Positions 1 to 64,000 of a stretch of DNA of 64,000 bases are shown piece by piece; position 1 is the first letter of the stretch, and every line of letters starts with the position of its first letter. The stretch covers positions 1-64,000 of IMG/VR virus record IMGVR_UViG_3300034816_000006; one strand, given 5' to 3'. The notes under the pieces are model-generated. The model saw nothing but the letters and a program-made list of their open reading frames with translations, had not been told where the DNA came from and ran no database searches. A program made the translations under genes and the position numbers. The DNA is from a virus.

Positions 1-1
1 G

Positions 2-2893
2 GCTGACGTGGCGGCCCTCACCGCGCTCATGCACAAGGGCACACTGACCGCGATCGAATACGAGAACGAGTTCCAGCGGCTCGCGAAACAGTACGGCACG
101 ATGCATGGTCCGGTCGCGCCGGGGCCTGCGCTGCCAAAACCAGAAGCCGAGACCGACGGTGGCGTCGGGGCGCTTGCTGGGGGGCTCGGTCAGGCCGGGG
201 TCGTCCTTGCCGGAGGGGCGCTTGGGGCCGCTGCCATTGGTCTCGGTCAACATGTCTCTGGCCTCATCGACAAATTCCACGAACTTCAGGACACATGGAC
301 AGAGGCAAAGAATACAGCTCTCAAGTTTGCCGACAGCGTCCACTCGACCAACTTGATCATCGATGAGCAGATTCATCTTGCTCACGATCTTCATTCGACC
401 GAGACGGCGACGATCGAGCTGTACGATACGATCCGCGACGGCACCGACGACCTAAACGTCTCGCATCAGGAGCAGATCAACCTGACTCGAGCGCTCGGAG
501 AAGAAGTACAGATCGCAGGGAGATCGCTCGAAAGCGCTGGCAGTATCGCGCAGCGGTTTGCCTATGCGATGGCGCGTGGCTCCATCTCGGTGTTGGAACT
601 CAACCGGATGATGAAGCAAGTCCCGGAACTCGCAACGTTGTGGTCGAAGTCTCTAGGCACTGACGTTCCAGGTGTGCTCGCTAAGGTGCGGGCCGGGTCG
701 GTGAGCGTTGAGGACCTCATGCGTCCGCTGCTCAGCGAGGGCGAGCAGATTCACAAAAACTTCGAACTACGCGAGCGGACGATCAAGCAAAAGGAACAAG
801 AGCACGAACTGAACGAGAAGCTGTACTCGCAGAAGTATGACGTCGCACTCGGTGCAGGCCACGGTGCACAGGCGATCGTCGATGCGCTCAAGGCAAACGA
901 CGCCATGCGCCAAATGTACGCTCAGATGGGCAGCAGCGGGATCGGCGGGGCAACGTCGGATCTCGCCCGAGAGGCAGAGAAGCAACTAGCCGAGGAGCGC
1001 AAGGCGCACATCCAGGAAGCGATCGACGACGTCAAGAACCTGACGGGGTTCCTGCGGCCGCTGGGCGATCGGTATCGTGAATGGATCGGAGATACCGCGG
1101 CAGTTCGCGCTGAGGTCATCAAGATCAACGCCCCGATGGAAGCAGCGCGTGCAGAACTTGGCAAGCTCAACAAGGCATTTGAGATCGGCCAGATCGACGT
1201 CCTCGACTACACGAAGCACTGGGTCTCGCTGCAGACGACGATCGGCCACGGTGTTGGACCGCAGGCGTACAAGATCACCGAACCGATCCGCATCGCCAAG
1301 GAGGAACTGAAGCGGTTCATGAACGAGATCGAGGCGGGCGCCGATGTCACGCAGGCTCAGGCGCGCAAGGCGATCACGGGCTACGAAACCACGATCCTGG
1401 GTCGCGTTCCGGAGCAGGCGAAGCTCAACAACCCGAAGCTGGATGCGAAGGACGCGCTAGCTGATCTCATCAAGCTGCAGAAGGACGGCGTCATTACGGG
1501 CGAGGCGTTCCGTCGCGAGTACGAGTCGCTCGTCACGACGATGAACGACGGCCGCCTGCCCGAGGCCATCAAGATCTGGAACATGGTCCATGACCCGATC
1601 GACCAGGCCTCGCGAGACTTCCGCGCGCTCGAGGCGCTGTTCCGCAGCGGTCGGCTCTCTGCGGTGCAGTACACCGAGCAGCTGAAGATCGTCGCGGACA
1701 CGCACAAGAACGCTAACGCGGCGATCCTGGCCTCGAGCATCTCGGTATTGGATGAGAACGTCGCCAAGGGCGTGCTGCGCTGGCGCGACTACAACGCCGA
1801 GGTGGCGAAGGCCGTGGCCGGCTTCGAGCAGATCCACCGTACCGCGAGCGGGATCCAGTACCAGATCGCAGCGCCTGGGCCGTCGACGTCGGGCGTTCCG
1901 GGCCAGACCGTGGCACAGGCAGGCGCAGCAGCAACGTCGGCTGATTATGGCGACGAGTACAAGGCCCAGGCTGCTCAGCTCGAGCGCGCGCGACTGGTGG
2001 CCAATGAGGGCGCGGCTGCGCTCGTGAAGTACGAGCACGCGCTCAAGGATGTTGAGGTCGCGCAACAGGCTTACGGGCTGAGTGGCGAAGAAGTGACCGC
2101 TCGGCAGCGCAAGCTGCGTGACGAGTACGAAGCGACGGTCGAGTCGCTGACTAAGATCAAGAGCCCGCTGGCCACGTACCAGCTCACACTCAAGCACCTC
2201 GACGAGCAGCTTCACGACAGTGCCATCAGCCAGTCGAAGTACAACGAGGCGGTCGGCAAGGCCAAGCAGCAGCTGCTGACCGATACGGGCGGGGACAAGG
2301 AGTTCCTCGGGGCGATGGAACTGCAGTGGATCAAGCTCAAGGACGAGGCCGAAGCGTTCGGCGCCACTGTCGCGAACCAGGTCGTCGGCGACATCGGCAA
2401 GCTGAGCGACGCGCTGGTCACCGCGGCGAACGGCGGCGAGGTCTCGTGGTCCGGCATGGCCGACGCGATGATCCAGGACCTGGAGCGCGTACTGCTGCGG
2501 GCCCTGGCGATCAAGGCGATCATGGCGGTCGGCGACGCGATTTCCCCGGGCAGCGGGCAGGCGCTGGGCGCCGCGATCGGGCATGCCGCAACCGGCTTCG
2601 ATGCGGTGGTTCGTGGTCCTGGCAGCGTGGACAGCAAGCTGTTCGCGTCGTGGGTGTCTCCCGGCGAGCGCGTGACCATCACCCCGCCGGGCGCGTATCC
2701 GCACGCGGGCGGTGGTTTCTCGACCGGGCCGATGCAGGCCCCGCAGTCCAGGGCGCCGATCAACAAGATCTACAACATCATGGATGGTTCTGTGGTGCGC
2801 GCTGAGATCGGAAGCCGGAGCGGTAACCAGTCCGTGCTCAACGTGCTTCGAGCGAACCCCGGCGCGGTTGGGAACTACAGCGGCAGGCGGTGA
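2..2893 (+). CDS. Tape measure protein (5' end outside window)
   Basis: The reading frame is open at the left edge: the codons before the GTG at 8 are sense, so the true start is probably outside the window. At least 960 residues are visible. It is the likely tail tape measure, the extended protein that sets tail length and fills the tail tube. What shows this is its size, a Gly/Ala-rich hydrophobic stretch near residues 55-85, a long charged helical middle, a hydrophobic segment near residue 830 (LRALAIKAIMAVGDAIS) and a Gly/Pro-rich C-terminus. Its place directly before the distal tail, hub and tip genes is the usual siphovirus order. Large antisense ORFs over it are shadows. Confidence 0.85.
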   Translation, partial: ADVAALTALMHKGTLTAIEYENEFQRLAKQYGTMHGPVAPGPALPKPEAETDGGVGALAGGLGQAGVVLAGGALGAAAIGLGQHVSGLIDKFHELQDTWTEAKNTALKFADSVHSTNLIIDEQIHLAHDLHSTETATIELYDTIRDGTDDLNVSHQEQINLTRALGEEVQIAGRSLESAGSIAQRFAYAMARGSISVLELNRMMKQVPELATLWSKSLGTDVPGVLAKVRAGSVSVEDLMRPLLSEGEQIHKNFELRERTIKQKEQEHELNEKLYSQKYDVALGAGHGAQAIVDALKANDAMRQMYAQMGSSGIGGATSDLAREAEKQLAEERKAHIQEAIDDVKNLTGFLRPLGDRYREWIGDTAAVRAEVIKINAPMEAARAELGKLNKAFEIGQIDVLDYTKHWVSLQTTIGHGVGPQAYKITEPIRIAKEELKRFMNEIEAGADVTQAQARKAITGYETTILGRVPEQAKLNNPKLDAKDALADLIKLQKDGVITGEAFRREYESLVTTMNDGRLPEAIKIWNMVHDPIDQASRDFRALEALFRSGRLSAVQYTEQLKIVADTHKNANAAILASSISVLDENVAKGVLRWRDYNAEVAKAVAGFEQIHRTASGIQYQIAAPGPSTSGVPGQTVAQAGAAATSADYGDEYKAQAAQLERARLVANEGAAALVKYEHALKDVEVAQQAYGLSGEEVTARQRKLRDEYEATVESLTKIKSPLATYQLTLKHLDEQLHDSAISQSKYNEAVGKAKQQLLTDTGGDKEFLGAMELQWIKLKDEAEAFGATVANQVVGDIGKLSDALVTAANGGEVSWSGMADAMIQDLERVLLRALAIKAIMAVGDAISPGSGQALGAAIGHAATGFDAVVRGPGSVDSKLFASWVSPGERVTITPPGAYPHAGGGFSTGPMQAPQSRAPINKIYNIMDGSVVRAEIGSRSGNQSVLNVLRANPGAVGNYSGRR

Positions 2894-2901
2894 ATCGCCC
2901 C
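2893..2901 (+). promoter_or_regulatory. AATCGCCCC element (late promoter-like), copy 1
   Basis: AATCGCCCC begins in the stop codon of the tape measure gene. It is the least regular of six copies: the supported start downstream (2981) is 88 bp away rather than 37-38 bp, though an ATG lies 39 bp away at 2932. It may drive the tail genes that follow. Confidence 0.45.
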
Positions 2902-2980
2902 ACCTTGTCCGACGGCAGATGATGATCTGGCATGCTCGCCGTGATTCGACCCAGAGAAGTTCTGATGCCACCTTCCGGGT

Positions 2981-3217
2981 GTGGCGGCGACGAACTACAC
3001 GACGACGGCATCGGTCACCCTTGCGACGCTGGCGGCGACCTACGACGGCATCGCCTCGATCTTCCATCACCTTGCCGCGGTGAAGCGGCAGCAGAACGTC
3101 AACATCATCATGAGCGCTATCGTGCTCAACGGTGACAACACGATCACATTCACGTTTACCAACGCGTTGCCGGTGAATGCGGAACAGCTCCTCCACCTCG
3201 GGGTCGTGCAGACGTGA
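2981..3217 (+). CDS. Small tail-region protein, 78 aa
   Basis: GTG start, 78 residues, Thr/Ala/Asn-rich with a beta-strand-rich C-terminus. Its stop overlaps the GTG start of the next gene (GTGA), which supports it being translated. I do not recognise a family; its position between the tape measure and tail-fibre-like genes suggests a minor structural or chaperone role. No strong ribosome binding site is seen before this start, so the exact start is uncertain. Confidence 0.6.
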   Translation: MAATNYTTTASVTLATLAATYDGIASIFHHLAAVKRQQNVNIIMSAIVLNGDNTITFTFTNALPVNAEQLLHLGVVQT

Positions 3218-4074
3218 GCTACCCCGGGACGCTGCGCTATCCGAATTCGTGGGGTACCACGATCTACTCAACCGCCGATGGGACGAGGCCTGCGACCGGC
3301 TATGGCACAAGCGTCACGCCGGCGCAGAACGCATACGGCTCGTTCGTCACCCTGATCAGTGGCGCAAACCTGACGGTAGATTGTCTAGACTTGACGATCT
3401 GCGTGAACAACGTTGGCATCACGACGGTCGCGCGTGACTGTGTCGTGGCGCTCGGCATCGATCAGGCGGGCGGGACGTCGTTCACGACGATCGCTGACCT
3501 CGTGTGCGGGCCAGCCTGCGGCTACGCGTTCGGTAGTGACGGCATGACCGGTACCGTGTTTCGCTTCCCGCTGTGGCTCAAGTCGGGATGGTCGATCGGT
3601 GTGGCCGGCGCGGTGAATAGTGCGACGCTCACCGCGTTCAACGTGTTCTGCAAGGTCCGCGGTGCGCCCTCGCACCCTGAGTGCCTCTGGGTCGGCACGG
3701 GTATCGAGCAGTACGGCGTCACGCTGGCGTCGAGCTCGGGCACGACCGTCACGCCGGGTACGACGAGCGAGGGCGCCTACGCGCAGATTGGTACCACGAC
3801 GAAGGCGATCTACGCGATCGAGTTCGGCTACGGAATCAACGACTCGACGATGAGCCAGGCCAACCTTGACGTGGACATCGCAGTCGGCGACGCGACCAAC
3901 AAGCTGATCGCGATCCCAAACGCGCCGATCTCGACGAGCGCGCTCGAGTCGATCGCGAAGCTGCCTGCGCTCGAATACGTCACCGCGGCGGCGAGCGTGA
4001 ACGTCTACGCACGGGCACAGAGCAGCGGAACCGTCGATAGCGCCAACTCAGTCGCAGTCTACGGCGTGTTTTAA
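3214..4074 (+). CDS. Putative minor tail protein, 286 aa
   Basis: A 286-residue protein rich in Gly, Thr, Ser and Ala with alternating hydrophobic strands and no signal peptide, as in beta-rich tail appendage proteins. It overlaps the preceding gene by 4 bases and is followed after 2 bases by the repeat-containing fibre gene. No catalytic motif is visible. A structural role is inferred from composition and position. Confidence 0.6.
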   Translation: MSYPGTLRYPNSWGTTIYSTADGTRPATGYGTSVTPAQNAYGSFVTLISGANLTVDCLDLTICVNNVGITTVARDCVVALGIDQAGGTSFTTIADLVCGPACGYAFGSDGMTGTVFRFPLWLKSGWSIGVAGAVNSATLTAFNVFCKVRGAPSHPECLWVGTGIEQYGVTLASSSGTTVTPGTTSEGAYAQIGTTTKAIYAIEFGYGINDSTMSQANLDVDIAVGDATNKLIAIPNAPISTSALESIAKLPALEYVTAAASVNVYARAQSSGTVDSANSVAVYGVF

Positions 4075-4076
4075 CC

Positions 4077-5435
4077 ATGGCAACTCCATTTACAACAAGC
4101 ACCGGAAGTTCGAGCATCAGCGGCACCGAGTTCTCGCTGGTCAATGGCTCGACGTCGCTTGCCGCGTCGACTACCGCAGGAGAACTCGAGGCGCTGATCG
4201 ACCTGAGCGGAATGATCGCTGGCGATCAGTACCAGATTCGCGTCGTTGACAAGGTCAACGGAGGGACGGCGACGAACCTCTGGATCGCGTTCCCGACCGG
4301 CGTGCAGAGCGGCCTGTTCCGCGTGCCGCCAACTCGAGTGAATGAAGGCTGGGACGTGCGCGTCAAGCTGATCACCGGCAGCGCTCGGACCGTCGCGTGG
4401 TCGTTGAAGCAGGACGTTGGTGATGTCAACGCGCTGACCATCGCGAATGCGGCGATCGCAGCAGCGACGTTCGCCAGCGGGGCCATCACGAGCACGGTCA
4501 TCGCGGCGAACGCGATCGGTGCAAGCCAGATCGCCACGGACGCCATCGATGCCGACTCGATCAAGACGGATGCGGTTACCGAGATCCAATCGGGCCTCGC
4601 AACCTCAACCGCGCTGTCCACGGCACAGACCGATCTGACCACGCTCACCGGCCGGCTCACATCGACGCGGGCCGGGCTCCTGGACAACCTCGATGCGGCG
4701 ATTACGAGCCGGGCGCCGAGTTCCACGGCCGTATCGAACGCCGACTACACCTCAGCTCGCGCGACCAAACTCGACAACCTCGACGCGACCGTAAGCAGCC
4801 GTGCTCCGAGCAGTACCGCGCTAACTACGGCGACGTGGACTAATACACGGGCTGGCCTGATCGATCACCTGGACGCCGACATCTCGAGCCGAGCCCCGGC
4901 AAGCACCGCGGTATCGAACGTCGACTACACGAGCGCGCGGGCTGGCAAGATCGACAACCTCGACGCAGCGGTGACGACGCGGGCGCCGGCATCCACGGCG
5001 CTCAGTACTGTCCAGTGGACCAACGCACGTGCCACGAACCTCGACAATTTGGACGCGGCCGTCGCGAGCCGGGCATCGGCTAGCGCGGTCGCCACGGTCC
5101 AGGCCGACACCGACGACATCCAGAGCAGGCTCCCCGCCGCGCTCGACGGCAGCGGGAACATCAAAGCGGGCGTGCAGTCGCTGGTCGCAGGCGCGCTGAC
5201 CTCGATCGCGGATGCCATCTTCGACACGATCCTGGAGTCCGCTCCGACCAACGCGACGACGTTCCGGCAGCGGTTGCGTGTCTGGTGGTCAGTGCTGAGC
5301 GCCAAGGCGACCGGCCTGGCCATCACGACCGCCGGCACCGAGCACTTCCGCGATGCCGCGGACACCAAGGACCGCGCGACCTACACCCTGGCCACGGACG
5401 GCACGCGCACGCCGACCGGATTCGACGGGACCTGA
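4077..5435 (+). CDS. Tail-fibre-like protein with five 30-aa repeats
   Basis: A 452-residue protein. The first ~110 residues are beta-rich (possible virion attachment domain). Then comes an Ala/Ile/Ser-rich stretch (residues 125-165) and five tandem 30-residue repeats (about residues 193-342), each close to T-x-A-R-A-x-x-L-D-N-L-D-A followed by SRAPSSTA. The C-terminal 100 residues are not repetitive. Such regular short repeats fit a trimeric fibre or coiled shaft. Its stop codon shares one base with the ATG of the next gene (TGATG). Function as receptor-facing fibre or tail decoration is inferred. Confidence 0.65.
   Translation: MATPFTTSTGSSSISGTEFSLVNGSTSLAASTTAGELEALIDLSGMIAGDQYQIRVVDKVNGGTATNLWIAFPTGVQSGLFRVPPTRVNEGWDVRVKLITGSARTVAWSLKQDVGDVNALTIANAAIAAATFASGAITSTVIAANAIGASQIATDAIDADSIKTDAVTEIQSGLATSTALSTAQTDLTTLTGRLTSTRAGLLDNLDAAITSRAPSSTAVSNADYTSARATKLDNLDATVSSRAPSSTALTTATWTNTRAGLIDHLDADISSRAPASTAVSNVDYTSARAGKIDNLDAAVTTRAPASTALSTVQWTNARATNLDNLDAAVASRASASAVATVQADTDDIQSRLPAALDGSGNIKAGVQSLVAGALTSIADAIFDTILESAPTNATTFRQRLRVWWSVLSAKATGLAITTAGTEHFRDAADTKDRATYTLATDGTRTPTGFDGT
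4653..5102 (+). repeat. Five tandem 90-bp in-frame repeats
   Basis: Repeats start near 4653, 4743, 4833, 4923 and 5013, each 90 bp. Each encodes a diverged copy of a unit built on TSARAxxLDNLDA and SRAPSSTA. They lie inside the tail-fibre-like gene and could expand or contract by recombination. Confidence 0.85.
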
Positions 5436-5635
5436 TGCATCTCGGCGCGCATCTTGGGCAGCACATCGGCCAGCACTTGGCCTTTCAGGGCGTCGTGCTG
5501 CCGACCGTACCATCGCTGCCCAAGCATGTTCGGCTGGTCAGCCATGCGCCGGTGGCGACCCTGCTCGCCGCGCCGACCGTAGAGATCGTCGACAACGCAA
5601 CGTCCGTGACCATCCTCGAGGTGACGCATGGATGA
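5435..5635 (+). CDS. Small tail-region protein, 66 aa
   Basis: ATG shares its A with the stop of the fibre gene (TGATG), and the end overlaps the next gene by 8 bases, so it sits in a translationally coupled chain. The N-terminus is His/Gly-rich (HLGAHLGQHIGQHL), followed by Pro and a short beta-like Val/Ile region. No family recognised; a fibre accessory protein is plausible. Confidence 0.6.
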   Translation: MHLGAHLGQHIGQHLAFQGVVLPTVPSLPKHVRLVSHAPVATLLAAPTVEIVDNATSVTILEVTHG

Positions 5636-5951
5636 CAGCCGGACCGCCACATTTCGCCAGGGCATGACCCACAATCCGCTGCGTGCCGTCGCATTCACCG
5701 AGGCCGGGCTCGTCGACTTCCCTACCGAATTTCCTGGCGGTCTGACGTTCAAGATGACCAAGGGCGCAACCGTCGTCACGGGGTCAGCGACTGGGGATGC
5801 GAGCGGCAACATGACCTACCAGTGGGCTACGACCGACCTCGACGTAGCCGGCATCTACTCCGCCCGCTTCAAGGCCACGGACGGCAGCGGGAAGACCGAG
5901 TCTTTCCCGCGCGGCTACAACCTCACGATCATCGTGGAGCCGGACATCTGA
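5628..5951 (+). CDS. Small beta-rich baseplate or tail protein, 107 aa
   Basis: 107 residues with the strand pattern of an Ig-like or BppU N-terminal-like tail domain: a loss-and-gain strand region (GGLTFKMTKGATVVTGSA), then WATTDLDVAGIYSARF, typical of proteins that describe an inserted beta-sandwich. It overlaps the previous gene by 8 bases. The similarity to baseplate N-terminal domains is by eye only. Confidence 0.6.
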   Translation: MDDSRTATFRQGMTHNPLRAVAFTEAGLVDFPTEFPGGLTFKMTKGATVVTGSATGDASGNMTYQWATTDLDVAGIYSARFKATDGSGKTESFPRGYNLTIIVEPDI

Positions 5952-5987
5952 ATCGCCCCGGATCGGGTCGCTCAGCGACGGTGAGGC
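5951..5987 (+). promoter_or_regulatory. Late promoter-like element, copy 2
   Basis: AATCGCCCC at 5951-5959, 17-bp spacer, GACGGT, 5 bp, then the ATG at 5988. The motif-to-start distance (37 bp) matches the other copies at 8812, 11526, 59710 and 63719. Confidence 0.6.
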
Positions 5988-6554
5988 ATGGGCGTACAGA
6001 CCTGGAGCAACCCACTCGTCGTCGCACTCTCCGACGGCCCGACCCTCACCGCCGCAGCAGCAGCGTCCTGCCTCCCCACGCCGGCGGTCTACACGCTGCC
6101 GAACGGATTCTTCTACAACACCGGAAAGATGCTGCGGATCCGGGCGCAGGGCCGCATCAGCTGCGCCGTGACCACGCCCGGAACGGCACGCTTCGATATC
6201 CGGCTCGGTGCCAGCGCGATCATCGCGTTCGACACGGGGGCCATGAATCTCAACGTCGTGGCCAAGACAAACGTCGGATGGGACCTCAATCTGCTCCTGA
6301 CCGCGCGGACAATCGGCAGCAGCACGACCGCGACGATCCTCGGGCAAGGAACGTGGACCTCGGAGGCGGTGGTCGGGTCTCCGCTCCCCACTGCTGGCGG
6401 TAGCGGCGTGTTCACGCTGCCCTACAACACGGCTCCGGTCGTCGGTGCTGGCTTCGATTCGACCTCGGCGCTCAAGGTCGACATGTTCTACACGCAGACC
6501 GTGGCGACCGGATCGTTCACGCTGCATCAGTACCTGCTCGAGGAGATCGGCTAG
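5988..6554 (+). CDS. Putative virion structural protein, 188 aa
   Basis: 188 residues, rich in Ala, Thr, Gly and Leu with alternating beta strands and no signal peptide. Repeating small virion proteins of this type often form a jelly-roll decoration or tail component. The ATG lies 37 bp after an AATCGCCCC element. The function is inferred from position only. Confidence 0.6.
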   Translation: MGVQTWSNPLVVALSDGPTLTAAAAASCLPTPAVYTLPNGFFYNTGKMLRIRAQGRISCAVTTPGTARFDIRLGASAIIAFDTGAMNLNVVAKTNVGWDLNLLLTARTIGSSTTATILGQGTWTSEAVVGSPLPTAGGSGVFTLPYNTAPVVGAGFDSTSALKVDMFYTQTVATGSFTLHQYLLEEIG

Positions 6555-6560
6555 CGCGCC

Positions 6561-8441
6561 ATGGGCTCGGGACCCAGCGGCCCCGGGCGTCGCGGGTTCC
6601 GGGCTCTCGTCCGGCCGCGCGCGTTTGTCCCCGACGTCGTGCCGCCGGTTCAGTCCGGCGCGCACCCATACGTCACGCGCAACGGCAACCGGCACCCGTC
6701 GCGATTCTTTCGCTTTCCCAAGCAACGCAAGGCCTACGAGGTCTACGGCGGCGGCAGTGGCGCGCTGTCGGGATATGGCGCGGCTGGCGCGGCGACGTTC
6801 GTGCTCTCGTTGGAGCCGGGAACCAGCGTCACGTACGCCTGGAGCACCGACGTCTACCGCAGCTATAGCGGCAACGAGCAGCGGTCATCGCCGTTCCCGA
6901 GTCCCAAGCAGCGGTTCGAGGGTGTCGCGTTCCTGGTCGATTCCAGTAGCCGTGACGCTCGAGGGACGCTTCAGCGCGCCGCGGCGGCCGGGTCGACGTT
7001 CCTGCTTGCGGTGCCGTACGAGGAAGTCGCGATCGTCACCGACACGAACAGCGCCACGGTCGCGGTGCTGAACGTCGGAAGCACGGCCGGCCTGGACTGG
7101 GCGCTGCCGACGCAGCGCGTGATCGTGCTCGGCGGTGACGGCACCGTGGCCTACGCGGTGATCCAGAGCGTGGCATCGACGACAATCTCGGTCATCGTCA
7201 CCACGGCGAGCGGCTCGCTGCTGTTCACGCCGATCGGGACGCCAGGCCTCACCGGCGGGCGTGTCATGCCGCTGGTGCAGGTCCTGCTCGATCCGCAACA
7301 GGGCTTCGCGCGGCACCCGGTCACGGTCGACGAGTGGTCGATCCGGTGCGCGGCCAATGTGTTCGGGTGGACCGGGGCCGACAGCATGGGTCTCGGCGCG
7401 CAGCTCTACACGTACACCAACGGCGGTCCGCAGGTGCAGTCGCGCATCACCGATGCCGACCTGCTCGTGTGGGATCGGCCGAACCTGATCGACGGCACGG
7501 CCGAGGACTCCATGCTCAGCGGCGCCGAGACGCTCGACATGGGCGCGCTGCCTGCGGGCTTCGGCGACCAGACTGTGCCCGATTGGTCGCGGCCGATCCG
7601 GTACGTTTCGAGTGATCCGGCCGAATGGCAGTGGCTCAAGGCGATGCTGCGCTTCCTGCGCGGGCGGCAGCGGCCGTTTCTGCTCAGCACGAACCGCCCG
7701 GACCTGGTCTACGTCGGACCGGCGAGTGGCGGAGGTATCAAGGTGCAGAGCTCGAGCGTGGCCGGCGGCGGCGACTACGCGAGCTGGTACACGTCGCTGG
7801 CTCATCGTCGGCTCGCGATTACGGACGGCAACGGTACGATCACCTACGTCACCGTGACCGCAGCGCCGGTCGACAACGGCGACGGGACGCTGACGCTGAT
7901 GCTCGACAATGGGATCAGTGGAACGCCCGCCCTGATCTCGCTCGCCGAGCAGCTGCGGATCGACAATGACGGCAGCGATGACATCACCGTGACATGGGAA
8001 GGCGGCACGTTCACCGTCGAGCTGACCGCGCGGGCCGTGCAGGAGACGATCACGACGCCGCTCGCATACATGTTCGATACGACGACCTCGCTGGTCTACG
8101 CGTACAACCCGCCGCCAGCGCCGCCGACGGATCAGGAGTTCGCCCCCGGCCCGCTTGGGCAGACCACGCTGCTCAACATCACGCTCGATCGCGGCCTGAC
8201 CTTCGGCGGAATCGTCCAGTCAACGGCGCCTGCGGACGGAACGGTGATCTGCATCAGGAACAACACGCCAGCGCCCAACGCGTTCGGCGCGAACCTTAAC
8301 CACGAGGACACGAACTTCTCGGCGCCTGACCGCTTCTGGTTGTTCAACAGGACCGGCCATACCGGCGTCAACGCAGCGATCTGGCTCGTCTACTCGAGTG
8401 TCGACCAGCGCTGGATTCAGATCGGCTGGAACGCCGGATAG
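6561..8441 (+). CDS. Distal-tail-like protein, 626 aa
   Basis: A 626-residue protein with two related halves. Residues ~85-235 carry a W..DV.RSYSGNEQR motif followed by a strand-rich block; residues ~340-500 repeat the plan (RPIRYVSSDPAEWQWLKAML...RPFLLSTNRPDL). The SYSGNEQR type motif is typical of distal-tail or YuA-like tail proteins. The last ~100 residues form a separate domain that is related to the complete next protein. It lies 6 bases after the previous gene and is part of the tail block. It probably joins tail tube and tip. Confidence 0.7.
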   Translation: MGSGPSGPGRRGFRALVRPRAFVPDVVPPVQSGAHPYVTRNGNRHPSRFFRFPKQRKAYEVYGGGSGALSGYGAAGAATFVLSLEPGTSVTYAWSTDVYRSYSGNEQRSSPFPSPKQRFEGVAFLVDSSSRDARGTLQRAAAAGSTFLLAVPYEEVAIVTDTNSATVAVLNVGSTAGLDWALPTQRVIVLGGDGTVAYAVIQSVASTTISVIVTTASGSLLFTPIGTPGLTGGRVMPLVQVLLDPQQGFARHPVTVDEWSIRCAANVFGWTGADSMGLGAQLYTYTNGGPQVQSRITDADLLVWDRPNLIDGTAEDSMLSGAETLDMGALPAGFGDQTVPDWSRPIRYVSSDPAEWQWLKAMLRFLRGRQRPFLLSTNRPDLVYVGPASGGGIKVQSSSVAGGGDYASWYTSLAHRRLAITDGNGTITYVTVTAAPVDNGDGTLTLMLDNGISGTPALISLAEQLRIDNDGSDDITVTWEGGTFTVELTARAVQETITTPLAYMFDTTTSLVYAYNPPPAPPTDQEFAPGPLGQTTLLNITLDRGLTFGGIVQSTAPADGTVICIRNNTPAPNAFGANLNHEDTNFSAPDRFWLFNRTGHTGVNAAIWLVYSSVDQRWIQIGWNAG

Positions 8442-8449
8442 GAGACGCC

Positions 8450-8812
8450 ATGCCGCAGATGTTTCCCACGATCCTTCGGCCGGCCAGCTTCACGAGTAAC
8501 CAGGAGCTGTCGTTGTCCGTTGGTCCCACGAGCACGATTGTGTTCATGACGAGCAACGCGAACCGGACGTTCTTCGGCCTCGCTGCGGTCGGCGGCAACC
8601 AGGACGGCATGGTGGTCTGCTTCGTGAACGTCTCGAACACGGCGAACTGGCAGCACATCTTTGCGCACGACTCGTCGTCGGCCAGCAACGTAATCAACCG
8701 CTTCCTGATGCCAGGCCAAGGCAATCTCAACACGGGAACCGGCATCGGATCGTGCACGGTAGTCTACAACGGAACCATGCAGCGGTGGCTCTGCATCAGC
8801 GACACGGTCTGA
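8450..8812 (+). CDS. Small virion protein related to the C-terminus of its neighbour, 120 aa
   Basis: 120 residues. The order of features (G..V.I.N, an HD/HED residue pair, RF, then W..VY...RW near the end) matches the final ~100 residues of the 626-residue protein just upstream, so it looks like a freestanding duplicate of that domain. A good ribosome binding site (GGAG) precedes the ATG. Probably a beta-rich tail decoration domain. Confidence 0.7.
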   Translation: MPQMFPTILRPASFTSNQELSLSVGPTSTIVFMTSNANRTFFGLAAVGGNQDGMVVCFVNVSNTANWQHIFAHDSSSASNVINRFLMPGQGNLNTGTGIGSCTVVYNGTMQRWLCISDTV

Positions 8813-8848
8813 ATCGTCCCCGGTGAGGCGCGGCGCGACGATGATGAC
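8812..8848 (+). promoter_or_regulatory. Late promoter-like element, copy 3
   Basis: AATCGTCCC at 8812-8820 (one change from consensus), 16-bp spacer, GACGAT, 6 bp, GTG at 8849. Same 37-bp spacing to the start codon as at 5951. Confidence 0.6.
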
Positions 8849-9685
8849 GTGAGCAGCTTCGACGACAACGAACGCAGCAGGTCGCAGAGTCGACCAGTAG
8901 ACCTGTACACGATTGGGACACCAACGCAAACATACCACGTGACCTCGCATATCCAGAGTGTGGTCTATGGCGGCAACACGTACACCGCGTTGACGATGAG
9001 TCGAGGAAATCTTCAGATCGGCCAGGAGCTGCAGGGCCGCGAGCTGATCGTCTACCTGCCGATCGATCATCCATTGGTCCAGCGGTTCACGGCGAGCGGT
9101 ATCCCGGAGCACGCGGTCACGGTGACCCTGCTCCGCATGCAATCGGTCAGCGGCCAGGCGCTCCAGCAGTGGTCGGGATTCGCACAATCAATCGCGATCG
9201 AAGGGCACACCGCGAGCATTCGTGTCCCATCGGTGACGGAGGATGCGATGAAGCTCCGGTTGCCGGTCATCTCGGCGCAGCGCCTGTGCAACCACACGCT
9301 CTACGATTCGCTGTGCACGCTCGACCGGGCCGGCTTCGCGATCGAGCCGCCGTCGGTATACATCACAGGACAGAGTGGAAACACCATCACGCTATCGATG
9401 GTGGATGGCAGTGCAGACCATCGCTTCCAGTTCGGCGAGGTCTATCACGGCAGCGGGCAGCGTCGTCACATCCTCGAACAAATCGGCACCGTGCTGACGC
9501 TCAATGCGCCGTTCGTGGGAGCCAGCACCGGCGATGGAGTGGTCGTATACTCGGGCTGCGACCACAGCATCCAGACATGCCGAGACAAGTTCGGCAACGT
9601 CGTGAATTTCGGCGGGATGCCTGACCTGAACTCGAGCATCAACCCGTGGGCCCCGAAGGGCCTCGGCATCATCCAGCAGGCATAA
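8849..9685 (+). CDS. Tail hub protein, DUF2163/BR0599 (GTA hub and gpL-like)
   Basis: 278 residues. The C-terminal half shows the BR0599 signature: CNHTLYDSLC, GCDHSIQTCRDKFGN and NFGGMPDLNSSINPW. In this family and in lambda gpL-type hubs four conserved cysteines can hold an iron-sulfur cluster; here the pairs in NHTLYDSLC and SGCDHSIQTC are intact. It links the distal tail to the tip protein encoded next. The GTG is 37 bp after a late element and there is no better ATG upstream. Confidence 0.85.
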   Translation: MSSFDDNERSRSQSRPVDLYTIGTPTQTYHVTSHIQSVVYGGNTYTALTMSRGNLQIGQELQGRELIVYLPIDHPLVQRFTASGIPEHAVTVTLLRMQSVSGQALQQWSGFAQSIAIEGHTASIRVPSVTEDAMKLRLPVISAQRLCNHTLYDSLCTLDRAGFAIEPPSVYITGQSGNTITLSMVDGSADHRFQFGEVYHGSGQRRHILEQIGTVLTLNAPFVGASTGDGVVVYSGCDHSIQTCRDKFGNVVNFGGMPDLNSSINPWAPKGLGIIQQA

Positions 9686-9687
9686 CG

Positions 9688-11106
9688 ATGTATCTCGAAA
9701 TTGCAATGGGCCTGTACATACTCGGGTCCTACGCCTACCACCGCTGGCTGGAAGACAAACCGGCACCGCCCAAGCCCGAGGACATCCGTCTGCCACGGAC
9801 CGATGATGGCGCTCCGCTGTCGCTGATCTACGGCAGATGCCGCGTGCGGTCACCGGCGATGGTGTTCGCTGGGAACTACCAGCCGCCCACCATTGACCTC
9901 GATAGGTATTCGATCGACCTGCTTTTTGCGGTTGGCATCCCGTTCTTTGGTGGCGTCGTGTCCTCTGATGCCCTCGGCGTTGCTGTATACGCCGGTGACG
10001 TTAAGATGGGAACGATCGTCACGCCCCCGGTCGGCGATTCCCAGGCAGGCACATTGGTCGCATCTACCGGAGCAACCTCGGGCGATATCAGCGTCGTCGG
10101 CGAGATGTACTTCGGATCGTCGACTCAAAACGTGGGCGCCATTGGAAGCGTCACGCGTAGCGTGATGATCGATGCCGGCATCGACGCCTCTCTGATCCCG
10201 GGCTACCGCAGCCTGGTCTGCGCTGCCTTTGTATCGTTCGCGACTGCCAGCCGTGGGCTTTCGTCCCCAGTGGCCGGGATTCCGTCGTTCTCGTTCGAGG
10301 TCAAGTCGCTGAGCACGGGGACCGCTGCGGATCTGGGCCACTCCCTCGCCGATGATGCCGACCCAGCCGCCGTGATCTACGACCTGCTGACGTCGCCATG
10401 GGGAAAGCTCGCACTATCCACGAGCAAGGTCGACCTACCGAGCTTCCAGACGGCGAGCGCGACGCTGTTCGCCGAGCAGCACGGGTACTCGAGAGCGATC
10501 GAACAACCCGATGACGCGAGCAACCTGATAGACGACGTGCTTCGCCAAATCGACGGCGTGCTTTACGAGGAGCCGACAACCGGGAAGCTCGTGCTCAAAC
10601 TCATCCGCAACGACTACAACGTCAACGTCCTGGATACGATCACACCGGACAACGCGAGGCCAGCAGAGGGCTCGTGGCTCAGCGTATCGGGTTGGTCGGA
10701 GACACTCAACCAGGTGAGAGTCGTCTGGACCAACCGGGGATCTGGATACAACCAGGGCGTCGCGATCGGGCAGAACAACGCCAACGTCACCGACCAGGGG
10801 AAGCTTCGCACGCTCGAGGTGACCTATGTCGGTTGCAACGATCAGGATCTCGCGCACCGGCTCGCATCCCGGGAGCTCGCGGTCGTGTCGAAGCCGATCG
10901 TTAAGGCATCGGTCGTGACCGACCGGACCTTCTACCAGAAGCGCCCCGGAGATGTCGTCAAGCTGACATGGCCGCAGCTTGGCATCTCTGGAATGGTCAT
11001 GCGGATCGCGCGCGTCGACTTGGGCCAGCTTCACAAGGGCGACATCCATCTCGATCTGATCCGAGACGTGTTCGATGTTTCGCTCGGAGCGTTCCCGTAT
11101 GCGTGA
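9688..11106 (+). CDS. Tail tip or baseplate hub protein
   Basis: 472 residues from the ATG at 9688, 2 bases after the hub gene stop; a longer frame start at 9646 would overlap it and is not preferred. Residues 1-20 are hydrophobic, then LPRTDDGAPLSLIYGRCRV, typical of phage tail tip (Phage-tail_3, gpJ-like or GTA megatron N-terminal) proteins. The middle (YDLLTSPWGKLALSTSKVDL, then a FAEQHGYSRAI stretch) also fits gpJ-type proteins. It should form the tail end that meets the host. It is shorter than lambda J, so receptor binding may be handled by the fibre-like proteins. Confidence 0.75.
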   Translation: MYLEIAMGLYILGSYAYHRWLEDKPAPPKPEDIRLPRTDDGAPLSLIYGRCRVRSPAMVFAGNYQPPTIDLDRYSIDLLFAVGIPFFGGVVSSDALGVAVYAGDVKMGTIVTPPVGDSQAGTLVASTGATSGDISVVGEMYFGSSTQNVGAIGSVTRSVMIDAGIDASLIPGYRSLVCAAFVSFATASRGLSSPVAGIPSFSFEVKSLSTGTAADLGHSLADDADPAAVIYDLLTSPWGKLALSTSKVDLPSFQTASATLFAEQHGYSRAIEQPDDASNLIDDVLRQIDGVLYEEPTTGKLVLKLIRNDYNVNVLDTITPDNARPAEGSWLSVSGWSETLNQVRVVWTNRGSGYNQGVAIGQNNANVTDQGKLRTLEVTYVGCNDQDLAHRLASRELAVVSKPIVKASVVTDRTFYQKRPGDVVKLTWPQLGISGMVMRIARVDLGQLHKGDIHLDLIRDVFDVSLGAFPYA

Positions 11107-11475
11107 TCAGCGGGACGCAATCGGATGCTCTAGGGCGTCTGCCTGACCGCATGCTCGTGCGCGCTTGAAGCCGACGTCCGCGCTGGCCAGGTAGATCATC
11201 GACGCAAACGCCGCGCTGCCAGTCGCGAACGTCAACGCGTCGCTGCTGCGTGGATGGTCGAACGTCCCGTTGTTGACGGCGCTCAGTGTGGCAGCGGTGG
11301 TCAACAGCCCGCTCAAGATGCCCATGTCGGTCCACGGCAGCACACGAGAAGCTGAACAATGCGTCGACTCCTTGGCGCTGCGAATCGTTCCGTCGGGCAG
11401 GTGGCCCTGTAGCGCCAACGAGCACCCGCTCATCATAACCACAGCAGCACACATCACCGTCAGCATCAGCTTCAT
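11107..11475 (-). CDS. Small lipoprotein, probable moron
   Basis: 122 residues on the strand opposite to the tail genes. It has a lipoprotein signal (hydrophobic residues 3-16, lipobox MSGC with Cys18), then a domain with paired Cys (THCS near 47, ARACGQA near 109) and two Gly/Ala-rich hydrophobic segments. The upstream TACGAT lies 6 bp before the ATG (11482-11487), a leaderless-type promoter of its own. Reversed lipoproteins downstream of the tip gene recall lambda Bor or T5/N15 exclusion lipoproteins. I infer a lysogen surface function; the C-terminal pattern resembles lipoproteins of deltaproteobacteria. Confidence 0.75.
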   Translation of the reverse strand: MKLMLTVMCAAVVMMSGCSLALQGHLPDGTIRSAKESTHCSASRVLPWTDMGILSGLLTTAATLSAVNNGTFDHPRSSDALTFATGSAAFASMIYLASADVGFKRARACGQADALEHPIASR

Positions 11476-11525
11476 GGCCGAATCGTAGTCATGCACCGGG
11501 CGCCGCGAAAGCCCGGCGGTCTCGA

Positions 11526-11563
11526 AATCGCCCCGTCTCACGCAGCTGGACGACGCTGGGCAT
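11526..11563 (+). promoter_or_regulatory. Late promoter-like element, copy 4
   Basis: AATCGCCCC at 11526-11534, 17-bp spacer, GACGCT, 6 bp, GTG at 11564. It sits in the 88-bp gap between the reversed lipoprotein and the beta-helix gene, so this gap carries divergent promoters. Confidence 0.6.
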
Positions 11564-13045
11564 GTGAACAGGCTGCTTCTCGTCCTGGCAACGGCCGTAA
11601 GTTGCGTCACACCAACGGCTTCCACGATTCGCCAGTCGGTAGGCGGCGAGGTGAGCATCACCGACTTCGGCGCCATCCCGGACGACGGCATCGATGACCG
11701 GGCCGCGATCCAGGCCGCGCTGACCGCCACGGTTGGCGGCATCGTGCACGTCCCGGCCGGCCGGTTCACGGTCGGGCGTGCTGGCAATGGGTTCTTGTGC
11801 CTGAGCATCCCGGCCGGGACGACGCTGGTCGGCGACGATCGGAACGCTTCAGCGATCGAGATGGCGCCCGGTACCGCGGCAAGCGTCCGACTCCTGCAGC
11901 CCGGGCCAGGCGGCAGCAACCCACCCGCCGCGGCCGACGTCGTCATTCGCAATCTGACGCTCGACGGCAACAAGGCTGCACAGACGGCTGACGAGCACCG
12001 GGCCGGGGTATTCGCGAGCAACGCACCGGGCCTGCATATCGAGCATGTGACGGCGCGGAACTTCACCGGCGATGGGTTCTACCTCTACAACCACACCGAC
12101 AGCGCGACGGTGCTCGACGTACTCGCGACCGGCAACGATCGCGATGGCATCGTGTTCGGCGGAGGCACGAGCGGCGGAACGGTCAGCGGCTCAACGTTCA
12201 GTGGCAACCGTGTCCAGCAGTTCGATACCGAGGGCGGCAAGGTCGACAACCTGACCGTCACCGGCAACACGATCGACGGTTCGGGCAGCAACGACTATGC
12301 GATGACCGCGACCGGCGGCAGCGCTACGAATCGATCGAGCGGCTGGACCATCAGCAACAACACGATCAACGGCGGCCTCGAGCTGCTTTGGATCGAGAAC
12401 ACGCTGGTCACGCTCAACCACGGTGTCAACGCGACGACAAAGCCAGCCGTCACGTTGTGGCGAACGACGAATAACATCACGCTGACCGGCAACAGCTTCA
12501 CGAACACGAACACGGTCCAGGCCAACAACGCGGTCGTCTACATCGCCGGTACCGGCACCGGATCAGCGACGACTGGTTTCGTCGCGCAAGGCAACGCCTG
12601 GACCGCCAACGGTCACCCTTCGATGTTCGGGTACCGGATTAGCGGTGCCGTTAGCATCGAGATCCGCGACGACGTGATCCAGGGCGGCGGAGTCGCGTAC
12701 CCAGGAGCGGCAGGCATCTGGCTATCAGCTACGAACGGCATCGAGGATTTCCAGCTTGCCAGGATCTGGCACAACACGATCCGCAACTTCGGCGCGTTGG
12801 GCATCACCGTGTCGGGCAATAGTACGGCGCGACTCGACGTGCTCGACATCGCCTATAACACGTTCGACGACGGCTCGATGGTTCCGACAATGCGGACCGC
12901 GATGAACGTCGACACGGACCGAGTTCACGCGGCAAAGGACATCCGCATCGTCGGCAATGCGATCAGCGGCGGCTGCACAACGCTGCTCGCATCGACACCA
13001 GTGGGCACGTGGTCGGCATGGGGAGATCGCTGGATGCTACCGTGA
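11564..13045 (+). CDS. Exported right-handed beta-helix protein (pectate-lyase-3 type)
   Basis: 493 residues. Residues 1-20 form a signal sequence (MNRLLLVLATAVSC), with a possible lipobox at Cys14. Then VSITDFGAIPDDGIDDRAAIQAA, the usual start of pectate lyase superfamily beta-helices, followed by many GN.I / NNTI turns to the C-terminus. These folds are common in tailspike depolymerases, but a signal sequence is unusual for a virion protein, which suggests export from the host as a surface or polysaccharide-modifying enzyme. No catalytic triad is certain. Next to a reversed lipoprotein, it may be part of a moron pair. Confidence 0.75.
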   Translation: MNRLLLVLATAVSCVTPTASTIRQSVGGEVSITDFGAIPDDGIDDRAAIQAALTATVGGIVHVPAGRFTVGRAGNGFLCLSIPAGTTLVGDDRNASAIEMAPGTAASVRLLQPGPGGSNPPAAADVVIRNLTLDGNKAAQTADEHRAGVFASNAPGLHIEHVTARNFTGDGFYLYNHTDSATVLDVLATGNDRDGIVFGGGTSGGTVSGSTFSGNRVQQFDTEGGKVDNLTVTGNTIDGSGSNDYAMTATGGSATNRSSGWTISNNTINGGLELLWIENTLVTLNHGVNATTKPAVTLWRTTNNITLTGNSFTNTNTVQANNAVVYIAGTGTGSATTGFVAQGNAWTANGHPSMFGYRISGAVSIEIRDDVIQGGGVAYPGAAGIWLSATNGIEDFQLARIWHNTIRNFGALGITVSGNSTARLDVLDIAYNTFDDGSMVPTMRTAMNVDTDRVHAAKDIRIVGNAISGGCTTLLASTPVGTWSAWGDRWMLP

Positions 13046-13239
13046 ACATCGAGTTCTTCGAGCGTTGCGAGGCCGTCGCGCGCAAGCAGGGTCGCAATCA
13101 CCGCGAGGACCACAAGGATCGCGAGCGGGATGGTCGGCCACCATGGGATCGGTCGTCGCGGCAGGGTTCGGCGAAGCACGGCGGCGGATCTAGCACCGTA
13201 TGTCGCAATGCGGGATGCCGCGGAACAGGGCACCAGTGA
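13042..13239 (+). CDS. Small basic protein, 65 aa
   Basis: GTG start overlaps the previous stop (GTGA) and the end overlaps the next GTG by 4 bases. 65 residues, highly charged (RNHREDHKDRERDGRPP), with a C-terminal Cys pair (VCRNAGCRG). No family recognised. The double coupling is the main support that it is expressed. Confidence 0.5.
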   Translation: MNIEFFERCEAVARKQGRNHREDHKDRERDGRPPWDRSSRQGSAKHGGGSSTVCRNAGCRGTGHQ

Positions 13240-13898
13240 GCAGCAGCGACGATGATGATGACTTCGATCGCCGGCCCACGCCGGACGAGTTCCCGGCGCC
13301 GCGCGTCAGCACGACGGACCGGATCCGGCACAAGAAAACACACCCGCGCGGGACGCCGATCGTCATGAGCGACACGGACCGCGCGCTGGCCGGCCGCGAT
13401 CGGCGCACGCCGGTGACCTATGTCAGCGAGGAGCCGACACTGCCGCGCGCCATGTTCAACTTCGACCACGAGGACTACGCGGCGCGCGTCGCCGAGTTGG
13501 CGGCGCAGCTTCGCCGAGCCGGCCTCGATCCGTTCGTGATCGGAGCTGCGCTCTCCATCAAGGTGCACGACGCCAGGGAGCGACAGGAGACCGGCAAGAA
13601 GGAACTCGAGGAACAACTCGAGGCATTCCTCAGAGTCCAGCCCGGCGGCGAAAAGTTCGACGACCTCGCAAAGATCGTCAGCACGCTCCAGCAGCAACAG
13701 CTCGAGCTCGCCCCGGTGCGTCGTGGCCTGCGCTGGCTCCAGGCCTCGGTTGTGCTCGTCGTCGTCGGTATCGGCGGCTGGCTCTACACCCGCGGCGGCG
13801 ACGAACGCGAGGTCAAGCTCAAGATCCAGATGCTGGAAAAAGACAACGAGCGACTCGGCCGACTGGTCGAGCGGCTGGAGAACAAGGGAACGCCATGA
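13236..13898 (+). CDS. Inner membrane protein with coiled coils (possible lysis or spanin role)
   Basis: 220 residues from GTG 13236, chosen because it overlaps the previous stop; an ATG at 13200 is also in frame. An acidic N-terminus (SSSDDDDDFD) is followed by a helical region, a single membrane segment near residues 163-182 (LQASVVLVVVGIGGWLY) and a charged coiled coil at the C-terminus. This resembles an anchored coiled-coil lysis factor, but the topology is unlike classical Rz. It is coupled by ATGA to the following small membrane protein. Confidence 0.6.
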   Translation: MSSSDDDDDFDRRPTPDEFPAPRVSTTDRIRHKKTHPRGTPIVMSDTDRALAGRDRRTPVTYVSEEPTLPRAMFNFDHEDYAARVAELAAQLRRAGLDPFVIGAALSIKVHDARERQETGKKELEEQLEAFLRVQPGGEKFDDLAKIVSTLQQQQLELAPVRRGLRWLQASVVLVVVGIGGWLYTRGGDEREVKLKIQMLEKDNERLGRLVERLENKGTP

Positions 13899-14023
13899 AG
13901 AAGCGACTACTGAAGATCGCCATCCTGATCGCGATGCCACTGGGCGCCGCGCTGTTTTGCGAAGCCTGCACCCGCCTGGGCGAGCTGCGCCACAACTCGA
14001 TCGAAAGGACCGTGACCCGATGA
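13895..14023 (+). CDS. Small exported or lipoprotein-like peptide, 42 aa
   Basis: 42 residues: KKR start, hydrophobic core (LLKIAILIAMPLGAALF), Cys22 and Cys25, then a short polar tail. Overlaps both neighbours by 4 bases. This fits a small lipoprotein such as Rz1-type outer spanins, though the lipobox is ambiguous (ALFC or CEAC). Confidence 0.55.
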   Translation: MKKRLLKIAILIAMPLGAALFCEACTRLGELRHNSIERTVTR

Positions 14024-14256
14024 AAGCTGTGCTGTACGAGATGCTTACGAGCAAGAAGTTCCTGACCGCGGTGGGCGCCGGAATTGTGTGGGTCGCCGGT
14101 CGCTGGGGGTTCGCTATCGACCCGTCGACCCTGGACCACATCTTCGCCGCGCTGCTGGTCTATGTCGGAGCGCAGGGGGTGGCCGACAACGGCAAGAGTG
14201 CAGCGCTGCTGAACGCGAAGGCTGCCAACGACAACGCGACCAAGGCGGCCGCATGA
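14020..14256 (+). CDS. Small membrane protein, possible holin
   Basis: 78 residues with hydrophobic segments at about 12-28 (FLTAVGAGIVWVAGRW) and 40-57 (IFAALLVYVGAQGVA), then a polar Ala/Asn-rich tail. Two helices plus a polar C-terminus in a chain just before an endolysin fit a class II holin. A good site AAAGGA lies before the ATG. Direct evidence of holin function is lacking. Confidence 0.6.
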   Translation: MKAVLYEMLTSKKFLTAVGAGIVWVAGRWGFAIDPSTLDHIFAALLVYVGAQGVADNGKSAALLNAKAANDNATKAAA

Positions 14257-14651
14257 CCCGCCCGCTCCTCATGGCCTGCCTCGTCGCTCTGGCCGCGACC
14301 TACGGCTGCGCCACCTCGCAGCGCGAGACCACGATCAAGGCGACCTTCCTCGGCCTCGATGCGGCACGCGATAGTTTTTTGGCCTACGACCGCTCGCACG
14401 AGATGTCGCTGACCGCGCACTGCGACCCGGCCGTGGAGTCGCGTGATGCCTGCGTGGCCAAGGTGACCACCTCGACCGCGAAGCTGGCCGAGTATCAGGC
14501 CTCGCGCGCCAAGATCGATCAGCTGTTCACCGCGGCATTCCGGTCGCTGACCGCTGCGCAGATCCTCGATACTGACCAGAGCATCGCGAGCGCGATCGCC
14601 GCCGCGTCGCAACTGTTCGCGGCCGTCAAGCCGTTCCTTGGAGGCAAGTGA
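14253..14651 (+). CDS. Putative lipoprotein, 132 aa
   Basis: 132 residues with a lipoprotein signal (MTRPLLMACLVALAATYGC, Cys19), then a helical, Ala-rich domain with a Cys pair (CDPAVESRDAC). It overlaps the previous gene by 4 bases and the next by 1 base. Part of the lysis-region chain; a spanin or envelope role is possible but not shown. Confidence 0.7.
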   Translation: MTRPLLMACLVALAATYGCATSQRETTIKATFLGLDAARDSFLAYDRSHEMSLTAHCDPAVESRDACVAKVTTSTAKLAEYQASRAKIDQLFTAAFRSLTAAQILDTDQSIASAIAAASQLFAAVKPFLGGK

Positions 14652-14941
14652 TGAGCGCCCTGAAAACGATCCGAACCGACATCGCGAAGTATGCCGACCC
14701 GGTGATGCGCGTGCTCGAACTCGTGCAGTCGCTGACCGGCGTTGGCGGCCCGAAGACTGCCGCTGCGCTCGAGGTGGTCGCCGCGGCGATGAAGACGCTG
14801 GAGCAGGGCGTCGTCGACAAGCTGACACCCGCGATGATCCTCGCCAACCTCGACGCGCTGACCGCGGGCGAGGCAGCGGACGATGCGGCTGCGGCGGCGG
14901 CGAATGCGGCGGAGCTGGCGAAGTATCCAGGGGGTGCGTGA
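14651..14941 (+). CDS. Small helical protein, 96 aa
   Basis: 96 residues, mostly Ala-rich helix with one Gly turn (LTGVGGPKTAAALEVV), ending in an Ala-rich tail. The ATG shares its A with the previous stop; a GTG 3 bases earlier is also possible. No membrane segment and no family recognised. Confidence 0.65.
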   Translation: MSALKTIRTDIAKYADPVMRVLELVQSLTGVGGPKTAAALEVVAAAMKTLEQGVVDKLTPAMILANLDALTAGEAADDAAAAAANAAELAKYPGGA

Positions 14942-15201
14942 TGGACGGGACGACGAATCCGGGTCCGGGCGTGTTCGATGTCAGCTTCGTCACTGGCGGC
15001 GTCTCGGCCACCGTGTGCAACTGCTGCAAGCCGTGGGCGACGTTCGGTCCACCGATGACGATCGCATGCGCGCCGATGCCGACGTTTCAGACGATTACCA
15101 CGATGCTCGGTGCCGCGCCGCCGGAGGCCAGGATCTCCGACGCCGATGTTGACCGCATCGCGCGCCGCCTCGCCGAGATCTTGAGCGAGAGCAAGCCGTG
15201 A
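14941..15201 (+). CDS. Small Cys-containing protein, 86 aa
   Basis: 86 residues. Middle region has a Cys cluster (TVCNCCKPW, IACAPM), and the C-terminal 30 residues form a charged helix (ISDADVDRIARRLAEIL). The ATG overlaps the previous stop by 1 base. Position just before the endolysin suggests a lysis accessory or unrelated small gene. Confidence 0.6.
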   Translation: MDGTTNPGPGVFDVSFVTGGVSATVCNCCKPWATFGPPMTIACAPMPTFQTITTMLGAAPPEARISDADVDRIARRLAEILSESKP

Positions 15202-15254
15202 TCTGCACCTGCAGACCTAACGATCTCTGCGCGGCATGCAGGGCGCGGCTGTGA
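15198..15254 (+). CDS. 18-aa Cys-rich micropeptide (tentative)
   Basis: GTG at 15198 overlaps the previous stop by 4 bases, and its TGA (15252-15254) overlaps the endolysin GTG at 15251 by 4 bases. It encodes 18 residues with a CTC...CAAC pattern (four Cys). The two exact GTGA junctions bridge an otherwise 50-bp gap, which suggests a translated coupling peptide or a tiny metal-binding peptide. Confidence 0.4.
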   Translation: MICTCRPNDLCAACRARL

Positions 15255-15970
15255 GCGACGATCGCCCAGCCCAAGGCCCGCGTTGGGTCGAAGGCTGGTG
15301 GTCGCTCGCACACCGCCGCCCCGCGCACCCCGGTCGCGTCGGCGGTCCCATCAAGCCGTTCGGCGCCGTTATCCACACCACCGACATGCTACCCGACGAA
15401 TGGGACGCGCTCGTGGCCAGCTGGACCGGCAAGGTAGCTGACGGGGCCTGCGCCAACTTCCTGATCGGTCGCACACCGGAGCATGGTGTCCTGCAACTGA
15501 TCCCGATCACGCGAAACGGGAACCACGCAGGTGGCCCCTGGCATGGCGTGTACCGCGCGCCGGGGCTGCCGGACATGCACCCGAACTCGGTCGCGGTTGG
15601 CATCGAGGTGCACTGCGCCGGCGGGGTGCGGCTGATCAACGGCCAGTGGCGACTCGTCGAGGACGGAATACCGCGCGGTGCGGCGCTGCCACCAGAGGAC
15701 GTCACGCTCGATCCGCAGCGCCCGGGGCGCGGCTGGCACCATGCGACCGACTACCAGCGCGAGCGACTCGGCGCGCTGCTGGATGACCTCGAGCCGTGCC
15801 TGGCACCGGTCCCGCCCGGTACGGTCAAGGTCGCGTTCGGCGAGACGCCACCAGCGTACGCGGTGATTCCGGGCGCGCGGTGGGCCACACATGCCGAACT
15901 GGATCCTCGGCGGAGAGCCGATCCTTGGCCGGAGTTGAGCGGGTGGCTGCGGGCCCGGGCGACGCGGTAG
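15251..15970 (+). CDS. Endolysin, N-acetylmuramoyl-L-alanine amidase
   Basis: 239 residues from GTG 15251 (an ATG at 15236 is also in frame). Amidase_2 fold: AVIHTTDM holds the first zinc His, NGNHAGGPW the conserved NH.G, VGIEVHCAG the next strand, and HAELDPRRRADPWP near the C-terminus looks like the final zinc or catalytic His-x-D element. It cuts the bond between N-acetylmuramic acid and L-alanine in peptidoglycan for host lysis. No signal peptide, so it needs a holin to reach the wall. It ends the plus-strand late block. Confidence 0.85.
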   Translation: MSDDRPAQGPRWVEGWWSLAHRRPAHPGRVGGPIKPFGAVIHTTDMLPDEWDALVASWTGKVADGACANFLIGRTPEHGVLQLIPITRNGNHAGGPWHGVYRAPGLPDMHPNSVAVGIEVHCAGGVRLINGQWRLVEDGIPRGAALPPEDVTLDPQRPGRGWHHATDYQRERLGALLDDLEPCLAPVPPGTVKVAFGETPPAYAVIPGARWATHAELDPRRRADPWPELSGWLRARATR

Positions 15971-15979
15971 ACGTCACAG

Positions 15980-16204
15980 TTAATCGCCGTACTCCGGGAA
16001 CACCCGCCGCGCCTCGGCCTCCGCCAGATCGCGCAGCCACGCCGAGACCGGGTACGTGCTGGCCCTAAACGCGCATCCTTCCCACGCCGTCAGCTGGCGC
16101 TCGGTCACCCGGACGTGGACGATGCGATTGCGCGTCGGCAGCCCAGTCGGCTTGCGACCTGCACCCTTGCGCTTGCCCCCGACCTTGGAGCGGCGGCGGG
16201 TCAC
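15980..16204 (-). CDS. Ribbon-helix-helix DNA-binding protein
   Basis: 74 residues from GTG 16204, which overlaps the stop of the upstream gene. N-terminus is basic with an AT-hook-like GGKRKGAGRKP, then VHVRVTERQL and a helix pair ending SAWLRDLAEAEARR, the plan of RHH (CopG/Arc-type) regulators. Similar RHH proteins occur at 52494 and 63146. Likely regulates a nearby phage promoter. Confidence 0.7.
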   Translation of the reverse strand: MTRRRSKVGGKRKGAGRKPTGLPTRNRIVHVRVTERQLTAWEGCAFRASTYPVSAWLRDLAEAEARRVFPEYGD

Positions 16205-16449
16205 GATGCCTCGCAGAACGCCGACCACCAGTCCGAGCCGATCTCCTGTGCGAGGTCCTGGTTCGGCTCGCCGTCGACGAACATACGGGTCGAGCCCTGG
16301 GCCGTCGATATCTCGACGTGTGCGTTCGGATGCTGGCGGTGCAACTCGGCGAGGACGTAGTTCTCGAACAGGTCGTCGGCATTCGGGAAATCGTCGCCTT
16401 CGTAGGCGGAGAGCGTCACGTGGATTTTGCGGGGAGAGTTCGTCGTCAT
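16201..16449 (-). CDS. Small unknown protein, 82 aa
   Basis: 82 residues from ATG 16449; a GTG at 16473 would add 8. The N-terminus reads KIHVTLSAYEGDDFPNADDL, followed by a beta-strand region and DWWSAF near the end. I do not recognise the family. The ATG is 6 bp after a TACAGT hexamer, so this start fits a leaderless message. Confidence 0.65.
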   Translation of the reverse strand: MTTNSPRKIHVTLSAYEGDDFPNADDLFENYVLAELHRQHPNAHVEISTAQGSTRMFVDGEPNQDLAQEIGSDWWSAFCEAS

Positions 16450-16483
16450 GTGATTACTGTATACGATAATCACAGGAACGCAA
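16450..16483 (-). promoter_or_regulatory. TTGCGT-N16-TACAGT promoter, minus strand
   Basis: On the minus strand TTGCGT (16483-16478), 16-bp spacer, TACAGT (16461-16456) and 6 bp to the ATG. The stretch 16453-16472 is also near-palindromic (GATTA...TAATC around GTATAC), which could be an operator. The CTTGCG core recurs before 34409, 51933 and 63650. Confidence 0.6.
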
Positions 16484-16514
16484 GCCCGTCTATTCGGAGA
16501 CGGGACTTACGGTG

Positions 16515-16817
16515 CTAACTATCTAGTACCCGCTCGCTCTCCCCGATCATCTCCAGGCCAGCCCAGCGGGTCTCACCCTCGGTGACCAGGATCCTTGCGC
16601 CCATGACATGCACGCTCGTCACCGCCTCGATCGCAGCGTCCAGTAGGTCCTCTGCCCGCGTCGGCTCGGCCATCCAGTAGCTGCCTCTGGGCAAGGCGTA
16701 GAGCTGCTCCACGCGCTCGTCCCTGCGCGGGATGTGGCGCATGAAGCCCCGCGCTGACATCGCCTCGTCGAGGTCCGTGTAGTCGTCGACCGGCAGCACC
16801 ACCCGCACGAGGCCCAT
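16515..16817 (-). CDS. Small unknown protein, 100 aa
   Basis: 100 residues from ATG 16817 (GLVRVVLPVDDYTDLDEA...). It has an alternating strand-helix plan and an ETRWAGLEMIG strand near the C-terminus. No motif or family is recognised. It begins after a 91-bp gap that may hold a promoter. Confidence 0.65.
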   Translation of the reverse strand: MGLVRVVLPVDDYTDLDEAMSARGFMRHIPRRDERVEQLYALPRGSYWMAEPTRAEDLLDAAIEAVTSVHVMGARILVTEGETRWAGLEMIGESERVLDS

Positions 16818-16908
16818 GCGGCGAGGGTTGTCCGGATGGGGCGCTGGTGGTGTAGCGTTGCGGCGGTGGAATTGCTGACAGGTGTTGACAGGGCAGGAGT
16901 TGCCGGGG

Positions 16909-17136
16909 CTAGGTGCGGACCGCCGACCACCAGCGCGCAATCCTGGCCCACACGGTGGGGCGCTCGATGGTGGCGACCGGCAGCGGCGCGGTCAGCGGGT
17001 CACCGTTGCAGTCGACCTCGACACCGACCAGCTTGCCGTCGATGTGCACGACATCGCCGCGCTGGTTGACGCTATGCCGACCGCGGTAGATCACGTCGCC
17101 GAACTGGACCATGACCCTGCGATCGTCGTCGCTCAT
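16909..17136 (-). CDS. Small unknown protein, 75 aa
   Basis: 75 residues with a YRGRHSVNQRGDVVHIDGKL motif in the middle and a Trp-rich C-terminus (WARIARWWSAVR) that may associate with membrane. Its ATG overlaps the stop of the upstream gene by 4 bases, in a minus-strand chain. Unknown function. Confidence 0.7.
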   Translation of the reverse strand: MSDDDRRVMVQFGDVIYRGRHSVNQRGDVVHIDGKLVGVEVDCNGDPLTAPLPVATIERPTVWARIARWWSAVRT

Positions 17137-17714
17137 CGCCTCACCTTCCCCGCCGGCGCCAGCATCGCGGCCTTGAGCGCGTCGATGCGAGACTGCGAGA
17201 AGCCGTCGGGGCGGGGCGTGCCGTACTCGGCGCGCAGTCGGTCGTATGTGGCCTGACCTTCGGCGCTGAGCCCGCGCACTGGCTCCGTGGCCGCCCGCTG
17301 ATCGGCCTTGAAACGCTCAACCTCGCGCACGGCCAAGCGGATGGCGAGGCTCTCAGGCTTGACGTCGCAGTGGGCGATGGGCGGGATGCGGCGGAGGATC
17401 GCTCCGAATAGACCGAAGATAATGCCACGACCAACACGAGTTCCAAGGCCGCACCGAGCGACGTTGATCTCCGCGTGGATTTCATCGAGAGATACCAGCC
17501 TGCCCTCGACCCAGTTCTCTGGTTTGTCATGCGGCCCGACACCATACTCCCACCGGACCAGATCGCCCGGAACGAAGCATCTCGCCTCATGCTCTCGCGC
17601 CGCCGCGTCCAGATCCTCGCCCTCGAACGGGACGTTGCAGCGGGCGCAGGTGGTGCGGGTGACTGCGTCATCTTCGTCGTCGCCGTTCAGGTCAAGTCGA
17701 TACTCGTCGCTCAT
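17133..17714 (-). CDS. Zinc-finger-containing protein, 193 aa
   Basis: 193 residues from ATG 17714, which has a strong AAGGAG site 6 bases upstream. Residues 22-48 hold CARC...H..RC, a plausible zinc finger, then a beta-rich domain (VPGDLVRWEYGVG) and a helical C-terminus with GLSAEGQATYDRLRAEY. ATGA-coupled to the next gene. Probably DNA or protein binding; no known family by eye. Confidence 0.7.
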   Translation of the reverse strand: MSDEYRLDLNGDDEDDAVTRTTCARCNVPFEGEDLDAAAREHEARCFVPGDLVRWEYGVGPHDKPENWVEGRLVSLDEIHAEINVARCGLGTRVGRGIIFGLFGAILRRIPPIAHCDVKPESLAIRLAVREVERFKADQRAATEPVRGLSAEGQATYDRLRAEYGTPRPDGFSQSRIDALKAAMLAPAGKVRR

Positions 17715-18130
17715 TCTGTCTCCTTGCCGGATTGTACACCGTCGGCGAGGGCACGGAGACGGTAGAGCGGAACCTCGTGCTCCTCCACGTCTACCAATTC
17801 CTCGATCAGGTCGCACGCCTCGCGCAATCCGCTCTCGAGCGCGGAGATGCGATTTTCCATCATGTCGTAATCATGCACAGCCTCGGCAGCACCGGAGCGC
17901 GCGAGGTTCGCTGCAGATCGCAGCCGCTCCAAGTCCAGGTCCTGCTGCTCGAGCACGAGCTGCGTCTCGGCGAGATCACGCTCGTTGTTCGCGAGGCGGT
18001 CGACGACGGACTGAAGGCGCGAGACTTCGTTCAGCAGGTCGGCCATCGCTTGCTTGTGGTAGCCGATGGCGGCGTCGCGCAGCTTCGCAATATCGGCCAG
18101 GCGCGCGGGCGAGAGCGGAGCTGCGGTCAT
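17711..18130 (-). CDS. Coiled-coil protein, 139 aa
   Basis: 139 residues from ATG 18130, which overlaps the upstream stop. Mostly heptad-like helix (LQSVVDRLANNERDLAETQ, LVLEQQDLDLERLRSAANLA) with acidic C-terminus. No catalytic motif. Likely oligomeric. Confidence 0.7.
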   Translation of the reverse strand: MTAAPLSPARLADIAKLRDAAIGYHKQAMADLLNEVSRLQSVVDRLANNERDLAETQLVLEQQDLDLERLRSAANLARSGAAEAVHDYDMMENRISALESGLREACDLIEELVDVEEHEVPLYRLRALADGVQSGKETE

Positions 18131-18465
18131 GGCTTGGGCTCCAGAATCATGTCGATGCGATCGATGTGGGCGAGATGGTTCCAGTCTTCGTTGAGGCGAT
18201 CGTCGAGCTCTCCTCGCCACTTGGTGAGCCCTGACGGCAGCCGCTCGTTCTCCGCCAGCGCCGCCTCGAGCTGGTCGGCGAGGTCCAGATTGTTCTTGCG
18301 GCACCGGATGGTCGCCAGTGCTATGTCGCGACGTGACTGTTTGTCGTCAGCGAGGCATACGTCATGCGGACCGGCAAAGTGCGCCTCGATGCGCGCGATC
18401 GTGGCCGCATCCTCCCTCGCCTTGCTCACCAACCTGGCGCAGAGCGCGGGGTCGAGGGTGGTCAT
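18127..18465 (-). CDS. Small helical protein, 112 aa
   Basis: 112 residues, helical with a DVCLADDKQSRRD central loop and a C-terminal Asp/Glu/Trp-rich helix. ATG and stop both overlap neighbours by 4 bases. Unknown function in the early operon. Confidence 0.7.
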   Translation of the reverse strand: MTTLDPALCARLVSKAREDAATIARIEAHFAGPHDVCLADDKQSRRDIALATIRCRKNNLDLADQLEAALAENERLPSGLTKWRGELDDRLNEDWNHLAHIDRIDMILEPKP

Positions 18466-18686
18466 GGGGCCACCTTGGTGAGCGCGCGGTCCAGTGCCTC
18501 GCCGCGTCCGGTCTCGATCTCGTCGCGCGTCATTCCGGCTCGATATCGCAGCGCAGCAGCCGCGATCTCCAGGAGCACGGGCGCGGCGTTGCGGAGGGCG
18601 ACAACGCTGGAGATGTTGTCTAGCCAGCCAACATCTGGCAGTGCTTGCTCGATGCGCTGCAGCTCCGCGATGCTGGGGCGGGTCAT
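18462..18686 (-). CDS. Small helical protein, 74 aa
   Basis: 74 residues, Ala/Leu-rich helices (APVLLEIAAAALRYRAGM). Coupled to both neighbours by ATGA. No family recognised. Confidence 0.65.
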   Translation of the reverse strand: MTRPSIAELQRIEQALPDVGWLDNISSVVALRNAAPVLLEIAAAALRYRAGMTRDEIETGRGEALDRALTKVAP

Positions 18687-19093
18687 GGTTTGGCCGTCCC
18701 CGCCACGATCTCGTCTGCGAGCTCCTTGGTCGTGTCGTAGCCGTCTACCTTGTACTTCAGGTAGTCCAGCGCGGCACGAAGACGCTCCACCTCGTCATCG
18801 GCGTCGCACCTCGTGTCGAAGTGGTCCGAGATGACGTGCAGCAAGCGCTGGAGGCAGTCGCTGGCCTTGTCAAGGCGGAACGTGATGCTCGGCGGGTTGC
18901 CGCCATACGAACACGACGCGAATGGGACCTCGAACGTGAACGAGGCCAGCCCGCTCGACTTGAAATCGCCGGTGCCATCGCCGTCCCTGAGCCGGCGGTA
19001 TAGCGCGGCGTTGCGTTGGCGCTGCTTGATGGTCGCGTCGCCGCCGATCGCGATGGCCGGGGCGTAGTGCATGTTGTCGGTCTCGTCGCTCAT
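18683..19093 (-). CDS. Unknown early protein, 136 aa
   Basis: 136 residues; the centre is strand-rich with a Ser/Cys loop (FASCSYGGNPPSITF), and the C-terminal half is a charged helix (ADDEVERLRAALDYLKYKV). AAAGGA site 9 bases before the ATG. No recognised family. Confidence 0.7.
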   Translation of the reverse strand: MSDETDNMHYAPAIAIGGDATIKQRQRNAALYRRLRDGDGTGDFKSSGLASFTFEVPFASCSYGGNPPSITFRLDKASDCLQRLLHVISDHFDTRCDADDEVERLRAALDYLKYKVDGYDTTKELADEIVAGTAKP

Positions 19094-19115
19094 CTCGGTC
19101 CTTTCGTTCGTGCGG

Positions 19116-19346
19116 TCAGTCGCATCGCGGCTTGCTATCGGTGTACATGTGGCCTCCGATCCCGCAGTCGACCAACGGCCTGCCGGGCGAAGGGTTTGGA
19201 CACTGGCGCCATGTCCGGAACGTCCGGACGAATACCGGATCGTCAGCCGGCGGCATGTCGTACGGGTCGCCGCAGTTGGCGCAATACGCGTCGACTATGG
19301 CGCCGCGATCCTCGTCGCCCGGGTCATGGTTGAGTCGGTCCTTCAC
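19116..19346 (-). CDS. Small Cys-rich protein, 76 aa
   Basis: 76 residues. Two Cys pairs (YCANCGD near 21-27, RQCPNPS and VDCGIGG later) suggest a zinc ribbon. ATGA-coupled to its upstream gene. Early-operon accessory of unknown role. Confidence 0.65.
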   Translation of the reverse strand: MKDRLNHDPGDEDRGAIVDAYCANCGDPYDMPPADDPVFVRTFRTWRQCPNPSPGRPLVDCGIGGHMYTDSKPRCD

Positions 19347-19639
19347 GGCACAACCCTCAGCGGATTCTCACACGTCCCATCACCCGCGATCCGCACCTGT
19401 TCCGCGCGGTCCATGGCGATCTGAACCTCGAGCGCGAGCGGGCATACTCGGCGCTCGCGTAGCTGCTGCAGGCGCGACTCGGCGGCGGTGTCCTGCGCCT
19501 GGATCAGGTAGCCCGCGTAGAGCAGCGCCGGGGACAGGAAGATCGCGAGGTACAGCGCCATCGCGACGATGTCGACGAGGCGAGACGGTGGGCTCGGTGC
19601 CTCTGGCGGCGGGGTGATGACGGAACGGTGGAGGGTCAT
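19343..19639 (-). CDS. Small membrane protein, 98 aa
   Basis: 98 residues from ATG 19639. One membrane segment near residues 23-43 (VDIVAMALYLAIFLSPALLY), then an Arg/Gln-rich tail and a C-terminal beta region with two Cys. Likely anchored in the inner membrane with a periplasmic tail. Role unknown. Confidence 0.7.
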   Translation of the reverse strand: MTLHRSVITPPPEAPSPPSRLVDIVAMALYLAIFLSPALLYAGYLIQAQDTAAESRLQQLRERRVCPLALEVQIAMDRAEQVRIAGDGTCENPLRVVP

Positions 19640-19694
19640 GGGCGCCTCGTGGTCATGAGAAGTTCGGCGGTTTCTGACGGAGATAGCGTGCCCA

Positions 19695-19952
19695 TCATCG
19701 AGTGCGGACACATCGCCTCGCGGCAGCTACATACCGGCGGATGCTTCGCCTGGGCACGCGCGATCCGATGCAGATCGCGCGCGAGGTCGGGATCTCCGGC
19801 CGATCGGCTGCAATGGCCTTCGGCTTGCTGTACTTCGCCAAGATGCGTTCCTCAGCCTCTCGAAGTTCGGCGAGGCATGCGACGAGATCGCGGGCCTCCT
19901 CGGGCTTGTCACACAGGACCGCGACGCCTCGTATCATAATGGTGAACGCCAT
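19695..19952 (-). CDS. Small protein with a possible HTH, 85 aa
   Basis: 85 residues from ATG 19952 with AAGGAG 9 bases upstream. Begins AFTIMIRGVAVLCDKPEEA, then a coil and a basic C-terminus (PRRSIRRYVAAARR) that may be a helix-turn-helix. An antisense plus-strand ORF (19702-20085) also has an HTH-like stretch but no good start signal and is rejected. Confidence 0.6.
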   Translation of the reverse strand: MAFTIMIRGVAVLCDKPEEARDLVACLAELREAEERILAKYSKPKAIAADRPEIPTSRAICIGSRVPRRSIRRYVAAARRCVRTR

Positions 19953-20065
19953 CTCATCGGTCTCCTTGCTGGTGAATACGAGGGGAAGGCGGACGCCGAC
20001 AACCCTCGCAACTTTCGTGATCGTTTCGCTTCTGGTGTGGGGTGCGCGATGTCGCGCATCGCGGA

Positions 20066-20413
20066 TCAAGACTTCCTTCGCTTGAGGATCCCGCGTTGCT
20101 CGCGGAGTTCATCGGCGGCCTCGGCGTACCGCTTGGCCTGCTCCTCGATCGCGCGCGTGTGCTCGCGCAGGCACCACGCCTCGTTGTCCTTCCCATCGGC
20201 GAACAGCTTGCCGACGGCCGCCTTGAGGGAGAGGACGGCCGCGCCGGCGCCGTCATGCCGGCCGATCGCCGAGGCCAGCGCGTGCGTCTCGCCTAGACAC
20301 GTTTCGCAGTGCAGGTAGAAGCCGTGCCGGCATTTCTCGGGCGGGCCTCCTTCGCCGACCTCGGCTACGATCTCGTCGAAGAAGCTAGGGGCGGGATGCT
20401 TCGCCTTGGTCAC
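20066..20413 (-). CDS. Unknown early protein with Cys pair, 115 aa
   Basis: 115 residues from GTG 20413. A Cys/His cluster (KCRHGFYLHCETC) looks metal binding, followed by helices ending in a Lys/Arg-rich tail. Lies downstream of the integrase in the same direction. Unknown function. Confidence 0.65.
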   Translation of the reverse strand: MTKAKHPAPSFFDEIVAEVGEGGPPEKCRHGFYLHCETCLGETHALASAIGRHDGAGAAVLSLKAAVGKLFADGKDNEAWCLREHTRAIEEQAKRYAEAADELREQRGILKRRKS

Positions 20414-20544
20414 GAAGGCACCGCTCCACGCGAGGTGCCCCGGGAGACAGCCGGGAGACAGCGGCCATCAGCGTCTGCAACCGGCCGCGACTGTTCAGAT
20501 CCTGGGTCGGCTACGCGATGTTCTTGTTCGTCTTGCTGTGTCAT
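20410..20544 (-). CDS. Possible 44-aa peptide between integrase and next gene
   Basis: ATG 20544 to a TGA that overlaps the next GTG by 4 bases. 44 residues, charged, no hydrophobic core. It spans the GGGAGAC pairs, so it may be just sequence over an attachment region. Weak. Confidence 0.3.
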   Translation of the reverse strand: MTQQDEQEHRVADPGSEQSRPVADADGRCLPAVSRGTSRGAVPS

Positions 20545-20641
20545 GTTCTCGACATCCCTTGATGTACGCATCGTCTGCAACGTTGGCAACGGCATATCAC
20601 CCTCGACGGGGCCCTGAATTCGGGAGACGGACGGGAGACGC
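20448..20641. repeat. Paired GGGAGAC repeats beside integrase (attP candidate)
   Basis: Two tandem pairs: GGGAGACAGCCGGGAGACAG near 20448-20467 and GGGAGACGGACGGGAGACG near 20622-20640. They flank and enter the integrase 3' end. Tandem short sites next to a tyrosine integrase are what arm-type binding sites look like, so attP may lie here. No core or duplicated attachment sequence can be defined without the host junction. Confidence 0.4.
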
Positions 20642-21706
20642 TGCCATATCGCTCGGCATCCGGAACTTCACCCGGCCGTAGTCCTTCTCGAAGGTGTCCG
20701 GCCTGAGGTGCGCGTAGGTCCGCTCGGTGATGGTCACGCTCGAGTGCCCAAGGATACGCGAAAGGTCGAAGATATCGCCACCGTCGATCAGCCACAGCGA
20801 CGCGAAGCTGTGGCGCAGGTCGTGGACCCGCATGCGCTCGTCGAGTTCCGCATGCTCGACCGCGCGCTTGAACGGCTTCCATACCGACGGCTGCGACAGC
20901 GGCCTACCCGGTCGCCCGCCGGGCCACAGCAGCACGTTGCGGCCGCGCTGCAGACGCATCTCGCGAAGCACTGGAAGCAGAGCATCGAGGATCGGGACCC
21001 ACCGGAGCTTGCCGGACTTCGTCATTCCGCGGCGCCCTCGGTGTACCGCGATCAGCCGGTGCTCGAGATCGATGTCGTCCCAGTGCAGGTGGAGCGCCTC
21101 GTCGAGGCGCATGCCAGTGCCGACCAGCACGGCGACGATTGTGCGGATGTTCGGCGTGCATTCGGAGAGCAGCCGCGTCACCTGCTCCAGCGACTGCAGC
21201 CATGGAAACACCTTGGCTGGTCGCACGAGCATCTTCACGCGGTGGCACGGGTTGCCGGCGATCCACTGCTGATCGACGAACCATGTGAACGCGCTGGACA
21301 GCGTGCCGACAAGGGCGTTAACGAACGATGCAGACACGGTTGCGCTGATCCTGTCGCGCCAGCGGACCACCTCGAGCTTGCGGATCTTGACGATCGGCAC
21401 CGAGCCGAATTCAACCGCGAGATGGTTTCGCACGCGGCTCTCGTACTCGTCCCATGATCGGGATCCGGCTTCGCGTAGCGCCTTGATCCATGCCTCGGCA
21501 GCGACCGAGAACGTGCGCTCGATGTCGACGTCAGACGGCAGTTCGCCGCTCACGATCTTCCGCTGCGTCGTGCGGAAGTCCTCGTCTATCGCGATGGCCT
21601 CGCGCTTCGATGCGTACGAGCCGACGTAGACCTTCTTGTCGCGACCAGCGCGACGACCATAGACCTGGTAGCGGACGCCTTCGACCCTGCGAACCGTCTT
21701 GATCAT
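20597..21706 (-). CDS. int: Tyrosine integrase
   Basis: 369 residues. Typical phage integrase: N-terminal AP2-like arm-binding part, core-binding helices, and catalytic domain with GTGMRLDEALHL (Arg near 199), VHDLRHSF (HxxR near 292), LGHSS (His near 317) and TERTYAHL (Tyr near 327). All catalytic residues of the R-K-H-R-H-Y set are in place by eye. It catalyses integration and, with the excisionase encoded just upstream, excision. Its ATG overlaps the excisionase stop. Lying in the long leftward operon, it would be expressed with early genes. Confidence 0.95.
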   Translation of the reverse strand: MIKTVRRVEGVRYQVYGRRAGRDKKVYVGSYASKREAIAIDEDFRTTQRKIVSGELPSDVDIERTFSVAAEAWIKALREAGSRSWDEYESRVRNHLAVEFGSVPIVKIRKLEVVRWRDRISATVSASFVNALVGTLSSAFTWFVDQQWIAGNPCHRVKMLVRPAKVFPWLQSLEQVTRLLSECTPNIRTIVAVLVGTGMRLDEALHLHWDDIDLEHRLIAVHRGRRGMTKSGKLRWVPILDALLPVLREMRLQRGRNVLLWPGGRPGRPLSQPSVWKPFKRAVEHAELDERMRVHDLRHSFASLWLIDGGDIFDLSRILGHSSVTITERTYAHLRPDTFEKDYGRVKFRMPSDMAASPVRLPNSGPRRG

Positions 21707-21876
21707 GGCGAGAACCTACACGACTCGATCCAGCGATCGAGCTCGGCTTCGTCAAACTTCACCACGCGCGGGCCCAATCGGATGTGCGGTACCCGCTTGC
21801 GGCTCACCATGGCGCGCAGCGTGCCGACCGGAACGGCCAACTTCGCCGCGGCCTGTGTGTAGCTGAGAAGGGTCAC
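21703..21876 (-). CDS. Excisionase-like HTH protein
   Basis: 57 residues from GTG 21876, which overlaps the upstream stop by 4 bases. Sequence plan is that of MerR-like or HTH_17 excisionase domains: LSYTQAAAKLAVPVGTLR, a wing (VPHIRLGPRVVKF) and a final DELDRWI-type helix. Coupled to integrase by ATGA, which fits a directionality factor. Confidence 0.85.
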   Translation of the reverse strand: MTLLSYTQAAAKLAVPVGTLRAMVSRKRVPHIRLGPRVVKFDEAELDRWIESCRFSP

Positions 21877-22040
21877 GGCTTCCCCTCCAGCGCCGCGTCG
21901 CAATCCTTCGCGCTCCGGCACTCCCACTCGTCGCCGTATACGTCGCGCTGCATAAGCGTCCGTGCGCGCCGCCGGTTGCAAATGCGGCAGACGGCGGTCC
22001 TGTGCGACCTGGGCTTCATGGTGGACCTTGACGGCTTCAC
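21873..22040 (-). CDS. Small zinc-ribbon-like protein, 55 aa
   Basis: 55 residues from GTG 22040, chosen because it overlaps the upstream stop; ATG 22019 is an alternative. VCRICNRRRARTL, then WECRSAKDC, four Cys in CxxC..C....C arrangement. Likely zinc-binding. Precedes the excisionase. Confidence 0.65.
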   Translation of the reverse strand: MKPSRSTMKPRSHRTAVCRICNRRRARTLMQRDVYGDEWECRSAKDCDAALEGKP

Positions 22041-22327
22041 TTCGGCCACCTCAACGCCTCCTTCCCCTTCGCCCATTTCGCGCCGCGCCAACGCCCGAGT
22101 CCAAGCGCCTTGCACGTGTCACACAGCGGGCAGATGTCGCCGAACTCGCACGTGCACTCGCCACCATCCGAGATTGATATCCACAACAAGCGGACCAGGG
22201 CGCGACGCAGCGCAGCGATCTGCTCGGCGGTTGACATCACGCGCCGGGCGATCGCGGCTCGCCGCTTGTTGTGCACGCGCGACTTGGGCGTGATGCCGAA
22301 TGCGAGGGTCGGGTCGGAGGGCTTCAC
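22037..22327 (-). CDS. Small Cys-rich protein, 96 aa
   Basis: 96 residues from GTG 22327. Middle has a Cys cluster (GECTCEFGDICPLCDTC), rest is basic helices. GTGA overlap with its upstream gene. Probably metal-binding; unknown role. Confidence 0.65.
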   Translation of the reverse strand: MKPSDPTLAFGITPKSRVHNKRRAAIARRVMSTAEQIAALRRALVRLLWISISDGGECTCEFGDICPLCDTCKALGLGRWRGAKWAKGKEALRWPK

Positions 22328-22581
22328 CTGCGCGGCCTCCGGTTCGTGGCGCGTGACCCGGCCGGCAGCACGGTGCGGACCGCGCCATCCAGCGACACCA
22401 CGAGCAAGCGTCCGCTCTGCGTGCGGTAGATCGGATCCTCGCCGGGCGGTTGCTCGTACAGTACGGCACCGCGCATCTCTCGGAACAGGTCACTGCGCGC
22501 GGCCTCCCATGACCAGCCCTGGCGGTGGCGCTCGATGTACCGCTCGATCGCGTGGTTCGTCAGCGAGGTCGGCTTGCTCAC
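22324..22581 (-). CDS. Small protein with NHAIERYIERH motif, 85 aa
   Basis: 85 residues. The N-terminal motif TNHAIERYIERH and a strand pattern (GRLLVVSLDGAVRTVLP) match the first ~80 residues of the protein at 48526 (TRHAVQRYRQF). These look like a small RelE- or BrnT-like alpha-beta fold seen in many phages, with no known activity. ATGA-coupled to its upstream gene. Confidence 0.7.
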   Translation of the reverse strand: MSKPTSLTNHAIERYIERHRQGWSWEAARSDLFREMRGAVLYEQPPGEDPIYRTQSGRLLVVSLDGAVRTVLPAGSRATNRRPRR

Positions 22582-22748
22582 GCCATCCCCCAGCCTTCGC
22601 TATCCGCGCCCACTAGCTCCAGCAGAAACCCGTCCGCGACGTGACCACGACCATGCGCCATGTGGAACTCGGCGATCCAGCAGACGATCGCCCAGCGTGG
22701 AGTGGGCGGTCGGCGCGGTGGTTCGATGCGGATGGCTGCCATGGTCAC
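22578..22748 (-). CDS. Small unknown protein, 56 aa
   Basis: 56 residues from GTG 22748 (overlaps upstream stop; ATG 22742 possible). Begins with a Pro/Arg region, then AIVCWIAEFHMAHGRGH. No family recognised. Confidence 0.55.
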   Translation of the reverse strand: MTMAAIRIEPPRRPPTPRWAIVCWIAEFHMAHGRGHVADGFLLELVGADSEGWGMA

Positions 22749-22981
22749 GACTCTCCTCGCGGTCCGACCGGGTCCGTAGCGAGGCCAGACTCCACGCGAA
22801 TGATCCACTCCTTGACCACTCCGACCATGTCGCCCTGGTTGCAGTTCGAGATGTACGCGCAGTTGCCGCGATCGCCGAACTCGAACACGAAAACGGTCAG
22901 GCCGACACGCGGGCCGAGCTTGTGAATCGCATAACCGATCAGTTCGCGTGACAGCCGTTCCAGTACTCGTCGAGAGATCAT
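22745..22981 (-). CDS. Small unknown protein, 78 aa
   Basis: 78 residues from ATG 22981. Beta-strand rich centre (GLTVFVFEFGDRGNCAYIS) and a Trp helix. Coupled by ATGA to the SLOG-like gene upstream and by GTGA downstream. Fits phage proteins of unknown function. Confidence 0.65.
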   Translation of the reverse strand: MISRRVLERLSRELIGYAIHKLGPRVGLTVFVFEFGDRGNCAYISNCNQGDMVGVVKEWIIRVESGLATDPVGPRGES

Positions 22982-23451
22982 GTCGACCACTCCTCGTGCT
23001 CCAGCAGTTGCCCCTCGCGTCCCACCACGTACAGCGCGCGCAACTTCCCGGCCCGCAGCGCATTGAGTGCCATGCGGATCGTGGCCCACGTCCCGCCGCG
23101 CGGCTGTGGCTCGTTCTCGAACGGTGCCGCGATCATGATGTGCGAGATGGCGACGATGGCGGCGTTGCGCTTCATGTGGGACGCGCGGTCGTGCCGGAAG
23201 TCGCCGAAGCATCCAGCGGACAGATCACCAAGCGGTCCAGGATGAATCGCGATGTCAGCCGCATCCCGCAGGGCGACACGCACGATGCGGTGGAATTCTG
23301 CATCTGCCCCGACGCAGTCACCGTGATGCGCCAGGACGCGACGCAGATCGCTCGGCTTGTTGGTCATCACCAGGAAGGAGACCATATTTGACTGGTCGGC
23401 CGACATGCCATGTCGAGTTCCCGTGAATCCCATATGGAACGGTTCGGCCAT
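22978..23451 (-). CDS. SLOG-superfamily protein
   Basis: 157 residues. FTGTRHGM at the N-terminus, then VLAHHGDCVGADAEFHRI, IAIHPGP and a late RGGTWATIRMALNALRAGKLRALYVV stretch are the marks of SLOG (Rossmann-type, DprA/YspA-like) phage proteins, which are thought to bind nucleotides or nucleotide-derived ligands. Here it sits in the early operon; a role in nucleotide signalling or defence interplay is inference. Confidence 0.75.
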   Translation of the reverse strand: MAEPFHMGFTGTRHGMSADQSNMVSFLVMTNKPSDLRRVLAHHGDCVGADAEFHRIVRVALRDAADIAIHPGPLGDLSAGCFGDFRHDRASHMKRNAAIVAISHIMIAAPFENEPQPRGGTWATIRMALNALRAGKLRALYVVGREGQLLEHEEWST

Positions 23452-23619
23452 CTACGCTCTCCACGGCGACTTGTATTTTGCGAAAAGTTCGTGCATCTCG
23501 AGCTCTGACATCACGAGCACAGGAGAGTGGCCAACGAGAATTTCTAGCGACCTCAGCCACAACAAGCAGAGATGAAAATCGAACCTCGACGGCACGATGG
23601 GATGCGTTCTCGTGTTCAC
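23452..23619 (-). CDS. Small unknown protein, 55 aa
   Basis: 55 residues from GTG 23619, which overlaps the upstream stop by 4 bases. Hydrophobic centre (HLCLLWLRSLEILVGHSPVLV) and an acidic-basic C-terminus. Could be membrane-associated. Unknown. Confidence 0.55.
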   Translation of the reverse strand: MNTRTHPIVPSRFDFHLCLLWLRSLEILVGHSPVLVMSELEMHELFAKYKSPWRA

Positions 23620-23978
23620 GTCTTCCTCCTGTACTTCGCTTGCTCGCCCTTCGCCCTCGTCCGCTCGACGCGCCCCGTCTCGATCAGTCGCCGCAACGCG
23701 CGGTGCAGCGTGCGCTCGCGGATCCCAGGAACCAATGCCCTGACCTCGGCGCCGGTCATCGGCTCGGTTAGCCGCTCGCACGCGGCATCGCAGACTCGCG
23801 CGAACAGCTTCGCCTTGTGGCTGCCCATGCCGCGCGGAACGGTTCCCGGTCGCAGGCGACGCCAATGCCTGTAGATGACTGGCATCGACACGTCGAAGCG
23901 GTGCGCGACGTCAGCAACGGACAGGTTCGGGTCGGCATCGAGCATGGCGATCGCGGAAGCGGCGAGCTGGTCGGTCAT
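23616..23978 (-). CDS. HTH protein, probable regulator
   Basis: 120 residues. The first half has a helix-turn-helix (SVADVAHRFDVSMPVIYRHW), the second a winged-helix-like part (GIRERTLHRALRRLIETGRVERT) and a basic tail. It resembles two-HTH phage DNA-binding proteins. Coupled by ATGA to upstream and GTGA to downstream gene. Confidence 0.7.
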   Translation of the reverse strand: MTDQLAASAIAMLDADPNLSVADVAHRFDVSMPVIYRHWRRLRPGTVPRGMGSHKAKLFARVCDAACERLTEPMTGAEVRALVPGIRERTLHRALRRLIETGRVERTRAKGEQAKYRRKT

Positions 23979-24205
23979 CGCTTAGCCTTCCCTCGCTTCG
24001 CTGGCTTCTGGTCCGCCAACCATGCCGCTGCATCGAACAGCGCTTGCCCGATGCGCTCGGCGTCGGACGAGGTGAGCGGATTTCCGGTAGCGTTCGCGAG
24101 ATCCTCGGGCAAGACGAGCCAGGCGCCGTCGAGGTCGACGACGATCTTCATCTTGCGGCCATCTTGCAACTCGACGGACCAGGAGCGATCGCGTGAGTCG
24201 CTCAT
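23975..24205 (-). CDS. Small unknown protein, 76 aa
   Basis: 76 residues from ATG 24205 (overlaps upstream stop). A short beta domain (WSVELQDGRKMKIVVDLDG) and C-terminal Lys-rich tail (KPAKRGKAKR). Possibly nucleic acid binding. Unknown. Confidence 0.6.
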   Translation of the reverse strand: MSDSRDRSWSVELQDGRKMKIVVDLDGAWLVLPEDLANATGNPLTSSDAERIGQALFDAAAWLADQKPAKRGKAKR

Positions 24206-24687
24206 CGCTTCAGCTCCGACAGCCGCGCCGCGACCATCATCGTCTCGGGCAATGCGGTTGCGCATGTCCCACAGGACTGCAGGTGCTCGCGGAACGCCTC
24301 GGCGCGGTCTGTGGGTAGTTCGCCGTCAGCGAAGGCGACGAGGTCGGAACAAGTGGTGGATGCCGGTCGCGCGTAGGACCGTACCGCATCGACCGCAGAT
24401 TCCAGGCAGTCGTTCCAGCCCTCGCAATACGCGCTCGAGATGCCCTGCTGCTTGTAGCCTTCGACTGTCCACTCGCGTTCTCCGACGTCCGCGACCTTGC
24501 CCGCGATTGACTCGCGCGTCTTCGTCTCCATCGCCTCGAGCGCGGTGGCCATCTTGGATGCGAACCCGGCGCTCAGGTCCGCGATGGTGGACTCGAGCGA
24601 GGCGATGCGCTCCTCGAGACCGGCGGAGCGGAGGCGCTCGGCGCGGAGTTGATCGGCGAACTTGTCGCACACGTCCTGGTAGCTCAT
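24202..24687 (-). CDS. Coiled-coil protein with anti-sigma-type zinc finger
   Basis: 161 residues from ATG 24687. The first 60 residues are coiled coil (LRSAGLEERIASLESTIADL). The last ~45 carry CSDLVAFADGELPTDRAEAF, REHLQSCGTC, the zf-HC2 layout (C...H...C..C) that many anti-sigma factors use to bind zinc and sense or hold sigma. A phage gene with this domain could act on host sigma factors, but this is inference from one small domain. Confidence 0.65.
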   Translation of the reverse strand: MSYQDVCDKFADQLRAERLRSAGLEERIASLESTIADLSAGFASKMATALEAMETKTRESIAGKVADVGEREWTVEGYKQQGISSAYCEGWNDCLESAVDAVRSYARPASTTCSDLVAFADGELPTDRAEAFREHLQSCGTCATALPETMMVAARLSELKR

Positions 24688-25277
24688 GGCGCACTCCACG
24701 GCTGCGGCTGCATGTCGGCGGGGATGCGGTGCTTGCCGCGCGCAAGCGGGTGCTTCGGGTGTCCGGCCTTCGTCGTGCCGAGGTTGTGCGTCTTGATGCC
24801 AGCGGTCCGCAGCATGCCGAGCACGGCGCGATCGCGGCTGTCCAGCGCACCATCGTTGCCCCACGCCGTTACGACCACCGTCGCCATCGAGCACGCGAGC
24901 ATGATCGCCTGATTGTTGATGACGTCGTCGCCGCGCTCGCCGACCGCGCGCTTCTTGAGATCGGTCGGGTACGGCGACCGGAACGCGTGCTCGTTCACGA
25001 CCCACGTGATGTCGTGGCCCCAGCGACGCGTGAACTTCACGCATTCGGTGACCGTCGGGTCTGGTTTGAATGCGTCTGCGTCGCTGGGGTTCAACATCAG
25101 AAAGCAGGCGATCTCGAGTGTTGGCGGCGACCATGGCGGGCCGAGCATCTGGAAGATGACGTCGCCTCCGATCTCGCGGGCGCGGTCGCTGACCAGGCGC
25201 AGCAGATGATAGCGCATCGTCATGTCATCGCTGAACTGCGCGAATCCTGCACGATCGTCGCTCCACTGATCAATCAT
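24684..25277 (-). CDS. DUF1643 protein
   Basis: 197 residues with the DUF1643 signature: CFLMLNPSDADAF, DPTVTECVKFTRRWG, VVNEHAFRSPYPTDL, and a later AWGNDG...HPLARGKHR. The family is common in phages and mobile DNA, with unknown biochemistry. Ends a coupled run; upstream is a 161-bp gap with a tRNA-like sequence. Confidence 0.85.
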   Translation of the reverse strand: MIDQWSDDRAGFAQFSDDMTMRYHLLRLVSDRAREIGGDVIFQMLGPPWSPPTLEIACFLMLNPSDADAFKPDPTVTECVKFTRRWGHDITWVVNEHAFRSPYPTDLKKRAVGERGDDVINNQAIMLACSMATVVVTAWGNDGALDSRDRAVLGMLRTAGIKTHNLGTTKAGHPKHPLARGKHRIPADMQPQPWSAP

Positions 25278-25293
25278 GTCTTGCTCCTCATCG

Positions 25294-25432
25294 TGGAGTC
25301 CGCCCGGCTCGAACGGGCATCACGCCTCGCGGCGTACGTTCTAGCAGCCGTCGCCACGCGTGCGGTGCTGTTGTCTCGAACCGTCGGAGCTGCAGGCATC
25401 CGACGAGCACTGTCCAATTGTGCTAGGACCCC
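25294..25432 (-). ncRNA. tRNA-like structure (aberrant, tentative)
   Basis: On the minus strand, GGGGTCC (25432-25426) can pair with GGACTCC (25301-25295) as a 7-bp acceptor with one G-U. TA follows, then a D-arm GCAC/GTGC with A14, GG and A21-like residues in place, a variable-arm-like ACGCC-GCGA-GGCGT, and a perfect T-arm GCCCG-TTCGAGC-CGGGC. Between D-arm and variable arm there are ~70 nt instead of 18, with a 7-bp stem and 10-nt loop. It is not a normal tRNA gene, but the parts are too regular to ignore. It lies in the only clear gap of this operon. Confidence 0.4.
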
Positions 25433-25438
25433 GGACAT

Positions 25439-26608
25439 CTAGAACGGACTACTCTCCGCCGACCCGTTGGTCAGCTGCTTGGGTTCATCGGTCTCGGGTG
25501 CCACCACGTGCAATGTCGGCTCGTATTCCTCGATCGTCACGGTCTCCTTGCGAGCCATCTTGCCGAGCCGCTCGACCTCACCGAACACCGCTTTCTTGGT
25601 CGCTGCGAACTGGCCTCGCTTCACGAGCGGCTTAACGACGCGCTCGAACTGCGCCTGTGACGCAACCATCTCCACGACCTTGTCCGCTACGTCGCGGCCG
25701 AGTTCCGGCATCGCAGCGACGACGGCATGCACCGTTGGGCCGTCGTACTCGCGGTCGCCCAGTTTCGCATGTGGGCCGAACATGCGGCCGTTGCGAAGGG
25801 GAATTGGGCGCTCGGCCGCTCGAGCGTACAGCGCGGCGCTCAGTCGCGTCTGCACCGTCTTGATCCGCTGCAACAGGTCGTAGGCGTCGGCTGCATCCTC
25901 GTCGTTACCGAACGGGATCATTGACTCGACGCGCATCGCGATCGCGCCACCGCCGGCCTCCTCGGCGAGACGCCTCTGCTCGGGACACGAGATGAACGCG
26001 TGGCAATACTTGCAGTGCTTGCCCGTGACCAGTTCGCGCGAGGTCGATGTCATCATCTCGCGTAACCGCGCCGCGTGGACATCGAGGTCGAACACACACA
26101 ACGTCGCCACGTCGGCCGGTTTCCACGACGCGCCGAGGTAGACGATTGCAACGGTGACCTCGTCACGACCCGAGGCGCGGGCAACCGCAAGTGCTCCGGT
26201 GGCAAGCTGCGGATTCAGCGCGGCCGACGTCACGTCTTCAAAACCCTTGTAGTCGACGACCAGCACGCGGTTCTCGCCGTATACGATGAGGTCGATCGTC
26301 ATCGGGATCTCGAACGGCCGCAGCCCGGAGTAGTCACGCCAGGCGATGTGGCCCAACGCGCGGGCCGTGTCGTCGCTGACGTCGTAGGCCATTGCGCATT
26401 CCGCGGCCATGACATCGCCCGGCTCCAGAAGCTTGCGAACCTGCCACGGCAGATCCTCGTGCGCACCAAGAACCGCGGCTGCCTCCGCATCCCCGTGTCG
26501 GTCGTTGCCAGCTTCGGCGTAGTCCGATCGGTAGTCGTGCTGCTCAAGGTGCGCCGAACCTGGGCAGGCGAGCACGCGCTCGACGGAGGATGCGGAGGGG
26601 CGGTTCAT
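25439..26608 (-). CDS. PD-(D/E)XK nuclease, RecB/Cas4-like
   Basis: 389 residues. PSASSVERVLACPGSAHLE at the start is typical of AddB/Cas4-type or DUF2800 phage nucleases. VLVVDYKGFE near 118 supplies the D-x-K active site with an upstream Asp, and GKHCKYCHAFISCPEQ near 200 gives the Cys that with Cys15 could hold an iron-sulfur cluster. It is the likely exonuclease partner of the RecT gene two genes downstream, as in RecE/RecT pairs. Confidence 0.8.
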   Translation of the reverse strand: MNRPSASSVERVLACPGSAHLEQHDYRSDYAEAGNDRHGDAEAAAVLGAHEDLPWQVRKLLEPGDVMAAECAMAYDVSDDTARALGHIAWRDYSGLRPFEIPMTIDLIVYGENRVLVVDYKGFEDVTSAALNPQLATGALAVARASGRDEVTVAIVYLGASWKPADVATLCVFDLDVHAARLREMMTSTSRELVTGKHCKYCHAFISCPEQRRLAEEAGGGAIAMRVESMIPFGNDEDAADAYDLLQRIKTVQTRLSAALYARAAERPIPLRNGRMFGPHAKLGDREYDGPTVHAVVAAMPELGRDVADKVVEMVASQAQFERVVKPLVKRGQFAATKKAVFGEVERLGKMARKETVTIEEYEPTLHVVAPETDEPKQLTNGSAESSPF

Positions 26609-26802
26609 GGCTCAAACACCTGGAGTTCGTAGTCGTCATCGACGACACGAAAGAACTCCGACGCACGCGACCCGCTCAGCTTCTTGTTGAGCGCCTCGCA
26701 CATGATGTCGGCCCAGCGCTGGCTGGTAATCTCGCTCGCCACCAGTGTGTCGTCGTGGCCTGGACCCTCACGGTTGAAGTTGTCAACGCACACGATCTTC
26801 AC
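26605..26802 (-). CDS. Small unknown protein, 65 aa
   Basis: 65 residues with alternating strand and helix (KIVCVDNFNREGPGHDD, SQRWADIMCEALN). Coupled by ATGA on both sides between nuclease and RecT genes. Could be a recombination accessory; no known family. Confidence 0.65.
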   Translation of the reverse strand: MKIVCVDNFNREGPGHDDTLVASEITSQRWADIMCEALNKKLSGSRASEFFRVVDDDYELQVFEP

Positions 26803-27032
26803 GGTCTTAGTTCCGTTTCCTCGATGCGCGCCTTGGGGCCATCGTCGTGCGAGTCAACGTAGCGAACCCAGCCGACCGAGCGACCGTAGTCGCGCTCCGT
26901 CCAGACGTAGCCATAGTCGGCGTAGAGCGCCTTGAATTCCTCGACTTGCCGATCGGCACCTTCGCGTGTCGAGTGCACGGTGATCATGTCGTTGACATGA
27001 CGGTCGTGGCAGATGACGACGTAGACCTTCAC
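26799..27032 (-). CDS. Small unknown protein, 77 aa
   Basis: 77 residues starting KVYVVICHDRHVNDMITVHS, then a helix and WTERDYGR. This plan occurs in small phage proteins beside recombination genes. Coupled to RecT by ATGA. Function unknown. Confidence 0.65.
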   Translation of the reverse strand: MKVYVVICHDRHVNDMITVHSTREGADRQVEEFKALYADYGYVWTERDYGRSVGWVRYVDSHDDGPKARIEETELRP

Positions 27033-27886
27033 GCTGTCTCACCCGTGCCTGTGTCGGACGAGTCGACGGAGCTCGTTGGCGTCGTCGCTGCGACCGACGA
27101 CGAATCGCCTGATGTAGGGCGTTTCTTGATCTCCGCGACCCGTGCCTTGTACTTGGCATTGATCGCCTCGTAGGCCGGGTGACCAGGGCGCAGGCCGCGC
27201 TTCGCGAAGCGACCGGCGATCTCCCTGCATGACTCGATCGTCTGAGCGTTTTCGAGCTGACCGATTTCCTCGTAGTCGGACGCGCTGAACGGCGGCGGCG
27301 TCGGCTGGGCATCGACAAACTCGGCGTCGATGGCGTCGACATGAACAGGACGCGGAGAATCGTCGCGCTCGCCGACCTCGTCGGCTGTGAACACCCCCGC
27401 AAGGATGTCCGAGTACACGTCGCGAGCGAGCTCCGACTTCGCGCGAGACGCCAGCATCGCCCGCGGGAACGTGCGCCAGTTGTCCTTCTGGTGCAGCGCG
27501 GCGACCTTGGCCATCTCGATGGTCCAGGTACACTTCTGCTCGGGTTCGCCGCGTCGCTTCGTCACATAGGTGACGCTCTTGTCTGTTCCCTCGCCGAGTC
27601 GACGGAAGTACTCGGCCTTGCCGCTGCCGAGTACAACCGCAACCATCGCATCCGCGCTCATCACGGGTTTGCCGTTGATGACCGAGAACGAGCGCAGCGA
27701 AGCCATCGGCGCGAGGCCCAGCTCCTGGCCCGCCATGATCTGCATCATGACCTCGGGAACCTTGTTGCGGAGCGCCTCGGGGAGCAACCCGGACTTGGCG
27801 ATGCGCTCGGACAGTGTCACGACCTCATCGAGCGTACGGGGGGCGATGATCGCGGGCTGGCGAACCAGTGCGGTCTCGTCGCTCAT
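27029..27886 (-). CDS. recT: RecT-family single-strand annealing protein
   Basis: 285 residues. RecT core: SGLLPEALRNKVPEVMMQIM, ELGLAPMASLRSF, VINGKPVMSADAMVAVV, MLASRAKSELARDVYSDIL. The last ~100 residues are Ser/Thr/Pro-rich and disordered. RecT anneals complementary single strands and promotes strand invasion for phage recombination. It sits with a RecB-like nuclease downstream and a probable single-strand binding protein upstream. Confidence 0.9.
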   Translation of the reverse strand: MSDETALVRQPAIIAPRTLDEVVTLSERIAKSGLLPEALRNKVPEVMMQIMAGQELGLAPMASLRSFSVINGKPVMSADAMVAVVLGSGKAEYFRRLGEGTDKSVTYVTKRRGEPEQKCTWTIEMAKVAALHQKDNWRTFPRAMLASRAKSELARDVYSDILAGVFTADEVGERDDSPRPVHVDAIDAEFVDAQPTPPPFSASDYEEIGQLENAQTIESCREIAGRFAKRGLRPGHPAYEAINAKYKARVAEIKKRPTSGDSSSVAATTPTSSVDSSDTGTGETA

Positions 27887-28434
27887 CGCAGCACCTTCGC
27901 GATCGGCGTCAGGTCACGCGCGTTCGTGATGAACGGGATGTCATCTTCGCCCGGCGGCGGGATGTCATCCTGCGGCGGAGTTCCGCTGTCATCGTACCCG
28001 GCGCCTTCGGCGAGCGCGGCACGCATGGCCTCGTCGGCCTCGTCGGCGCTCTGGCGGCTCGGCGCCTTGAGCGGCTTCGGTCCGCGACCGATGGAGTTCG
28101 CCTTGCCCCAGATCTGACCGGCCTTCTTGCCGGTCTTGATCTCGAGATGACGGATCTCGACGGTAGACTCGCCGCCAGTCGCCTTGATCCAGCCATCGAC
28201 GTCGCTGCGGAACGTTTCGAGACGCGTGCCTTTCCAGCCGACTGCGCGCGCAGACTGGGCGATGTACTTCGCGCTCTTGTTGTTGACGCGGTCCTCGTAC
28301 GTGACCTTACGTCCGGTGTCGGGACCTTCGATGATCTGCACGTTGACACGTACGGTCATGATGTCCTTGTCGTCCGCTGCGGCCTCGCCGCCAAGCACCT
28401 TACACTTCCAGATTCCTTCTACGGGTTCACTCAT
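27883..28434 (-). CDS. Probable phage single-strand DNA binding protein
   Basis: 183 residues from ATG 28434. An N-terminal beta domain (GIWKCKVLGGEA, DIMTVRVNVQIIEGP, GRKVTYEDRV) fits phage DUF669/OB-like binding proteins; residues 140-165 are acidic and disordered with PPPGEDDIPF, close to the DDIPF tip that SSB proteins use to recruit partners. Place directly before RecT supports an ssDNA role. OB fold not proven. Confidence 0.7.
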   Translation of the reverse strand: MSEPVEGIWKCKVLGGEAAADDKDIMTVRVNVQIIEGPDTGRKVTYEDRVNNKSAKYIAQSARAVGWKGTRLETFRSDVDGWIKATGGESTVEIRHLEIKTGKKAGQIWGKANSIGRGPKPLKAPSRQSADEADEAMRAALAEGAGYDDSGTPPQDDIPPPGEDDIPFITNARDLTPIAKVLR

Positions 28435-28499
28435 TGATAGTTCTCTCGTTGTGGGTTGAACGTTGCGTGCGCTGTCGCCGAGTCGAACGGCGGTTACCC

Positions 28500-28643
28500 T
28501 CAGCGCTGGATCGTCAGTCGCCTGGTCTTGCGGTCTCGCCGCAGCTGCCTCGCCGTCGCTGGCACCACCGGCTCCCACGCCGCAAGGTCGCAGATGATGG
28601 CCGCAAGGACACAGGCCATGATGATCATGTCGGGCGAGATCAC
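28500..28643 (-). CDS. Small membrane protein, 47 aa
   Basis: 47 residues from GTG 28643, which overlaps the upstream stop by 4 bases. Residues 6-20 are hydrophobic (MIIMACVLAAIICDLAAW), followed by a strongly basic tail (RQLRRDRKTRR). Short single-span membrane protein; could be a host-takeover or lysis-related peptide. Confidence 0.6.
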   Translation of the reverse strand: MISPDMIIMACVLAAIICDLAAWEPVVPATARQLRRDRKTRRLTIQR

Positions 28644-28867
28644 GGCTCGCCCCCACGAGAAGTCGTCCCGGCTGCCGGTCTGGAGTCCGGCATAGGTGAT
28701 CCACCCGTCGCGCTAGTCAGAGGGTAACGCGACGGCACAACCGGGACGGAAAACCGCTTGGGGCGCCGCCGCTCACGCACCTCGTCGACGATCATCTCAA
28801 TGGCGAGCTCGATCAGCTTCATGGCCAGAGCGCCAATCGCCATCAGGCCGATGACGACGAACGTCAC
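28640..28867 (-). CDS. Small membrane protein, 75 aa
   Basis: 75 residues from GTG 28867 (overlaps upstream stop). Membrane segment at residues 3-26 (VVIGLMAIGALAMKLIELAIEM), then a basic cytosolic tail. Next to another small membrane gene. Unknown role. Confidence 0.65.
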   Translation of the reverse strand: MTFVVIGLMAIGALAMKLIELAIEMIVDEVRERRRPKRFSVPVVPSRYPLTSATGGSPMPDSRPAAGTTSRGGEP

Positions 28868-29247
28868 TTGGTGGCCCCCAGCACCGCGTTGCAGCGCGCG
28901 ATCTGCGCGGCGATGAACTGTGCACGCTCGACGCTTAGGCCGTTGATGCCGAGGCTGGCGAGCTCGTCGCGATACGCCGCGACCAGCGACAGCGCCTCGG
29001 CTGAGTGCGACGCAGCCAGAAACCGCTCGACCATGATGTCCGCGATCTCGTGCACGACTGCCGCGGTCGTGGTCTCCCCGGGACCGTTGGCCTCGATGGC
29101 CCGGCGTGCTGCTGACTCGAGGCGAGCGGCATCGCTGGCAGCCTTCGATGCCCGTAGCTGCTGCAGCTCCAGCAACGCGCTCCGCACCGGAGGTGGCACG
29201 TCGGTCAGCCAGGCCTTGAGGTCGTCGTCGGACAGTCGCTCGTTCAT
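28864..29247 (-). CDS. Helical early protein, 127 aa
   Basis: 127 residues, Ala/Leu/Arg-rich helices throughout, with SLVAAYRDELASLGINGLSV. ATGA-coupled to upstream gene. No motif. Unknown. Confidence 0.65.
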   Translation of the reverse strand: MNERLSDDDLKAWLTDVPPPVRSALLELQQLRASKAASDAARLESAARRAIEANGPGETTTAAVVHEIADIMVERFLAASHSAEALSLVAAYRDELASLGINGLSVERAQFIAAQIARCNAVLGATK

Positions 29248-29471
29248 GCCTCACCTCGATCCTTCGACATCTCGGCGCGCTCGGCCTCGAAGTCATCGGC
29301 AATCCTGCGCTGCGCATCGGCAAGCTCCGCGTAGTACGAAGCGGTGAGCATGGCCGCCGCGAGTGTTGACACGGCGCGGACATCCGGTCCGATGGTGCCG
29401 AATTCGTCGCTATAGAGCTTGCGGGCCTCGGCGAGCGCAGCGGCCGCGCGATGAATGATCTCGTTGTTCAT
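29244..29471 (-). CDS. Small helical protein, 75 aa
   Basis: 75 residues from ATG 29471. Helix-rich (IIHRAAAALAEARKLY, ADAQRRIADDFEAERAEM). Unknown function. Confidence 0.65.
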   Translation of the reverse strand: MNNEIIHRAAAALAEARKLYSDEFGTIGPDVRAVSTLAAAMLTASYYAELADAQRRIADDFEAERAEMSKDRGEA

Positions 29472-29788
29472 GGCTTCCTCGTGGGCTTCGTATCGGCCAT
29501 CGACGACGGAGACGGGATGTCGAGCACTTCCGCCAGTGGCACACCGTCGATGCTCGGCACAGGCTCGAGCACGGCGAGCATGGCGCCCGTGGCCTCGTGG
29601 AGCCAGCGCAAGGACGCTTGGTCCAGGTCGACTAGGTCGTGCGTGACATAATGGTGCGCCTCCGGATCGAGCACTTGATCGGCATGCACCGTCTCCCAAG
29701 CCAACAGCATTCCCACGCTCGGTGAACTCTCCAGGCGCAGGCGTTCACCTGGCGCTCCGGTCGGAAAGATCCTGACGAAGCGCCTCAC
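29468..29788 (-). CDS. Unknown early protein, 106 aa
   Basis: 106 residues: RRFVRIFPTGAPGERLRL start, a strand-helix middle (HHYVTHDLVDLDQASLRWLH), basic C-terminal tail. Coupled by ATGA. No family recognised. Confidence 0.65.
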   Translation of the reverse strand: MRRFVRIFPTGAPGERLRLESSPSVGMLLAWETVHADQVLDPEAHHYVTHDLVDLDQASLRWLHEATGAMLAVLEPVPSIDGVPLAEVLDIPSPSSMADTKPTRKP

Positions 29789-30423
29789 GACTCGACCTCG
29801 GGATCGAAGCGCGAGTCATGCGGCGTGCCGTGGTCGGCGCTGCGCGTGACGGCGCACGTCGTCTCGTGGTCATCCTCGTCGCGAATGTCGGGTTCGGCGG
29901 CTCGCTGGGCCTCGTAGGCAGCCGCGGAGATGTCGGTTTGGTCAAGGTCGACAACTATGCCGTCCCCGAACATCTCCTGTGCCGCGACCTGCGTGGGCTC
30001 CTGACCGCAGCACGGCTGATTCGCCATCTGCGCCAGCAGCGCCTCGGCCGCGGCGTCGTTCTCGGCCGTCTCGGCGAGTTGCTCAGCGACCGGGCGCGAG
30101 ATGTCCCAGTCCCAGCCGTCGCTGTGGTCGTTGGCGATCTCGGCCGCTAGCCAGCCCCCGTGCCAGGCGGCGAGGTCGACGAATGGCGAGGCCTCGTCGC
30201 CATCGAAGCCAGCGTCTTCCGCGTTGGTCATCCGCGCGAATCCGTCGGCCAGCAGTTCGGCGGCGATCGCCGCGGCCGCGATCTCGTGCTCGACCGCGAG
30301 CAAGGCGTCATTGGCGGGGCCGAGCGACAGCGTCTCGCCGCACGCCTGGCACTTCGCGTGCCTGACCGCTGGATGATGCCAGGCAGCTGTCTCGTGCTGG
30401 CATTGAGTCTTGCGCTTCGTCAT
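29785..30423 (-). CDS. Acidic early protein with Cys/His cluster, 212 aa
   Basis: 212 residues. N-terminus KTQCQHETAAWHHPAVRHAKC.. (CxH...CxxC) is a likely zinc knuckle; the rest is very acidic and Ala-rich helix, with MANQPCCGQEPT late. High acidity may mimic DNA, but no known anti-restriction family is recognised. Confidence 0.65.
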   Translation of the reverse strand: MTKRKTQCQHETAAWHHPAVRHAKCQACGETLSLGPANDALLAVEHEIAAAAIAAELLADGFARMTNAEDAGFDGDEASPFVDLAAWHGGWLAAEIANDHSDGWDWDISRPVAEQLAETAENDAAAEALLAQMANQPCCGQEPTQVAAQEMFGDGIVVDLDQTDISAAAYEAQRAAEPDIRDEDDHETTCAVTRSADHGTPHDSRFDPEVES

Positions 30424-30456
30424 TGTCTATCCTGTAGTCACTCTCTAGTGCGCCCA

Positions 30457-30482
30457 CCAGATGTCACTCGGGTGAGCGCTGG
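30457..30482. terminator. Inverted repeat, possible terminator or attenuator
   Basis: CCAG...CACTCGGGTG...CTGG: outer CCAG/CTGG and inner CAC/GTG can pair. It lies in the 67-bp gap just after the lanthipeptide-like gene, on the leftward transcript. No T-run is seen, so Rho-independent termination is uncertain. Confidence 0.35.
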
Positions 30483-30490
30483 TTCACGAC

Positions 30491-30673
30491 TCAGCAGATC
30501 AGTTGTGATGTGTCGCAGTCGCGACACGTGCAGGTACCGAATACACAAGTGATGCAGGTCAGCGGTTCGGCGACCGACGGCTTGGCGCCGCCGACGACGA
30601 CGCGGAACTCGGGTCCGTCGAGCATGCGGATGGTCTCGGCGTTGAGCCAGAGCTTGGTCTTGTGGCGCTTCAT
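30491..30673 (-). CDS. Lanthipeptide-like RiPP precursor
   Basis: 60 residues from ATG 30673 with AGGAG 7 bases before. The leader KTKLWLNAETIRMLD...VVVGG matches the class I lanthipeptide leader plan (K-L-x-L-x-x-E-T-I-R-x-L, ending in Gly-Gly). The core after GG (about residues 30-60) has six Cys (40, 43, 48, 50, 53, 60) and seven Ser/Thr, with CITCVFGTCTCRDC and a final Cys. This is what thioether-bridged peptides look like. No lanthionine synthetase is in the window, so host enzymes may modify it. Directly upstream is a small lipoprotein. No other family fits this small gene as well. Confidence 0.6.
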   Translation of the reverse strand: MKRHKTKLWLNAETIRMLDGPEFRVVVGGAKPSVAEPLTCITCVFGTCTCRDCDTSQLIC

Positions 30674-30683
30674 CTGGAGACTC

Positions 30684-31022
30684 CTAGGTAGACCCGCAGT
30701 GAACTTCGTCAACCACCACGCTGCCATCATCGGCCGTGTGATAGCGGACGTGGCAGTACAACGTCGCGTGGTGCGATCCGAATGAGACCGACACCTCGCA
30801 CAGCATGCCGCCTGCCGCGTCGCCGCACGCGACGCGATCTACGGAATCAGGATGGTACTCCGCGCGCACATCGGCGACCGACGCGTTGCTCGAGGCCGCA
30901 ATCGGGTCGCCATCGCCGCCGCATGATGGAAAGCACGTCTCGGCTTGTGCAGTCGAGTCGACCTTGGGCTCCGTCACGCCGCATGCAGTCATCAGAACAA
31001 TCATCGCAACAATCTTCTTCAT
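30684..31022 (-). CDS. Small lipoprotein beside the RiPP-like gene
   Basis: 112 residues. Lipoprotein signal KKIVAMIVLMTAC (Cys14) and a mature domain with several Cys (AETCFPSCGGDGD, RVACGDAAGG, MLCEVSV, LYCHVRY, EVHCGS). It lies 10 bases upstream of the lanthipeptide-like gene in the same transcript. Immunity proteins of lanthipeptide systems are often lipoproteins, so an immunity role is a plausible inference; a superinfection-exclusion lipoprotein is the alternative. Confidence 0.7.
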   Translation of the reverse strand: MKKIVAMIVLMTACGVTEPKVDSTAQAETCFPSCGGDGDPIAASSNASVADVRAEYHPDSVDRVACGDAAGGMLCEVSVSFGSHHATLYCHVRYHTADDGSVVVDEVHCGST

Positions 31023-31099
31023 CTCTCCGCTCTCCTTGAGGCGTCGATGCCTCGGTCACCGCGCAGCCACCACCTGCAACGCCGCCACCGAGAAACCGA

Positions 31100-31339
31100 T
31101 CACTGCCGCTGCTTCTCTCCGAAGTGGCATACGTTCTTGTAGACTGCGTTGTAGTTCTCGATGATGCCGCCGCGCTCGTCGTAGTCACATGAGAGCGGCC
31201 TGAATCCGTCGTCGTAGCAACAGTTGACGGGCGGCGGCGTCGGGTTCAGGCGACCAGAGATGCCGAAGACCCGAGCTCCGATCGCGACGACAGCCGCGGC
31301 CACCAGCACGAAGATCGCCTCCTTGGTCACAGGCCTCAT
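31100..31339 (-). CDS. Membrane-anchored Cys-rich protein, 79 aa
   Basis: 79 residues. One membrane segment at residues 8-26 (IFVLVAAAVVAIGARVFG), then a likely periplasmic part with NCCYDDGF, LSCDYDERGG and KNVCHFG (four Cys). Forms an exported cluster with the lipoprotein and RiPP-like precursor downstream. Unknown function. Confidence 0.65.
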   Translation of the reverse strand: MRPVTKEAIFVLVAAAVVAIGARVFGISGRLNPTPPPVNCCYDDGFRPLSCDYDERGGIIENYNAVYKNVCHFGEKQRQ

Positions 31340-31560
31340 GCCGCACGCTCCGGCACCACCGCGCGCAGGTCTTTCTCCGCGGCATGGACTTCCTCGTGCC
31401 TGATGTCGCAGTCGCGCCAGCCGTTGAGCGCTGAGAAGAACGCGTCGACGAGGTCGGCGAGCGAGGACAGGGCGCGAACGTACGGGTCGACCACGGCCGG
31501 ATCGCCCGTGGCCGAGCGTGCACGCTGGATCCGATCGCGGAGTTCGGCGCCGTGCATCAT
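31336..31560 (-). CDS. Small unknown protein, 74 aa
   Basis: 74 residues from ATG 31560; the next ATG codon follows at once. Helical, with ALNGWRDCDIRHEEVHAAEK. ATGA overlap with upstream gene. Unknown. Confidence 0.6.
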   Translation of the reverse strand: MMHGAELRDRIQRARSATGDPAVVDPYVRALSSLADLVDAFFSALNGWRDCDIRHEEVHAAEKDLRAVVPERAA

Positions 31561-31799
31561 CGGCGGGCTCCGAACCACTCGCGGCGAAGGGTCGCTGAGG
31601 TCTCGATGAGGCGATAGGCAGCCTCGACTGCCTCTTCCTCGTAGGTCCACGACTCGAAGTTCACCTTCGAGTGCTTCTCGGTCGCCATACCGGCAATGTT
31701 CCAGCCGTATAACTGTATGCCAGCGATTGAGACCAGGCTGTCCTTGCTGGCAGCACACAGCAGCACCTCGATCACCTTACGCTTCTCCTCGATCTTCAT
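31557..31799 (-). CDS. Small unknown protein, 80 aa
   Basis: 80 residues starting KIEEKRKVIEVLLCAASKD, then an aromatic middle and a charged helix (YEEEAVEAAYRLIE). Coupled on both sides. Unknown. Confidence 0.65.
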   Translation of the reverse strand: MKIEEKRKVIEVLLCAASKDSLVSIAGIQLYGWNIAGMATEKHSKVNFESWTYEEEAVEAAYRLIETSATLRREWFGARR

Positions 31800-32542
31800 C
31801 GCCTCGTCTCCATCAGCTCAAACATCGGCAGCGTCACATCTCGCCCCGTGGCCGGCTCGCTCTCGAAATCCATCGGATCAATCACATCCTTGTCGACCGG
31901 CCCACTTCCATCCGGCCAGCCCTCGAGCGCCGGTGGCACCTGCAGCTGCTTGACCAGTTGCGCCGCGGTACAGCCGTGCAGCGCCATCGCCGCGCGGTCG
32001 AACGCCTCGATCAGTGCGTCGCGTTCGTCCAATTGTGCCATGGTCTCTCCTAGTCGTTCGATGGACTGCTTCCACGCCTTCCGTAACCCGTTGTGCTTGG
32101 CCTCGGAATCCTTGAGCGCGACGCGGGCCGTGTGAGCATCGGCCGAGCGCTCCACGTTGAGAACGCGCATGCGGGTCGCTTCGGCAACGGCGTCTCGTGC
32201 CGTGCGCTGATACTGCACGCTAGTAGCTCGCTCGCTGGCCAGCTGCTTGTTCAGGGCCTGCAGTCGGTCCGCGAGTTCATCGTTGGCGCGGTCCAGTACC
32301 TCCATCCGTCGCATGACCTGGACCAGGTGATCCGGGCTCGATATCAGGACCGCGAAGTCGCCGGCGTCATGCGCGCAGTTGACGGCGAGATCGACGAGAT
32401 AGTCGTGGTCCAACGCGTCTAGCGGGCGCAGCTGCAGCGCTGGACGAGCCGGGATGCAGGATGGCATGATGCCGGAGAGCGTTCGCTCGGGGATGTAGGG
32501 GCCGTCGACGATGGCGTCGGAGTCGTCGTCCAAGGCGGTCAC
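31796..32542 (-). CDS. Coiled-coil protein, 248 aa
   Basis: 248 residues from GTG 32542 (overlaps upstream stop by 4 bases). Residues ~75-185 form a long coiled coil (RMEVLDRANDELADRLQALN, LGETMAQLDERDALIEAFD). Ends with an acidic Pro-rich tail. Structural or scaffold role possible; no family. Confidence 0.65.
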   Translation of the reverse strand: MTALDDDSDAIVDGPYIPERTLSGIMPSCIPARPALQLRPLDALDHDYLVDLAVNCAHDAGDFAVLISSPDHLVQVMRRMEVLDRANDELADRLQALNKQLASERATSVQYQRTARDAVAEATRMRVLNVERSADAHTARVALKDSEAKHNGLRKAWKQSIERLGETMAQLDERDALIEAFDRAAMALHGCTAAQLVKQLQVPPALEGWPDGSGPVDKDVIDPMDFESEPATGRDVTLPMFELMETRR

Positions 32543-32913
32543 GGGTCGCTCGCCTCGTAGGCAATGCAGTCGCACTCCGAGCAAGACGTCGATCCCGGGT
32601 ACTCCGGGTCGTGGCCATGTTCCTCGATGGAGTGACCGCACGTACAGGCGGTTCCGACGCTCCTGGCATTCCCGGGGACGCGCATTGCAACGACGGCCTC
32701 CGCTACTACCTTGCCCAGCTTCGCAATCGTGGCTAACTGAGCGTTCATCGCGTCTGCCACGCGCTTGCGTGCCTCGAGCTTTCCGCCTCGATGCGGTGAG
32801 CGACGGCAGCCGACCGCGACGAGACAGTCATGCCTCAGTCGCCACTCGCTGTCGGGTAGCTTCCACCGGAACTTGCCGATCTGCTCGTCTGTCAGGTCGT
32901 TGACCGTGTACAT
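32539..32913 (-). CDS. Zinc-ribbon-containing early protein, 124 aa
   Basis: 124 residues. The C-terminal 45 residues hold TACTCGHSIEEHGHDPE and TSCSECDCIAYE, a Cys/His-rich zinc domain. The N-terminal part has WRLRHDCLVAVGCRRS. ATG 32913 abuts the stop of its upstream gene. Unknown function. Confidence 0.65.
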   Translation of the reverse strand: MYTVNDLTDEQIGKFRWKLPDSEWRLRHDCLVAVGCRRSPHRGGKLEARKRVADAMNAQLATIAKLGKVVAEAVVAMRVPGNARSVGTACTCGHSIEEHGHDPEYPGSTSCSECDCIAYEASDP

Positions 32914-33228
32914 CTAGTACTCCTCGACTGTCACGTTGTCCGCCCGCCCGTCGCCCATGCTTCGCCTCGCTCGCCGCATCTCCACGGCCGCGTCCTCGCG
33001 GCTCGCGAACTCCAGCGCGTCGGCGCCGCGACCAGACCAGTCCTCGCCGGTCCACCAGAGTTGCGCGGCGTGGCCGTCGTCGTGGGTGATGCGGAAGGTT
33101 GGGGCGAGGAAGTCGGCGAGTTCGTCCATGCCCGGATCGTCGCTGCACGTGCAGTCGTCGGCGCACAGATCCGGTTCTCTCGTCTTCCACGCGTCGTAGC
33201 TGGCGGCCGGGAAGTCGAGGGCGGTCAC
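32914..33228 (-). CDS. Small unknown protein, 104 aa
   Basis: 104 residues with CADDCTCSDDPGMDELADF near the start and a WTGEDWSGRG loop. The ATG overlaps the upstream stop by 4 bases. Unknown. Confidence 0.65.
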   Translation of the reverse strand: MTALDFPAASYDAWKTREPDLCADDCTCSDDPGMDELADFLAPTFRITHDDGHAAQLWWTGEDWSGRGADALEFASREDAAVEMRRARRSMGDGRADNVTVEEY

Positions 33229-33569
33229 GGATTGGCTCCGGTGGCGCGCTTGGCGTTTTCAACGCGCAGTCGGTGCGGCTTCATCACGCGGCGTCTTGCT
33301 GTGTCAGGCAGGATCACCCCGCCCATCGCCTTGCAGTTGAAGTCGCGTTCGGCACCGCATGTCGGGCACTTCACCCGACGCCAGTCAACGTGCTTGCTCT
33401 TGGCCACCGCGTAGACTGCAACCAACTGCTCGCCGATCCAGCAGACCGCGTTCAGCGCTCCGATCTTCGACGGGTCGCGACCGTCACCCCATGACGTCGA
33501 GACGTAGTTCTCGAGAGCGTCGACGATGTGACTCGGAAGCGTGACCCTGAGCGGCTGGCGCTTGCTCAC
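33225..33569 (-). CDS. Zinc-ribbon protein, 114 aa
   Basis: 114 residues from GTG 33569. Helical N-terminus (SHIVDALENYVSTSW), then a zinc ribbon KCPTCGAERDFNCKAMGG and a basic C-terminus ending near RVENAKRATG. The last part resembles DNA-binding zinc ribbons in phage proteins. Coupled by GTGA and ATGA. Confidence 0.65.
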   Translation of the reverse strand: MSKRQPLRVTLPSHIVDALENYVSTSWGDGRDPSKIGALNAVCWIGEQLVAVYAVAKSKHVDWRRVKCPTCGAERDFNCKAMGGVILPDTARRRVMKPHRLRVENAKRATGANP

Positions 33570-33748
33570 GACGCACCCTCCATCGCCCGCCCGCACGCCT
33601 CGATGCCGCGCTCGATCTGCCACTTGCTTGCAGTGGACCAGCCGGAACGGGCGTCGATTCCGAGCGCGTGCCAGCACGAATGCCAGAGCGCGAAGTCGCG
33701 GTCCGCGTAGGCGCGGGCCTGGACTGAGAGGATGGCGGAGCGGGTCAC
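33566..33748 (-). CDS. Small unknown protein, 60 aa
   Basis: 60 residues, Trp/His-rich (FALWHSCWHALGIDARSGW). ATGA-coupled to upstream gene. Unknown. Confidence 0.6.
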   Translation of the reverse strand: MTRSAILSVQARAYADRDFALWHSCWHALGIDARSGWSTASKWQIERGIEACGRAMEGAS

Positions 33749-33954
33749 TTGCCCGCCTCCGGCGTCGAGATGAGAAGCGCGGCAGCGATCGCGTTGAGAT
33801 CGCCGGCGACGGCGTGCAGCTGCGCTCGAATGAAGCCAAGGTCCTCGGGCGCGGTGAAGCCTGCCGAGTCGCAGCGCTTGATGATGCGCTGAGCGGCCTC
33901 GCGGGCGGCTGACCAGTTGAGATGGCGCGCGTCGGTCAGGACTGGTCGGATCAC
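33745..33954 (-). CDS. Small unknown protein, 69 aa
   Basis: 69 residues, helical, with NWSAAREAAQRIIKRCDSAG. Coupled on both sides. Unknown. Confidence 0.65.
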   Translation of the reverse strand: MIRPVLTDARHLNWSAAREAAQRIIKRCDSAGFTAPEDLGFIRAQLHAVAGDLNAIAAALLISTPEAGK

Positions 33955-34139
33955 GGCGATACCACCTTGTCTCGCTCGATCAGGATCTTCGCGGCCTCGA
34001 CGCCATCATCGCCGCCCGGCGGCCTGTACCGCTCGTCGCGGTCGTGCATCCACCAGAGCCAGCCGCGCCACTCGACATCAGTGACCTGCGTGTGCCGCGT
34101 AGCATGGGACATCGCGGCGATCTCTTCCGCGCGCGACAT
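33951..34139 (-). CDS. Small unknown protein, 62 aa
   Basis: 62 residues; WRGWLWWMHDRDERYRPPGG in the middle. ATG abuts the stop of the upstream gene. Unknown. Confidence 0.6.
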   Translation of the reverse strand: MSRAEEIAAMSHATRHTQVTDVEWRGWLWWMHDRDERYRPPGGDDGVEAAKILIERDKVVSP

Positions 34140-34409
34140 CTACAGCCTCACCTGCTGGCTGGCGATCAGGTCAACGCACCTCTGCGCGTACGCACTTGCC
34201 TCCCACGGCAGCGACGGCGAGACCTGCCAGCGCTCGAAGATCCAGGGTCCGCGACCCAGGATCTTGTCGTGCTGCGTGATGTGGACCTCGGTGAGCGTGG
34301 ACCACTCGACGGTGCCAACGCTCTCGTCGGGGAGCGTGACGATCGCGCCGAGCGGCAGCGCGGGGAGGAGTTCGGGGGTGATGGGGACGGAGGAGAGCGA
34401 GGCGTCCAT
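34140..34409 (-). CDS. First gene of leftward early operon, 89 aa
   Basis: 89 residues: a beta-barrel-like start (LPLGAIVTLPDESVGTVEWS, TLTEVHITQHD) and a helical C-terminus. Its ATG is 6 bp after TATCGT of a promoter overlapped by an operator, so its message is probably leaderless. Unknown function; first early gene after the switch. Confidence 0.7.
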   Translation of the reverse strand: MDASLSSVPITPELLPALPLGAIVTLPDESVGTVEWSTLTEVHITQHDKILGRGPWIFERWQVSPSLPWEASAYAQRCVDLIASQQVRL

Positions 34410-34411
34410 GT

Positions 34412-34428
34412 CTCCACGATAAGTGGAG
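34412..34428 (-). promoter_or_regulatory. Operator O1 on leftward early promoter
   Basis: CTCCACGATAAGTGGAG, a perfect 6-5-6 palindrome and best copy of the 17-bp operator. It covers the -10 (minus strand TATCGT, 34421-34416) of a promoter whose -35 is TTGCGC (34444-34439, 17-bp spacer). Binding would block transcription of the leftward operon. Confidence 0.75.
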
Positions 34429-34452
34429 AGCGGTCTGCGCGCAAGCGCTTTC

Positions 34453-34469
34453 CTCTACTTTTCGTGAAG
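34453..34469 (-). promoter_or_regulatory. Operator O2
   Basis: CTCTACTTTTCGTGAAG, second 17-bp copy, ~24 bp further upstream of the leftward promoter; the surrounding CTACTT...AAGTAG extends the dyad. Confidence 0.7.
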
Positions 34470-34607
34470 TAGGTGAATCAACAGGCAGATCAGGATCTCG
34501 TATGCGAGCGGCCGCTCGACGCGGAGCTGCTCAAGCAACGAGAGAATCTTGCTGTCCTTCGAGGGGGCGCCACGACGTCTCGCCCGAGCACCACCAGTTG
34601 CTCGCAT
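34455..34607 (-). CDS. Possible 50-aa protein downstream of repressor
   Basis: ATG 34607 to TAG at 34455, 50 residues, basic N-terminus (RARRRGAPSKDSK) then a helical C-terminus (LLEQLRVERPLAYEILICLL). It starts 12 bp after the repressor gene and ends inside operator O2. GAGGAGGG sits very close to the ATG. Low-to-moderate support. Confidence 0.4.
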   Translation of the reverse strand: MRATGGARARRRGAPSKDSKILSLLEQLRVERPLAYEILICLLIHLLHEK

Positions 34608-34619
34608 CCCTCCTCAGTA

Positions 34620-35051
34620 TCACAGGTCGGACCGAGACTTCGTCGATCGCGAGAGTATTTCTATCACAGCATCCTTCAGGGTGTCCGGAGCCTCCAACAA
34701 TAACTCACGTATCCGAGCATCGCGAGGTTCGGGTAAGGGTGGGGTCCCAACCAGCGGCGGAGGAAGGTCGAGCAATGCGCAGATATGGGGCACCTCGGCG
34801 GAACCTGTCTGCATCATCGATCCGTCGGGGCGAACTGCGAACAACTTGTACCCGGCGCTCGATGATAACCCGATCTCGTCGGCGAGCCACTGGATCCCCT
34901 TCCCCTTGCGGCGGAGGGCAAGCAAGACGAGCTCCTTCCATTCGGGCGTCATTTCCTTGACGGGCCCCTTGCCCTTGGCTCTACGACGACGCTTCGCTGA
35001 CACGGAAGTCCTCGTTACCACAGCTCTCGGCGCACTTTTCGTGGAACGCAT
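34620..35051 (-). CDS. HTH regulator, probable lysogeny repressor
   Basis: 143 residues if from ATG 35051. Basic N-terminus, then ELVLLALRRKGKGIQWLADEIGLSSSAGYKLF, a helix-turn-helix, and a C-terminal helical part (LLLEAPDTLKDAVIEILSRS). It lies opposite an HTH gene with 34 bp between starts, as in cI/cro pairs. Operator O4 (35030-35046) lies inside the first codons of this long form, so a later GTG start is possible. Repressor versus antirepressor is inferred from position. Confidence 0.65.
   Translation of the reverse strand: MRSTKSAPRAVVTRTSVSAKRRRRAKGKGPVKEMTPEWKELVLLALRRKGKGIQWLADEIGLSSSAGYKLFAVRPDGSMMQTGSAEVPHICALLDLPPPLVGTPPLPEPRDARIRELLLEAPDTLKDAVIEILSRSTKSRSDL
35030..35046. promoter_or_regulatory. 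Operator O4
   Basis: GCGCACTTTTCGTGGAA, fourth copy of the operator (core ACTTTTCGTGGA), within the first codons of the minus-strand repressor ORF. Confidence 0.6.
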
Positions 35052-35085
35052 TGACTTGTCGGTCCACGATTAGTAGAGTGGTTGC
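35051..35085 (+). promoter_or_regulatory. Rightward promoter with operator O3
   Basis: TTGACT (35051-35056), 17-bp spacer, TAGAGT (35074-35079), then 6 bp to the ATG at 35086: a near-consensus promoter with a leaderless message. Operator O3, GTCCACGATTAGTAGAG (35062-35078), covers spacer and -10. The TAGTAGAGTG core recurs upstream of the Prim-Pol gene (45009-45018). Confidence 0.7.
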
Positions 35086-35349
35086 ATGCCAGCACACAGG
35101 GCGACGAAGCGCCGTCGCAAGAAGTTGACAGAGCGCCGCGACGCCGAGCGGAGGGCCCTCGGACTCCGACTCCGGAGCGCGCGAATCGCCGCCGGTCTCA
35201 CCGCAGAGACGATCGCCAAGAAAATGGACGTTGCGCTCAGCACATACTACTCGTGGGAGGCAGGAGAGCGCAGTCCTCGCGGACTGGCCGAACTCGCCAC
35301 CGTGGTCCGATGTTCCGTCGGCGCCCTGTACGGCGAGCGTGCCGCGTGA
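35086..35349 (+). CDS. XRE-type HTH protein (Cro/CI family)
   Basis: 87 residues. After a basic N-terminus comes ALGLRLRSARIAAGLTAETIAKKMDVALSTYYSWEAGERSPR, a classic HTH_3 domain with the TYYSWE recognition-helix end. Divergent from the other HTH gene across shared operators, so it is the likely second half of the switch. Its stop overlaps the next GTG. Confidence 0.8.
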   Translation: MPAHRATKRRRKKLTERRDAERRALGLRLRSARIAAGLTAETIAKKMDVALSTYYSWEAGERSPRGLAELATVVRCSVGALYGERAA

Positions 35350-35969
35350 CGCCGCTCGAGATCCTTTCGCGGACCTTCCGTGAACTGCCCCTGCCGGTCC
35401 GGCAGCCGCAAACGTGCGACCACTGCAATCCGCCCCGCTCCGGTGTGTATCTGCTCGCCGACTCCGGCATGATCGTCTACGTCGGATCGAGCACCGACAT
35501 CGTCGGCAGGATTCGCTGGCACCGCAGCAGCTCCGACAAGCGATTCAATCTGGCGATGTGGATGGCCCTGCCCGCGAGGGTCCTCGAACACTACGAGGGT
35601 GCGCTCATCCGCGCCCTGTCCCCGGTGCACAACCGCAAGGCCCCCAGACACGTCGGCTATGACAACGAGATCCTGTCCGGCCTTGGACTCGCGGCCCACG
35701 ACGACGAGTACGCCAATGTGGCGACGTGGGCGCCGACGTGCGCGGCGAGAATCCCCAGCAAGCTCGGACTGCAAATCAAGGAGGCGAGACTGGGTGTCGG
35801 TATTACCCAGGATCAACTTGGCGCTGTCGTTGGGTGCTCCGGTGCAGCCGTAGCGCAGTGGGAATCCGGCGTCAGCACACCGACCTCCGATCGTCTCATC
35901 CAGATCGCGACAGTCCTCGGCGTCAACGTCGGCATTGTTGCGACTGCAACCGGGGCGGACCAGCCATGA
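35346..35969 (+). CDS. GIY-YIG nuclease domain fused to XRE HTH
   Basis: 207 residues from GTG 35346. Residues 33-96 are a GIY-YIG domain: SGVYLL (Gly33-Val-Tyr35), MIVYVGSS (Tyr45-Val-Gly47), Arg55, Glu84 in HYEGALI and Asn96, so the catalytic set appears complete. Residues ~137-195 are an XRE HTH (LGLQIKEARLGVGITQDQLG, VGCSGAAVAQWESG). GIY-YIG enzymes cut DNA; a fusion to a repressor-type HTH is unusual and may target the nuclease. GTGA- and ATGA-coupled to neighbours. Confidence 0.8.
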   Translation: MTPLEILSRTFRELPLPVRQPQTCDHCNPPRSGVYLLADSGMIVYVGSSTDIVGRIRWHRSSSDKRFNLAMWMALPARVLEHYEGALIRALSPVHNRKAPRHVGYDNEILSGLGLAAHDDEYANVATWAPTCAARIPSKLGLQIKEARLGVGITQDQLGAVVGCSGAAVAQWESGVSTPTSDRLIQIATVLGVNVGIVATATGADQP

Positions 35970-36688
35970 CTCCGAATTCATCTGACGTCACTGATACGCA
36001 CTCACAGAGTGATGCACAACCCAAACACTTGTCCAGCGGGCCAAAGCGCAACAGAGATTTTCCTATCCGCCAAGTTGGTATGTCGAATGCCGACTACCTG
36101 CGCGCGCTCCGACAAATCGCAGTTGCGGAGGGCAAGTGCTACCAGTGCCGATTCCGCCCACAGAAGCCAGGGCGCCGCTCCTGTCAATCGTGCATCGATC
36201 GCAGCAAGGAGTTCGAGCGCTCGATCCGCTACAAGCGCTGCACTCACTGCTGCTGCAATCTGCCTCGCGGTTGGGAGATCCAGCTGTGCCCGGGCTGCCG
36301 CGACGACTCGAACGCCAAAGGGCGAGCGAAGACACAGGCACGGCTCGCGGCCAACCGGTGCAGCACGTGCGGCGCTCCCAAGCCGAAGAAGCGACGCCAG
36401 TGCCTGACCTGCGCTGAGCACCATCGCGTTCGTCAACTCGAGTGGCAGCGCCTCCATGGCCGCGGCGTCAAGCTCGGTTCCTGTTCGACTTGCACGGCGC
36501 TCGGACTCGTCGGCATCAACCACGACCGACGCACTCACGACCGCTACATGGCCCGCGCCCAGGCCTGGGCTCCCACTCTTCCAGCGACCACGTCTAACGG
36601 TACAGGCCTACACCCTGGGCTGCGCACTCCTCATCCTCCGGCGCGCCGGGACGTGGTCGCTGGTCTTTCGCGAGGTAACCGTGGCTAA
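35966..36688 (+). CDS. Cys-rich multi-zinc-finger protein, 240 aa
   Basis: 240 residues. Several CxxC pairs: KCYQCRFRP, SCQSCIDR, RCTHCCCNLP, LCPGCRDD, RCSTCGAPKP, QCLTCAEHH and SCSTCTAL, alternating with basic segments. Zinc-binding, presumably nucleic acid binding. Related Cys/basic units occur at 54685 and 56172. It overlaps the next gene by 8 bases. Confidence 0.7.
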   Translation: MTPNSSDVTDTHSQSDAQPKHLSSGPKRNRDFPIRQVGMSNADYLRALRQIAVAEGKCYQCRFRPQKPGRRSCQSCIDRSKEFERSIRYKRCTHCCCNLPRGWEIQLCPGCRDDSNAKGRAKTQARLAANRCSTCGAPKPKKRRQCLTCAEHHRVRQLEWQRLHGRGVKLGSCSTCTALGLVGINHDRRTHDRYMARAQAWAPTLPATTSNGTGLHPGLRTPHPPARRDVVAGLSRGNRG

Positions 36689-37733
36689 GAAGCAGACCAG
36701 ACGCACTGTCTCACTCGGCGTCGGCTACTACACGCGCCTCGTCGACTACGCGCGCGCGAACAACGCCTCGGCCGCACAGGTCACCGAGTACGCGCTCGAT
36801 GCTCGGTTCGCGACGCCGCTCGACCAGGACGCGTTCCGCCTGTGGCGCGCCGATCGCGCGCGGCAGGCCGCGTTGCAGGGCATCGACACCGCGTCGGCCA
36901 TGGCCGAGCCCTCTGTGCCCGCGCCGTACCTTGGCGTCCTCGGCGAGCGCGTCAGGCGCCGCGAAGATCGCCTCAAGCGGAAGCAGGAGCGGCAGGCGGA
37001 ACTCGAGGCTGCTCGCGCCGAACGTCTCGTCCGCAAGGAACGCCGACTAAAACGCGCGCAGACCAGACTCGAGACCGGACGCACGCGACTCTGCAACCAC
37101 TGCGACGGCCCGCACATGACCAGGTTCTGTCCGGACAAACCGTACGTTCCGCTCGAGACCGGGTCGCGCGGCGAGCGGGCCGCGAAGGCAGCGCACGATG
37201 AGGGCTCGACGTTCCTAGAGGCCGCCGAGCGGTTCGGTGTGACACGACAGTGCGTACAGCAAACCTTCGCCAGGCTCTATCCTGGCGTCAAGCGCCCCCG
37301 CGGCGGCCAGCCAGACACGATCGCGAATGGCGTGGTCGTCGAGATGGCGCGCGCTGGCAAGACCGCCACCGAGATTCGCGAAGAGACCGGACTCAACTCC
37401 GGGCATATCTACAGCCTGTGTCTGGGCGCCGGTGTTCAGATCGGCACCGCAAGCGCCAGGCGCGCCGCCATGGATGCCGCGGTTGCTGCCGTGATGGCCG
37501 GGTCGACGCTCGGCGAGGCAGCCGCCGACCACGGCGTCTCATGGGGCCATCTCGGCGCTGTGTGTCGCCAGCGCGGAGTGGCCACTCAGTCGAAGGCTGG
37601 ACCGCGCGACGGGCGCAGTGCCAGGGGCGCCGAACTCGTCGAGCAAGAGCGCATCTCGATCGGCGAAGCCGCTCGCAGGATGCGGTGCTCACCCATGGCA
37701 GTCCGCACCGCTCTCGCCCGGAGGTCCGCATGA
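36681..37733 (+). CDS. Multi-HTH DNA-binding protein with CCHC knuckle
   Basis: 350 residues from GTG 36681. N-terminal RHH-like part (TRRTVSLGVGYYTRLVDYAR), a long charged coiled coil (residues ~90-135), a zinc knuckle (LCNHCDGPHMTRFCPDKP), then four HTH-like units: LEAAERFGVTRQCVQQTF, ATEIREETGLNSGHIYS, LGEAAADHGVSWGHLGAV and IGEAARRMRCSPMAVRTA. Such an array suggests binding to long or repeated DNA. I know no family with this order. Regulator or origin/packaging recognition factor are options. Confidence 0.7.
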   Translation: MAKKQTRRTVSLGVGYYTRLVDYARANNASAAQVTEYALDARFATPLDQDAFRLWRADRARQAALQGIDTASAMAEPSVPAPYLGVLGERVRRREDRLKRKQERQAELEAARAERLVRKERRLKRAQTRLETGRTRLCNHCDGPHMTRFCPDKPYVPLETGSRGERAAKAAHDEGSTFLEAAERFGVTRQCVQQTFARLYPGVKRPRGGQPDTIANGVVVEMARAGKTATEIREETGLNSGHIYSLCLGAGVQIGTASARRAAMDAAVAAVMAGSTLGEAAADHGVSWGHLGAVCRQRGVATQSKAGPRDGRSARGAELVEQERISIGEAARRMRCSPMAVRTALARRSA

Positions 37734-37990
37734 CCAACCCAACCCCAGCCGGCCTACGCGCCATCACGCCTGCGCCGATGACCCCCGACGAGATCGCCGA
37801 CCTCATCCAGCGCTCGAGCTACACGCGCCGGCGCTGGGGCCGCGAGCCTGGCGCTACGACACGAGCGGCGATGCGCGTGATCCATGAGGGCATGACGCCG
37901 AAGGAGGCCGCGTTCGCCGAAGGCATGCCGACGAACAGCACCAGCGGCATCCGCTCGAAGGTGAGCGTGCTCAGGAAGCGGGGTCGCTAG
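37730..37990 (+). CDS. Single-HTH protein, 86 aa
   Basis: 86 residues from ATG 37730 (overlaps previous stop). TPDEIADLIQRSSYTRRRWG and GMTPKEAAFAEGMPTNSTSG form an HTH-like pair, basic C-terminus. Resembles one unit of the upstream multi-HTH protein. Confidence 0.65.
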   Translation: MTNPTPAGLRAITPAPMTPDEIADLIQRSSYTRRRWGREPGATTRAAMRVIHEGMTPKEAAFAEGMPTNSTSGIRSKVSVLRKRGR

Positions 37991-38253
37991 TGAGGATTCG
38001 CGTCCACCTCGTCACCGACCGCCTGGTCACCGTCCATGTTGCCCGCTCCTGGTTCGAGCGCCACGTCACCCTGCTCGACGACGAGGACTACGAGGCCACC
38101 CGCTACACCGCGGTCGGCGGCAAGCATCAGTGGTGCCGCTGGACCAACCGTGACGTCGAGCCTGACGTGCACGACGCGATCGAGGCAGAACTGACGCGCG
38201 CATGCGTCGGCAACAGACTGGCCGCGTTGATGCGGATAGGAGAAGAAGCGTGA
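37990..38253 (+). CDS. Small unknown protein, 87 aa
   Basis: 87 residues from GTG 37990, sharing one base with the previous stop. Strand-rich N-terminus (RIRVHLVTDRLVTVHVARS), then helices. Unknown. Confidence 0.65.
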   Translation: MRIRVHLVTDRLVTVHVARSWFERHVTLLDDEDYEATRYTAVGGKHQWCRWTNRDVEPDVHDAIEAELTRACVGNRLAALMRIGEEA

Positions 38254-38468
38254 GCAGGATTATCCACTCTGGCCGCTGCGCCTTCATCGCCTACTACATC
38301 GGCGGTTCGATCAGCGGCAAGTTTCTCTATTCGTCCGACGGCAAGAGCATCGGCGAGGACCGCGATCAGGCGTTCAACTTCATGTGGTACCCGGAGGATC
38401 TCGACGAGGAGATCGCGAAGCTCAAGGACCGCGTCAAGTGGGACGTCCGCGCTGCGAGGGCCCGATGA
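38250..38468 (+). CDS. Small unknown protein, 72 aa
   Basis: 72 residues from GTG 38250 (GTGA overlap). Contains CAFIAYYIGGSISGKFLYSS, weakly hydrophobic, and a charged C-terminal helix. Unknown. Confidence 0.6.
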   Translation: MSRIIHSGRCAFIAYYIGGSISGKFLYSSDGKSIGEDRDQAFNFMWYPEDLDEEIAKLKDRVKWDVRAARAR

Positions 38469-38692
38469 GGCGTCGCAAGCACACGGACCGGCGCAGGCCG
38501 GACCACATCGAGCAGCTCTGCGCGCTGGTCAAGGAAGCAGCCGGCACGATGCGGCTGTACGGTAAGCCGGTCGACGCGGCTCAGTTGCGAGAGCACTGCG
38601 AGCGGTCGGCGACGGAGCGGGTGATTGCGGCGGTGGACCGCGCGACCGAGGAGCGGCAGTGGCGTGCGGTGTGGTCCACGGAGGCGACATGA
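38465..38692 (+). CDS. Small unknown protein, 75 aa
   Basis: 75 residues, basic N-terminus (RRRKHTDRRRPDHIE), helical. ATGA-coupled both sides, just before the methylase. Unknown. Confidence 0.6.
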   Translation: MRRRKHTDRRRPDHIEQLCALVKEAAGTMRLYGKPVDAAQLREHCERSATERVIAAVDRATEERQWRAVWSTEAT

Positions 38693-39255
38693 CCGCCTAT
38701 AGCTGCATCGTAGCCGACCCGCCATGGGCGCCGCGCGACAAGCTGCCCGGCAAGACTCGCGGCGCGGCCAAGCAGTACGACGTGATGCGGACCAGCGACA
38801 TCATGTGCTTTCTCGTCGACCGCAAGATCAGCGTCGCCGACAACGCGATCTTGTTCCTCTGGCGCCTTGCCTCCATGCAGCAAGACGCGCTCGACGTCGT
38901 CAATGCGTGGGGGTTCGAGGTCAAGAGCGAGGTCGTGTGGCGCAAGCTGACCAAGCATGGCCGGCCGCACTTCGGCATGGGCCGCTATGTCCGCAACGGG
39001 CACGAGGTCTGCCTGATCGCAGCCCGCGGCCGCGCGACCTCGCTGATCACGAGCCACTCGGTGCGGTCGGTGTTCGATGCCGTGGCGCCGAGCAACTCCA
39101 AGGGGCGGGCGATCCATAGCCAGAAGCCAGAGGAGTTCTGGACCGAGATCGTCGAGCCGCTGACCACCGGATACGGGATCGAACTGTTCGCACGGCGTCG
39201 CCGGTTTGGCTGGGATGCCATCGGCGACCAACTGCCAGCGCTCGAGGCCGCATGA
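38689..39255 (+). CDS. MT-A70 family adenine-N6 methyltransferase
   Basis: 188 residues. DPPW at residues 10-13 is the catalytic motif; the ILFLWRLASMQQDAL, WGFEVKSEVVWRKL, GHEVCLIAARG and IHSQKPEEFW segments match MT-A70 phage DNA methylases. It adds a methyl group to adenine N6 using S-adenosylmethionine, probably protecting phage DNA from restriction or marking it. No cognate restriction enzyme is beside it. Confidence 0.9.
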   Translation: MTAYSCIVADPPWAPRDKLPGKTRGAAKQYDVMRTSDIMCFLVDRKISVADNAILFLWRLASMQQDALDVVNAWGFEVKSEVVWRKLTKHGRPHFGMGRYVRNGHEVCLIAARGRATSLITSHSVRSVFDAVAPSNSKGRAIHSQKPEEFWTEIVEPLTTGYGIELFARRRRFGWDAIGDQLPALEAA

Positions 39256-39413
39256 GTACCCTCGATCGCACACACGCCAGCATCCTGCTCAACCCGGACA
39301 CCGCGTCGCTCAAGCGCATCGCGTGGGCATTCGGCTGCGCCAAGAAGGGCAGCGACGAGGAGCGACAACTCGAGGCATTGCTGCGCGAGAAGCTGGCCAA
39401 GGAGGCCGCATGA
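39252..39413 (+). CDS. Small helical protein, 53 aa
   Basis: 53 residues from ATG 39252, overlaps previous stop and next start by 4 bases. LNPDTASLKRIAWAFGCAKKG and a charged C-terminus. Unknown. Confidence 0.65.
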   Translation: MSTLDRTHASILLNPDTASLKRIAWAFGCAKKGSDEERQLEALLREKLAKEAA

Positions 39414-40591
39414 CCCACACATCAATCGTCGTCATCACGATCGTCCTGGCGATTTCCGCACTGCTGCTGTTCGGCCCGACTCCACCCCCGAAAGGACTGA
39501 CCTTGGACATCCGAATCCCACGCGCCGACCTGGCCCGCGGCCTGCGCCTCGCCTCGTCGGTGGCCGCGAAGAAACCGACGCTGCCAATCCTGGCCGACGT
39601 GCTGCTGCGCGCGAGCAAGGAACTCAGCATTGCAGCGACCGACCTTGCCGTCTCGTTGACCGCCGAGATGGCATGCGTCGTCACCAAACCAGGATCGATC
39701 GCGCTCAACGCCGACGATCTGCGCCGGTTCGTGGCGTCAGCGAGCGGCGACGAGGTCACGATCAAGGCGGATGGCGCGTGGGCCGACGTCCGCTGCGGCA
39801 AGGCGAAGTACCGGATCGCCGGGCACCAGGCACAGGACTTCCCGAAGATCCCGGAACCGGCGAAGGGCTGCGAGTGGGTCGAGACCGACGCGGACGAGCT
39901 CTGCGATTTGCTCTCGCGTGCCAGCTACGCGGTATCGCAAGACGAGTCACGGCAGGCGCTGTGCGGCGTGATGCTGGACTACGACGGCGAGACGCTCACC
40001 GTGCTGAGCGCTGACAGCCCGCGCGCGGTCCTGATCTCGCGGAAAATCCCGTTCCCGGCGCTGCCGCGGCGCATCTCGCTATGCGTCCGTGGCGCGACCG
40101 AGATCTCCAGGCTTCTCGAGGACGCGGGCAAGTGCCGCGTCGCGGTCGACGGCAAGCGCATGCACACAACCGTCGATGGTGAGACGATCAGCGCCGGGCT
40201 GCTCGACTTCGAGTGCCCAGCATGGGAGCGGCACTTGCCGAAGACAGGACTCGCGAGCGCGACCATGGACCGCGATCGCCTGCTCGAAGCGTTGAAGCGC
40301 GTTGCCTCGTTGGCCAGCGATTATCACGGCGTCGGCATGCGTTCGACGCCGACCGGGCTGTCGCTCACCGTCAAGGACAAGGACGGCGAAGAGATGAGCG
40401 ACGAGATCGAGTGCGAGATCAAGGGCGAGATCCTGATCGGTGCGCACCCGAAGCACCTGATCGACACGCTGACTCGGATGGTCGGCGAGCCGATCACGAT
40501 GCGCACGATCGGCGCGACTGACCCGATCGTTTTCGTAGACCACGGCGACGCTGGATACACCGGCGTCGTCATGCCGATGAGGATGGACTGA
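39410..40591 (+). CDS. dnaN: DNA polymerase III sliding clamp (beta subunit), phage-type
   Basis: 393 residues from ATG 39410, or 362 from TTG 39503, which has AAAGGA 7 bases upstream and begins at LDIRIPRADLARGLRL, the normal clamp start. Three beta-clamp domains: VAAKKPTLPILADVLLRA, DFPKIPEP near 150, SRASYAVSQDESRQALCGVM and the final TGVVMPMRM. The ring tethers polymerases to DNA. The longer frame adds a hydrophobic segment (IVVITIVLAISALLLF) that is not part of clamps. A phage-encoded clamp without a polymerase is uncommon; it may recruit host Pol III. Confidence 0.9.
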   Translation: MTHTSIVVITIVLAISALLLFGPTPPPKGLTLDIRIPRADLARGLRLASSVAAKKPTLPILADVLLRASKELSIAATDLAVSLTAEMACVVTKPGSIALNADDLRRFVASASGDEVTIKADGAWADVRCGKAKYRIAGHQAQDFPKIPEPAKGCEWVETDADELCDLLSRASYAVSQDESRQALCGVMLDYDGETLTVLSADSPRAVLISRKIPFPALPRRISLCVRGATEISRLLEDAGKCRVAVDGKRMHTTVDGETISAGLLDFECPAWERHLPKTGLASATMDRDRLLEALKRVASLASDYHGVGMRSTPTGLSLTVKDKDGEEMSDEIECEIKGEILIGAHPKHLIDTLTRMVGEPITMRTIGATDPIVFVDHGDAGYTGVVMPMRMD

Positions 40592-40592
40592 G

Positions 40593-40886
40593 ATGGCGAA
40601 AGCGACCAAGGCCAAGGAAGCGATCAACGACCTCGAGACCGAACTCGAGGAGGCGCACGACAAGATCTCTAGACTGGAAGATCAGGTCGAAGGACTCGAG
40701 ACCGAACTCATGGAGAGGTCCGACGAGGCTAGCTCCGACGTAGACGCTATGCGCCACCAACTCGACTCGCTCGCCGTCGCCATCGAGAGCGGCCGGCCGT
40801 CGATCCCGCAGACACCGGCGCAGTGGATGCGTTGCCTGCAGGAGATCGGCCGCGGCGGTGAATGGGAGCACGGGACATGGCGCTAG
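40593..40886 (+). CDS. Coiled-coil protein, 97 aa
   Basis: 97 residues with two coiled-coil heptads (AINDLETELEEAHDKISRLE, DQVEGLETELMERSDE) and a short beta end. Overlaps next small gene by 10 bases. Probably oligomeric; unknown. Confidence 0.65.
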   Translation: MAKATKAKEAINDLETELEEAHDKISRLEDQVEGLETELMERSDEASSDVDAMRHQLDSLAVAIESGRPSIPQTPAQWMRCLQEIGRGGEWEHGTWR

Positions 40887-41026
40887 TCACCTACGCCTTT
40901 GCCGCCGTGGCGGTGCTCGCCGCTGCGCACTGGGCGGGCTGGCCGCTCGTAGCGCTGTGCCTGCTCGGTGCGTGCGTGGATGCGGTGGTTGATGTGGCGC
41001 GGTCGGGCCTACGGTACATGCCATGA
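40877..41026 (+). CDS. Small membrane protein, 49 aa
   Basis: 49 residues from ATG 40877. Two hydrophobic stretches: TYAFAAVAVLAAAHWAGW and PLVALCLLGACVDAV. Overlaps next gene by 4 bases. Possible antiholin-like or host membrane protein; unknown. Confidence 0.6.
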   Translation: MALVTYAFAAVAVLAAAHWAGWPLVALCLLGACVDAVVDVARSGLRYMP

Positions 41027-41310
41027 TCACCTCCGCCGTCTTCGCCCGGCCGTCCGGCTACTCGCACTGGTGCCAGCTCAAGACGATCGGCGCGGAGCGG
41101 CACACGTTCTGCTGCGGCGCGACGATGGACGCGACGTGGGAACTGCGCCTGTCGCCAATCGAGCCGGACGCGGCGGTGTTCTGCAGCGCGTGCCGACGCA
41201 ATCTGGAGACGAGGCGACAGCGCGCGGTGACCGTGGATATGCGGCCGGCGGTGCGGGATGCGAGGGTGAGGGCAGATGTGGAAGTTGACGAGATTTTGGA
41301 GGAGATATGA
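41023..41310 (+). CDS. Cys-pair protein, 95 aa
   Basis: 95 residues: RHTFCCGATMDATWEL, then FCSACRRNLETRRQR; two Cys pairs may bind zinc. Acidic C-terminus. Coupled to the next gene by ATGA. Unknown. Confidence 0.65.
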   Translation: MITSAVFARPSGYSHWCQLKTIGAERHTFCCGATMDATWELRLSPIEPDAAVFCSACRRNLETRRQRAVTVDMRPAVRDARVRADVEVDEILEEI

Positions 41311-42164
41311 ACAGGACGCTACGCATAGCCAATTACGGGATGGGCACAAATAGCAGCGCCATGCTTATCGAGGCCACCAGGCGGGAGATCATCCTCGATC
41401 TCATCGTCGAGTCGGATACTGGCGATGAGTTCAAGAGATCCTATGACTATTCCAGAATGCTCGAGGAATGGCTGGTTGCTCGCGGTCAGCCGAATTTTAC
41501 TCGCACGCGATGGGAGCGCGAAAAACCAGTTCCTGGACTCGAACAATACGGCACCTTCGTTCCGATCAGCGTTCTCGCCCTCCACCGCAAGGAACTTCCC
41601 AGTAAGGCGTATGGGCTTAGCGGGTGCACGTCGAAGTGGAAACAACAGCCCATCGACAAAGAGATCCGGCGCAACCCCAGTGTCCTAGCGGCCTGGACTC
41701 GTGGTGACATCGTAGAGCGCTGGGTGGGATACGACGCCGGAGAGCCGGAGCGCTCCGATCGCATGCTTGCGAAGAATCCTCAGCCACCACCCCACAAAGG
41801 GATTCAGTTTCGTTGGCACTGGAGGACGCCGCTCGTCGAGTGGGGCATGGACCGAGACGCTTGCATCAAGACGATCATGGCAGCCGGACTCGCCTTGCCC
41901 GGAAAGTCCGCGTGCTTCGACTGTCCCTCCACAACGAAGGCCGAACTCGATCGTATGGCAGAGGAGGAGCCAGACTGGCGCACGGGGAACGGTTACCTCG
42001 CTCGCGCGATTCAGATCGAGGACGCCGCCCGCGGGTCCGGCAATCTGAGCATGGTTAAGGGTCTCGGACGGCGATTCGCGTGGCGCGACTACCTGGAGGG
42101 CAAGGAGACCTATGGCGACGCGCCGGACATGGAGTGTGGCTGCTTCGACGGGGAAGCCGCATGA
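41307..42164 (+). CDS. PAPS reductase/PP-loop ATPase family protein
   Basis: 285 residues. YGMGTNSSAML at residues 10-20 is the PP-loop; SGCTSKWKQQPIDKE and KSACFDCPSTTKAEL provide the conserved Cys. Family members activate substrates with ATP (sulfate reduction, thio-modification). Phage versions often appear beside DNA-modifying or defence genes; the exact reaction here is unknown. Clean ATGA overlaps. Confidence 0.8.
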   Translation: MNRTLRIANYGMGTNSSAMLIEATRREIILDLIVESDTGDEFKRSYDYSRMLEEWLVARGQPNFTRTRWEREKPVPGLEQYGTFVPISVLALHRKELPSKAYGLSGCTSKWKQQPIDKEIRRNPSVLAAWTRGDIVERWVGYDAGEPERSDRMLAKNPQPPPHKGIQFRWHWRTPLVEWGMDRDACIKTIMAAGLALPGKSACFDCPSTTKAELDRMAEEEPDWRTGNGYLARAIQIEDAARGSGNLSMVKGLGRRFAWRDYLEGKETYGDAPDMECGCFDGEAA

Positions 42165-42418
42165 ATGTCACCATCAAGCGCGCCGGCGGTTACGACCCGC
42201 GACTCGGCCGCGACCACCCGCAGAACCAGGACCCGACGCTTGAGGCGCATGCGCACGTCGTCGACACGCTGACGATCCCGGCCGGCGAAGGGCACAGCGA
42301 CTACAGGTTCCGGTGGCGCTGTACGTGCGGTCGCGCTGGAAAGTGGCACGCGGCGCGCGTCAGCTCCGCCCGCAACGGCGGCGCTCGGCACGTGGCCGCG
42401 ATGGAGCGGGGACGATGA
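42161..42418 (+). CDS. Small CxC protein, 85 aa (paralog pair)
   Basis: 85 residues. RWRCTCGRAGKWHAARVSSA in the middle and a final HVAAMERGR. Closely similar in plan to the next protein (TCSCGFVGPWRLARSS), so the two are tandem paralogs. Unknown. Confidence 0.65.
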   Translation: MNVTIKRAGGYDPRLGRDHPQNQDPTLEAHAHVVDTLTIPAGEGHSDYRFRWRCTCGRAGKWHAARVSSARNGGARHVAAMERGR

Positions 42419-42588
42419 GCGACGATACCTGCGACAGCGAGATCGAGCGCCGCGTCGCGGCCGACGGACGACTCGAGTACCGCGTCACTTGCAGCTGTGG
42501 CTTCGTAGGTCCATGGCGGCTCGCGCGCAGTTCTGCCCGTCGTGACCGCGACAACCACGAGGACCGGCGCGCGTGCGGTGAAGCATGA
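42415..42588 (+). CDS. Small CxC protein, 57 aa (paralog pair)
   Basis: 57 residues: EYRVTCSCGFVGPWRLARSS then a charged tail with His. Tandem paralog of the gene before it; overlaps by 4 bases on both sides. Confidence 0.65.
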   Translation: MSDDTCDSEIERRVAADGRLEYRVTCSCGFVGPWRLARSSARRDRDNHEDRRACGEA

Positions 42589-42680
42589 CCTGCACCCTCT
42601 GCTCTCGCCTCCCCGCGCTGCGGAACAGCGACTGGTGCCGCGCGTGCTGGCAGTTGTGGTGGGAGTTCAAACACGCATGA
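42585..42680 (+). CDS. 31-aa Cys-rich micropeptide
   Basis: ATG 42585 overlaps the previous stop and its TGA overlaps the next ATG at 42677 by 4 bases. 31 residues: TCTLCSRLPALRNSDWCRAC and a Trp-rich tail, four Cys in CxxC...CxxC arrangement. Likely a tiny zinc finger. The two exact overlaps support translation. Confidence 0.55.
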   Translation: MTCTLCSRLPALRNSDWCRACWQLWWEFKHA

Positions 42681-42838
42681 CTACCTGCCCGAACTGCAAG
42701 CGCACCGTCGCAGTGCTGGTCGTCGTGGTGTCTCGCGGCGGAGAGAGCGGGCTGTGTGTTGGATGCTACGGCAGGGATGGCGAGCCTCTCCGCGCCATGC
42801 CGACGACAATCCCGCCACCGCGAGGTCCACGACGGTGA
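42677..42838 (+). CDS. Small zinc-ribbon protein, 53 aa
   Basis: 53 residues: TTCPNCKRTVAVLVVVVS, LCVGCYGRDGEPLRA, so two Cys pairs of a zinc ribbon, then a Pro/Arg tail. Overlaps the helicase GTG by 4 bases. Confidence 0.65.
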   Translation: MTTCPNCKRTVAVLVVVVSRGGESGLCVGCYGRDGEPLRAMPTTIPPPRGPRR

Positions 42839-44163
42839 TTCAGCTCCGTCCGTACCAGGAGCGGGCCGTCACCGCTCTCCGCGCCGCGTACCAGCGCGGG
42901 CGGCGCGCGCCGTTGCTCGTGGCCCCGACCGGAGCCGGAAAGACGATCATCGCAGCGTATGTGATCCAGTCCGCGGCAGCGCTCGGCAACCGTTCCCTGT
43001 TCGTCGCGCCTCGACGCGAGCTGATCGGCCAGACCGTGCGCAAGCTAGCCGATGCCGGAATCTGGGATGTGCGCGTGATCCAGGCCGCGAACGATACAGG
43101 CAGGCCAGACGCTCCGGTCATCGTCGGCAGCATCCAGACGCTGATCCTTCCGAGGTGGCTCGGACGACTACCAAACGCCGACCTCGTCATCGCCGACGAG
43201 GCGCATCACATGGCTGCCACGAACTGGTCCAAGCTTGCCGGTGCGTATCCCACTGCGCGTTGGCTTGGCCTCAGTGCCACGCCTGAGCGAGCTGATGGCA
43301 AAGCGCTTGGTGACATCTTCGATGATCTGGTCGTCGCGGCAAGCGTTCGTGAACTGACCGAGTTCGGCAACTTGGTCCCATGCCGCGTCTTCGCGCCGCC
43401 GATCGAACTCGACGTTGCCGAGTTGGCGCTCGACCCGGTCTCCGCATACCAGCAGCACGGCGCAGGCAGTCTTGCCGTTGTATTCTGCGTGACCGTCGAG
43501 CATGCGACGCGCGTCGCTGCAGACTTCAACGCGGCTGGTGTCCCGGCCGACATCGTCACCGGAACCACGCGCGCAGCGATCCGCGAGCAGACGCTCCAGC
43601 GCTGGCGCAGTGGCGACATCAGAGTTGTCACCAACTGCGGCGTGCTAACCGAAGGCTTCGATCTGCCAGCACTTCAGACCTGCATCCTGGCTCGCCGCTT
43701 CGGACATCCCGGGCTGTTCCTGCAGTGCGTCGGCCGCGCGCTGCGGCCCGCGCCGGATAAGACCCGGGCCACCGTCATCGACCTCTGCGGCAGCGTGCAC
43801 AAGCACGGCCTGCCTGACATGGACCGCGAGTACAGCCTCGAGGGCAAGCCGATCAGCAGCGTGACGCGCGACGCGATCCGGCAGTGCCCGAGCTGCGGCG
43901 CGGTGTTCCTCGCAGGTGCGACCGCGTGTCCACAGTGCGGAGCAGAGCTGCCGCGACGGCCAGCAGAACTGCCGCGATCCACGGGCGTCGGCGTCGTTGA
44001 CGTCACCGCGATCCCTAGCCCGCCGCAGCGCAGCTACACGCTCAGCATCACGGCGAAGTATTATGGTCAGTGCAGGAAGTGCACGGGATCTATCTCGCCA
44101 GGTGAGCAAATCTACTGGTCCAAAGGCGAGAAACCTCGACATGTTGAGTGTCGCACGGAGTAG
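42835..44163 (+). CDS. Superfamily 2 DEAD/DEAH helicase
   Basis: 442 residues from GTG 42835. Motif I APTGAGKT near 31, II IADEAHH near 118, III SATPER near 148, and VI QCVGRALRP near 300. The C-terminal 100 residues add two CxxC zinc units (CPSCGAVFLAGATACPQC, QCRKCTGSISPGE). It should unwind DNA or remodel protein-DNA complexes during replication or recombination. The Cys pairs follow the helicase core. Confidence 0.85.
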   Translation: MIQLRPYQERAVTALRAAYQRGRRAPLLVAPTGAGKTIIAAYVIQSAAALGNRSLFVAPRRELIGQTVRKLADAGIWDVRVIQAANDTGRPDAPVIVGSIQTLILPRWLGRLPNADLVIADEAHHMAATNWSKLAGAYPTARWLGLSATPERADGKALGDIFDDLVVAASVRELTEFGNLVPCRVFAPPIELDVAELALDPVSAYQQHGAGSLAVVFCVTVEHATRVAADFNAAGVPADIVTGTTRAAIREQTLQRWRSGDIRVVTNCGVLTEGFDLPALQTCILARRFGHPGLFLQCVGRALRPAPDKTRATVIDLCGSVHKHGLPDMDREYSLEGKPISSVTRDAIRQCPSCGAVFLAGATACPQCGAELPRRPAELPRSTGVGVVDVTAIPSPPQRSYTLSITAKYYGQCRKCTGSISPGEQIYWSKGEKPRHVECRTE

Positions 44164-44165
44164 TA

Positions 44166-44507
44166 ATGCCACGCTCGCAACAAGAATCTGTACTTCAAGA
44201 CGCAATACGCCTCGCGCTCGGACGTGATCCTGGGGTCTTATTATTCCGTAACAACATCGGCCACGCCGTAATGGCTTACGGCGGACGCGTCACGTTCGGT
44301 GTCGGCGGACCAGGCGGTGCTGACCTGATCGGCATCCTAGACGGCAGGCCGTTGGCCATGGAGGTGAAGACTCCAACGGGCAGGCAGTCCAAGGAGCAGC
44401 GCATGTTCCAGCAGCTGTGGGAGACGCGTGGCGGCGTCTACCTGATGCCGAGGAGCGTGGACGAAGCGGTGGCGATGATCTCCGCGGCACGTGAGGCCAA
44501 GCAGTGA
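44166..44507 (+). CDS. VRR-NUC nuclease
   Basis: 113 residues. RNNIGHAVMAYGGRVTFGVG, GGADLIGILDGRPLAMEVKT, QSKEQRMFQQ form the VRR-NUC core (PD-(D/E)XK fold). Small stand-alone phage versions are probable structure-specific or resolving nucleases. Follows helicase after 2 bases, suggesting joint action. Confidence 0.85.
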   Translation: MPRSQQESVLQDAIRLALGRDPGVLLFRNNIGHAVMAYGGRVTFGVGGPGGADLIGILDGRPLAMEVKTPTGRQSKEQRMFQQLWETRGGVYLMPRSVDEAVAMISAAREAKQ

Positions 44508-44522
44508 TCGATCGCGACAACT

Positions 44523-44984
44523 TCACGATGCTAGGTAGCGAGCGGCAGCTACCAGCAAATCCGGCGCGTCCCGAAACAGACCAAGCCCTCGATTGCACGG
44601 CCCGCACAGCAAACCGCGAATTCGGTTCGTCTTGTGACAGTGGTCTATGTCAAACTTCGATGTACGCTGCGGTGGACCCTTGCAGATTGCACACTTGCCT
44701 TCCTGGGCCTTCAACATCTCCCCGTAACGCTCAACGCTTATCCCATATCTCGACAAGCGCGCGACGTCGCCGGGAGTCAGACCGGCCTGAGCGCGTCTCT
44801 CCCTTAGGTTCTTCATGCGCCTGCGGATGGCCTCCCTCGCGGCAATCGGGTTTCTCTCTCTCCACTCTCTATTGTACTGCACGCGACATGTTCTACAGTA
44901 CGGGTATAGGCCGTCAAGCCACTTCTTCGCCTTGCCAAACTGGTCCGTCGATTTCTGTTGTCCGCATCTTGTGCACTTCTTCAC
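44523..44984 (-). CDS. Endonuclease VII-like recombination endonuclease
   Basis: 153 residues from GTG 44984; a longer ORF to 45167 runs into the promoter region. N-terminal zinc ribbon (KCTRCGQQKSTDQF, CRTCRVQYN), helices, then the endonuclease VII core CAICKGPPQ, FDIDHCHKTNRIRGLLC and CNRGLGLFRD. The family resolves branched DNA before packaging. TATGAT lies 6 bp upstream of the GTG (44996-44991). It is the only minus-strand gene in this block. Confidence 0.8.
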   Translation of the reverse strand: MKKCTRCGQQKSTDQFGKAKKWLDGLYPYCRTCRVQYNREWRERNPIAAREAIRRRMKNLRERRAQAGLTPGDVARLSRYGISVERYGEMLKAQEGKCAICKGPPQRTSKFDIDHCHKTNRIRGLLCGPCNRGLGLFRDAPDLLVAAARYLAS

Positions 44985-45042
44985 CCATTCATCATAGCAC
45001 GTATGCAATAGTAGAGTGCAACACCAAAGACGGAGACCCTGC
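44985..45042. promoter_or_regulatory. Divergent promoter region between endonuclease VII and Prim-Pol
   Basis: Minus strand: TATGAT (44996-44991), 6 bp from the GTG at 44984. Plus strand: TAGAGT (45012-45017) within TAGTAGAGTG, the same core as in the rightward immunity promoter; then CGGAGA before the ATG at 45043. No matching operator copy is seen here. Confidence 0.5.
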
Positions 45043-47148
45043 ATGATGTCAGTGCTAGACTCCGCATCACTCTGCGCCGAGCGCGGCCTCCACACGATTC
45101 CGGTGTGGACCGCGACCAACGGCGTCTGCAACTGCACGCGCGGAGCCGAGTGCATCAGTCCCGGCAAGCACCCCGCGATCGACGCGTGGCAGACCTCGGC
45201 GACGACCGATTTGCACGTGATCCGCGACTGGTTCGCGGGCGGGCGCTATAACATTGGCGTGGTTTGCGGCGCGTCGAATGTCGTCGTCATCGACATCGAC
45301 CCGCGCAACGGCGGCGACGTGACGTTTGCGGCACTCGTCAACGATCTTGGACCGCTGCCGGACACGCTGACGGCAGACTCCGGCGGCGGCGGGACGCATT
45401 TCGTGTTCCGCAGGCCCCAAGGCGAACTCGTCAGCAAACTTGGCCAAGGTGTCGATCTACTGCGCGACTCGCGCCAGTTCCTCGTCGAGCCGTCGCTGCA
45501 TCCCTCAGGCAAGCGCTATCAGTGGCGGACCGGCCACGCGCCGGACGAGATCGCGATCGCGGAACTCCCTTCAGCCTGGCAGCAACGCCTACATCCGCGC
45601 ATCGCGCCGCGACCCACCGCGCCACCGCGCCACCGCGCCGACGACAGCGACCGCGTCAAGCGCGCACGCGCCTATCTTGCCAAGATCCCTGGCGCGGTGT
45701 CAGGCGATGCGGGCCACACTGCGACGTTCAACGCGGTAGCCGCGGTGATGATCGGATTCGACCTCTCCGAACAAGACGCGCTCAACATCATCGCAGCTGA
45801 CTACAACCCACGGTGCGACCCGCCGTGGTCCGAGCGCGAGCTCGAGCACAAGATCAGGTCCGTGGCCCAGCGCTGCGAGCGCGAACGCGGCTACTTGCTC
45901 GTGGACCGACCGCGATCAGGCACATCCCAACCTGCAGCCCCAGCGTCTCCACCCTCAGCGCCCCCGTCCAGCGACTGGCAGTCCCGCCTCCTGTTCAACG
46001 CCGAGCAACGCCCACGACGCGCCTACCACAACACCGCGGTGTTCGTGCGCGATCACCCCGAGTTCGCGAACAGATGGAGCTACGACGAGATGACCGGAGC
46101 GCCCTACGTCGACGGCAAGCCGATGGATCCGGAGATGGTCCACTACATCCGGGCCCAGGCAGATTGCAGACTCGGCTATACGCCGTCCGCCGCTGACGTC
46201 GAGGCTGCGATCGTCGCCGCGGCGAAGGAGCAGTCGTTCCACCCGATTCGGCAGTACCTGCGCTCGCTGGACTGGGACGGAACGCCGCGCCTGCACGCGA
46301 TGGCCAACGACTACCTGTCCTCGGACTCGCCGCTCCACGCCTCGATGGTGCACAAGTTCATGATCGGCGCCGCGGCCCGCGTGCTCTGGCCCGGCTGCAA
46401 GCTCGACACCGCGCTGATGCTAGTCGGGCCTCAAGGTCTCAAGAAGTCTACGTTTTTCTCGATTTTAGGCGGCCGCTGGCACTCCGATACCTACATCGAT
46501 ATCACGAACAAGGACGCGGCGCTGCAGTTGCACGGCAGCTGGATCTACGAACTGTCCGAGCTCGAAAACGTCGTTACCGGTGCGCGCGAGTCCAGGCTCA
46601 AGGCGTGGATTACCAGCACACACGACACGTACCGGCCACCATATGGCAAGGCCGCGGAGCGTCGAGCGCGTAGTGCAGCGATCTGCGGAACCACGAACCG
46701 CAAGCAGTTCCTGACCGACGACAGCGGCAGCCGGCGCTTCTGGATCGTTCCAGTCGGCTGTGAGGTTCCAGTAGAACTCCTTGCCGAACTCCGTGATCAG
46801 CTGTGGGCCGAGGCAGTCTGCGCGGCCGAGAGCGGCGAGACTTGGTGGTTCGGCAACACAGTCGACGAGTCGGCCAGAGAGGTGGCGAACCGGGACTTCG
46901 CAGACGATGACGACCCATGGACCGGAGCTGTCGCCGCCTGGGTGGAGCGTCCCTCGGTAGCCATGAGTGCGACATCGGTGACCGAGATTCTAACGCTCGC
47001 CCTGGACGTCAAGCTCGAGCGCCAGGACCGCGGGTCACAGATGCGGGTCGCCAGGATCCTGCAGCGCCTGGGCTGGGAGCGGTACCGCAGCAGTACTGTG
47101 GGTAGGCCATGGGGGTATCGGCGACGCTCACTGCCCGGAGTTGAGTAG
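45043..47148 (+). CDS. Prim-Pol and VapE-type helicase replication protein
   Basis: 701 residues from ATG 45043 (GGAG upstream). N-terminal primase-polymerase part: LCAERGLHTIPVWTATNG, GVVCGASNVVVIDIDPRNGG, SGGGGTHFVFRRPQGE. Middle linker with primase C-terminal helices. C-terminal VapE/D5-like AAA+ part: DWDGTPRL, ALMLVGPQGLKKSTFFSIL (Walker A near 460), WIYELSELENV, ICGTTNRKQFLTDDSGSRRFW. It likely primes and unwinds at the phage origin, which is adjacent. This is the initiator module for replication. Confidence 0.9.
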   Translation: MMSVLDSASLCAERGLHTIPVWTATNGVCNCTRGAECISPGKHPAIDAWQTSATTDLHVIRDWFAGGRYNIGVVCGASNVVVIDIDPRNGGDVTFAALVNDLGPLPDTLTADSGGGGTHFVFRRPQGELVSKLGQGVDLLRDSRQFLVEPSLHPSGKRYQWRTGHAPDEIAIAELPSAWQQRLHPRIAPRPTAPPRHRADDSDRVKRARAYLAKIPGAVSGDAGHTATFNAVAAVMIGFDLSEQDALNIIAADYNPRCDPPWSERELEHKIRSVAQRCERERGYLLVDRPRSGTSQPAAPASPPSAPPSSDWQSRLLFNAEQRPRRAYHNTAVFVRDHPEFANRWSYDEMTGAPYVDGKPMDPEMVHYIRAQADCRLGYTPSAADVEAAIVAAAKEQSFHPIRQYLRSLDWDGTPRLHAMANDYLSSDSPLHASMVHKFMIGAAARVLWPGCKLDTALMLVGPQGLKKSTFFSILGGRWHSDTYIDITNKDAALQLHGSWIYELSELENVVTGARESRLKAWITSTHDTYRPPYGKAAERRARSAAICGTTNRKQFLTDDSGSRRFWIVPVGCEVPVELLAELRDQLWAEAVCAAESGETWWFGNTVDESAREVANRDFADDDDPWTGAVAAWVERPSVAMSATSVTEILTLALDVKLERQDRGSQMRVARILQRLGWERYRSSTVGRPWGYRRRSLPGVE

Positions 47149-47581
47149 TGCATCTGTCATACCAGGATCGTCCCGTCTGCCGATTGGGACGCGTCTCTTG
47201 TGGCCTATCCCAATGGGACGCGGCTAAGTGCTCATTGATGTCTTGCTTATTCCCTCTTTGTCCTAACTGTCCCATTCTAAAGAAGGAAGAAAGATATAAA
47301 TATAGTACCTCGAGTTATAGGAAGGAGGGAAATGGGGGGACGAGACGGGACGGACGGGACGGCCTCCAGATTCCGATAGCGCACCGCGGTGTTGCGCAAT
47401 CGATCCAAAAAGTCCTAAGCCTTTTATGGCGTTGGGCGTCCCAAGCTATAGTGAGCGCCATTCTGCCAACCTGTCACACCAACGACCGTGACCATATGTG
47501 ACCATACATGCAACCTACTGAAATCAGACAAACAGCGAATCTTGGAACTGCCGCCACCGCCTTGCATCTATCGGAGATCAC
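47149..47581. other. Likely replication origin: AT-rich segment and GGGACG repeats
   Basis: This 433-bp gap directly follows the VapE-type gene. It holds about eight GGGAC or GTCCC sites: around 47169, 47186, 47215, 47269, 47336-47362 (three close copies), 47432 (TTGGGCGTCCCAA palindrome). Near 47277-47312 is an A/T-rich stretch (GAAAGATATAAATATAG), unusual for this genome, and TGACCATA is repeated near 47489 and 47500. These are the marks of an iteron plus DNA-unwinding origin. A plus ORF of 117 residues crosses it but has poor codon character. Confidence 0.6.
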
Positions 47582-47872
47582 ATGAAAGCCCACTGTATCG
47601 AATTCACCGGCGATCGTGCCACCGTGGTGCTGACACCCGGATGGCTGCGGCGTCTGTTCGGGGTGAGGGAGGTTGCCGTGGACCTGGAGTGGCTTGGTAC
47701 CAAGAACGCCAAGGACTGGTACGCGCAGGGCACCGGCCGCTCCGTCCTTGAACTTACCCACGGTGACCTCATCAGGGACGCCCTCGACTTCCGCGAGGTC
47801 GGCACCGAGCGCCGCGGTGCCCATGCCAAACCACGGCTGTCGCTGGTCGGCGACGAGGCGGTGATGCCGTGA
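47582..47872 (+). CDS. Small unknown protein, 96 aa
   Basis: 96 residues with a CGGAG site before the ATG. Beta-rich start (CIEFTGDRATVVLTPGWLRR, LFGVREVAVDLEWL), then a helix. First gene after the origin. Unknown. Confidence 0.7.
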   Translation: MKAHCIEFTGDRATVVLTPGWLRRLFGVREVAVDLEWLGTKNAKDWYAQGTGRSVLELTHGDLIRDALDFREVGTERRGAHAKPRLSLVGDEAVMP

Positions 47873-48111
47873 GAGCGCTGGAAGCGAACCTCGACGGCCA
47901 ACTACACGTCACCGGAGCGTGCTGCATGGACCGCGTGTGCCGACGATGCGGCGCCCGTGAGCACTGGCAGCCGGTGCATGGCGGCATCGCCGAGCTCTGC
48001 GAGGAGTGCGTCGAGGATGCCGTCGAGTGGAAGGCTCGCGGCACGTACCTGACCGACGTGATGGACGAGAGCGGTCACGGCGTCGTCGGATCGACGCTGG
48101 TGCTCGCATGA
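47869..48111 (+). CDS. Zinc-binding small protein, 80 aa
   Basis: 80 residues from GTG 47869 (GTGA overlap). ACCMDRVCRRCGAREHW and GIAELCEECVEDAVEW provide two Cys pairs for zinc. Unknown. Confidence 0.65.
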   Translation: MRALEANLDGQLHVTGACCMDRVCRRCGAREHWQPVHGGIAELCEECVEDAVEWKARGTYLTDVMDESGHGVVGSTLVLA

Positions 48112-48383
48112 CCTGGCTCGACCACTTCGCCTGCGCCCTCGTCGACCAGGCCGCGATCCAGTCGGAGCCGGTAGCGGCAGTCAAGTGCCAGCGCTTGGCC
48201 GAAGCTGACGACGCACTGCGTAGGTCAGTCGAGCCACCGCCGCCCAACCCGCTCGCGCCCCACCTGACCGCCGTGCTGGCCATCGTACGCCGTACCGGCG
48301 GCTACATGGACCCGGAGGACCAGGCGGTACTGCGTGCAGCTACGGCAGCGGTGGCCGGTATACGAGAATGCGGAAATCCGTGA
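48108..48383 (+). CDS. Small helical protein, 91 aa
   Basis: 91 residues from ATG 48108. Helices with DHFACALVDQAAIQSEPVAA and HLTAVLAIVRRTGGYMD. Ends a coupled chain before a 142-bp gap. Unknown. Confidence 0.65.
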   Translation: MTWLDHFACALVDQAAIQSEPVAAVKCQRLAEADDALRRSVEPPPPNPLAPHLTAVLAIVRRTGGYMDPEDQAVLRAATAAVAGIRECGNP

Positions 48384-48525
48384 ATCGCGGTGAGAGGCGA
48401 ACCGCTGGCGTGGCCGTTTTGGCTGCTAGAATCGCGCAGGCGGCGCTTTCGACTCCGGATCGGTCGACGCGGCACCTGCAGTGTGTGAATTCGATACAGG
48501 CCACACAGGCAGCGGAGGCTGGTTC
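48384..48525 (+). promoter_or_regulatory. 142-bp gap with possible promoter
   Basis: TAGAAT at 48427-48432 (CTGCTAGAAT) could be a -10, but no good -35 is seen at 17 bp. AATCGCGGTGAG just after the stop resembles but does not match the late element. Confidence 0.35.
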
Positions 48526-49197
48526 ATGATCTTCACCCGCCACGCCGTGCAGCGGTACCGCCAGTTCCACATGCTGGACCAGCCCACCGCTACGGACGAT
48601 GACGCATACGACGTGCTGATGCGGCATGGCCCGGCTGCCGTGCTGAGTCGCACCAGGACGCATCGCGGTGACCCGGTGTGGATGCTCGAGGCGCTGGGCG
48701 CTGAGCTCGTGTGCAAACACGAGAACGGTACCGTCACATGTGTCACCGTGCTTCCTCCTCCGCGGTTTCGCGGCCTGACGCCGCTGCAAGCGGAGCGCGT
48801 TGCGGACTCGCATCGTGAGGCGCGTGAGCGGGCCGAAGCTGCGCAACGTGTGGTCGCTGAGACGAGCGCTGCCATGGCTCGGGCCATCGTGGCCCGGAGG
48901 GTCGCGGCCGCGCCGGCTGCGATCGCGGTCCGCAAGACCGAGCTGGCCATGCTGCAGGCCGACCTGTCTGCGGCCAAGCGCGCCGCGACGTTCGCCGTGG
49001 CCGAGCGCGACAGCCTCGGGGCTGCGCTCAAGACCATGCGACACCAGCTGACCAGCGACGAGACGGTAAGCAAGCTGAAGGCCGCGCTCAAGGTCGCCGT
49101 GCGTCGCCTGATGGAGGTCGGCGACGAGGACGGGCTGGCGGCGATCGCCGCGGTCGACCCGGGCCTAGCGTCGGTGGAATTCGTGGAGATCCGATGA
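48526..49197 (+). CDS. HAVQRYRQF-domain protein with coiled coil, 223 aa
   Basis: 223 residues from ATG 48526 (GGAGG 7 bases before); a GTG at 48481 is in frame. First 75 residues share the TRHAVQRY...VWMLEALGAELVCK plan with the small protein at 22324. The remainder is a long Ala-rich coiled coil (ALKTMRHQLTSDETVSKLK, ALKVAVRRLMEVG). A paralog with an added helical arm; role unknown. Confidence 0.7.
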   Translation: MIFTRHAVQRYRQFHMLDQPTATDDDAYDVLMRHGPAAVLSRTRTHRGDPVWMLEALGAELVCKHENGTVTCVTVLPPPRFRGLTPLQAERVADSHREARERAEAAQRVVAETSAAMARAIVARRVAAAPAAIAVRKTELAMLQADLSAAKRAATFAVAERDSLGAALKTMRHQLTSDETVSKLKAALKVAVRRLMEVGDEDGLAAIAAVDPGLASVEFVEIR

Positions 49198-49475
49198 ACG
49201 CCTACCACCGCCGCATCGGCCATGTCACCGCGCCCGCCGAGGTCGTCGACCCGGAGATGCGCATGTCGCGACTGCGCCAAATCTGCAGGACCTGGCGATC
49301 GTGCTTGGACATGGAGATTGGCAATTTCACTGACCACGATCCGGTCCGCGATCGCTGGACTCCGTCACGTCACACCGTTACGACGACTGAATCGACCTCC
49401 CACCCCTCCCCGCGCACCATGACCAGATGCAACGCCGCAAGATCGCGCTTCGCCCCGAGACCATCCGCCACCTGA
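49194..49475 (+). CDS. Small unknown protein, 93 aa
   Basis: 93 residues from ATG 49194, which overlaps the previous stop by 4 bases. Begins NAYHRRIGHVTAPAEVVDPE; the last third is Arg/Ser/Pro-rich and overlaps the next small gene by 49 bases in another frame, so the C-terminus may be unreal. Confidence 0.5.
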   Translation: MNAYHRRIGHVTAPAEVVDPEMRMSRLRQICRTWRSCLDMEIGNFTDHDPVRDRWTPSRHTVTTTESTSHPSPRTMTRCNAARSRFAPRPSAT

Positions 49476-49588
49476 CCGACCTCGGCGCTGTCGTCGGTGG
49501 GCGGCCCACGAGTTGGCCGTACTGCCTGGGCGCGGAAGCGGTTCAGACCACGCAGACGATCAAGTGCCCGACGGCGGCGTGCGGGTGA
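49427..49588 (+). CDS. Second lanthipeptide-like RiPP precursor
   Basis: 53 residues from ATG 49427. Leader RRKIALRPETIRHLTDLGAVVGG closely follows the class I lanthipeptide leader (K-I-x-L-x-x-E-T-I-R-x-L-T ending in GG) and matches the leader of the precursor at 30491. Core RPTSWPYC...TTQTIKCPTAAC-Gly has three Cys (33, 47, 52) and several Thr/Ser. Shorter core than the other precursor. It starts inside the end of another ORF in a different frame and lacks a clear ribosome binding site, so expression is less certain. Its TGA overlaps the next GTG. Confidence 0.5.
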   Translation: MQRRKIALRPETIRHLTDLGAVVGGRPTSWPYCLGAEAVQTTQTIKCPTAACG

Positions 49589-49743
49589 CTGTTCGCGAGC
49601 TTGGCACCGATGGCCACCTACACGAGACGCCGGTTGCGCCGGCGCTGCAGCTGGTCAGCGTCCCGGTCGTCGTCGATCTACCGCGTCCGTGGCTGCTCGC
49701 ACGAGCGGTTCGCTGGATCAAGCGCTGGTGGTTATGCGCCTGA
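49585..49743 (+). CDS. Small protein with amphipathic C-terminus, 52 aa
   Basis: 52 residues from GTG 49585, which overlaps the RiPP-like stop by 4 bases. Val-rich middle (LQLVSVPVVVDLPRPW), then a basic/Trp C-terminus (WLLARAVRWIKRWW) likely to touch membrane. Coupled directly to the precursor, so they may be one functional unit. Confidence 0.55.
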   Translation: MTVRELGTDGHLHETPVAPALQLVSVPVVVDLPRPWLLARAVRWIKRWWLCA

Positions 49744-50015
49744 TCTCCCTGCTCCTGCTCGCGCTCTCCTGCCTCGTCCGCCCGCATGCCGCGCGATGCC
49801 CAGCCGGTCGCGACCTCCGCACCGGGATCCGCCGCGATGGCAGGTTCGAGTGCTGGTCAGCGCCGCGCGGATCAGTGGTCTACGACGGCACGTTCGGTCA
49901 CCCAGATCGCAGCGTGCAGCGGGACGATGCCGTGGAGGCGAGGATCGTGTGCACGGGTGGGAGCGTGCCGATCGTGGTGGATGCGGTGACGGTGGGCTGT
50001 CAGATGAGGCACTAG
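49734..50015 (+). CDS. Exported Cys-containing protein, 93 aa
   Basis: 93 residues from ATG 49734. Signal peptide RLISLLLLALSCLVRPHAA, then a mature domain with Cys (ARCPAGRDLRT, FECWSAPRGS, RIVCTGG, TVGCQMRH). Ends against the convergent minus-strand gene at 50022. Secreted or periplasmic; role unknown, perhaps linked to the small precursor upstream. Confidence 0.65.
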   Translation: MRLISLLLLALSCLVRPHAARCPAGRDLRTGIRRDGRFECWSAPRGSVVYDGTFGHPDRSVQRDDAVEARIVCTGGSVPIVVDAVTVGCQMRH

Positions 50016-50021
50016 CAGGCG

Positions 50022-50756
50022 TCAGCTGCTGGGAAGTCCTGCAGCGACTGCGCGGCCGATCGCTTCCCACTTCTCGTACCAGTCCTCAGGTATCGGGTGG
50101 TGCTCACGAAGACGAGGTGACAAGTGCAACGACATCGCCATGGACATCAGGTCACGTCCGCTGGTGTTCGGTAGACCGTATTCCGCGTGATGACGGAGAT
50201 CTCCGTCGACGAGCGTCACGGCGCCTTCGCGCACCAGGATAGTGCACACCGGCCTGCGGTGGTCCTCGCATGACTCACCAGACATCAGGGTTGCGGCCAA
50301 GTGCAGGAACGGGAACTCCGTGGCCAGGGTGCGCCAGTCGCTCTCCACGCTCTCAGCGCTCGGCCACTTCCCGACGTTGTCTGAGTATTCGATGCGACCA
50401 TCGGGCCGACACCAGCCGTGCGGTCCGCCGATGAATGCCGTACTCAGCCAGTTGTTGTGTACGTATTCGGTCTCGATGCAGCCCCATGCGCGCTGCCACG
50501 CCTCAAGACGTCCCCACGCCGCGTGGAACTGCTTCGGAGTCGAATTTTCTGCGGTCATGCGGTCGGTATCTGGCATGCCCAGGCGATGCTTCATCCTTGC
50601 ATTCCAGTCGTGATCGTTTCCGCCGTATCCGTTGCACAGGAAGCTATCGGTTCGGCGGATGATTTCCATGGCCTGGTCTGCCGTGACCGGCCTGCCGCTG
50701 ACCACCATCTGCGGCCACTTCGGAAGCCCGTAATCCTTGGTCTCTTTCTCGCTCAT
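50022..50756 (-). CDS. Unknown protein, 244 aa
   Basis: 244 residues from ATG 50756. Trp/His-rich alpha-beta protein (GYGGNDHDWNARMKHRLGMP, WGRLEAWQRAWGCIETEYV), later SGESCEDHRRPVCTILV. No motif fits a known enzyme. The end of a leftward gene set that starts at 51933. Confidence 0.7.
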   Translation of the reverse strand: MSEKETKDYGLPKWPQMVVSGRPVTADQAMEIIRRTDSFLCNGYGGNDHDWNARMKHRLGMPDTDRMTAENSTPKQFHAAWGRLEAWQRAWGCIETEYVHNNWLSTAFIGGPHGWCRPDGRIEYSDNVGKWPSAESVESDWRTLATEFPFLHLAATLMSGESCEDHRRPVCTILVREGAVTLVDGDLRHHAEYGLPNTSGRDLMSMAMSLHLSPRLREHHPIPEDWYEKWEAIGRAVAAGLPSS

Positions 50757-50760
50757 CCTC

Positions 50761-51000
50761 TTACCTTTCGCACCGCACCAGCAGTGTTGCAAGCATCAAC
50801 TCGTCGATCCTCGGCGTCGTCACGCGCCCCATCGGGACCAGCGAGAACTCGAGCTCGGGCAACTCGCCGGTCGCCGACGGCACGGTGCAGTCGCTGACGT
50901 CGATCTCCCACTGGTACTCGTCGCCGAAGTGGTCCACCCAGACCTGTTGCGTGCGACCGTCGGGCCGGGTGATCCAGACGGCGCGGGGGAGGCGGGTCAT
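50761..51000 (-). CDS. Small unknown protein, 79 aa
   Basis: 79 residues from ATG 51000 (overlaps upstream stop). Beta-rich: AVWITRPDGRTQQVWVDHFG and SATGELPELEFSLVP. Unknown. Confidence 0.65.
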   Translation of the reverse strand: MTRLPRAVWITRPDGRTQQVWVDHFGDEYQWEIDVSDCTVPSATGELPELEFSLVPMGRVTTPRIDELMLATLLVRCER

Positions 51001-51398
51001 GAGCGCTCGGGTGGCTTCGTCTCGAACCACGCGGCCAGCGCCTCGAGTTCACGAGCCGCTTCGCGCATCTCAGCCGGTGTGCGCAGGAGGCCGTGCATGA
51101 CGACGCCCGTGTGGCTGCCGATCGAGAACGCGCCGGGCGTCTTCACTGCGAGCTTCTTGGTCTGCGGCTCGCGTCTCTGCCATTCAGCGAATGCCACGGC
51201 CCGGGCCCTCGCCGCTACGTCGTCCGGCGTCTCGGCGCGTAGGTCATCGCTGTTCGCTCGCTCGTCTGCGTCTTCACCGTCGAAGCGCACCAGGGGAAAC
51301 TTGGGCGCCGGCTTGACGACGATTCCGCCCTTGCCGCGCTTGAAGCAGTCGAGGCCGATCACGCGGTCTCCCTTGGAGAACTTGGTTGGCTTGGCCAC
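50997..51398 (-). CDS. Unknown protein, 133 aa
   Basis: 133 residues. Begins KPTKFSKGDRVIGLDCFKRG, a short KOW/SH3-like strand pattern (GKGGIVVKPAPKFPLVRFDG), then helices. Possibly nucleic acid binding. Unknown. Confidence 0.65.
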   Translation of the reverse strand: MAKPTKFSKGDRVIGLDCFKRGKGGIVVKPAPKFPLVRFDGEDADERANSDDLRAETPDDVAARARAVAFAEWQRREPQTKKLAVKTPGAFSIGSHTGVVMHGLLRTPAEMREAARELEALAAWFETKPPERS

Positions 51399-51400
51399 AG

Positions 51401-51610
51401 CTACTTCCCCTCCTCGCGGGCGTTGATGGCGGCGTCGATGCGGGCACGTAGTGCGGTCAGTCCGTCCGAGTCAACGCGGGGATCGCCGACCGGATACCGC
51501 ATACAGGCGTTGCAGCGATCGAGCAACAGTTCCAGCGCGCGAATCTCTTCGACGACCTGAGTGCGCAGCTTCACCACCATGTCTGGCGTCAGCGTCTCGA
51601 CGGTTACCAT
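51401..51610 (-). CDS. Small helical protein, 69 aa
   Basis: 69 residues from ATG 51610, sharing one base with the upstream stop. Long helix LRTQVVEEIRALELLLDRCN. Unknown. Confidence 0.65.
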   Translation of the reverse strand: MVTVETLTPDMVVKLRTQVVEEIRALELLLDRCNACMRYPVGDPRVDSDGLTALRARIDAAINAREEGK

Positions 51611-51933
51611 CAGCGCACCGCCTGGGCGACAACCTGCCACTGCCGATCCGTGAGATCACGCAGCGCACGCGAGAGTGGGCTGTCGGCGGACGTGATCCGA
51701 TTCTGCAGTTCAGCCGAGTAGATGCAGCTCAGCCTGCTATCATCGACGAGCACCTGGTCCAGTTCGAGCGCGTAGATGCGTCGCTCGCCATCTTGGGTCG
51801 TCAGCGTGACGCGGCCGGTCTTGGCGACCGTAGCGGTGGCGCCGAGTGACCTGATCTGGCGAAGCATGTACGCGGTGCCAGCGGTGAACTGGCCATCCTG
51901 CAGGCCGAACACAGTGACGGTCTTGGTTGCCAT
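51610..51933 (-). CDS. Small unknown protein, 107 aa, first of leftward set
   Basis: 107 residues. Beta-alpha start (TVTVFGLQDGQFTAGTAYML), strand-rich middle, helical C-terminus (RALRDLTDRQWQVV). AGGAG lies 5 bases before the ATG, downstream of a TTGCGT/TACTAT promoter. Unknown. Confidence 0.7.
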   Translation of the reverse strand: MATKTVTVFGLQDGQFTAGTAYMLRQIRSLGATATVAKTGRVTLTTQDGERRIYALELDQVLVDDSRLSCIYSAELQNRITSADSPLSRALRDLTDRQWQVVAQAVR

Positions 51934-51970
51934 GTTGCTCCTATAGTACGTCCATTTTCATAGAACGCAA
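51934..51970 (-). promoter_or_regulatory. TTGCGT-N16-TACTAT promoter, minus strand
   Basis: Minus strand TTGCGT (51970-51965), 16-bp spacer, TACTAT (51948-51943), then AGGAG before the ATG at 51933. The flanking GGCTTGCGTTC is identical to the sequence before 16449. Confidence 0.65.
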
Positions 51971-52046
51971 GCCTCCCGCTGCGTAGATGCGGTTCACGCA
52001 GTCCGGATGCGGCGCGTCAAGGCGTTGAGTCTCACGCAGAGAGGGC

Positions 52047-52081
52047 TGGACATCGGCGCGGAGTGGTCGTACTATATCAAT
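52047..52081 (+). promoter_or_regulatory. Leaderless promoter TGGACA-N17-TACTAT
   Basis: TGGACA (52047-52052), 17-bp spacer, TACTAT (52070-52075), 6 bp, GTG at 52082. Decides the start of the next gene in favour of the GTG rather than the ATG at 52007. Confidence 0.6.
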
Positions 52082-52333
52082 GTGAAGACGCTGAATGATC
52101 CTAGGCTCTCCCTCGCGACCGCAGCCATCCGGGCTGCGTATGCCCACAACGTGCTCGACGAGGCAGATCGGCTGGAGTTTATCGCATCGATTGGGTCGGA
52201 TGACCTATCCGACGCAGAGGCGTGGTCACGTCTTGTGATCCACGATCTATCGGCGCGCTGCCGATCGTTCACGCCCGCCGTGCTCGCGAACCTTATCGCC
52301 CTCTGCGCGGCATGTGATGCGGTCCGGTCATGA
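52082..52333 (+). CDS. Small helical protein, 83 aa
   Basis: 83 residues from GTG 52082 (25 residues longer if ATG 52007 is used). Helical: LSLATAAIRAAYAHNVLDEA, SDAEAWSRLVIHDLSARC. Short C-terminus with Cys. Coupled to the next gene. Unknown. Confidence 0.65.
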   Translation: MKTLNDPRLSLATAAIRAAYAHNVLDEADRLEFIASIGSDDLSDAEAWSRLVIHDLSARCRSFTPAVLANLIALCAACDAVRS

Positions 52334-52497
52334 CAAAGGACAGGACCCTTTCCGAAGTTCTGCACAGCCTTGGGTATGACCACGTTGCCGGCCGCATACA
52401 TGGCAAGAAGTCGATTCGGCGGGGCGGCCTTGAGGTAGCCCACCTAACCGCCGACGAGGCGTGGATATGGCTGCGTCAGACTGGGCAGGTGCCATGA
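52330..52497 (+). CDS. Small protein, 55 aa
   Basis: 55 residues from ATG 52330, overlaps neighbours by 4 bases on both sides. RTLSEVLHSLGYDHVAGRIH...LTADEAWIWL. Compact alpha-beta; unknown. Confidence 0.65.
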   Translation: MTKDRTLSEVLHSLGYDHVAGRIHGKKSIRRGGLEVAHLTADEAWIWLRQTGQVP

Positions 52498-52682
52498 CCC
52501 GCGGTGGCCCTCGCCCCGGCGCCGGCAAGCCGCCCAAGTACGGGATGACGATGCGCGAGCGCTGGGAACTGAAGCTCACCGAGGCAGACGCAGCGGAGAT
52601 CCAGGCGGCGATCCCGGACGGCTACCCGCGCGGCAGGTGGGTGGTAGAGGCCGCCCTGGCGAGGGCAAGGAGGGGAGGGTGA
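52494..52682 (+). CDS. RHH-like DNA-binding protein, 62 aa
   Basis: 62 residues. GGPRPGAGKPPKYGMTMRE then ELKLTEADAAEIQAAI and PRGRWVVEAALAR: basic start plus RHH fold, like the small regulators at 15980 and 63146. Coupled to neighbours. Confidence 0.7.
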   Translation: MTRGGPRPGAGKPPKYGMTMRERWELKLTEADAAEIQAAIPDGYPRGRWVVEAALARARRGG

Positions 52683-53029
52683 GCGGGATGCTGACACCCG
52701 AGGAAATCGCCGCGCTTCGCTGCTGTCGTCTTGCCGGTCCGCGGCACGAACTGGCGATTGCCCGAGCGGCCATCGATCGGCTGTGCAGAGAAGCACATGC
52801 CGCCATTACCACGACGGTGCCGCAGTCCGTTCGCGCTCGGCGCAGCGACGAGACCTGGTTAGGATGGGCGATCCATGTTGCCCACGAACGCGGGTTCGCC
52901 GACGAGGACGCGGTGCGCGACGTGTACACGACAAACCTGCTAGCTGGTGCGACCGAGCGTGACAGTGCGCATCGGGCGCTGATCGCGACCGCTGTTGTCT
53001 CTGGTCTGTCGTTGGGTCGCGCCACCTGA
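52679..53029 (+). CDS. Unknown protein, 116 aa
   Basis: 116 residues from GTG 52679 (overlaps previous stop; GGAGGGGAGG upstream). Helical: ALRCCRLAGPRHELAIARAA, WLGWAIHVAHERGFADED. A 71-bp gap with CACCTGC repeats follows. Unknown. Confidence 0.65.
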   Translation: MSGMLTPEEIAALRCCRLAGPRHELAIARAAIDRLCREAHAAITTTVPQSVRARRSDETWLGWAIHVAHERGFADEDAVRDVYTTNLLAGATERDSAHRALIATAVVSGLSLGRAT

Positions 53030-53033
53030 CCGC

Positions 53034-53057
53034 ACCTGCGACACCTATGCACCTGCA
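53034..53057. repeat. CACCTGC pair, possible operator
   Basis: CACCTGC at 53034-53040 and 53051-53057 (17 bp apart), the first followed by GACACC. The same sequence in reverse (GCAGGTG) is repeated three times at 34-bp spacing at 54534, 54568 and 54602, and GCGACACC is also shared. Confidence 0.4.
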
Positions 53058-53100
53058 CTAGGTATGCAAGTGTGCGTCCGGACCTCGTATCGCCCATGTC

Positions 53101-53481
53101 ATGGCGGCGTGGCAGAGTCTGCTGCACCACATGAGCATCAGCGTGCCCAAGGGCTTCTCCGTCTCGCTCCCCGTGAACATCACTGACGGTCCGGTTCCGA
53201 ACCCCGACACGTCGACGCCGCTGACGAACGTCAAGAGCGATGACCCGTGGATCCGGGTGGTCTACCCCGATCCGACGCCAGGCGTGACGAATCCTGCTCG
53301 TTCGATCCGGGTCGACGCGCTCGGCAATCCGGGTCAGGGCACCAACGTGCATGCGACGTTCGTGTCGCCGCTCGACGGCGCGATCCGCAACATGTCGGAC
53401 ACCGCGACCATCACGGCGCCGCCGAACAACGGGACGGCGAGCTTCGGCACGCCGAGCGCACCGTTTCTCACCCCACCGTGA
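53101..53481 (+). CDS. Small beta-rich protein, 126 aa
   Basis: 126 residues from ATG 53101 (ATG 53131 also in frame). Beta-strand pattern with Pro-rich ends: FSVSLPVNITDGPVP, DDPWIRVVYPDPTPG, ATITAPPNNGTASFG. Resembles an Ig-like virion domain, although far from the tail genes. Unknown. Confidence 0.6.
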   Translation: MAAWQSLLHHMSISVPKGFSVSLPVNITDGPVPNPDTSTPLTNVKSDDPWIRVVYPDPTPGVTNPARSIRVDALGNPGQGTNVHATFVSPLDGAIRNMSDTATITAPPNNGTASFGTPSAPFLTPP

Positions 53482-53485
53482 CGCG

Positions 53486-53836
53486 ATGGCCGCAACGATC
53501 GACCCATCGGCTTCGAGGCGCGAGTTGCTGGTGCAACTCCTGCTGACCGTCGACGCCAATCACGCAACCATCCTCGAAAGGCTACAGACCATGGACCAGA
53601 GAATTCAGACCGTTATCGACGGCGAGGCAGCCGAACGCGCCCAGATCGAGCTCCTGATCGCCGCGTTCCAGGCGCAGGCTCCGTTACTCGCGTCGCTGCA
53701 GCAGCAGATCGCCGACCTCCGCGCCAATGGCTTCCTGACGGACGAGCAGGCCGGCGCACTGGCTGCGACCGCCGCGAACATGGCGGCCGAAGCGTCGAAG
53801 GTGTCGACTGTGCTGACCCCACCGCCCGCGCCGTGA
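53486..53836 (+). CDS. Coiled-coil protein, 116 aa
   Basis: 116 residues. Helical: LLVQLLLTVDANHATILERL, QIELLIAAFQAQAPLLASLQ, then Ala-rich. Followed by a membrane peptide. Small structural or lytic accessory possible. Unknown. Confidence 0.65.
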   Translation: MAATIDPSASRRELLVQLLLTVDANHATILERLQTMDQRIQTVIDGEAAERAQIELLIAAFQAQAPLLASLQQQIADLRANGFLTDEQAGALAATAANMAAEASKVSTVLTPPPAP

Positions 53837-53934
53837 AGCGCCAAGACGTCGCCGTCGGCATGCTGGTCCTGCTCGCGATCGGCGCTGCGGTGATGTTGGT
53901 GGTCGCGCAGATCTGGGTTGCGATCGGCGGGTGA
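53833..53934 (+). CDS. Membrane micropeptide, 33 aa
   Basis: 33 residues from GTG 53833 (overlaps previous stop, and its TGA overlaps the next GTG). Residues 7-28 hydrophobic (AVGMLVLLAIGAAVMLVV). Single-span membrane peptide; holin or host-regulating peptide possible. Confidence 0.55.
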   Translation: MKRQDVAVGMLVLLAIGAAVMLVVAQIWVAIGG

Positions 53935-54209
53935 GGCTGCGAGACTGGCCGACGATGAGCCGGTCCGTCACCCCGCGTCAACTACGAGAGCGCATCGCCC
54001 GTGCCGTTGATGAGCGGCAAGTCGATCCGTGTCTGGACGAGTTCTATGACGACGGCAGGACGTGCGACGGTCAGAACTGCGACCTGTGCAACCCGGGCTT
54101 CTACGAGGAGCAGGCGATCCAACGACGGATGGCAGTCGAGGTGCCGAAGTTCTCGGTCGCTGATCGCGTGCTGGCACAGGCCGGCATTCTGATCGTTCTC
54201 GCTGCTTAG
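53931..54209 (+). CDS. Small Cys-containing protein, 92 aa
   Basis: 92 residues from GTG 53931. DGRTCDGQNCDLCNPGFYE in the middle binds metal plausibly, and the C-terminus is hydrophobic (VLAQAGILIVLAA). Ends convergent with the minus-strand gene, overlapping by 3 or 4 bases. Confidence 0.6.
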   Translation: MRLRDWPTMSRSVTPRQLRERIARAVDERQVDPCLDEFYDDGRTCDGQNCDLCNPGFYEEQAIQRRMAVEVPKFSVADRVLAQAGILIVLAA

Positions 54210-54358
54210 CGCTTCGGCGCTGCGATCCGCAGCTCCTCGAGCACGTGAGCGATCCGCCACGGCCTTAGTTCGCGCGTCGGCCGCTCGAGCAGCTCGCAGT
54301 CCACGGCGGCGATCGCCGGCCCGCGGCAGGTCACGATGACGCAGACGGCCGCCCTCAC
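54206..54358 (-). CDS. Small protein, 50 aa, minus strand
   Basis: 50 residues from GTG 54358, overlapping the upstream stop by 4 bases. RAAVCVIVTCRGPAIAAVDC start, helical end (IAHVLEELRIAAPKR). Unknown. Confidence 0.55.
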   Translation of the reverse strand: MRAAVCVIVTCRGPAIAAVDCELLERPTRELRPWRIAHVLEELRIAAPKR

Positions 54359-54486
54359 GGAATCACCGGCAGCTTCGTCGTAACCGCCATGCTCGCGGTG
54401 TTGCGCGGGTAGCGGCGCCTGGGCTCGGGCATCGACGGGGCAACGGTCCAGGTCCAGTTGGTCGGCAGGGGCTGCGTCGTGGTCAT
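54355..54486 (-). CDS. Small protein, 43 aa, minus strand
   Basis: 43 residues from ATG 54486: TTTQPLPTNWTWTVAPSMPE then Arg-rich. Coupled by GTGA to the next minus gene. Divergent from the Cys-rich gene at 54685 across a 198-bp repeat-bearing gap. Unknown. Confidence 0.5.
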   Translation of the reverse strand: MTTTQPLPTNWTWTVAPSMPEPRRRYPRNTASMAVTTKLPVIP

Positions 54487-54684
54487 GCCTATAGGTTCGG
54501 TCGCGGCGTGGCGGTTGACAGGTAGCGATCGGGTTGCAGGTGCGGGTGTGGCACTGGTGCGGTACTGTTGCAGGTGTGGTTCGACCGCATGCGCAATCAG
54601 CTTGCAGGTGCCCTACTACAGTGCGACACCTTCATCGGTGTTGCGACACCCGGTCCGGATTGGTAGGGTCGTCTTGCACTGGCA
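54487..54684. promoter_or_regulatory. Divergent gap with three TTGCAGGTG repeats, 34 bp apart
   Basis: TTGCAGGTG at 54534-54542, 54568-54576 and 54602-54610, exactly 34 bp apart (about three helical turns). Also GCGACACC at 54623 and 54643, and TTGACAGGT near 54514. TAGGGT near 54663 might be a -10. A regulator binding site array or iterons are the two readings. Confidence 0.5.
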
Positions 54685-55359
54685 GTGAGTACCGAAGCTG
54701 TAGCCGTCGCAACGACAGCGCCTGATCCGGCGCGGATGAGCTACGAGGAGAAGAAGTCGCAGGGCTGGTGCACACGGCGCTGGTGCCGCACGCCCGCATC
54801 GCTGGCGGATGACTCTCAGTTGTGCCAGCGCCATCTCAAGCGCAAGCGTGAGCAGGATGCCGCGTCCGCTGCCCGGCGCCGTGCTGCACGAGAGGCGGAT
54901 GGCCTGTGTGTGTGGTGCCCTGCCGCCAAGCCGAGGCCCGCAACGCAGGGCTCCACGGCGTGCCTGCCGTGCCGCATCAAGCGGAACCGCCTCAAGATTG
55001 AGGATGGTGTCGGCACCCGACTAGGGCACCAGGACCGCGCCGCTGCGATCGCTGCAGCTACCCGCAAAGATCCGGACGGCCGGACTCGCTACCACGGCCA
55101 GGGTCGTCGTGGCCAGCAGACCTACGCGACGCTTAACGCGCAGGACCTCCGCCTAGCGAAGACACGATGGGAGCCGTTCAGCGCGGGCGTAACGATCATG
55201 GACACCGAGGAATTCAAGGCGCTACATCGCGGAGAGCGCGAGGAGGTCAAGAAGGCCATCTGCCGCGTCGGCAATCTGCTCTCCGGCCACATCGACGACA
55301 TCCTGGAGCGACTCGGGCACTTTCAGACGCGGCACGGCCGCAGAGACGAGGACAAGTGA
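54685..55359 (+). CDS. Cys-rich zinc protein, 224 aa
   Basis: 224 residues from GTG 54685. GWCTRRWCRTP and LCQRHLKRKREQD, then GLCVWCPAAKPR and ACLPCRIKRN, followed by a helical C-terminus (RLAKTRWEPFSAGVTIMD). The CVWCP...CxxCR unit recurs at 56204. Probably nucleic-acid binding. First gene of a rightward run. Confidence 0.65.
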   Translation: MSTEAVAVATTAPDPARMSYEEKKSQGWCTRRWCRTPASLADDSQLCQRHLKRKREQDAASAARRRAAREADGLCVWCPAAKPRPATQGSTACLPCRIKRNRLKIEDGVGTRLGHQDRAAAIAAATRKDPDGRTRYHGQGRRGQQTYATLNAQDLRLAKTRWEPFSAGVTIMDTEEFKALHRGEREEVKKAICRVGNLLSGHIDDILERLGHFQTRHGRRDEDK

Positions 55360-55736
55360 GCGAAGACAAACGCACGTGGACCAAGCTGCGGATCGCCACC
55401 GACGGCTACCCGGGCGGTAAGACGAAGATCGAAGCCGTGGATCCGGACGGCGCAACGATGATGCTCGACCTCGTCGATGACATCGAGTTCAGGTTCCTCG
55501 CCGACCGACCGGCCAAGTTCCGGCTTGGATTCTGCTTTGGCAACGATCTCGAGATCGAGGTCCCGGCGAAGGGCAATGCCCTCGCACGCATCATCGATCG
55601 CAGCAGTGCATGGGAGAGGCTGCATCGTGCTGTTCGGAACGTCCCCGACGACGGGATCGTCGGTGGTGCACCGGACTGGCTGGTCGAGCTGTATCGCGCC
55701 GCATCTGCCGCATCCATCCCGGAGGTGGATAAGTGA
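55356..55736 (+). CDS. Unknown protein, 126 aa
   Basis: 126 residues from GTG 55356. Beta-rich start (KLRIATDGYPGGKTKIEAV, MMLDLVDDIEFRFLADRP), then helices. Unknown. Confidence 0.65.
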   Translation: MSEDKRTWTKLRIATDGYPGGKTKIEAVDPDGATMMLDLVDDIEFRFLADRPAKFRLGFCFGNDLEIEVPAKGNALARIIDRSSAWERLHRAVRNVPDDGIVGGAPDWLVELYRAASAASIPEVDK

Positions 55737-55915
55737 CGCACTGGTATGGATGGCTGGGGCTTGGCTTCTTCGCCGGGTCGGCCATGGTCGACGGCGCTCG
55801 GCTCGTTCGGGCGGCCTGGCGGGATCCGCCGACCGGGGCCTACTCGAGGGAGAACTGGGGTCCGCTCTGGGTCGCAGCCTGGGTGACGCTCGCGGTCGCG
55901 ATGGTGCTGGCGTGA
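55733..55915 (+). CDS. Small membrane protein, 60 aa
   Basis: 60 residues from GTG 55733. Two hydrophobic stretches: WYGWLGLGFFAGSAMVDG and PLWVAAWVTLAVAMVLA. Overlaps both neighbours by 4 bases. Confidence 0.65.
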   Translation: MTHWYGWLGLGFFAGSAMVDGARLVRAAWRDPPTGAYSRENWGPLWVAAWVTLAVAMVLA

Positions 55916-56172
55916 GCGTCGACTATCGCCGCCTCGCCTCATCGCTGGCCTGGACCGCACTGTTGTGGTGCGTGTACTTCGCCGTGATCTACGGCGTCTT
56001 CTTCGGCGCGCGGTGGATCGACATGACTGCCTACAACCGTGGATTCACGGTCGGCATCGCGTGCTCGTTCATCGGATCAATCGCTTGGGACCTGACCAAG
56101 CGCGCGTTCCGCCCGTACCGGCGGTCGACGATGATGTGTCGGCAGCGGCTCGGCAACGAGGACTGCGACTGA
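55912..56172 (+). CDS. Membrane protein, 86 aa
   Basis: 86 residues from GTG 55912. Hydrophobic segments near 10-30 (LAWTALLWCVYFAVIYGVFF) and 45-60 (FTVGIACSFIGSIAW), then a basic tail. Pair of adjacent membrane proteins. Unknown. Confidence 0.65.
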   Translation: MSVDYRRLASSLAWTALLWCVYFAVIYGVFFGARWIDMTAYNRGFTVGIACSFIGSIAWDLTKRAFRPYRRSTMMCRQRLGNEDCD

Positions 56173-56458
56173 TGGCCCGCGTCGGCTCCAAGCCCAAGCA
56201 CCCTGCGTCTGGTGTCCGCGCTGGGCCGTCAAGGACCACACCCTGTGCAGGCGGTGCCGCGATCGCAGTGTCGAGTATCAGCGTGCACTGCTCGCCCGAC
56301 GTCGCGCGGTTCGCCTCTGCCGCGAGTGCGGCCTTAACCTCGACACGGACGGCTCGCGGTGCAAGGAGTGCAGGCGCCTGCGGAAGCTGCGGCCGTCGAG
56401 ACAGAATGTGTATCGGCGCAGGAACGAGCGCGGGTACGCGGATAGGAGTACGAGATGA
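56172..56458 (+). pseudogene. Zinc-ribbon gene with apparent frameshift
   Basis: ATG 56172 begins a basic start (ARVGSKPKHP) but the zinc part, CVWCPRWAVKDHTLCRRC and RLCRECGLNL with CKECRR, is in another frame beginning at 56204; that frame has no start codon and ends in TGA 56456-56458, overlapping the next ATG by 4 bases. A single base difference in the CCC run near 56201 would join them. The joined protein would match the CVWCP unit at 54905. Could be a real mutation, a sequence error or a frameshift site. Confidence 0.6.
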
Positions 56459-56718
56459 GCGACGTCAGTGTACTCAGGAAGTTAGGCATCCTCGCCGGCA
56501 GGGATGTTGCGTGCGAAGCATCTCGCGCTGTCCTGGCCAAGGCCCTCAAGGATCCAGCACACGCCCCAACCAGCGTGCTGATCGCATACCTGAATCCGGT
56601 AGTGCTCGCCGCCGCGATCCCGCTCGATGCGGATGACGACTTCGAGGACAGGGCGATCGGCGTGCTGGCCACAGAGATTGACCGGAGGATCCCGGCCCAG
56701 CCGGAGGTAATGCGATGA
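56455..56718 (+). CDS. Unknown protein, 87 aa
   Basis: 87 residues; helical (VLRKLGILAGRDVACEASRA, VLIAYLNPVVLAAAIPLDAD). Coupled by ATGA to upstream and downstream genes. Unknown. Confidence 0.7.
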   Translation: MSDVSVLRKLGILAGRDVACEASRAVLAKALKDPAHAPTSVLIAYLNPVVLAAAIPLDADDDFEDRAIGVLATEIDRRIPAQPEVMR

Positions 56719-57002
56719 GTGAGATCTGCATCTGTGGGCCAGACAACGAGCCGCATATGCTGCGCTGTCCAGTGCGGCAGCGTGAACTCGCGGCAGACAA
56801 GCAGCGCGCCAGGACCGGCTATGCCGTCGACATGGGCCACTCGCACGTCGTGTACACGGACTCGCCGCAGCGCGCAGCCATCCTCTCCGCGCTCACCTCG
56901 CCCGAAGGCCGCGCCGCGATCCTCGCCGTGCTCGAGACCAAGGAGGCGCAGGAGAAGATCGTCGAGGCGGTCAAGCGGCACGAGGGCAGGGGGAAGCGAT
57001 GA
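56715..57002 (+). CDS. Unknown protein, 95 aa
   Basis: 95 residues: EICICGPDNEPHMLRCPVRQ, then a helix with Ala/Lys/Glu. Cys3-like trio may bind metal. ATGA-coupled. Unknown. Confidence 0.65.
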   Translation: MSEICICGPDNEPHMLRCPVRQRELAADKQRARTGYAVDMGHSHVVYTDSPQRAAILSALTSPEGRAAILAVLETKEAQEKIVEAVKRHEGRGKR

Positions 57003-57421
57003 GCTTTACGCAGGACGAATGCCGGACACTGGTCGCCGGGTTCGCGGCGGCCTACAACGCAAGCCAGATCACGAACGGCCAGTACAGAGAACTGGTCGAG
57101 TTGATCAGGCGCGAGACGGTGTTCCGGGACGCTGAGCCACGACCCCGTGCCGGCCCGGTGACCGCAGCCTTCCTGCACACAATCGAGCAGGAATTCGGCT
57201 GGCCGTTCATCGTCTCGCACTGGACGCGACACACGACAGCCGAGGCCAAGGCAGCGGACCGCGAGGAATGGCTGATCGATGTCGCACGCAAGTTGCATCA
57301 GCGTTCGTTGCCGACGGAATCAACGCCTGCTGTCGATCTGGCGCTGCCCGAGCGTCTAGCCAAGCTCGAGCAACGCATGCGCGATCTGGAGTGCTCCAGC
57401 ACGTCCAAGGACGAACGCTGA
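56999..57421 (+). CDS. Unknown protein, 140 aa
   Basis: 140 residues. Helical alpha protein: LVAGFAAAYNASQITNGQYR, FLHTIEQEFGWPFIVSHWT, ending in a coiled coil (RLAKLEQRMRDLEC). Directly upstream of the packaging genes. Unknown; could be a packaging accessory. Confidence 0.65.
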   Translation: MSFTQDECRTLVAGFAAAYNASQITNGQYRELVELIRRETVFRDAEPRPRAGPVTAAFLHTIEQEFGWPFIVSHWTRHTTAEAKAADREEWLIDVARKLHQRSLPTESTPAVDLALPERLAKLEQRMRDLECSSTSKDER

Positions 57422-57951
57422 TGAGCGCCGACGGCCGCGGCAAGAAGGCCGCCATCCGCCCGCGCCGCGCCAACGGAACGCTCGCCCCGGACGATGCTTC
57501 ACCCGAGGAACTCGCCGCACCTGACGATCGACCGTGGCAGTTCAAGAAGGGCGTGAGCGGCAACCCGGGGGGAAAGCCTAAGCTGCCCAAGATCCTGCGC
57601 GACCTGATCGGCGAGCTCACGAACAGCGGCGCCGACCTCGTGACCTGGATGAACAACGTCCGCACTGGCGTCGAGGACGGCATGAAAGACGACGCGCGCG
57701 TGCGCCTGGCCGCCGGCGAGTGGATGTGCGACCACTTCTTCGGCAAGGCCAAGCATACTGTTGCGCTGACCGATGGCGTGCCGGTCGAACCCTCGCCGCC
57801 TGTTCCGCTCGATGCGCTACTGCAGGTTCTCGACGACAAGGACCGCTCTGACCTCGAACGAATCCTGGTCAACTTCGAGATGGCGAAGCGCGACGGGCGT
57901 CTTGCGCTACCCGAGCCCGCACCGGACGTCGAGGACGCCGAAGTGCAGTGA
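57421..57951 (+). CDS. Probable small terminase subunit (DUF5681-like)
   Basis: 176 residues. WQFKKGVSGNPGGKPKLPK near the start is the DUF5681 motif common next to large terminase genes; the centre (ADLVTWMNNVRTGVEDGMK, MCDHFFGKAKHT) and C-terminus (DKDRSDLERILV) are helical. Small terminases recognise packaging DNA and stimulate the large subunit. ATG shares one base with the previous stop. Confidence 0.7.
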   Translation: MSADGRGKKAAIRPRRANGTLAPDDASPEELAAPDDRPWQFKKGVSGNPGGKPKLPKILRDLIGELTNSGADLVTWMNNVRTGVEDGMKDDARVRLAAGEWMCDHFFGKAKHTVALTDGVPVEPSPPVPLDALLQVLDDKDRSDLERILVNFEMAKRDGRLALPEPAPDVEDAEVQ

Positions 57952-59738
57952 TGCTCCCCGCCGCGCGCATGCTCCTGACCGTCGTGCTGTGGCTACTGGC
58001 CGCCGCGGCTCGCGTTCCACTCGATCCGCTGCCGGCTGCTCAGGCTGCGATCGCCGGCGCGACTGTGCCGCAGGAGCTTCTGATCCTGCTCGGTCACAGC
58101 CGCGAGGCGCGCATGCGGCTGGTCAAACAGCGGTGCGAGGCGTGCTTCCTGGACTTCGTCGAGTTGATGTGGCCGGTCGTGGACCCAGGCCAGCCGTTCG
58201 TGCGTGGCAAGGTGCAGGAAGCGATCGCACTCCATCTCGAGGCAGTGCACTATGGCAAGATCAAGAATCTGCTGGCGCTGGTGCCGCCCGGCAGCACGAA
58301 GACGTACCTGACGAATGTTTTCCTTCCAGCCTGGGAATGGGGGCCGCGGAGCCGCCCTGACCTGCGCTACATGTCGTGGTCCTACTCGCCGGACCTGACC
58401 CAGAAGGCGAATGAGGACTGTCGCAAAATCATCAAGCATCACCTGTACCAACGCTTCTGGGGCGATCGCTTCCAGCTGGAGAAAGATGCCGACGCCAAGT
58501 CCTACTACGCCAACAGCAAGGGCGGATGGCGTCGCTCGAGTTCGGTGCGCGGTGCGGCGACTGGGTTCCGCGCGGACCGCCTGATCTGGGATGACCCGCA
58601 CAACGTCAAGGAGGCCGATCGCGAGGCCGAGTTGATCGAGGCGACGCGCTGGTTCGCGCGCACGCTGCCGACTCGCGTTCGGAACATGAGCGGCGAGGTC
58701 AAGGTGCGCGTCCCGTTCTGGGTCCGCGATTGCCACGGCGACCTGCCCGACGATCCCGACGACCCGCGCCCGGTGACGGCATCGGCGACGATCGGCATCA
58801 TGCAGCGCGTGCACCTGCACGACTGCGCTGGTCTCGTGCTGCGGAACCCCGCGCTCGGTTACGAGATCCTGCTCATCGAGATGCGCTACAAGGGTGACGC
58901 ACACCCGGCTCGCAAGCTGCCGACGTGGCCCGGTTCGTCGATCGGCTACCACGACTGGCGCACGATAGTCGGCGATCTCGCTGACCCGGTTCGCTTCCCC
59001 GAGGCTGAGGTCTCCAAGCTCGAGGCGCAGCTCTCGCTCACTGGCGGCACCGACGCGATCGCGGCCCAGCTCGACCAATGGCCCATGCAGGAGGGCGGCG
59101 CATTGTTCAGTGGCGAGCAGATGCTTGTTGACGGCCTTCCCGTCGAGCCTGCCATGGTTCCGTCCGGCCCCGATCGCCGTGGCTGGGACTTCGCTGGCAG
59201 CACGGCGAAGAAGGCTGACCAGACCGCAGACGCGCGCGTGCGCCGCGGTGGCGACAAGGTGTTCTACCTGATGGACCACGACGCGATCCGGGGCGGGCCC
59301 GGCGCAGTGGACGACCATGTCCGCGCTAAGCACGTCAACGATCCGCGCGACGTGCACTGGTCGATCCCGCGCGACCCCGGCAGCGCTGGCATCCACTTCG
59401 CGGCCTACGTGATCCGAGAGCTTACGCCCGGTCGGTACGTGGCCGACACGCCAGAGACCGGCAGCAAGGTCACACGCGCCAAGCCGGTCGCCGGTCAGTG
59501 CGCGATCAACAACTTCAAGATCGTGCGTCACCCGAACTGGGAACGCGCCCGTGATCAGCTCGTGGACTTCCCGTATGGCGACCACGACGACATCGTTGAC
59601 GCGATCAGCCGGGCGTTCAGCGCGCATGTCGATCTGCCCGCGGTGGCCGAAGATCACGGCGGCTACTCCGGTACCGCTGACGAGCCGCAACCCGTGGTCT
59701 CGACGAGCGAATCGCCCCTAAATGATTGGTGCGCGTAG
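57951..59738 (+). CDS. terL: Terminase large subunit
   Basis: 595 residues from ATG 57951; GTG 57948 overlaps the previous stop. ATPase: LALVPPGSTKTYLT (deviant Walker A near 111), LIWDDPH (Walker B near 210). Nuclease: RRGWDFAGSTAKK near 410 and DHDDIVDAISRAF near 544. It cuts and packages concatemer DNA into proheads. An N-terminal hydrophobic stretch (MLLTVVLWLLAAAA) is odd and suggests the real start may be further in. Confidence 0.9.
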   Translation: MLPAARMLLTVVLWLLAAAARVPLDPLPAAQAAIAGATVPQELLILLGHSREARMRLVKQRCEACFLDFVELMWPVVDPGQPFVRGKVQEAIALHLEAVHYGKIKNLLALVPPGSTKTYLTNVFLPAWEWGPRSRPDLRYMSWSYSPDLTQKANEDCRKIIKHHLYQRFWGDRFQLEKDADAKSYYANSKGGWRRSSSVRGAATGFRADRLIWDDPHNVKEADREAELIEATRWFARTLPTRVRNMSGEVKVRVPFWVRDCHGDLPDDPDDPRPVTASATIGIMQRVHLHDCAGLVLRNPALGYEILLIEMRYKGDAHPARKLPTWPGSSIGYHDWRTIVGDLADPVRFPEAEVSKLEAQLSLTGGTDAIAAQLDQWPMQEGGALFSGEQMLVDGLPVEPAMVPSGPDRRGWDFAGSTAKKADQTADARVRRGGDKVFYLMDHDAIRGGPGAVDDHVRAKHVNDPRDVHWSIPRDPGSAGIHFAAYVIRELTPGRYVADTPETGSKVTRAKPVAGQCAINNFKIVRHPNWERARDQLVDFPYGDHDDIVDAISRAFSAHVDLPAVAEDHGGYSGTADEPQPVVSTSESPLNDWCA

Positions 59739-59747
59739 CGTCAACTC
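59710..59747 (+). promoter_or_regulatory. Late promoter-like element, copy 5
   Basis: AATCGCCCC at 59710-59718 inside the last codons of the terminase gene, 17-bp spacer, TAGCGT, 6 bp, GTG at 59748: the same arrangement as at 5951, 8812, 11526 and 63719. Confidence 0.65.
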
Positions 59748-61208
59748 GTGGGCTTCTTCGGTAGCATCGGCAAGGCGTTCGCTAATGCGTTCGGCTTCGG
59801 CCCGCAGCCCAACGTTCCGCTCGACCAGTTCCACGGCGGCGACGGCGTCCAGGCCTACGGCGGGTTTCTGCCCACGGACGAGCATCGCCCGGAGCTGATC
59901 GGCCAGAAGAAGTGGGTCACGTACGCGAACGCGTACAACACCGCGGTCATCGCGACTGGCCTTCGCTACCGGGCCGGCCTGCTCGGTGGCGCGAAGTGGC
60001 ACGCCGAACCGAATCCCCGTGGCGGCCCCGATGCGATGCGTGGCGTAGACATCATCCAGCAGGGCCTCATCGACGCGCAGATGCCGCGCTCGTGGCAGGC
60101 CACGGTGCGCAAGGCGTCGCTGTACACGTTCAGCGGATTCTCGCTGCATGAGTGGGCCATCAAGCGTCGCGTCGACGACGGCATGATCGTGTTCGCCGAG
60201 CTCGCGCACCGGCCACAGCACACGATCGACCGCTGGAACAAGCCGAGCGAGCAGGCCCCGTGGGACGCGGTGCACCAGCTGACACGCATGGGGAACAGCT
60301 TCGTCATCCCGCGCGAGCGCCTGTTCTACTGCTGGGATGACCTACTCACGGACATGCCCGACGGCATGGGTCTCATGCGCCACGTCATCGAACTGGTGCG
60401 GCGGCTCAACGTGCTTGAGGGCCTCGAGGGATTGGGCTTCGAGACAGATCTGCGTGGCATGCCGATCGGGCGCGCGCCGATCCGGGCGCTCATGGCCGAG
60501 GCAGAGCAGAAGTTTCCGAACGACGCGGCCAAGATCAACGCGTACGTTTCCGAGAAGACGCAGACGCTGCGGACCGCGCTCACCAACATCGTCAAGAGCC
60601 CCGAGAAGCTACAATATCTGCTCCTCGACAGCGGCACGTACCAAGGCGTCGATCCGAACACGATCACCAGCGTCCAGCGCTGGGCGCTCGAGCTCCTGCG
60701 CGGTGAGACCGGGGCACTGCCCGAGATCAACGCTGCGATCGGCAGGCTCCAGCTCGAGATCGCCCGGGTGCTCGGGATCGAGTTCGCGATGATGGGCGCC
60801 GGTACTTCGGGCAGCAGGGCCATGCACGGCGACAAGACCTCGATGCTCGCGATGTCGTTGCAGACGACCCTCGTCGAGATCGGCAAGTTCGGGACCAACG
60901 ACTTGTGCAGGCCGCTGATCGCGCTCAACGGCCTGGACCCCGATACGTGCACGCCGACGCTTGTTGCTGAGCCGATCGCGACCGACGACATCCAGGTGGT
61001 GGCCGCGGCGCTGCAGTCCCTTGGCGCGAGCGGCCTGCCGCCGGATCACCCGGCATGGCCGGTGCTGTTCGACCGGATGAGCCTGCCATGGGCGCCGCCG
61101 GGCGCTGGGCTGCTCGGGCCACTTCCGCGTCAGGGTCCACCGGATCCGGCAGCGGGTGAGCAGGACGTGCCGGTGGATGACCTCCAGCAACAGGACAAGG
61201 CGGCATGA
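59748..61208 (+). CDS. Portal protein
   Basis: 486 residues. Sequence plan of DUF935/Mu gp29-type portals: FATAYNAFNTAVIATG-like N-terminus, LHEWAIKRRVDDGMIVFAEL, RRLNVLEGLEGLGFETDLRG, and the LGIEFAMMGAGTSGSRAMHG loop before a helical C-terminus. It forms the ring through which DNA enters the head. No other protein between terminase and connector genes fits. Start at GTG 59748, 38 bp after a late element. Confidence 0.85.
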   Translation: MGFFGSIGKAFANAFGFGPQPNVPLDQFHGGDGVQAYGGFLPTDEHRPELIGQKKWVTYANAYNTAVIATGLRYRAGLLGGAKWHAEPNPRGGPDAMRGVDIIQQGLIDAQMPRSWQATVRKASLYTFSGFSLHEWAIKRRVDDGMIVFAELAHRPQHTIDRWNKPSEQAPWDAVHQLTRMGNSFVIPRERLFYCWDDLLTDMPDGMGLMRHVIELVRRLNVLEGLEGLGFETDLRGMPIGRAPIRALMAEAEQKFPNDAAKINAYVSEKTQTLRTALTNIVKSPEKLQYLLLDSGTYQGVDPNTITSVQRWALELLRGETGALPEINAAIGRLQLEIARVLGIEFAMMGAGTSGSRAMHGDKTSMLAMSLQTTLVEIGKFGTNDLCRPLIALNGLDPDTCTPTLVAEPIATDDIQVVAAALQSLGASGLPPDHPAWPVLFDRMSLPWAPPGAGLLGPLPRQGPPDPAAGEQDVPVDDLQQQDKAA

Positions 61209-61792
61209 GCCTGTTCACCGTCACCATCGGCGCGAACACCTACGAGGTCTACAGCGACGTCGCAGCGGCCACCGTGTACATCGCGGCCATCTTCGGCCCG
61301 CAGTCAGCGGCGTGGCTTGCGTTGAGCGCCGATTCCCAGGCCCAGACGCTGGTCAGCGCGACGCGCTATCTTGACGAGCAGCCGTGGGACGGGACGCGAA
61401 ACGGTACGGGCGGCACGACGCTCCAGTGGCCGCGGGATAACGTGACGGTCGACGGGACAGCTGTCGACGCGACCACCGTGCCGCCAGAGTTCCCGAAGGC
61501 GCTGGCAGAGCTCGCCGTGCTCATCGCCGCGGACCCGACGCTGCCGGGCAAGGCGGACCAGGGCTCGAACATCCAGGCCGCGAACGCGGGCGGCGGGACG
61601 GGCGTCACGTTCTTCTCGCCCTCGAGCGCCAGGACCGGGACGGCCACCGTGATGCCGGTCGTGGTGCAGCGGCTCGTGGGCAAGTACCTGGCCACCGCGG
61701 TCGCCAACGAGGGCGGCTACGCGGGCATCGGCAAGCCGTGCTCGTCGTTCGCCGCGGCGAACCAGTTCACGCTCGTGCACGGGGAGGAGTGA
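61205..61792 (+). CDS. Head-tail connector (DnaT-like domain family)
   Basis: 195 residues from ATG 61205 (overlaps previous stop). SATRYLDEQPWDGTRNGTGG, LQWPRDNVTVDGTAVDATTV, PPEFPKALAELAVLIAADP match gp6-like connector family (DnaT_2 domain in databases). It should cap the portal side of the head. Confidence 0.8.
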   Translation: MSLFTVTIGANTYEVYSDVAAATVYIAAIFGPQSAAWLALSADSQAQTLVSATRYLDEQPWDGTRNGTGGTTLQWPRDNVTVDGTAVDATTVPPEFPKALAELAVLIAADPTLPGKADQGSNIQAANAGGGTGVTFFSPSSARTGTATVMPVVVQRLVGKYLATAVANEGGYAGIGKPCSSFAAANQFTLVHGEE

Positions 61793-61795
61793 CGC

Positions 61796-62188
61796 ATGGG
61801 ATTCCTCGACGGCGACATCGCGAACCTGGTCGGTAACGCGCTGATCGGCGCAGGCATGAGCAAGCCCGCGACTCTAATCAAGATTTCTCCCGGCACGCGT
61901 GCGCCCGGTGCGATCAGCGCGGGTACCAATCCGATCGCGACTAGTTACGAGGTCCAGGCGATCCCGGCGAGCGTCACGCAGCTACGCGTCGACGGCTCAC
62001 TGATCGCTGGCGTGAACCGCGTGATCAAGATCTTCGGCTCGACGTTGCCGGCCGGCATCACGCCGCGACCAGGCGACAAGATCACGTTGGACGGCGTGAC
62101 GTCGGTGATCGTCGGCGACGCGGGTGGCAGTAGCGCGGTGACGGTGGACGCAGCTGGTGCCATGTTCACGACTCAGTGCAGGACCTGA
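61796..62188 (+). CDS. Head closure/connector protein, 130 aa
   Basis: 130 residues. Strand-rich (ATLIKISPGTRAPGAISAGT, NRVIKIFGSTLPAGITPRPG). Position and size match head-tail joining proteins; the beta-rich pattern fits. Follows connector gene by 3 bases. Confidence 0.7.
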   Translation: MGFLDGDIANLVGNALIGAGMSKPATLIKISPGTRAPGAISAGTNPIATSYEVQAIPASVTQLRVDGSLIAGVNRVIKIFGSTLPAGITPRPGDKITLDGVTSVIVGDAGGSSAVTVDAAGAMFTTQCRT

Positions 62189-62191
62189 CCC

Positions 62192-63160
62192 ATGGACGCC
62201 GCGGGCATGGAGCGCGCGCAGAACGCCGCTGCGGCAGTAATCAAGCGCGCCTGGGTCGCAGCGCTACAGCACCTGCGCGCCGAGAACCCCGTCGAGTCGA
62301 TCGCGATTCGCATGCACAGCGGCGAGCCGATCGTGGGCCTGGACGCCGCGATCGCCAGCTTCGCTGCAGCGGAGCGTCACGCCTACGCGACCGTCGGCGC
62401 GCAGACCGCGATGCACGCCAATGCACAGCTTCACACGACGGCGATCCGCAAGAAGGTGATCTACTTCGACGACGAGGATCGCTCGGTGATGTCCTGGGCC
62501 GAGCGCAATCGCTATGACCTGATCCGCGGGCTGACGCAGGAGCAGCGCGTGATGGTCCGGTTCGCGATGAGCGTGGCCCAGGAGACCGGCGAGAATCCGC
62601 TGGTCACGGCGACGAGGATCCGCGACGAGATCGGGCTCACCGAGGCGCAAGCGCGCGCCGTCGAGAGCTACCGACAGTCGCTGGTCAAGGGGCGCTACGC
62701 CGATGCGCTGCAGCGCAAGCTGAGCGATGGTCGAAGTGACCGGACGATTCGAAGGGTCCGGGACCAGGACCTCGAGCTGACCGATGCACAGCTCGAGGGC
62801 GCGGTGTCGCGGTACCGGCAGAACATGCTGGTGCTCAGGTCAGAAACGATCGCCAGGACCGAGTCGCAACGGATCGCACATCAGGCCAGCGGCGAACTGT
62901 ACAGGCAGGCGATCGCACGCGGCGACATCCAGGCGGAGCAGATCGAGCAGGAGTGGCTGCACCACCCGAGCAAGAAAAGCGAGTTCGACCGCGAGTTTCA
63001 CATCTCGATGCACGGCCAGAAGCGACCGTGGGGCGAGCCGTTCGAGAGCGGGCTCGGCAACCTGCTCATGTTTCCGGGCGATCCTGACGCGCCACCCAAG
63101 GAGACGATCAGGTGCGCGTGTACGAGGACCGTAAGGATCGTGCCGTCACGCGCCGCGTAG
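62192..63160 (+). CDS. Mu F-like/SPP1 gp7 head morphogenesis protein
   Basis: 322 residues. The C-terminal half shows the gp7/Mu F family: RSETIARTESQRIAHQASGE, SMHGQKRPWGEPFESG, LLMFPGDPDAPPKETIRCAC. Helical N-terminus (AAAAVIKRAWVAALQHLRAE). Minor head protein close to the portal that helps DNA packing and capsid maturation. Its end overlaps a reversed small gene by 15 bases. Confidence 0.85.
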   Translation: MDAAGMERAQNAAAAVIKRAWVAALQHLRAENPVESIAIRMHSGEPIVGLDAAIASFAAAERHAYATVGAQTAMHANAQLHTTAIRKKVIYFDDEDRSVMSWAERNRYDLIRGLTQEQRVMVRFAMSVAQETGENPLVTATRIRDEIGLTEAQARAVESYRQSLVKGRYADALQRKLSDGRSDRTIRRVRDQDLELTDAQLEGAVSRYRQNMLVLRSETIARTESQRIAHQASGELYRQAIARGDIQAEQIEQEWLHHPSKKSEFDREFHISMHGQKRPWGEPFESGLGNLLMFPGDPDAPPKETIRCACTRTVRIVPSRAA

Positions 63161-63331
63161 GCGTTCGAGTCCGAGGTTGCGGAGCCATGCGCTCACGCTG
63201 CGCTTCCCATCCTGCCTCGCAGCGGCCTTGAACTCGCGGCGCTCATCGCGGGTGACGCGAACGGTCACAACAACCTCGCGTGCCGTACCAGCGGCAGGCT
63301 TCGGGCCTGTGCGTGCGCCGCGGGAGTTCAT
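63146..63331 (-). CDS. RHH-type regulator, 61 aa
   Basis: 61 residues from ATG 63331. GARTGPKPAAGTAREVVVTV, RVTRDERREFKAAARQDGKR, SVSAWLRNLGLERLRG: the RHH fold with SAWLRNL, a close paralog of the protein at 15980 (SAWLRDL). Probably regulates its own reversed cassette. Coupled by ATGA to the next gene. Confidence 0.7.
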   Translation of the reverse strand: MNSRGARTGPKPAAGTAREVVVTVRVTRDERREFKAAARQDGKRSVSAWLRNLGLERLRGA

Positions 63332-63516
63332 CGCCAGCCCTTGACGCCGTGGGCGCGCAACCTGTCGAGCATGCGTTGGTAGAATCGCTCGCGCATGAAG
63401 TCCTTGAGTGCTGGGTTCGTGCCACACGCGACATCTACCAGTTCGTCGAGGATCACAAGCAGGACTGCTGCTGGGTTTGCAGCCGCAGCGGATGCGATCT
63501 CATCGCGGGTGGTCAC
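63328..63516 (-). CDS. Small helical protein, 62 aa
   Basis: 62 residues from GTG 63516 (overlaps upstream stop). IASAAAANPAAVLLVILDEL, then RERFYQRMLDRLRAH. Middle of a three-gene reversed cassette. Unknown. Confidence 0.6.
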   Translation of the reverse strand: MTTRDEIASAAAANPAAVLLVILDELVDVACGTNPALKDFMRERFYQRMLDRLRAHGVKGWR

Positions 63517-63650
63517 GCCTTCACCCAGTACACCGGCTGCCCGGTGCTCGTGCACACGCCAAGGAACTCGTACGTCGGTCGCTTCGGCTCTGCCGGACGA
63601 TCCGTGCCTGTGACCACGACCGCTGCTTTCCCACGCCTCGTATTCGTCAT
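63513..63650 (-). CDS. Small beta-rich protein, 45 aa (first of reversed cassette)
   Basis: 45 residues from ATG 63650, which lies 7 bp after TATGTT of a TTGCGG-N16-TATGTT promoter; an ATG at 63710 would add 20 residues rich in rare AT codons. TRRGKAAVVVTGTDRPAEPK, RPTYEFLGVCTSTGQPVYWV. Unknown function; paired with an RHH protein it could be a regulatory or toxin-antitoxin cassette. Confidence 0.55.
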   Translation of the reverse strand: MTNTRRGKAAVVVTGTDRPAEPKRPTYEFLGVCTSTGQPVYWVKA

Positions 63651-63685
63651 GCCGAGCAACATAATACGTATTCGGTGATCCGCAA
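63651..63685 (-). promoter_or_regulatory. TTGCGG-N16-TATGTT promoter, minus strand
   Basis: Minus strand TTGCGG (63685-63680), 16-bp spacer, TATGTT (63663-63658), 7 bp to ATG 63650. The AATACGTATT palindrome (63662-63671) overlaps the spacer and -10. CTTGCG core shared with promoters before 16449, 34409 and 51933. Confidence 0.55.
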
Positions 63686-63718
63686 GGCCAGCGTCTGTGA
63701 GATTCGCCATGTGCCCGT

Positions 63719-63756
63719 AATCGCCCCGTTACCGACGAGCGGCGAGCCTACAGGAG
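63719..63756 (+). promoter_or_regulatory. Late promoter-like element, copy 6
   Basis: AATCGCCCC at 63719-63727, 16-bp spacer, GAGCCT, 7 bp, ATG at 63757. It would restart late transcription after the reversed cassette. Confidence 0.65.
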
Positions 63757-64000
63757 ATGCGACGGTTCTACACGCTGCGTACTGCGCTCACCAAGGCCTT
63801 CAACGAGTTCGACGAGAGCAAGCATCCGCGCGACCACGGCAAGTTCAGCAGCGGGGGCGCGAGCAGCGGCGCAGCCTTCGGCGGCGTGACCGACGCGCAT
63901 CGGCAGCGAGCCACGGAATCCTTGAAGGACAAGACCTTCCTTGGCCAGCATCGTGATCGCCTGATCGCTGCCTCCAACGAAGCGGAGGCGAAGTTCCCGG
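63757..64000 (+). CDS. Structural protein, 5' part (partial at right edge)
   Basis: The first 81 residues of a gene that runs off the window. RTALTKAFNEFDESKHPRDH, GKFSSGGASSGAAFGG: the EFDESKHPRDHGKFS stretch is typical of phage head or scaffold-type proteins near the portal (KHPRDxxGKFS pattern). AGGAG abuts the ATG. Head scaffold, protease fusion or decoration protein are all possible. Confidence 0.65.
   Translation, partial: MRRFYTLRTALTKAFNEFDESKHPRDHGKFSSGGASSGAAFGGVTDAHRQRATESLKDKTFLGQHRDRLIAASNEAEAKFP

Follow-up and report, generated by a model that had tools for sequence, protein, structure and literature searches.

Predicted stand-alone precursors of the class I lanthipeptide type in a soil siphovirus and in other phages

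Precursor genes and their genomic setting

The window, that is, the whole 64,000-nucleotide stretch of viral DNA that was analysed, carries on its minus strand a short gene, here called precursor A, which is translated as MKRHKTKLWLNAETIRMLDGPEFRVVVGGAKPSVAEPLTCITCVFGTCTCRDCDTSQLIC* (Table 1). This reading frame is real: its translation and coordinates are exact, its ATG is preceded by a ribosome-binding-like AGGAG and its codon score is positive (coding-like). An alternative in-frame ATG at 30730 would lengthen the product to 79 amino acids; the 60-residue form is favoured because AGGAG lies 7 nt before the ATG at 30673. The original prediction of a 60-residue gene with six Cys and seven Ser/Thr in its core is thus confirmed, the same counts being found in the 31-residue core. 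Taken alone, precursor A matches nothing in NCBIfam, Pfam or PHROGs, and protein searches of viral contigs, genome contigs and phage and plasmid collections returned no close relatives of the 60-residue protein.

Table 1. Coordinates of the precursor genes and associated features (window positions unless another contig is named)
Feature	Position	Strand	Remarks
Exonuclease, PD-(D/E)XK	25439..26608	(-)	Early operon; homologue in relative G001 directly adjoins two precursors
RecT-like annealing protein	27029..27886	(-)	Early operon; marker for finding syntenic phages
Precursor A (60 aa)	30491..30673	(-)	Leader residues 1-29, ending VVVGG; core residues 30-60 (6 Cys, 7 Ser/Thr)
Core-coding part of precursor A: AKPSVAEPLTCITCVFGTCTCRDCDTSQLIC	30494..30586	(-)	Translation
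Leader-coding part of precursor A	30587..30673	(-)	LxLxxETIRxL...GG motif, from alignments
AGGAG, ribosome-binding-like	30681..30685	(-)	7 nt upstream of precursor A ATG; read from sequence
Lipoprotein-like gene (112 aa), Cys-containing	30684..31022	(-)	Upstream of precursor A, co-directional, same early operon
Small Cys-containing gene, N-terminal membrane segment	31100-31339	(-)	Upstream of precursor A
Precursor B (53 aa), leader MQRRKIALRPETIRHLTDLGAVVGG and core RPTSWPYCLGAEAVQTTQTIKCPTAACG	49427..49588	(+)	Leader profile match
Leader-only ORF, contig G014	115819-115872	(-)	Stops before any core
Leader-only ORF, contig G021	10191-10328	(-)	Stops before any core

The record from which the window is taken (G000) comprises 76,195 bases with 65% GC and is described as a soil phage and siphovirus. 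Its gene set includes an integrase, RecT, an exonuclease, a prim-pol, TerL, a portal protein and a tape-measure protein; the phage is probably temperate, since an integrase is present. The remaining 12.2 kb beyond the window hold structural-type genes only, as far as seen. No end repeat was found in the record, and its tape-measure gene continues past both ends, which suggests that the genome is circular or permuted. Precursor A belongs to a minus-strand run of early genes leading to the RecT-like protein and the exonuclease, in agreement with the predicted early-operon location. The two Cys-containing genes upstream of it are possible candidate partners.

A second gene of the same kind, precursor B, lies on the opposite strand. 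It has no clear ribosome site in the sequence, its translation may be coupled to an overlapping upstream ORF, and it has no NCBIfam match. The list of features first drawn up for this window did not contain it. The window also encodes a DNA polymerase III beta clamp (39206-40591, plus strand) with all three Pfam domains, and holds no tRNA gene. A host search with TerL gave no match among genome contigs; a myxobacterium-like, high-GC host is only a guess.

Leader profiles and relatives in other phages

When the window phage is left out of the leader profiles, precursor A is still recovered with E values of 1e-8 to 3e-4. A profile made from five leaders of other phages detects it at E 1.7e-7 and the full leave-out profile at E 1.4e-8 (21,852 six-frame segments); with the same leave-out profile, none of 20,000 shuffled versions of the precursor A peptide did better than E 1.5. 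The pattern-found members of the family were in part chosen by a motif taken from precursor A, and the test was therefore repeated without such sequences, whereupon precursor A was still recovered at E 4e-6 to 3e-4. On the basis of these leave-one-out tests precursor A is judged to stand above chance. Precursor B was found by a profile from other phages at E 2.1e-7, again among 21,852 six-frame segments. A leader profile therefore detects genes of this type that annotation libraries miss.

Pattern scans of the viral collection combined with the leader profile yielded a family of 25 leader-plus-core ORFs in 14 IMG/VR contigs; the best match in a reversed-sequence control had E 0.96. The syntenic relative G001 (IMGVR_UViG_3300015245_000002) has early, replication and structural modules in common with the window phage, about 50-76% identity in the early and replication genes, and a 77-base end repeat. 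Beside its exonuclease gene lie two adjacent ORFs with a leader like that of precursor A and unrelated Cys-rich cores, and a third precursor ORF is found at a separate place. G009 (IMGVR_UViG_3300005615_000008), a relative of the window phage by TerL, has one precursor ORF; none was found by the leader profile in G003, G008 and G010, so that the distribution is patchy.

Several contigs carry more than one precursor: six in G014, three each in G013 and G001, and two each in G000 and G022, with tandem paralogues of differing cores in G001 and G014. The G014 contig (IMGVR_UViG_3300019874_000002; 118.7 kb) encodes a DNA polymerase, a helicase and a baseplate. Its GC content of 0.49 is unlike the 65% of the window phage, and two adjacent pairs occur among its six precursors. 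TerL, portal or tape-measure genes are present in the carriers G015, G016, G020, G021, G022 and G023, and a DNA primase in G018. Two of the contigs, G017 and G019, are short fragments. The carrier status of G015 is doubtful, since its precursor could belong to flanking host DNA; a radical-SAM-like frame adjoining the portal gene of this contig scored below the cut-off and was treated as unrelated. The leader-only ORFs of G014 and G021 may be broken copies or deliberate decoys. The consensus leader has no match in isolated phages or plasmids. We found no report of phage-borne orphan precursors of this kind in the open-licence literature, and their novelty is provisional because the search covered open-licence papers only.

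Core composition and class of the leader

Cys accounts for 12.7% and Ser/Thr for 20.5% of the residues in the family cores, compared with a Cys content of 0.3% in the family leaders and 1.1% in long ORFs taken as background. A Ser or Thr stands two to five residues before 92 of the 114 family Cys, against 65 in shuffles, an arrangement expected of class I LanA cores. The number of Cys per core ranges from one to ten, and both count and spacing vary while the leader is kept. In the ortholog pair G016/G017, where differences are few, the leader gives pS 0.22 and pN 0.03 (pN/pS 0.14) and the core pS 0.12 and pN 0.13 (pN/pS about 1.2). Judged from these sequences, the leader appears to be held for an enzyme and the core to be free, which is the pattern of a precursor; a conserved leader with a hypervariable core, as looked for in RiPP precursors, is likewise found across the family. 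The CITC, CTC and CRDC motifs in the core of precursor A could instead be read as CxxC/CxC motifs of a small Cys-rich protein that binds metal and stays unmodified. We regard this as very improbable and rejected zinc binding because Cys spacing is not conserved across the family; Cys number varies as well although the leader is conserved, and precursor A has no zinc-domain match.

In many class I LanAs of Bacteroidetes the leader has an LxLxKx5L motif and a terminal GG, and is often cleaved by a C39 protease (Walker et al., 2020; PMC7268733). By its motif, the phage leader would be of this Bacteroidetes type and not of the FxLD type of nisin. Both precursors of the window have GG and the LxLx-X-x5L spacing, with Ile replacing the first Leu in precursor B. 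The Lys of the motif is Ala in precursor A and Pro in precursor B, and is kept in five of the 25 family members. Neither precursor A nor B matches the curated class I leader model in NCBIfam. Several phage relatives score 12-22 bits against that model (NF038153, lant_leader_L1a; cut-off 22); one precursor of G001 aligns with positions 6-32 of its 32, below the cut-off, and one ORF of G022 lies at the cut-off (22.9 bits in the genome search, 21.7 as a whole protein). The lanthipeptide-type reading of precursor A consequently rests on its relatives, since precursor A by itself matches nothing. The prediction of a class I leader is thus upheld through these relatives and not through precursor A, which scores nothing and lacks the motif Lys; the missing hit to leader models, which had been named in advance as evidence against the idea, is outweighed by the matches of the relatives to NF038153.

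Three relatives also match TIGR04149, a radical-SAM-modified leader, below threshold, and the enzyme class to which the leader belongs is uncertain for this reason. GG-ended leader families are common to several RiPP classes (PMC7268733), and the precursors might serve another leader-reading enzyme, a radical SAM or other RRE enzyme, with rings that are not lanthionines. This seems distinctly unlikely to us: NF038153 scores higher than TIGR04149 in two of the three relatives (the exception, G013a, has 14.6 bits for TIGR04149 and 12.6 for NF038153), its matches are commoner among the relatives, and the cores are rich in Cys and Ser/Thr with lanthionine-like spacing.

The phage ORFs resemble class I LanAs with an NF038153-type leader in the spacing of the leader motif, in leader length, in the GG/GA end, in the Cys/Ser/Thr core and in the presence of several different cores per genome. 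They differ in that no LanB, LanC or transporter was found in the carriers, and precursor A further differs in falling below the model threshold and in lacking the Lys.

Modification enzymes and possible roles of the products

No LanB N- or C-domain, LanM dehydratase or C39 peptidase was found above cut-off in the 14 contigs, a result of little weight for the fragment contigs. PF04738, PF14028 and PF13575 gave no match in the phage contigs, where the PF04738 control responded weakly and the controls for the other two models not at all, and LanC (PF05147) was absent from the eight contigs tested. Because these controls were silent or weak, absence in the window phage was also judged by the lack of any unexplained ORF of LanB size in G000. 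The claim of an orphan lanthipeptide-like precursor is supported: related phages retain such a gene, its leader conserved and its core variable, and none of the enzymes searched for was found. Overall, the original prediction is partly supported, and its extent is wider than stated, a second precursor and a phage family having been missed.

Since these phages lack the ring-making enzymes that were searched for, they probably borrow, or jam, those of the host bacterium. The simplest reading of genes that supply the substrate only, and the most likely one, is that host enzymes modify the peptides in trans. The leader would be read by a LanB-type dehydratase and a LanC cyclase of the host, which would install thioether rings in the Cys/Ser/Thr core; a GG-cutting C39 transporter or a protease of the host would then release the product, which may help the phage in infection or lysogeny, for instance by excluding other phages or rival cells. 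We infer this modification, export and purpose from the genes at hand, and give a little better than an even chance to the view that precursors A and B are stand-alone class I lanthipeptide-type precursors, modified in trans by host enzymes, whose product serves the phage.

The main rival is that leader-bearing peptides flood the cell as decoys; by keeping the host LanB/LanC or transporter busy, they would block host lanthipeptides, some of them anti-phage. Streptomyces makes lanthipeptides that act against phages inside the cell (reviewed in PMC12360287); as lanthipeptides at work within the cell during phage-host conflict they would parallel the phage peptides, and they differ in being encoded by host clusters with their own enzymes and in acting against the phage. 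A decoy would also suit the G016/G017 pair, in which the conserved part is the leader, as well as the position of precursor A in an early operon and the two leader-only ORFs, although these may be broken copies. Nevertheless, nearly all cores are Cys-rich with Ser/Thr ahead of the Cys, a build for which a decoy would have no need, and multiple differing cores per phage fit a product better. We thus lean towards a product and hold the decoy to be unlikely.

It is quite improbable that the genes are cargo, i.e. host precursor genes that were acquired and drift without use to the phage. Their patchy presence, varying positions and truncated copies in G014 and G021 would agree with such an origin, but unrelated phages carry them in intact form on 14 contigs, several phages have multiple copies, and the leader is under purifying selection in the single testable pair (G016/G017).

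A precedent for substrates made apart from their enzyme is offered by the prochlorosins, class II lanthipeptides of cyanobacteria, with many precursors, a common leader, diverse cores and a distant enzyme acting in trans (PMC7268733); they differ in their Nif11-type leader, LanM enzyme and location on a bacterial chromosome rather than in a phage. Sublancin 168 is a comparable case: prophage SPbeta encodes this modified peptide, which arms the lysogen (PMC8270828). It is, however, an S-glycopeptide, and SPbeta encodes the entire pathway with exporter and immunity. Modified peptides already known from phages, sublancin among them, bring their own pathway, whereas here the substrate occurs alone, repeatedly, in multiple copies and with differing cores. 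The chances seem evenly balanced that unrelated phages of several lineages keep enzyme-less precursor sets with fast-changing cores and use the host LanB/LanC as a common workshop for phage ring peptides, or jam an anti-phage lanthipeptide system. Substrate-only phages make the distinction between exploitation and blocking of host lanthipeptide enzymes directly testable.
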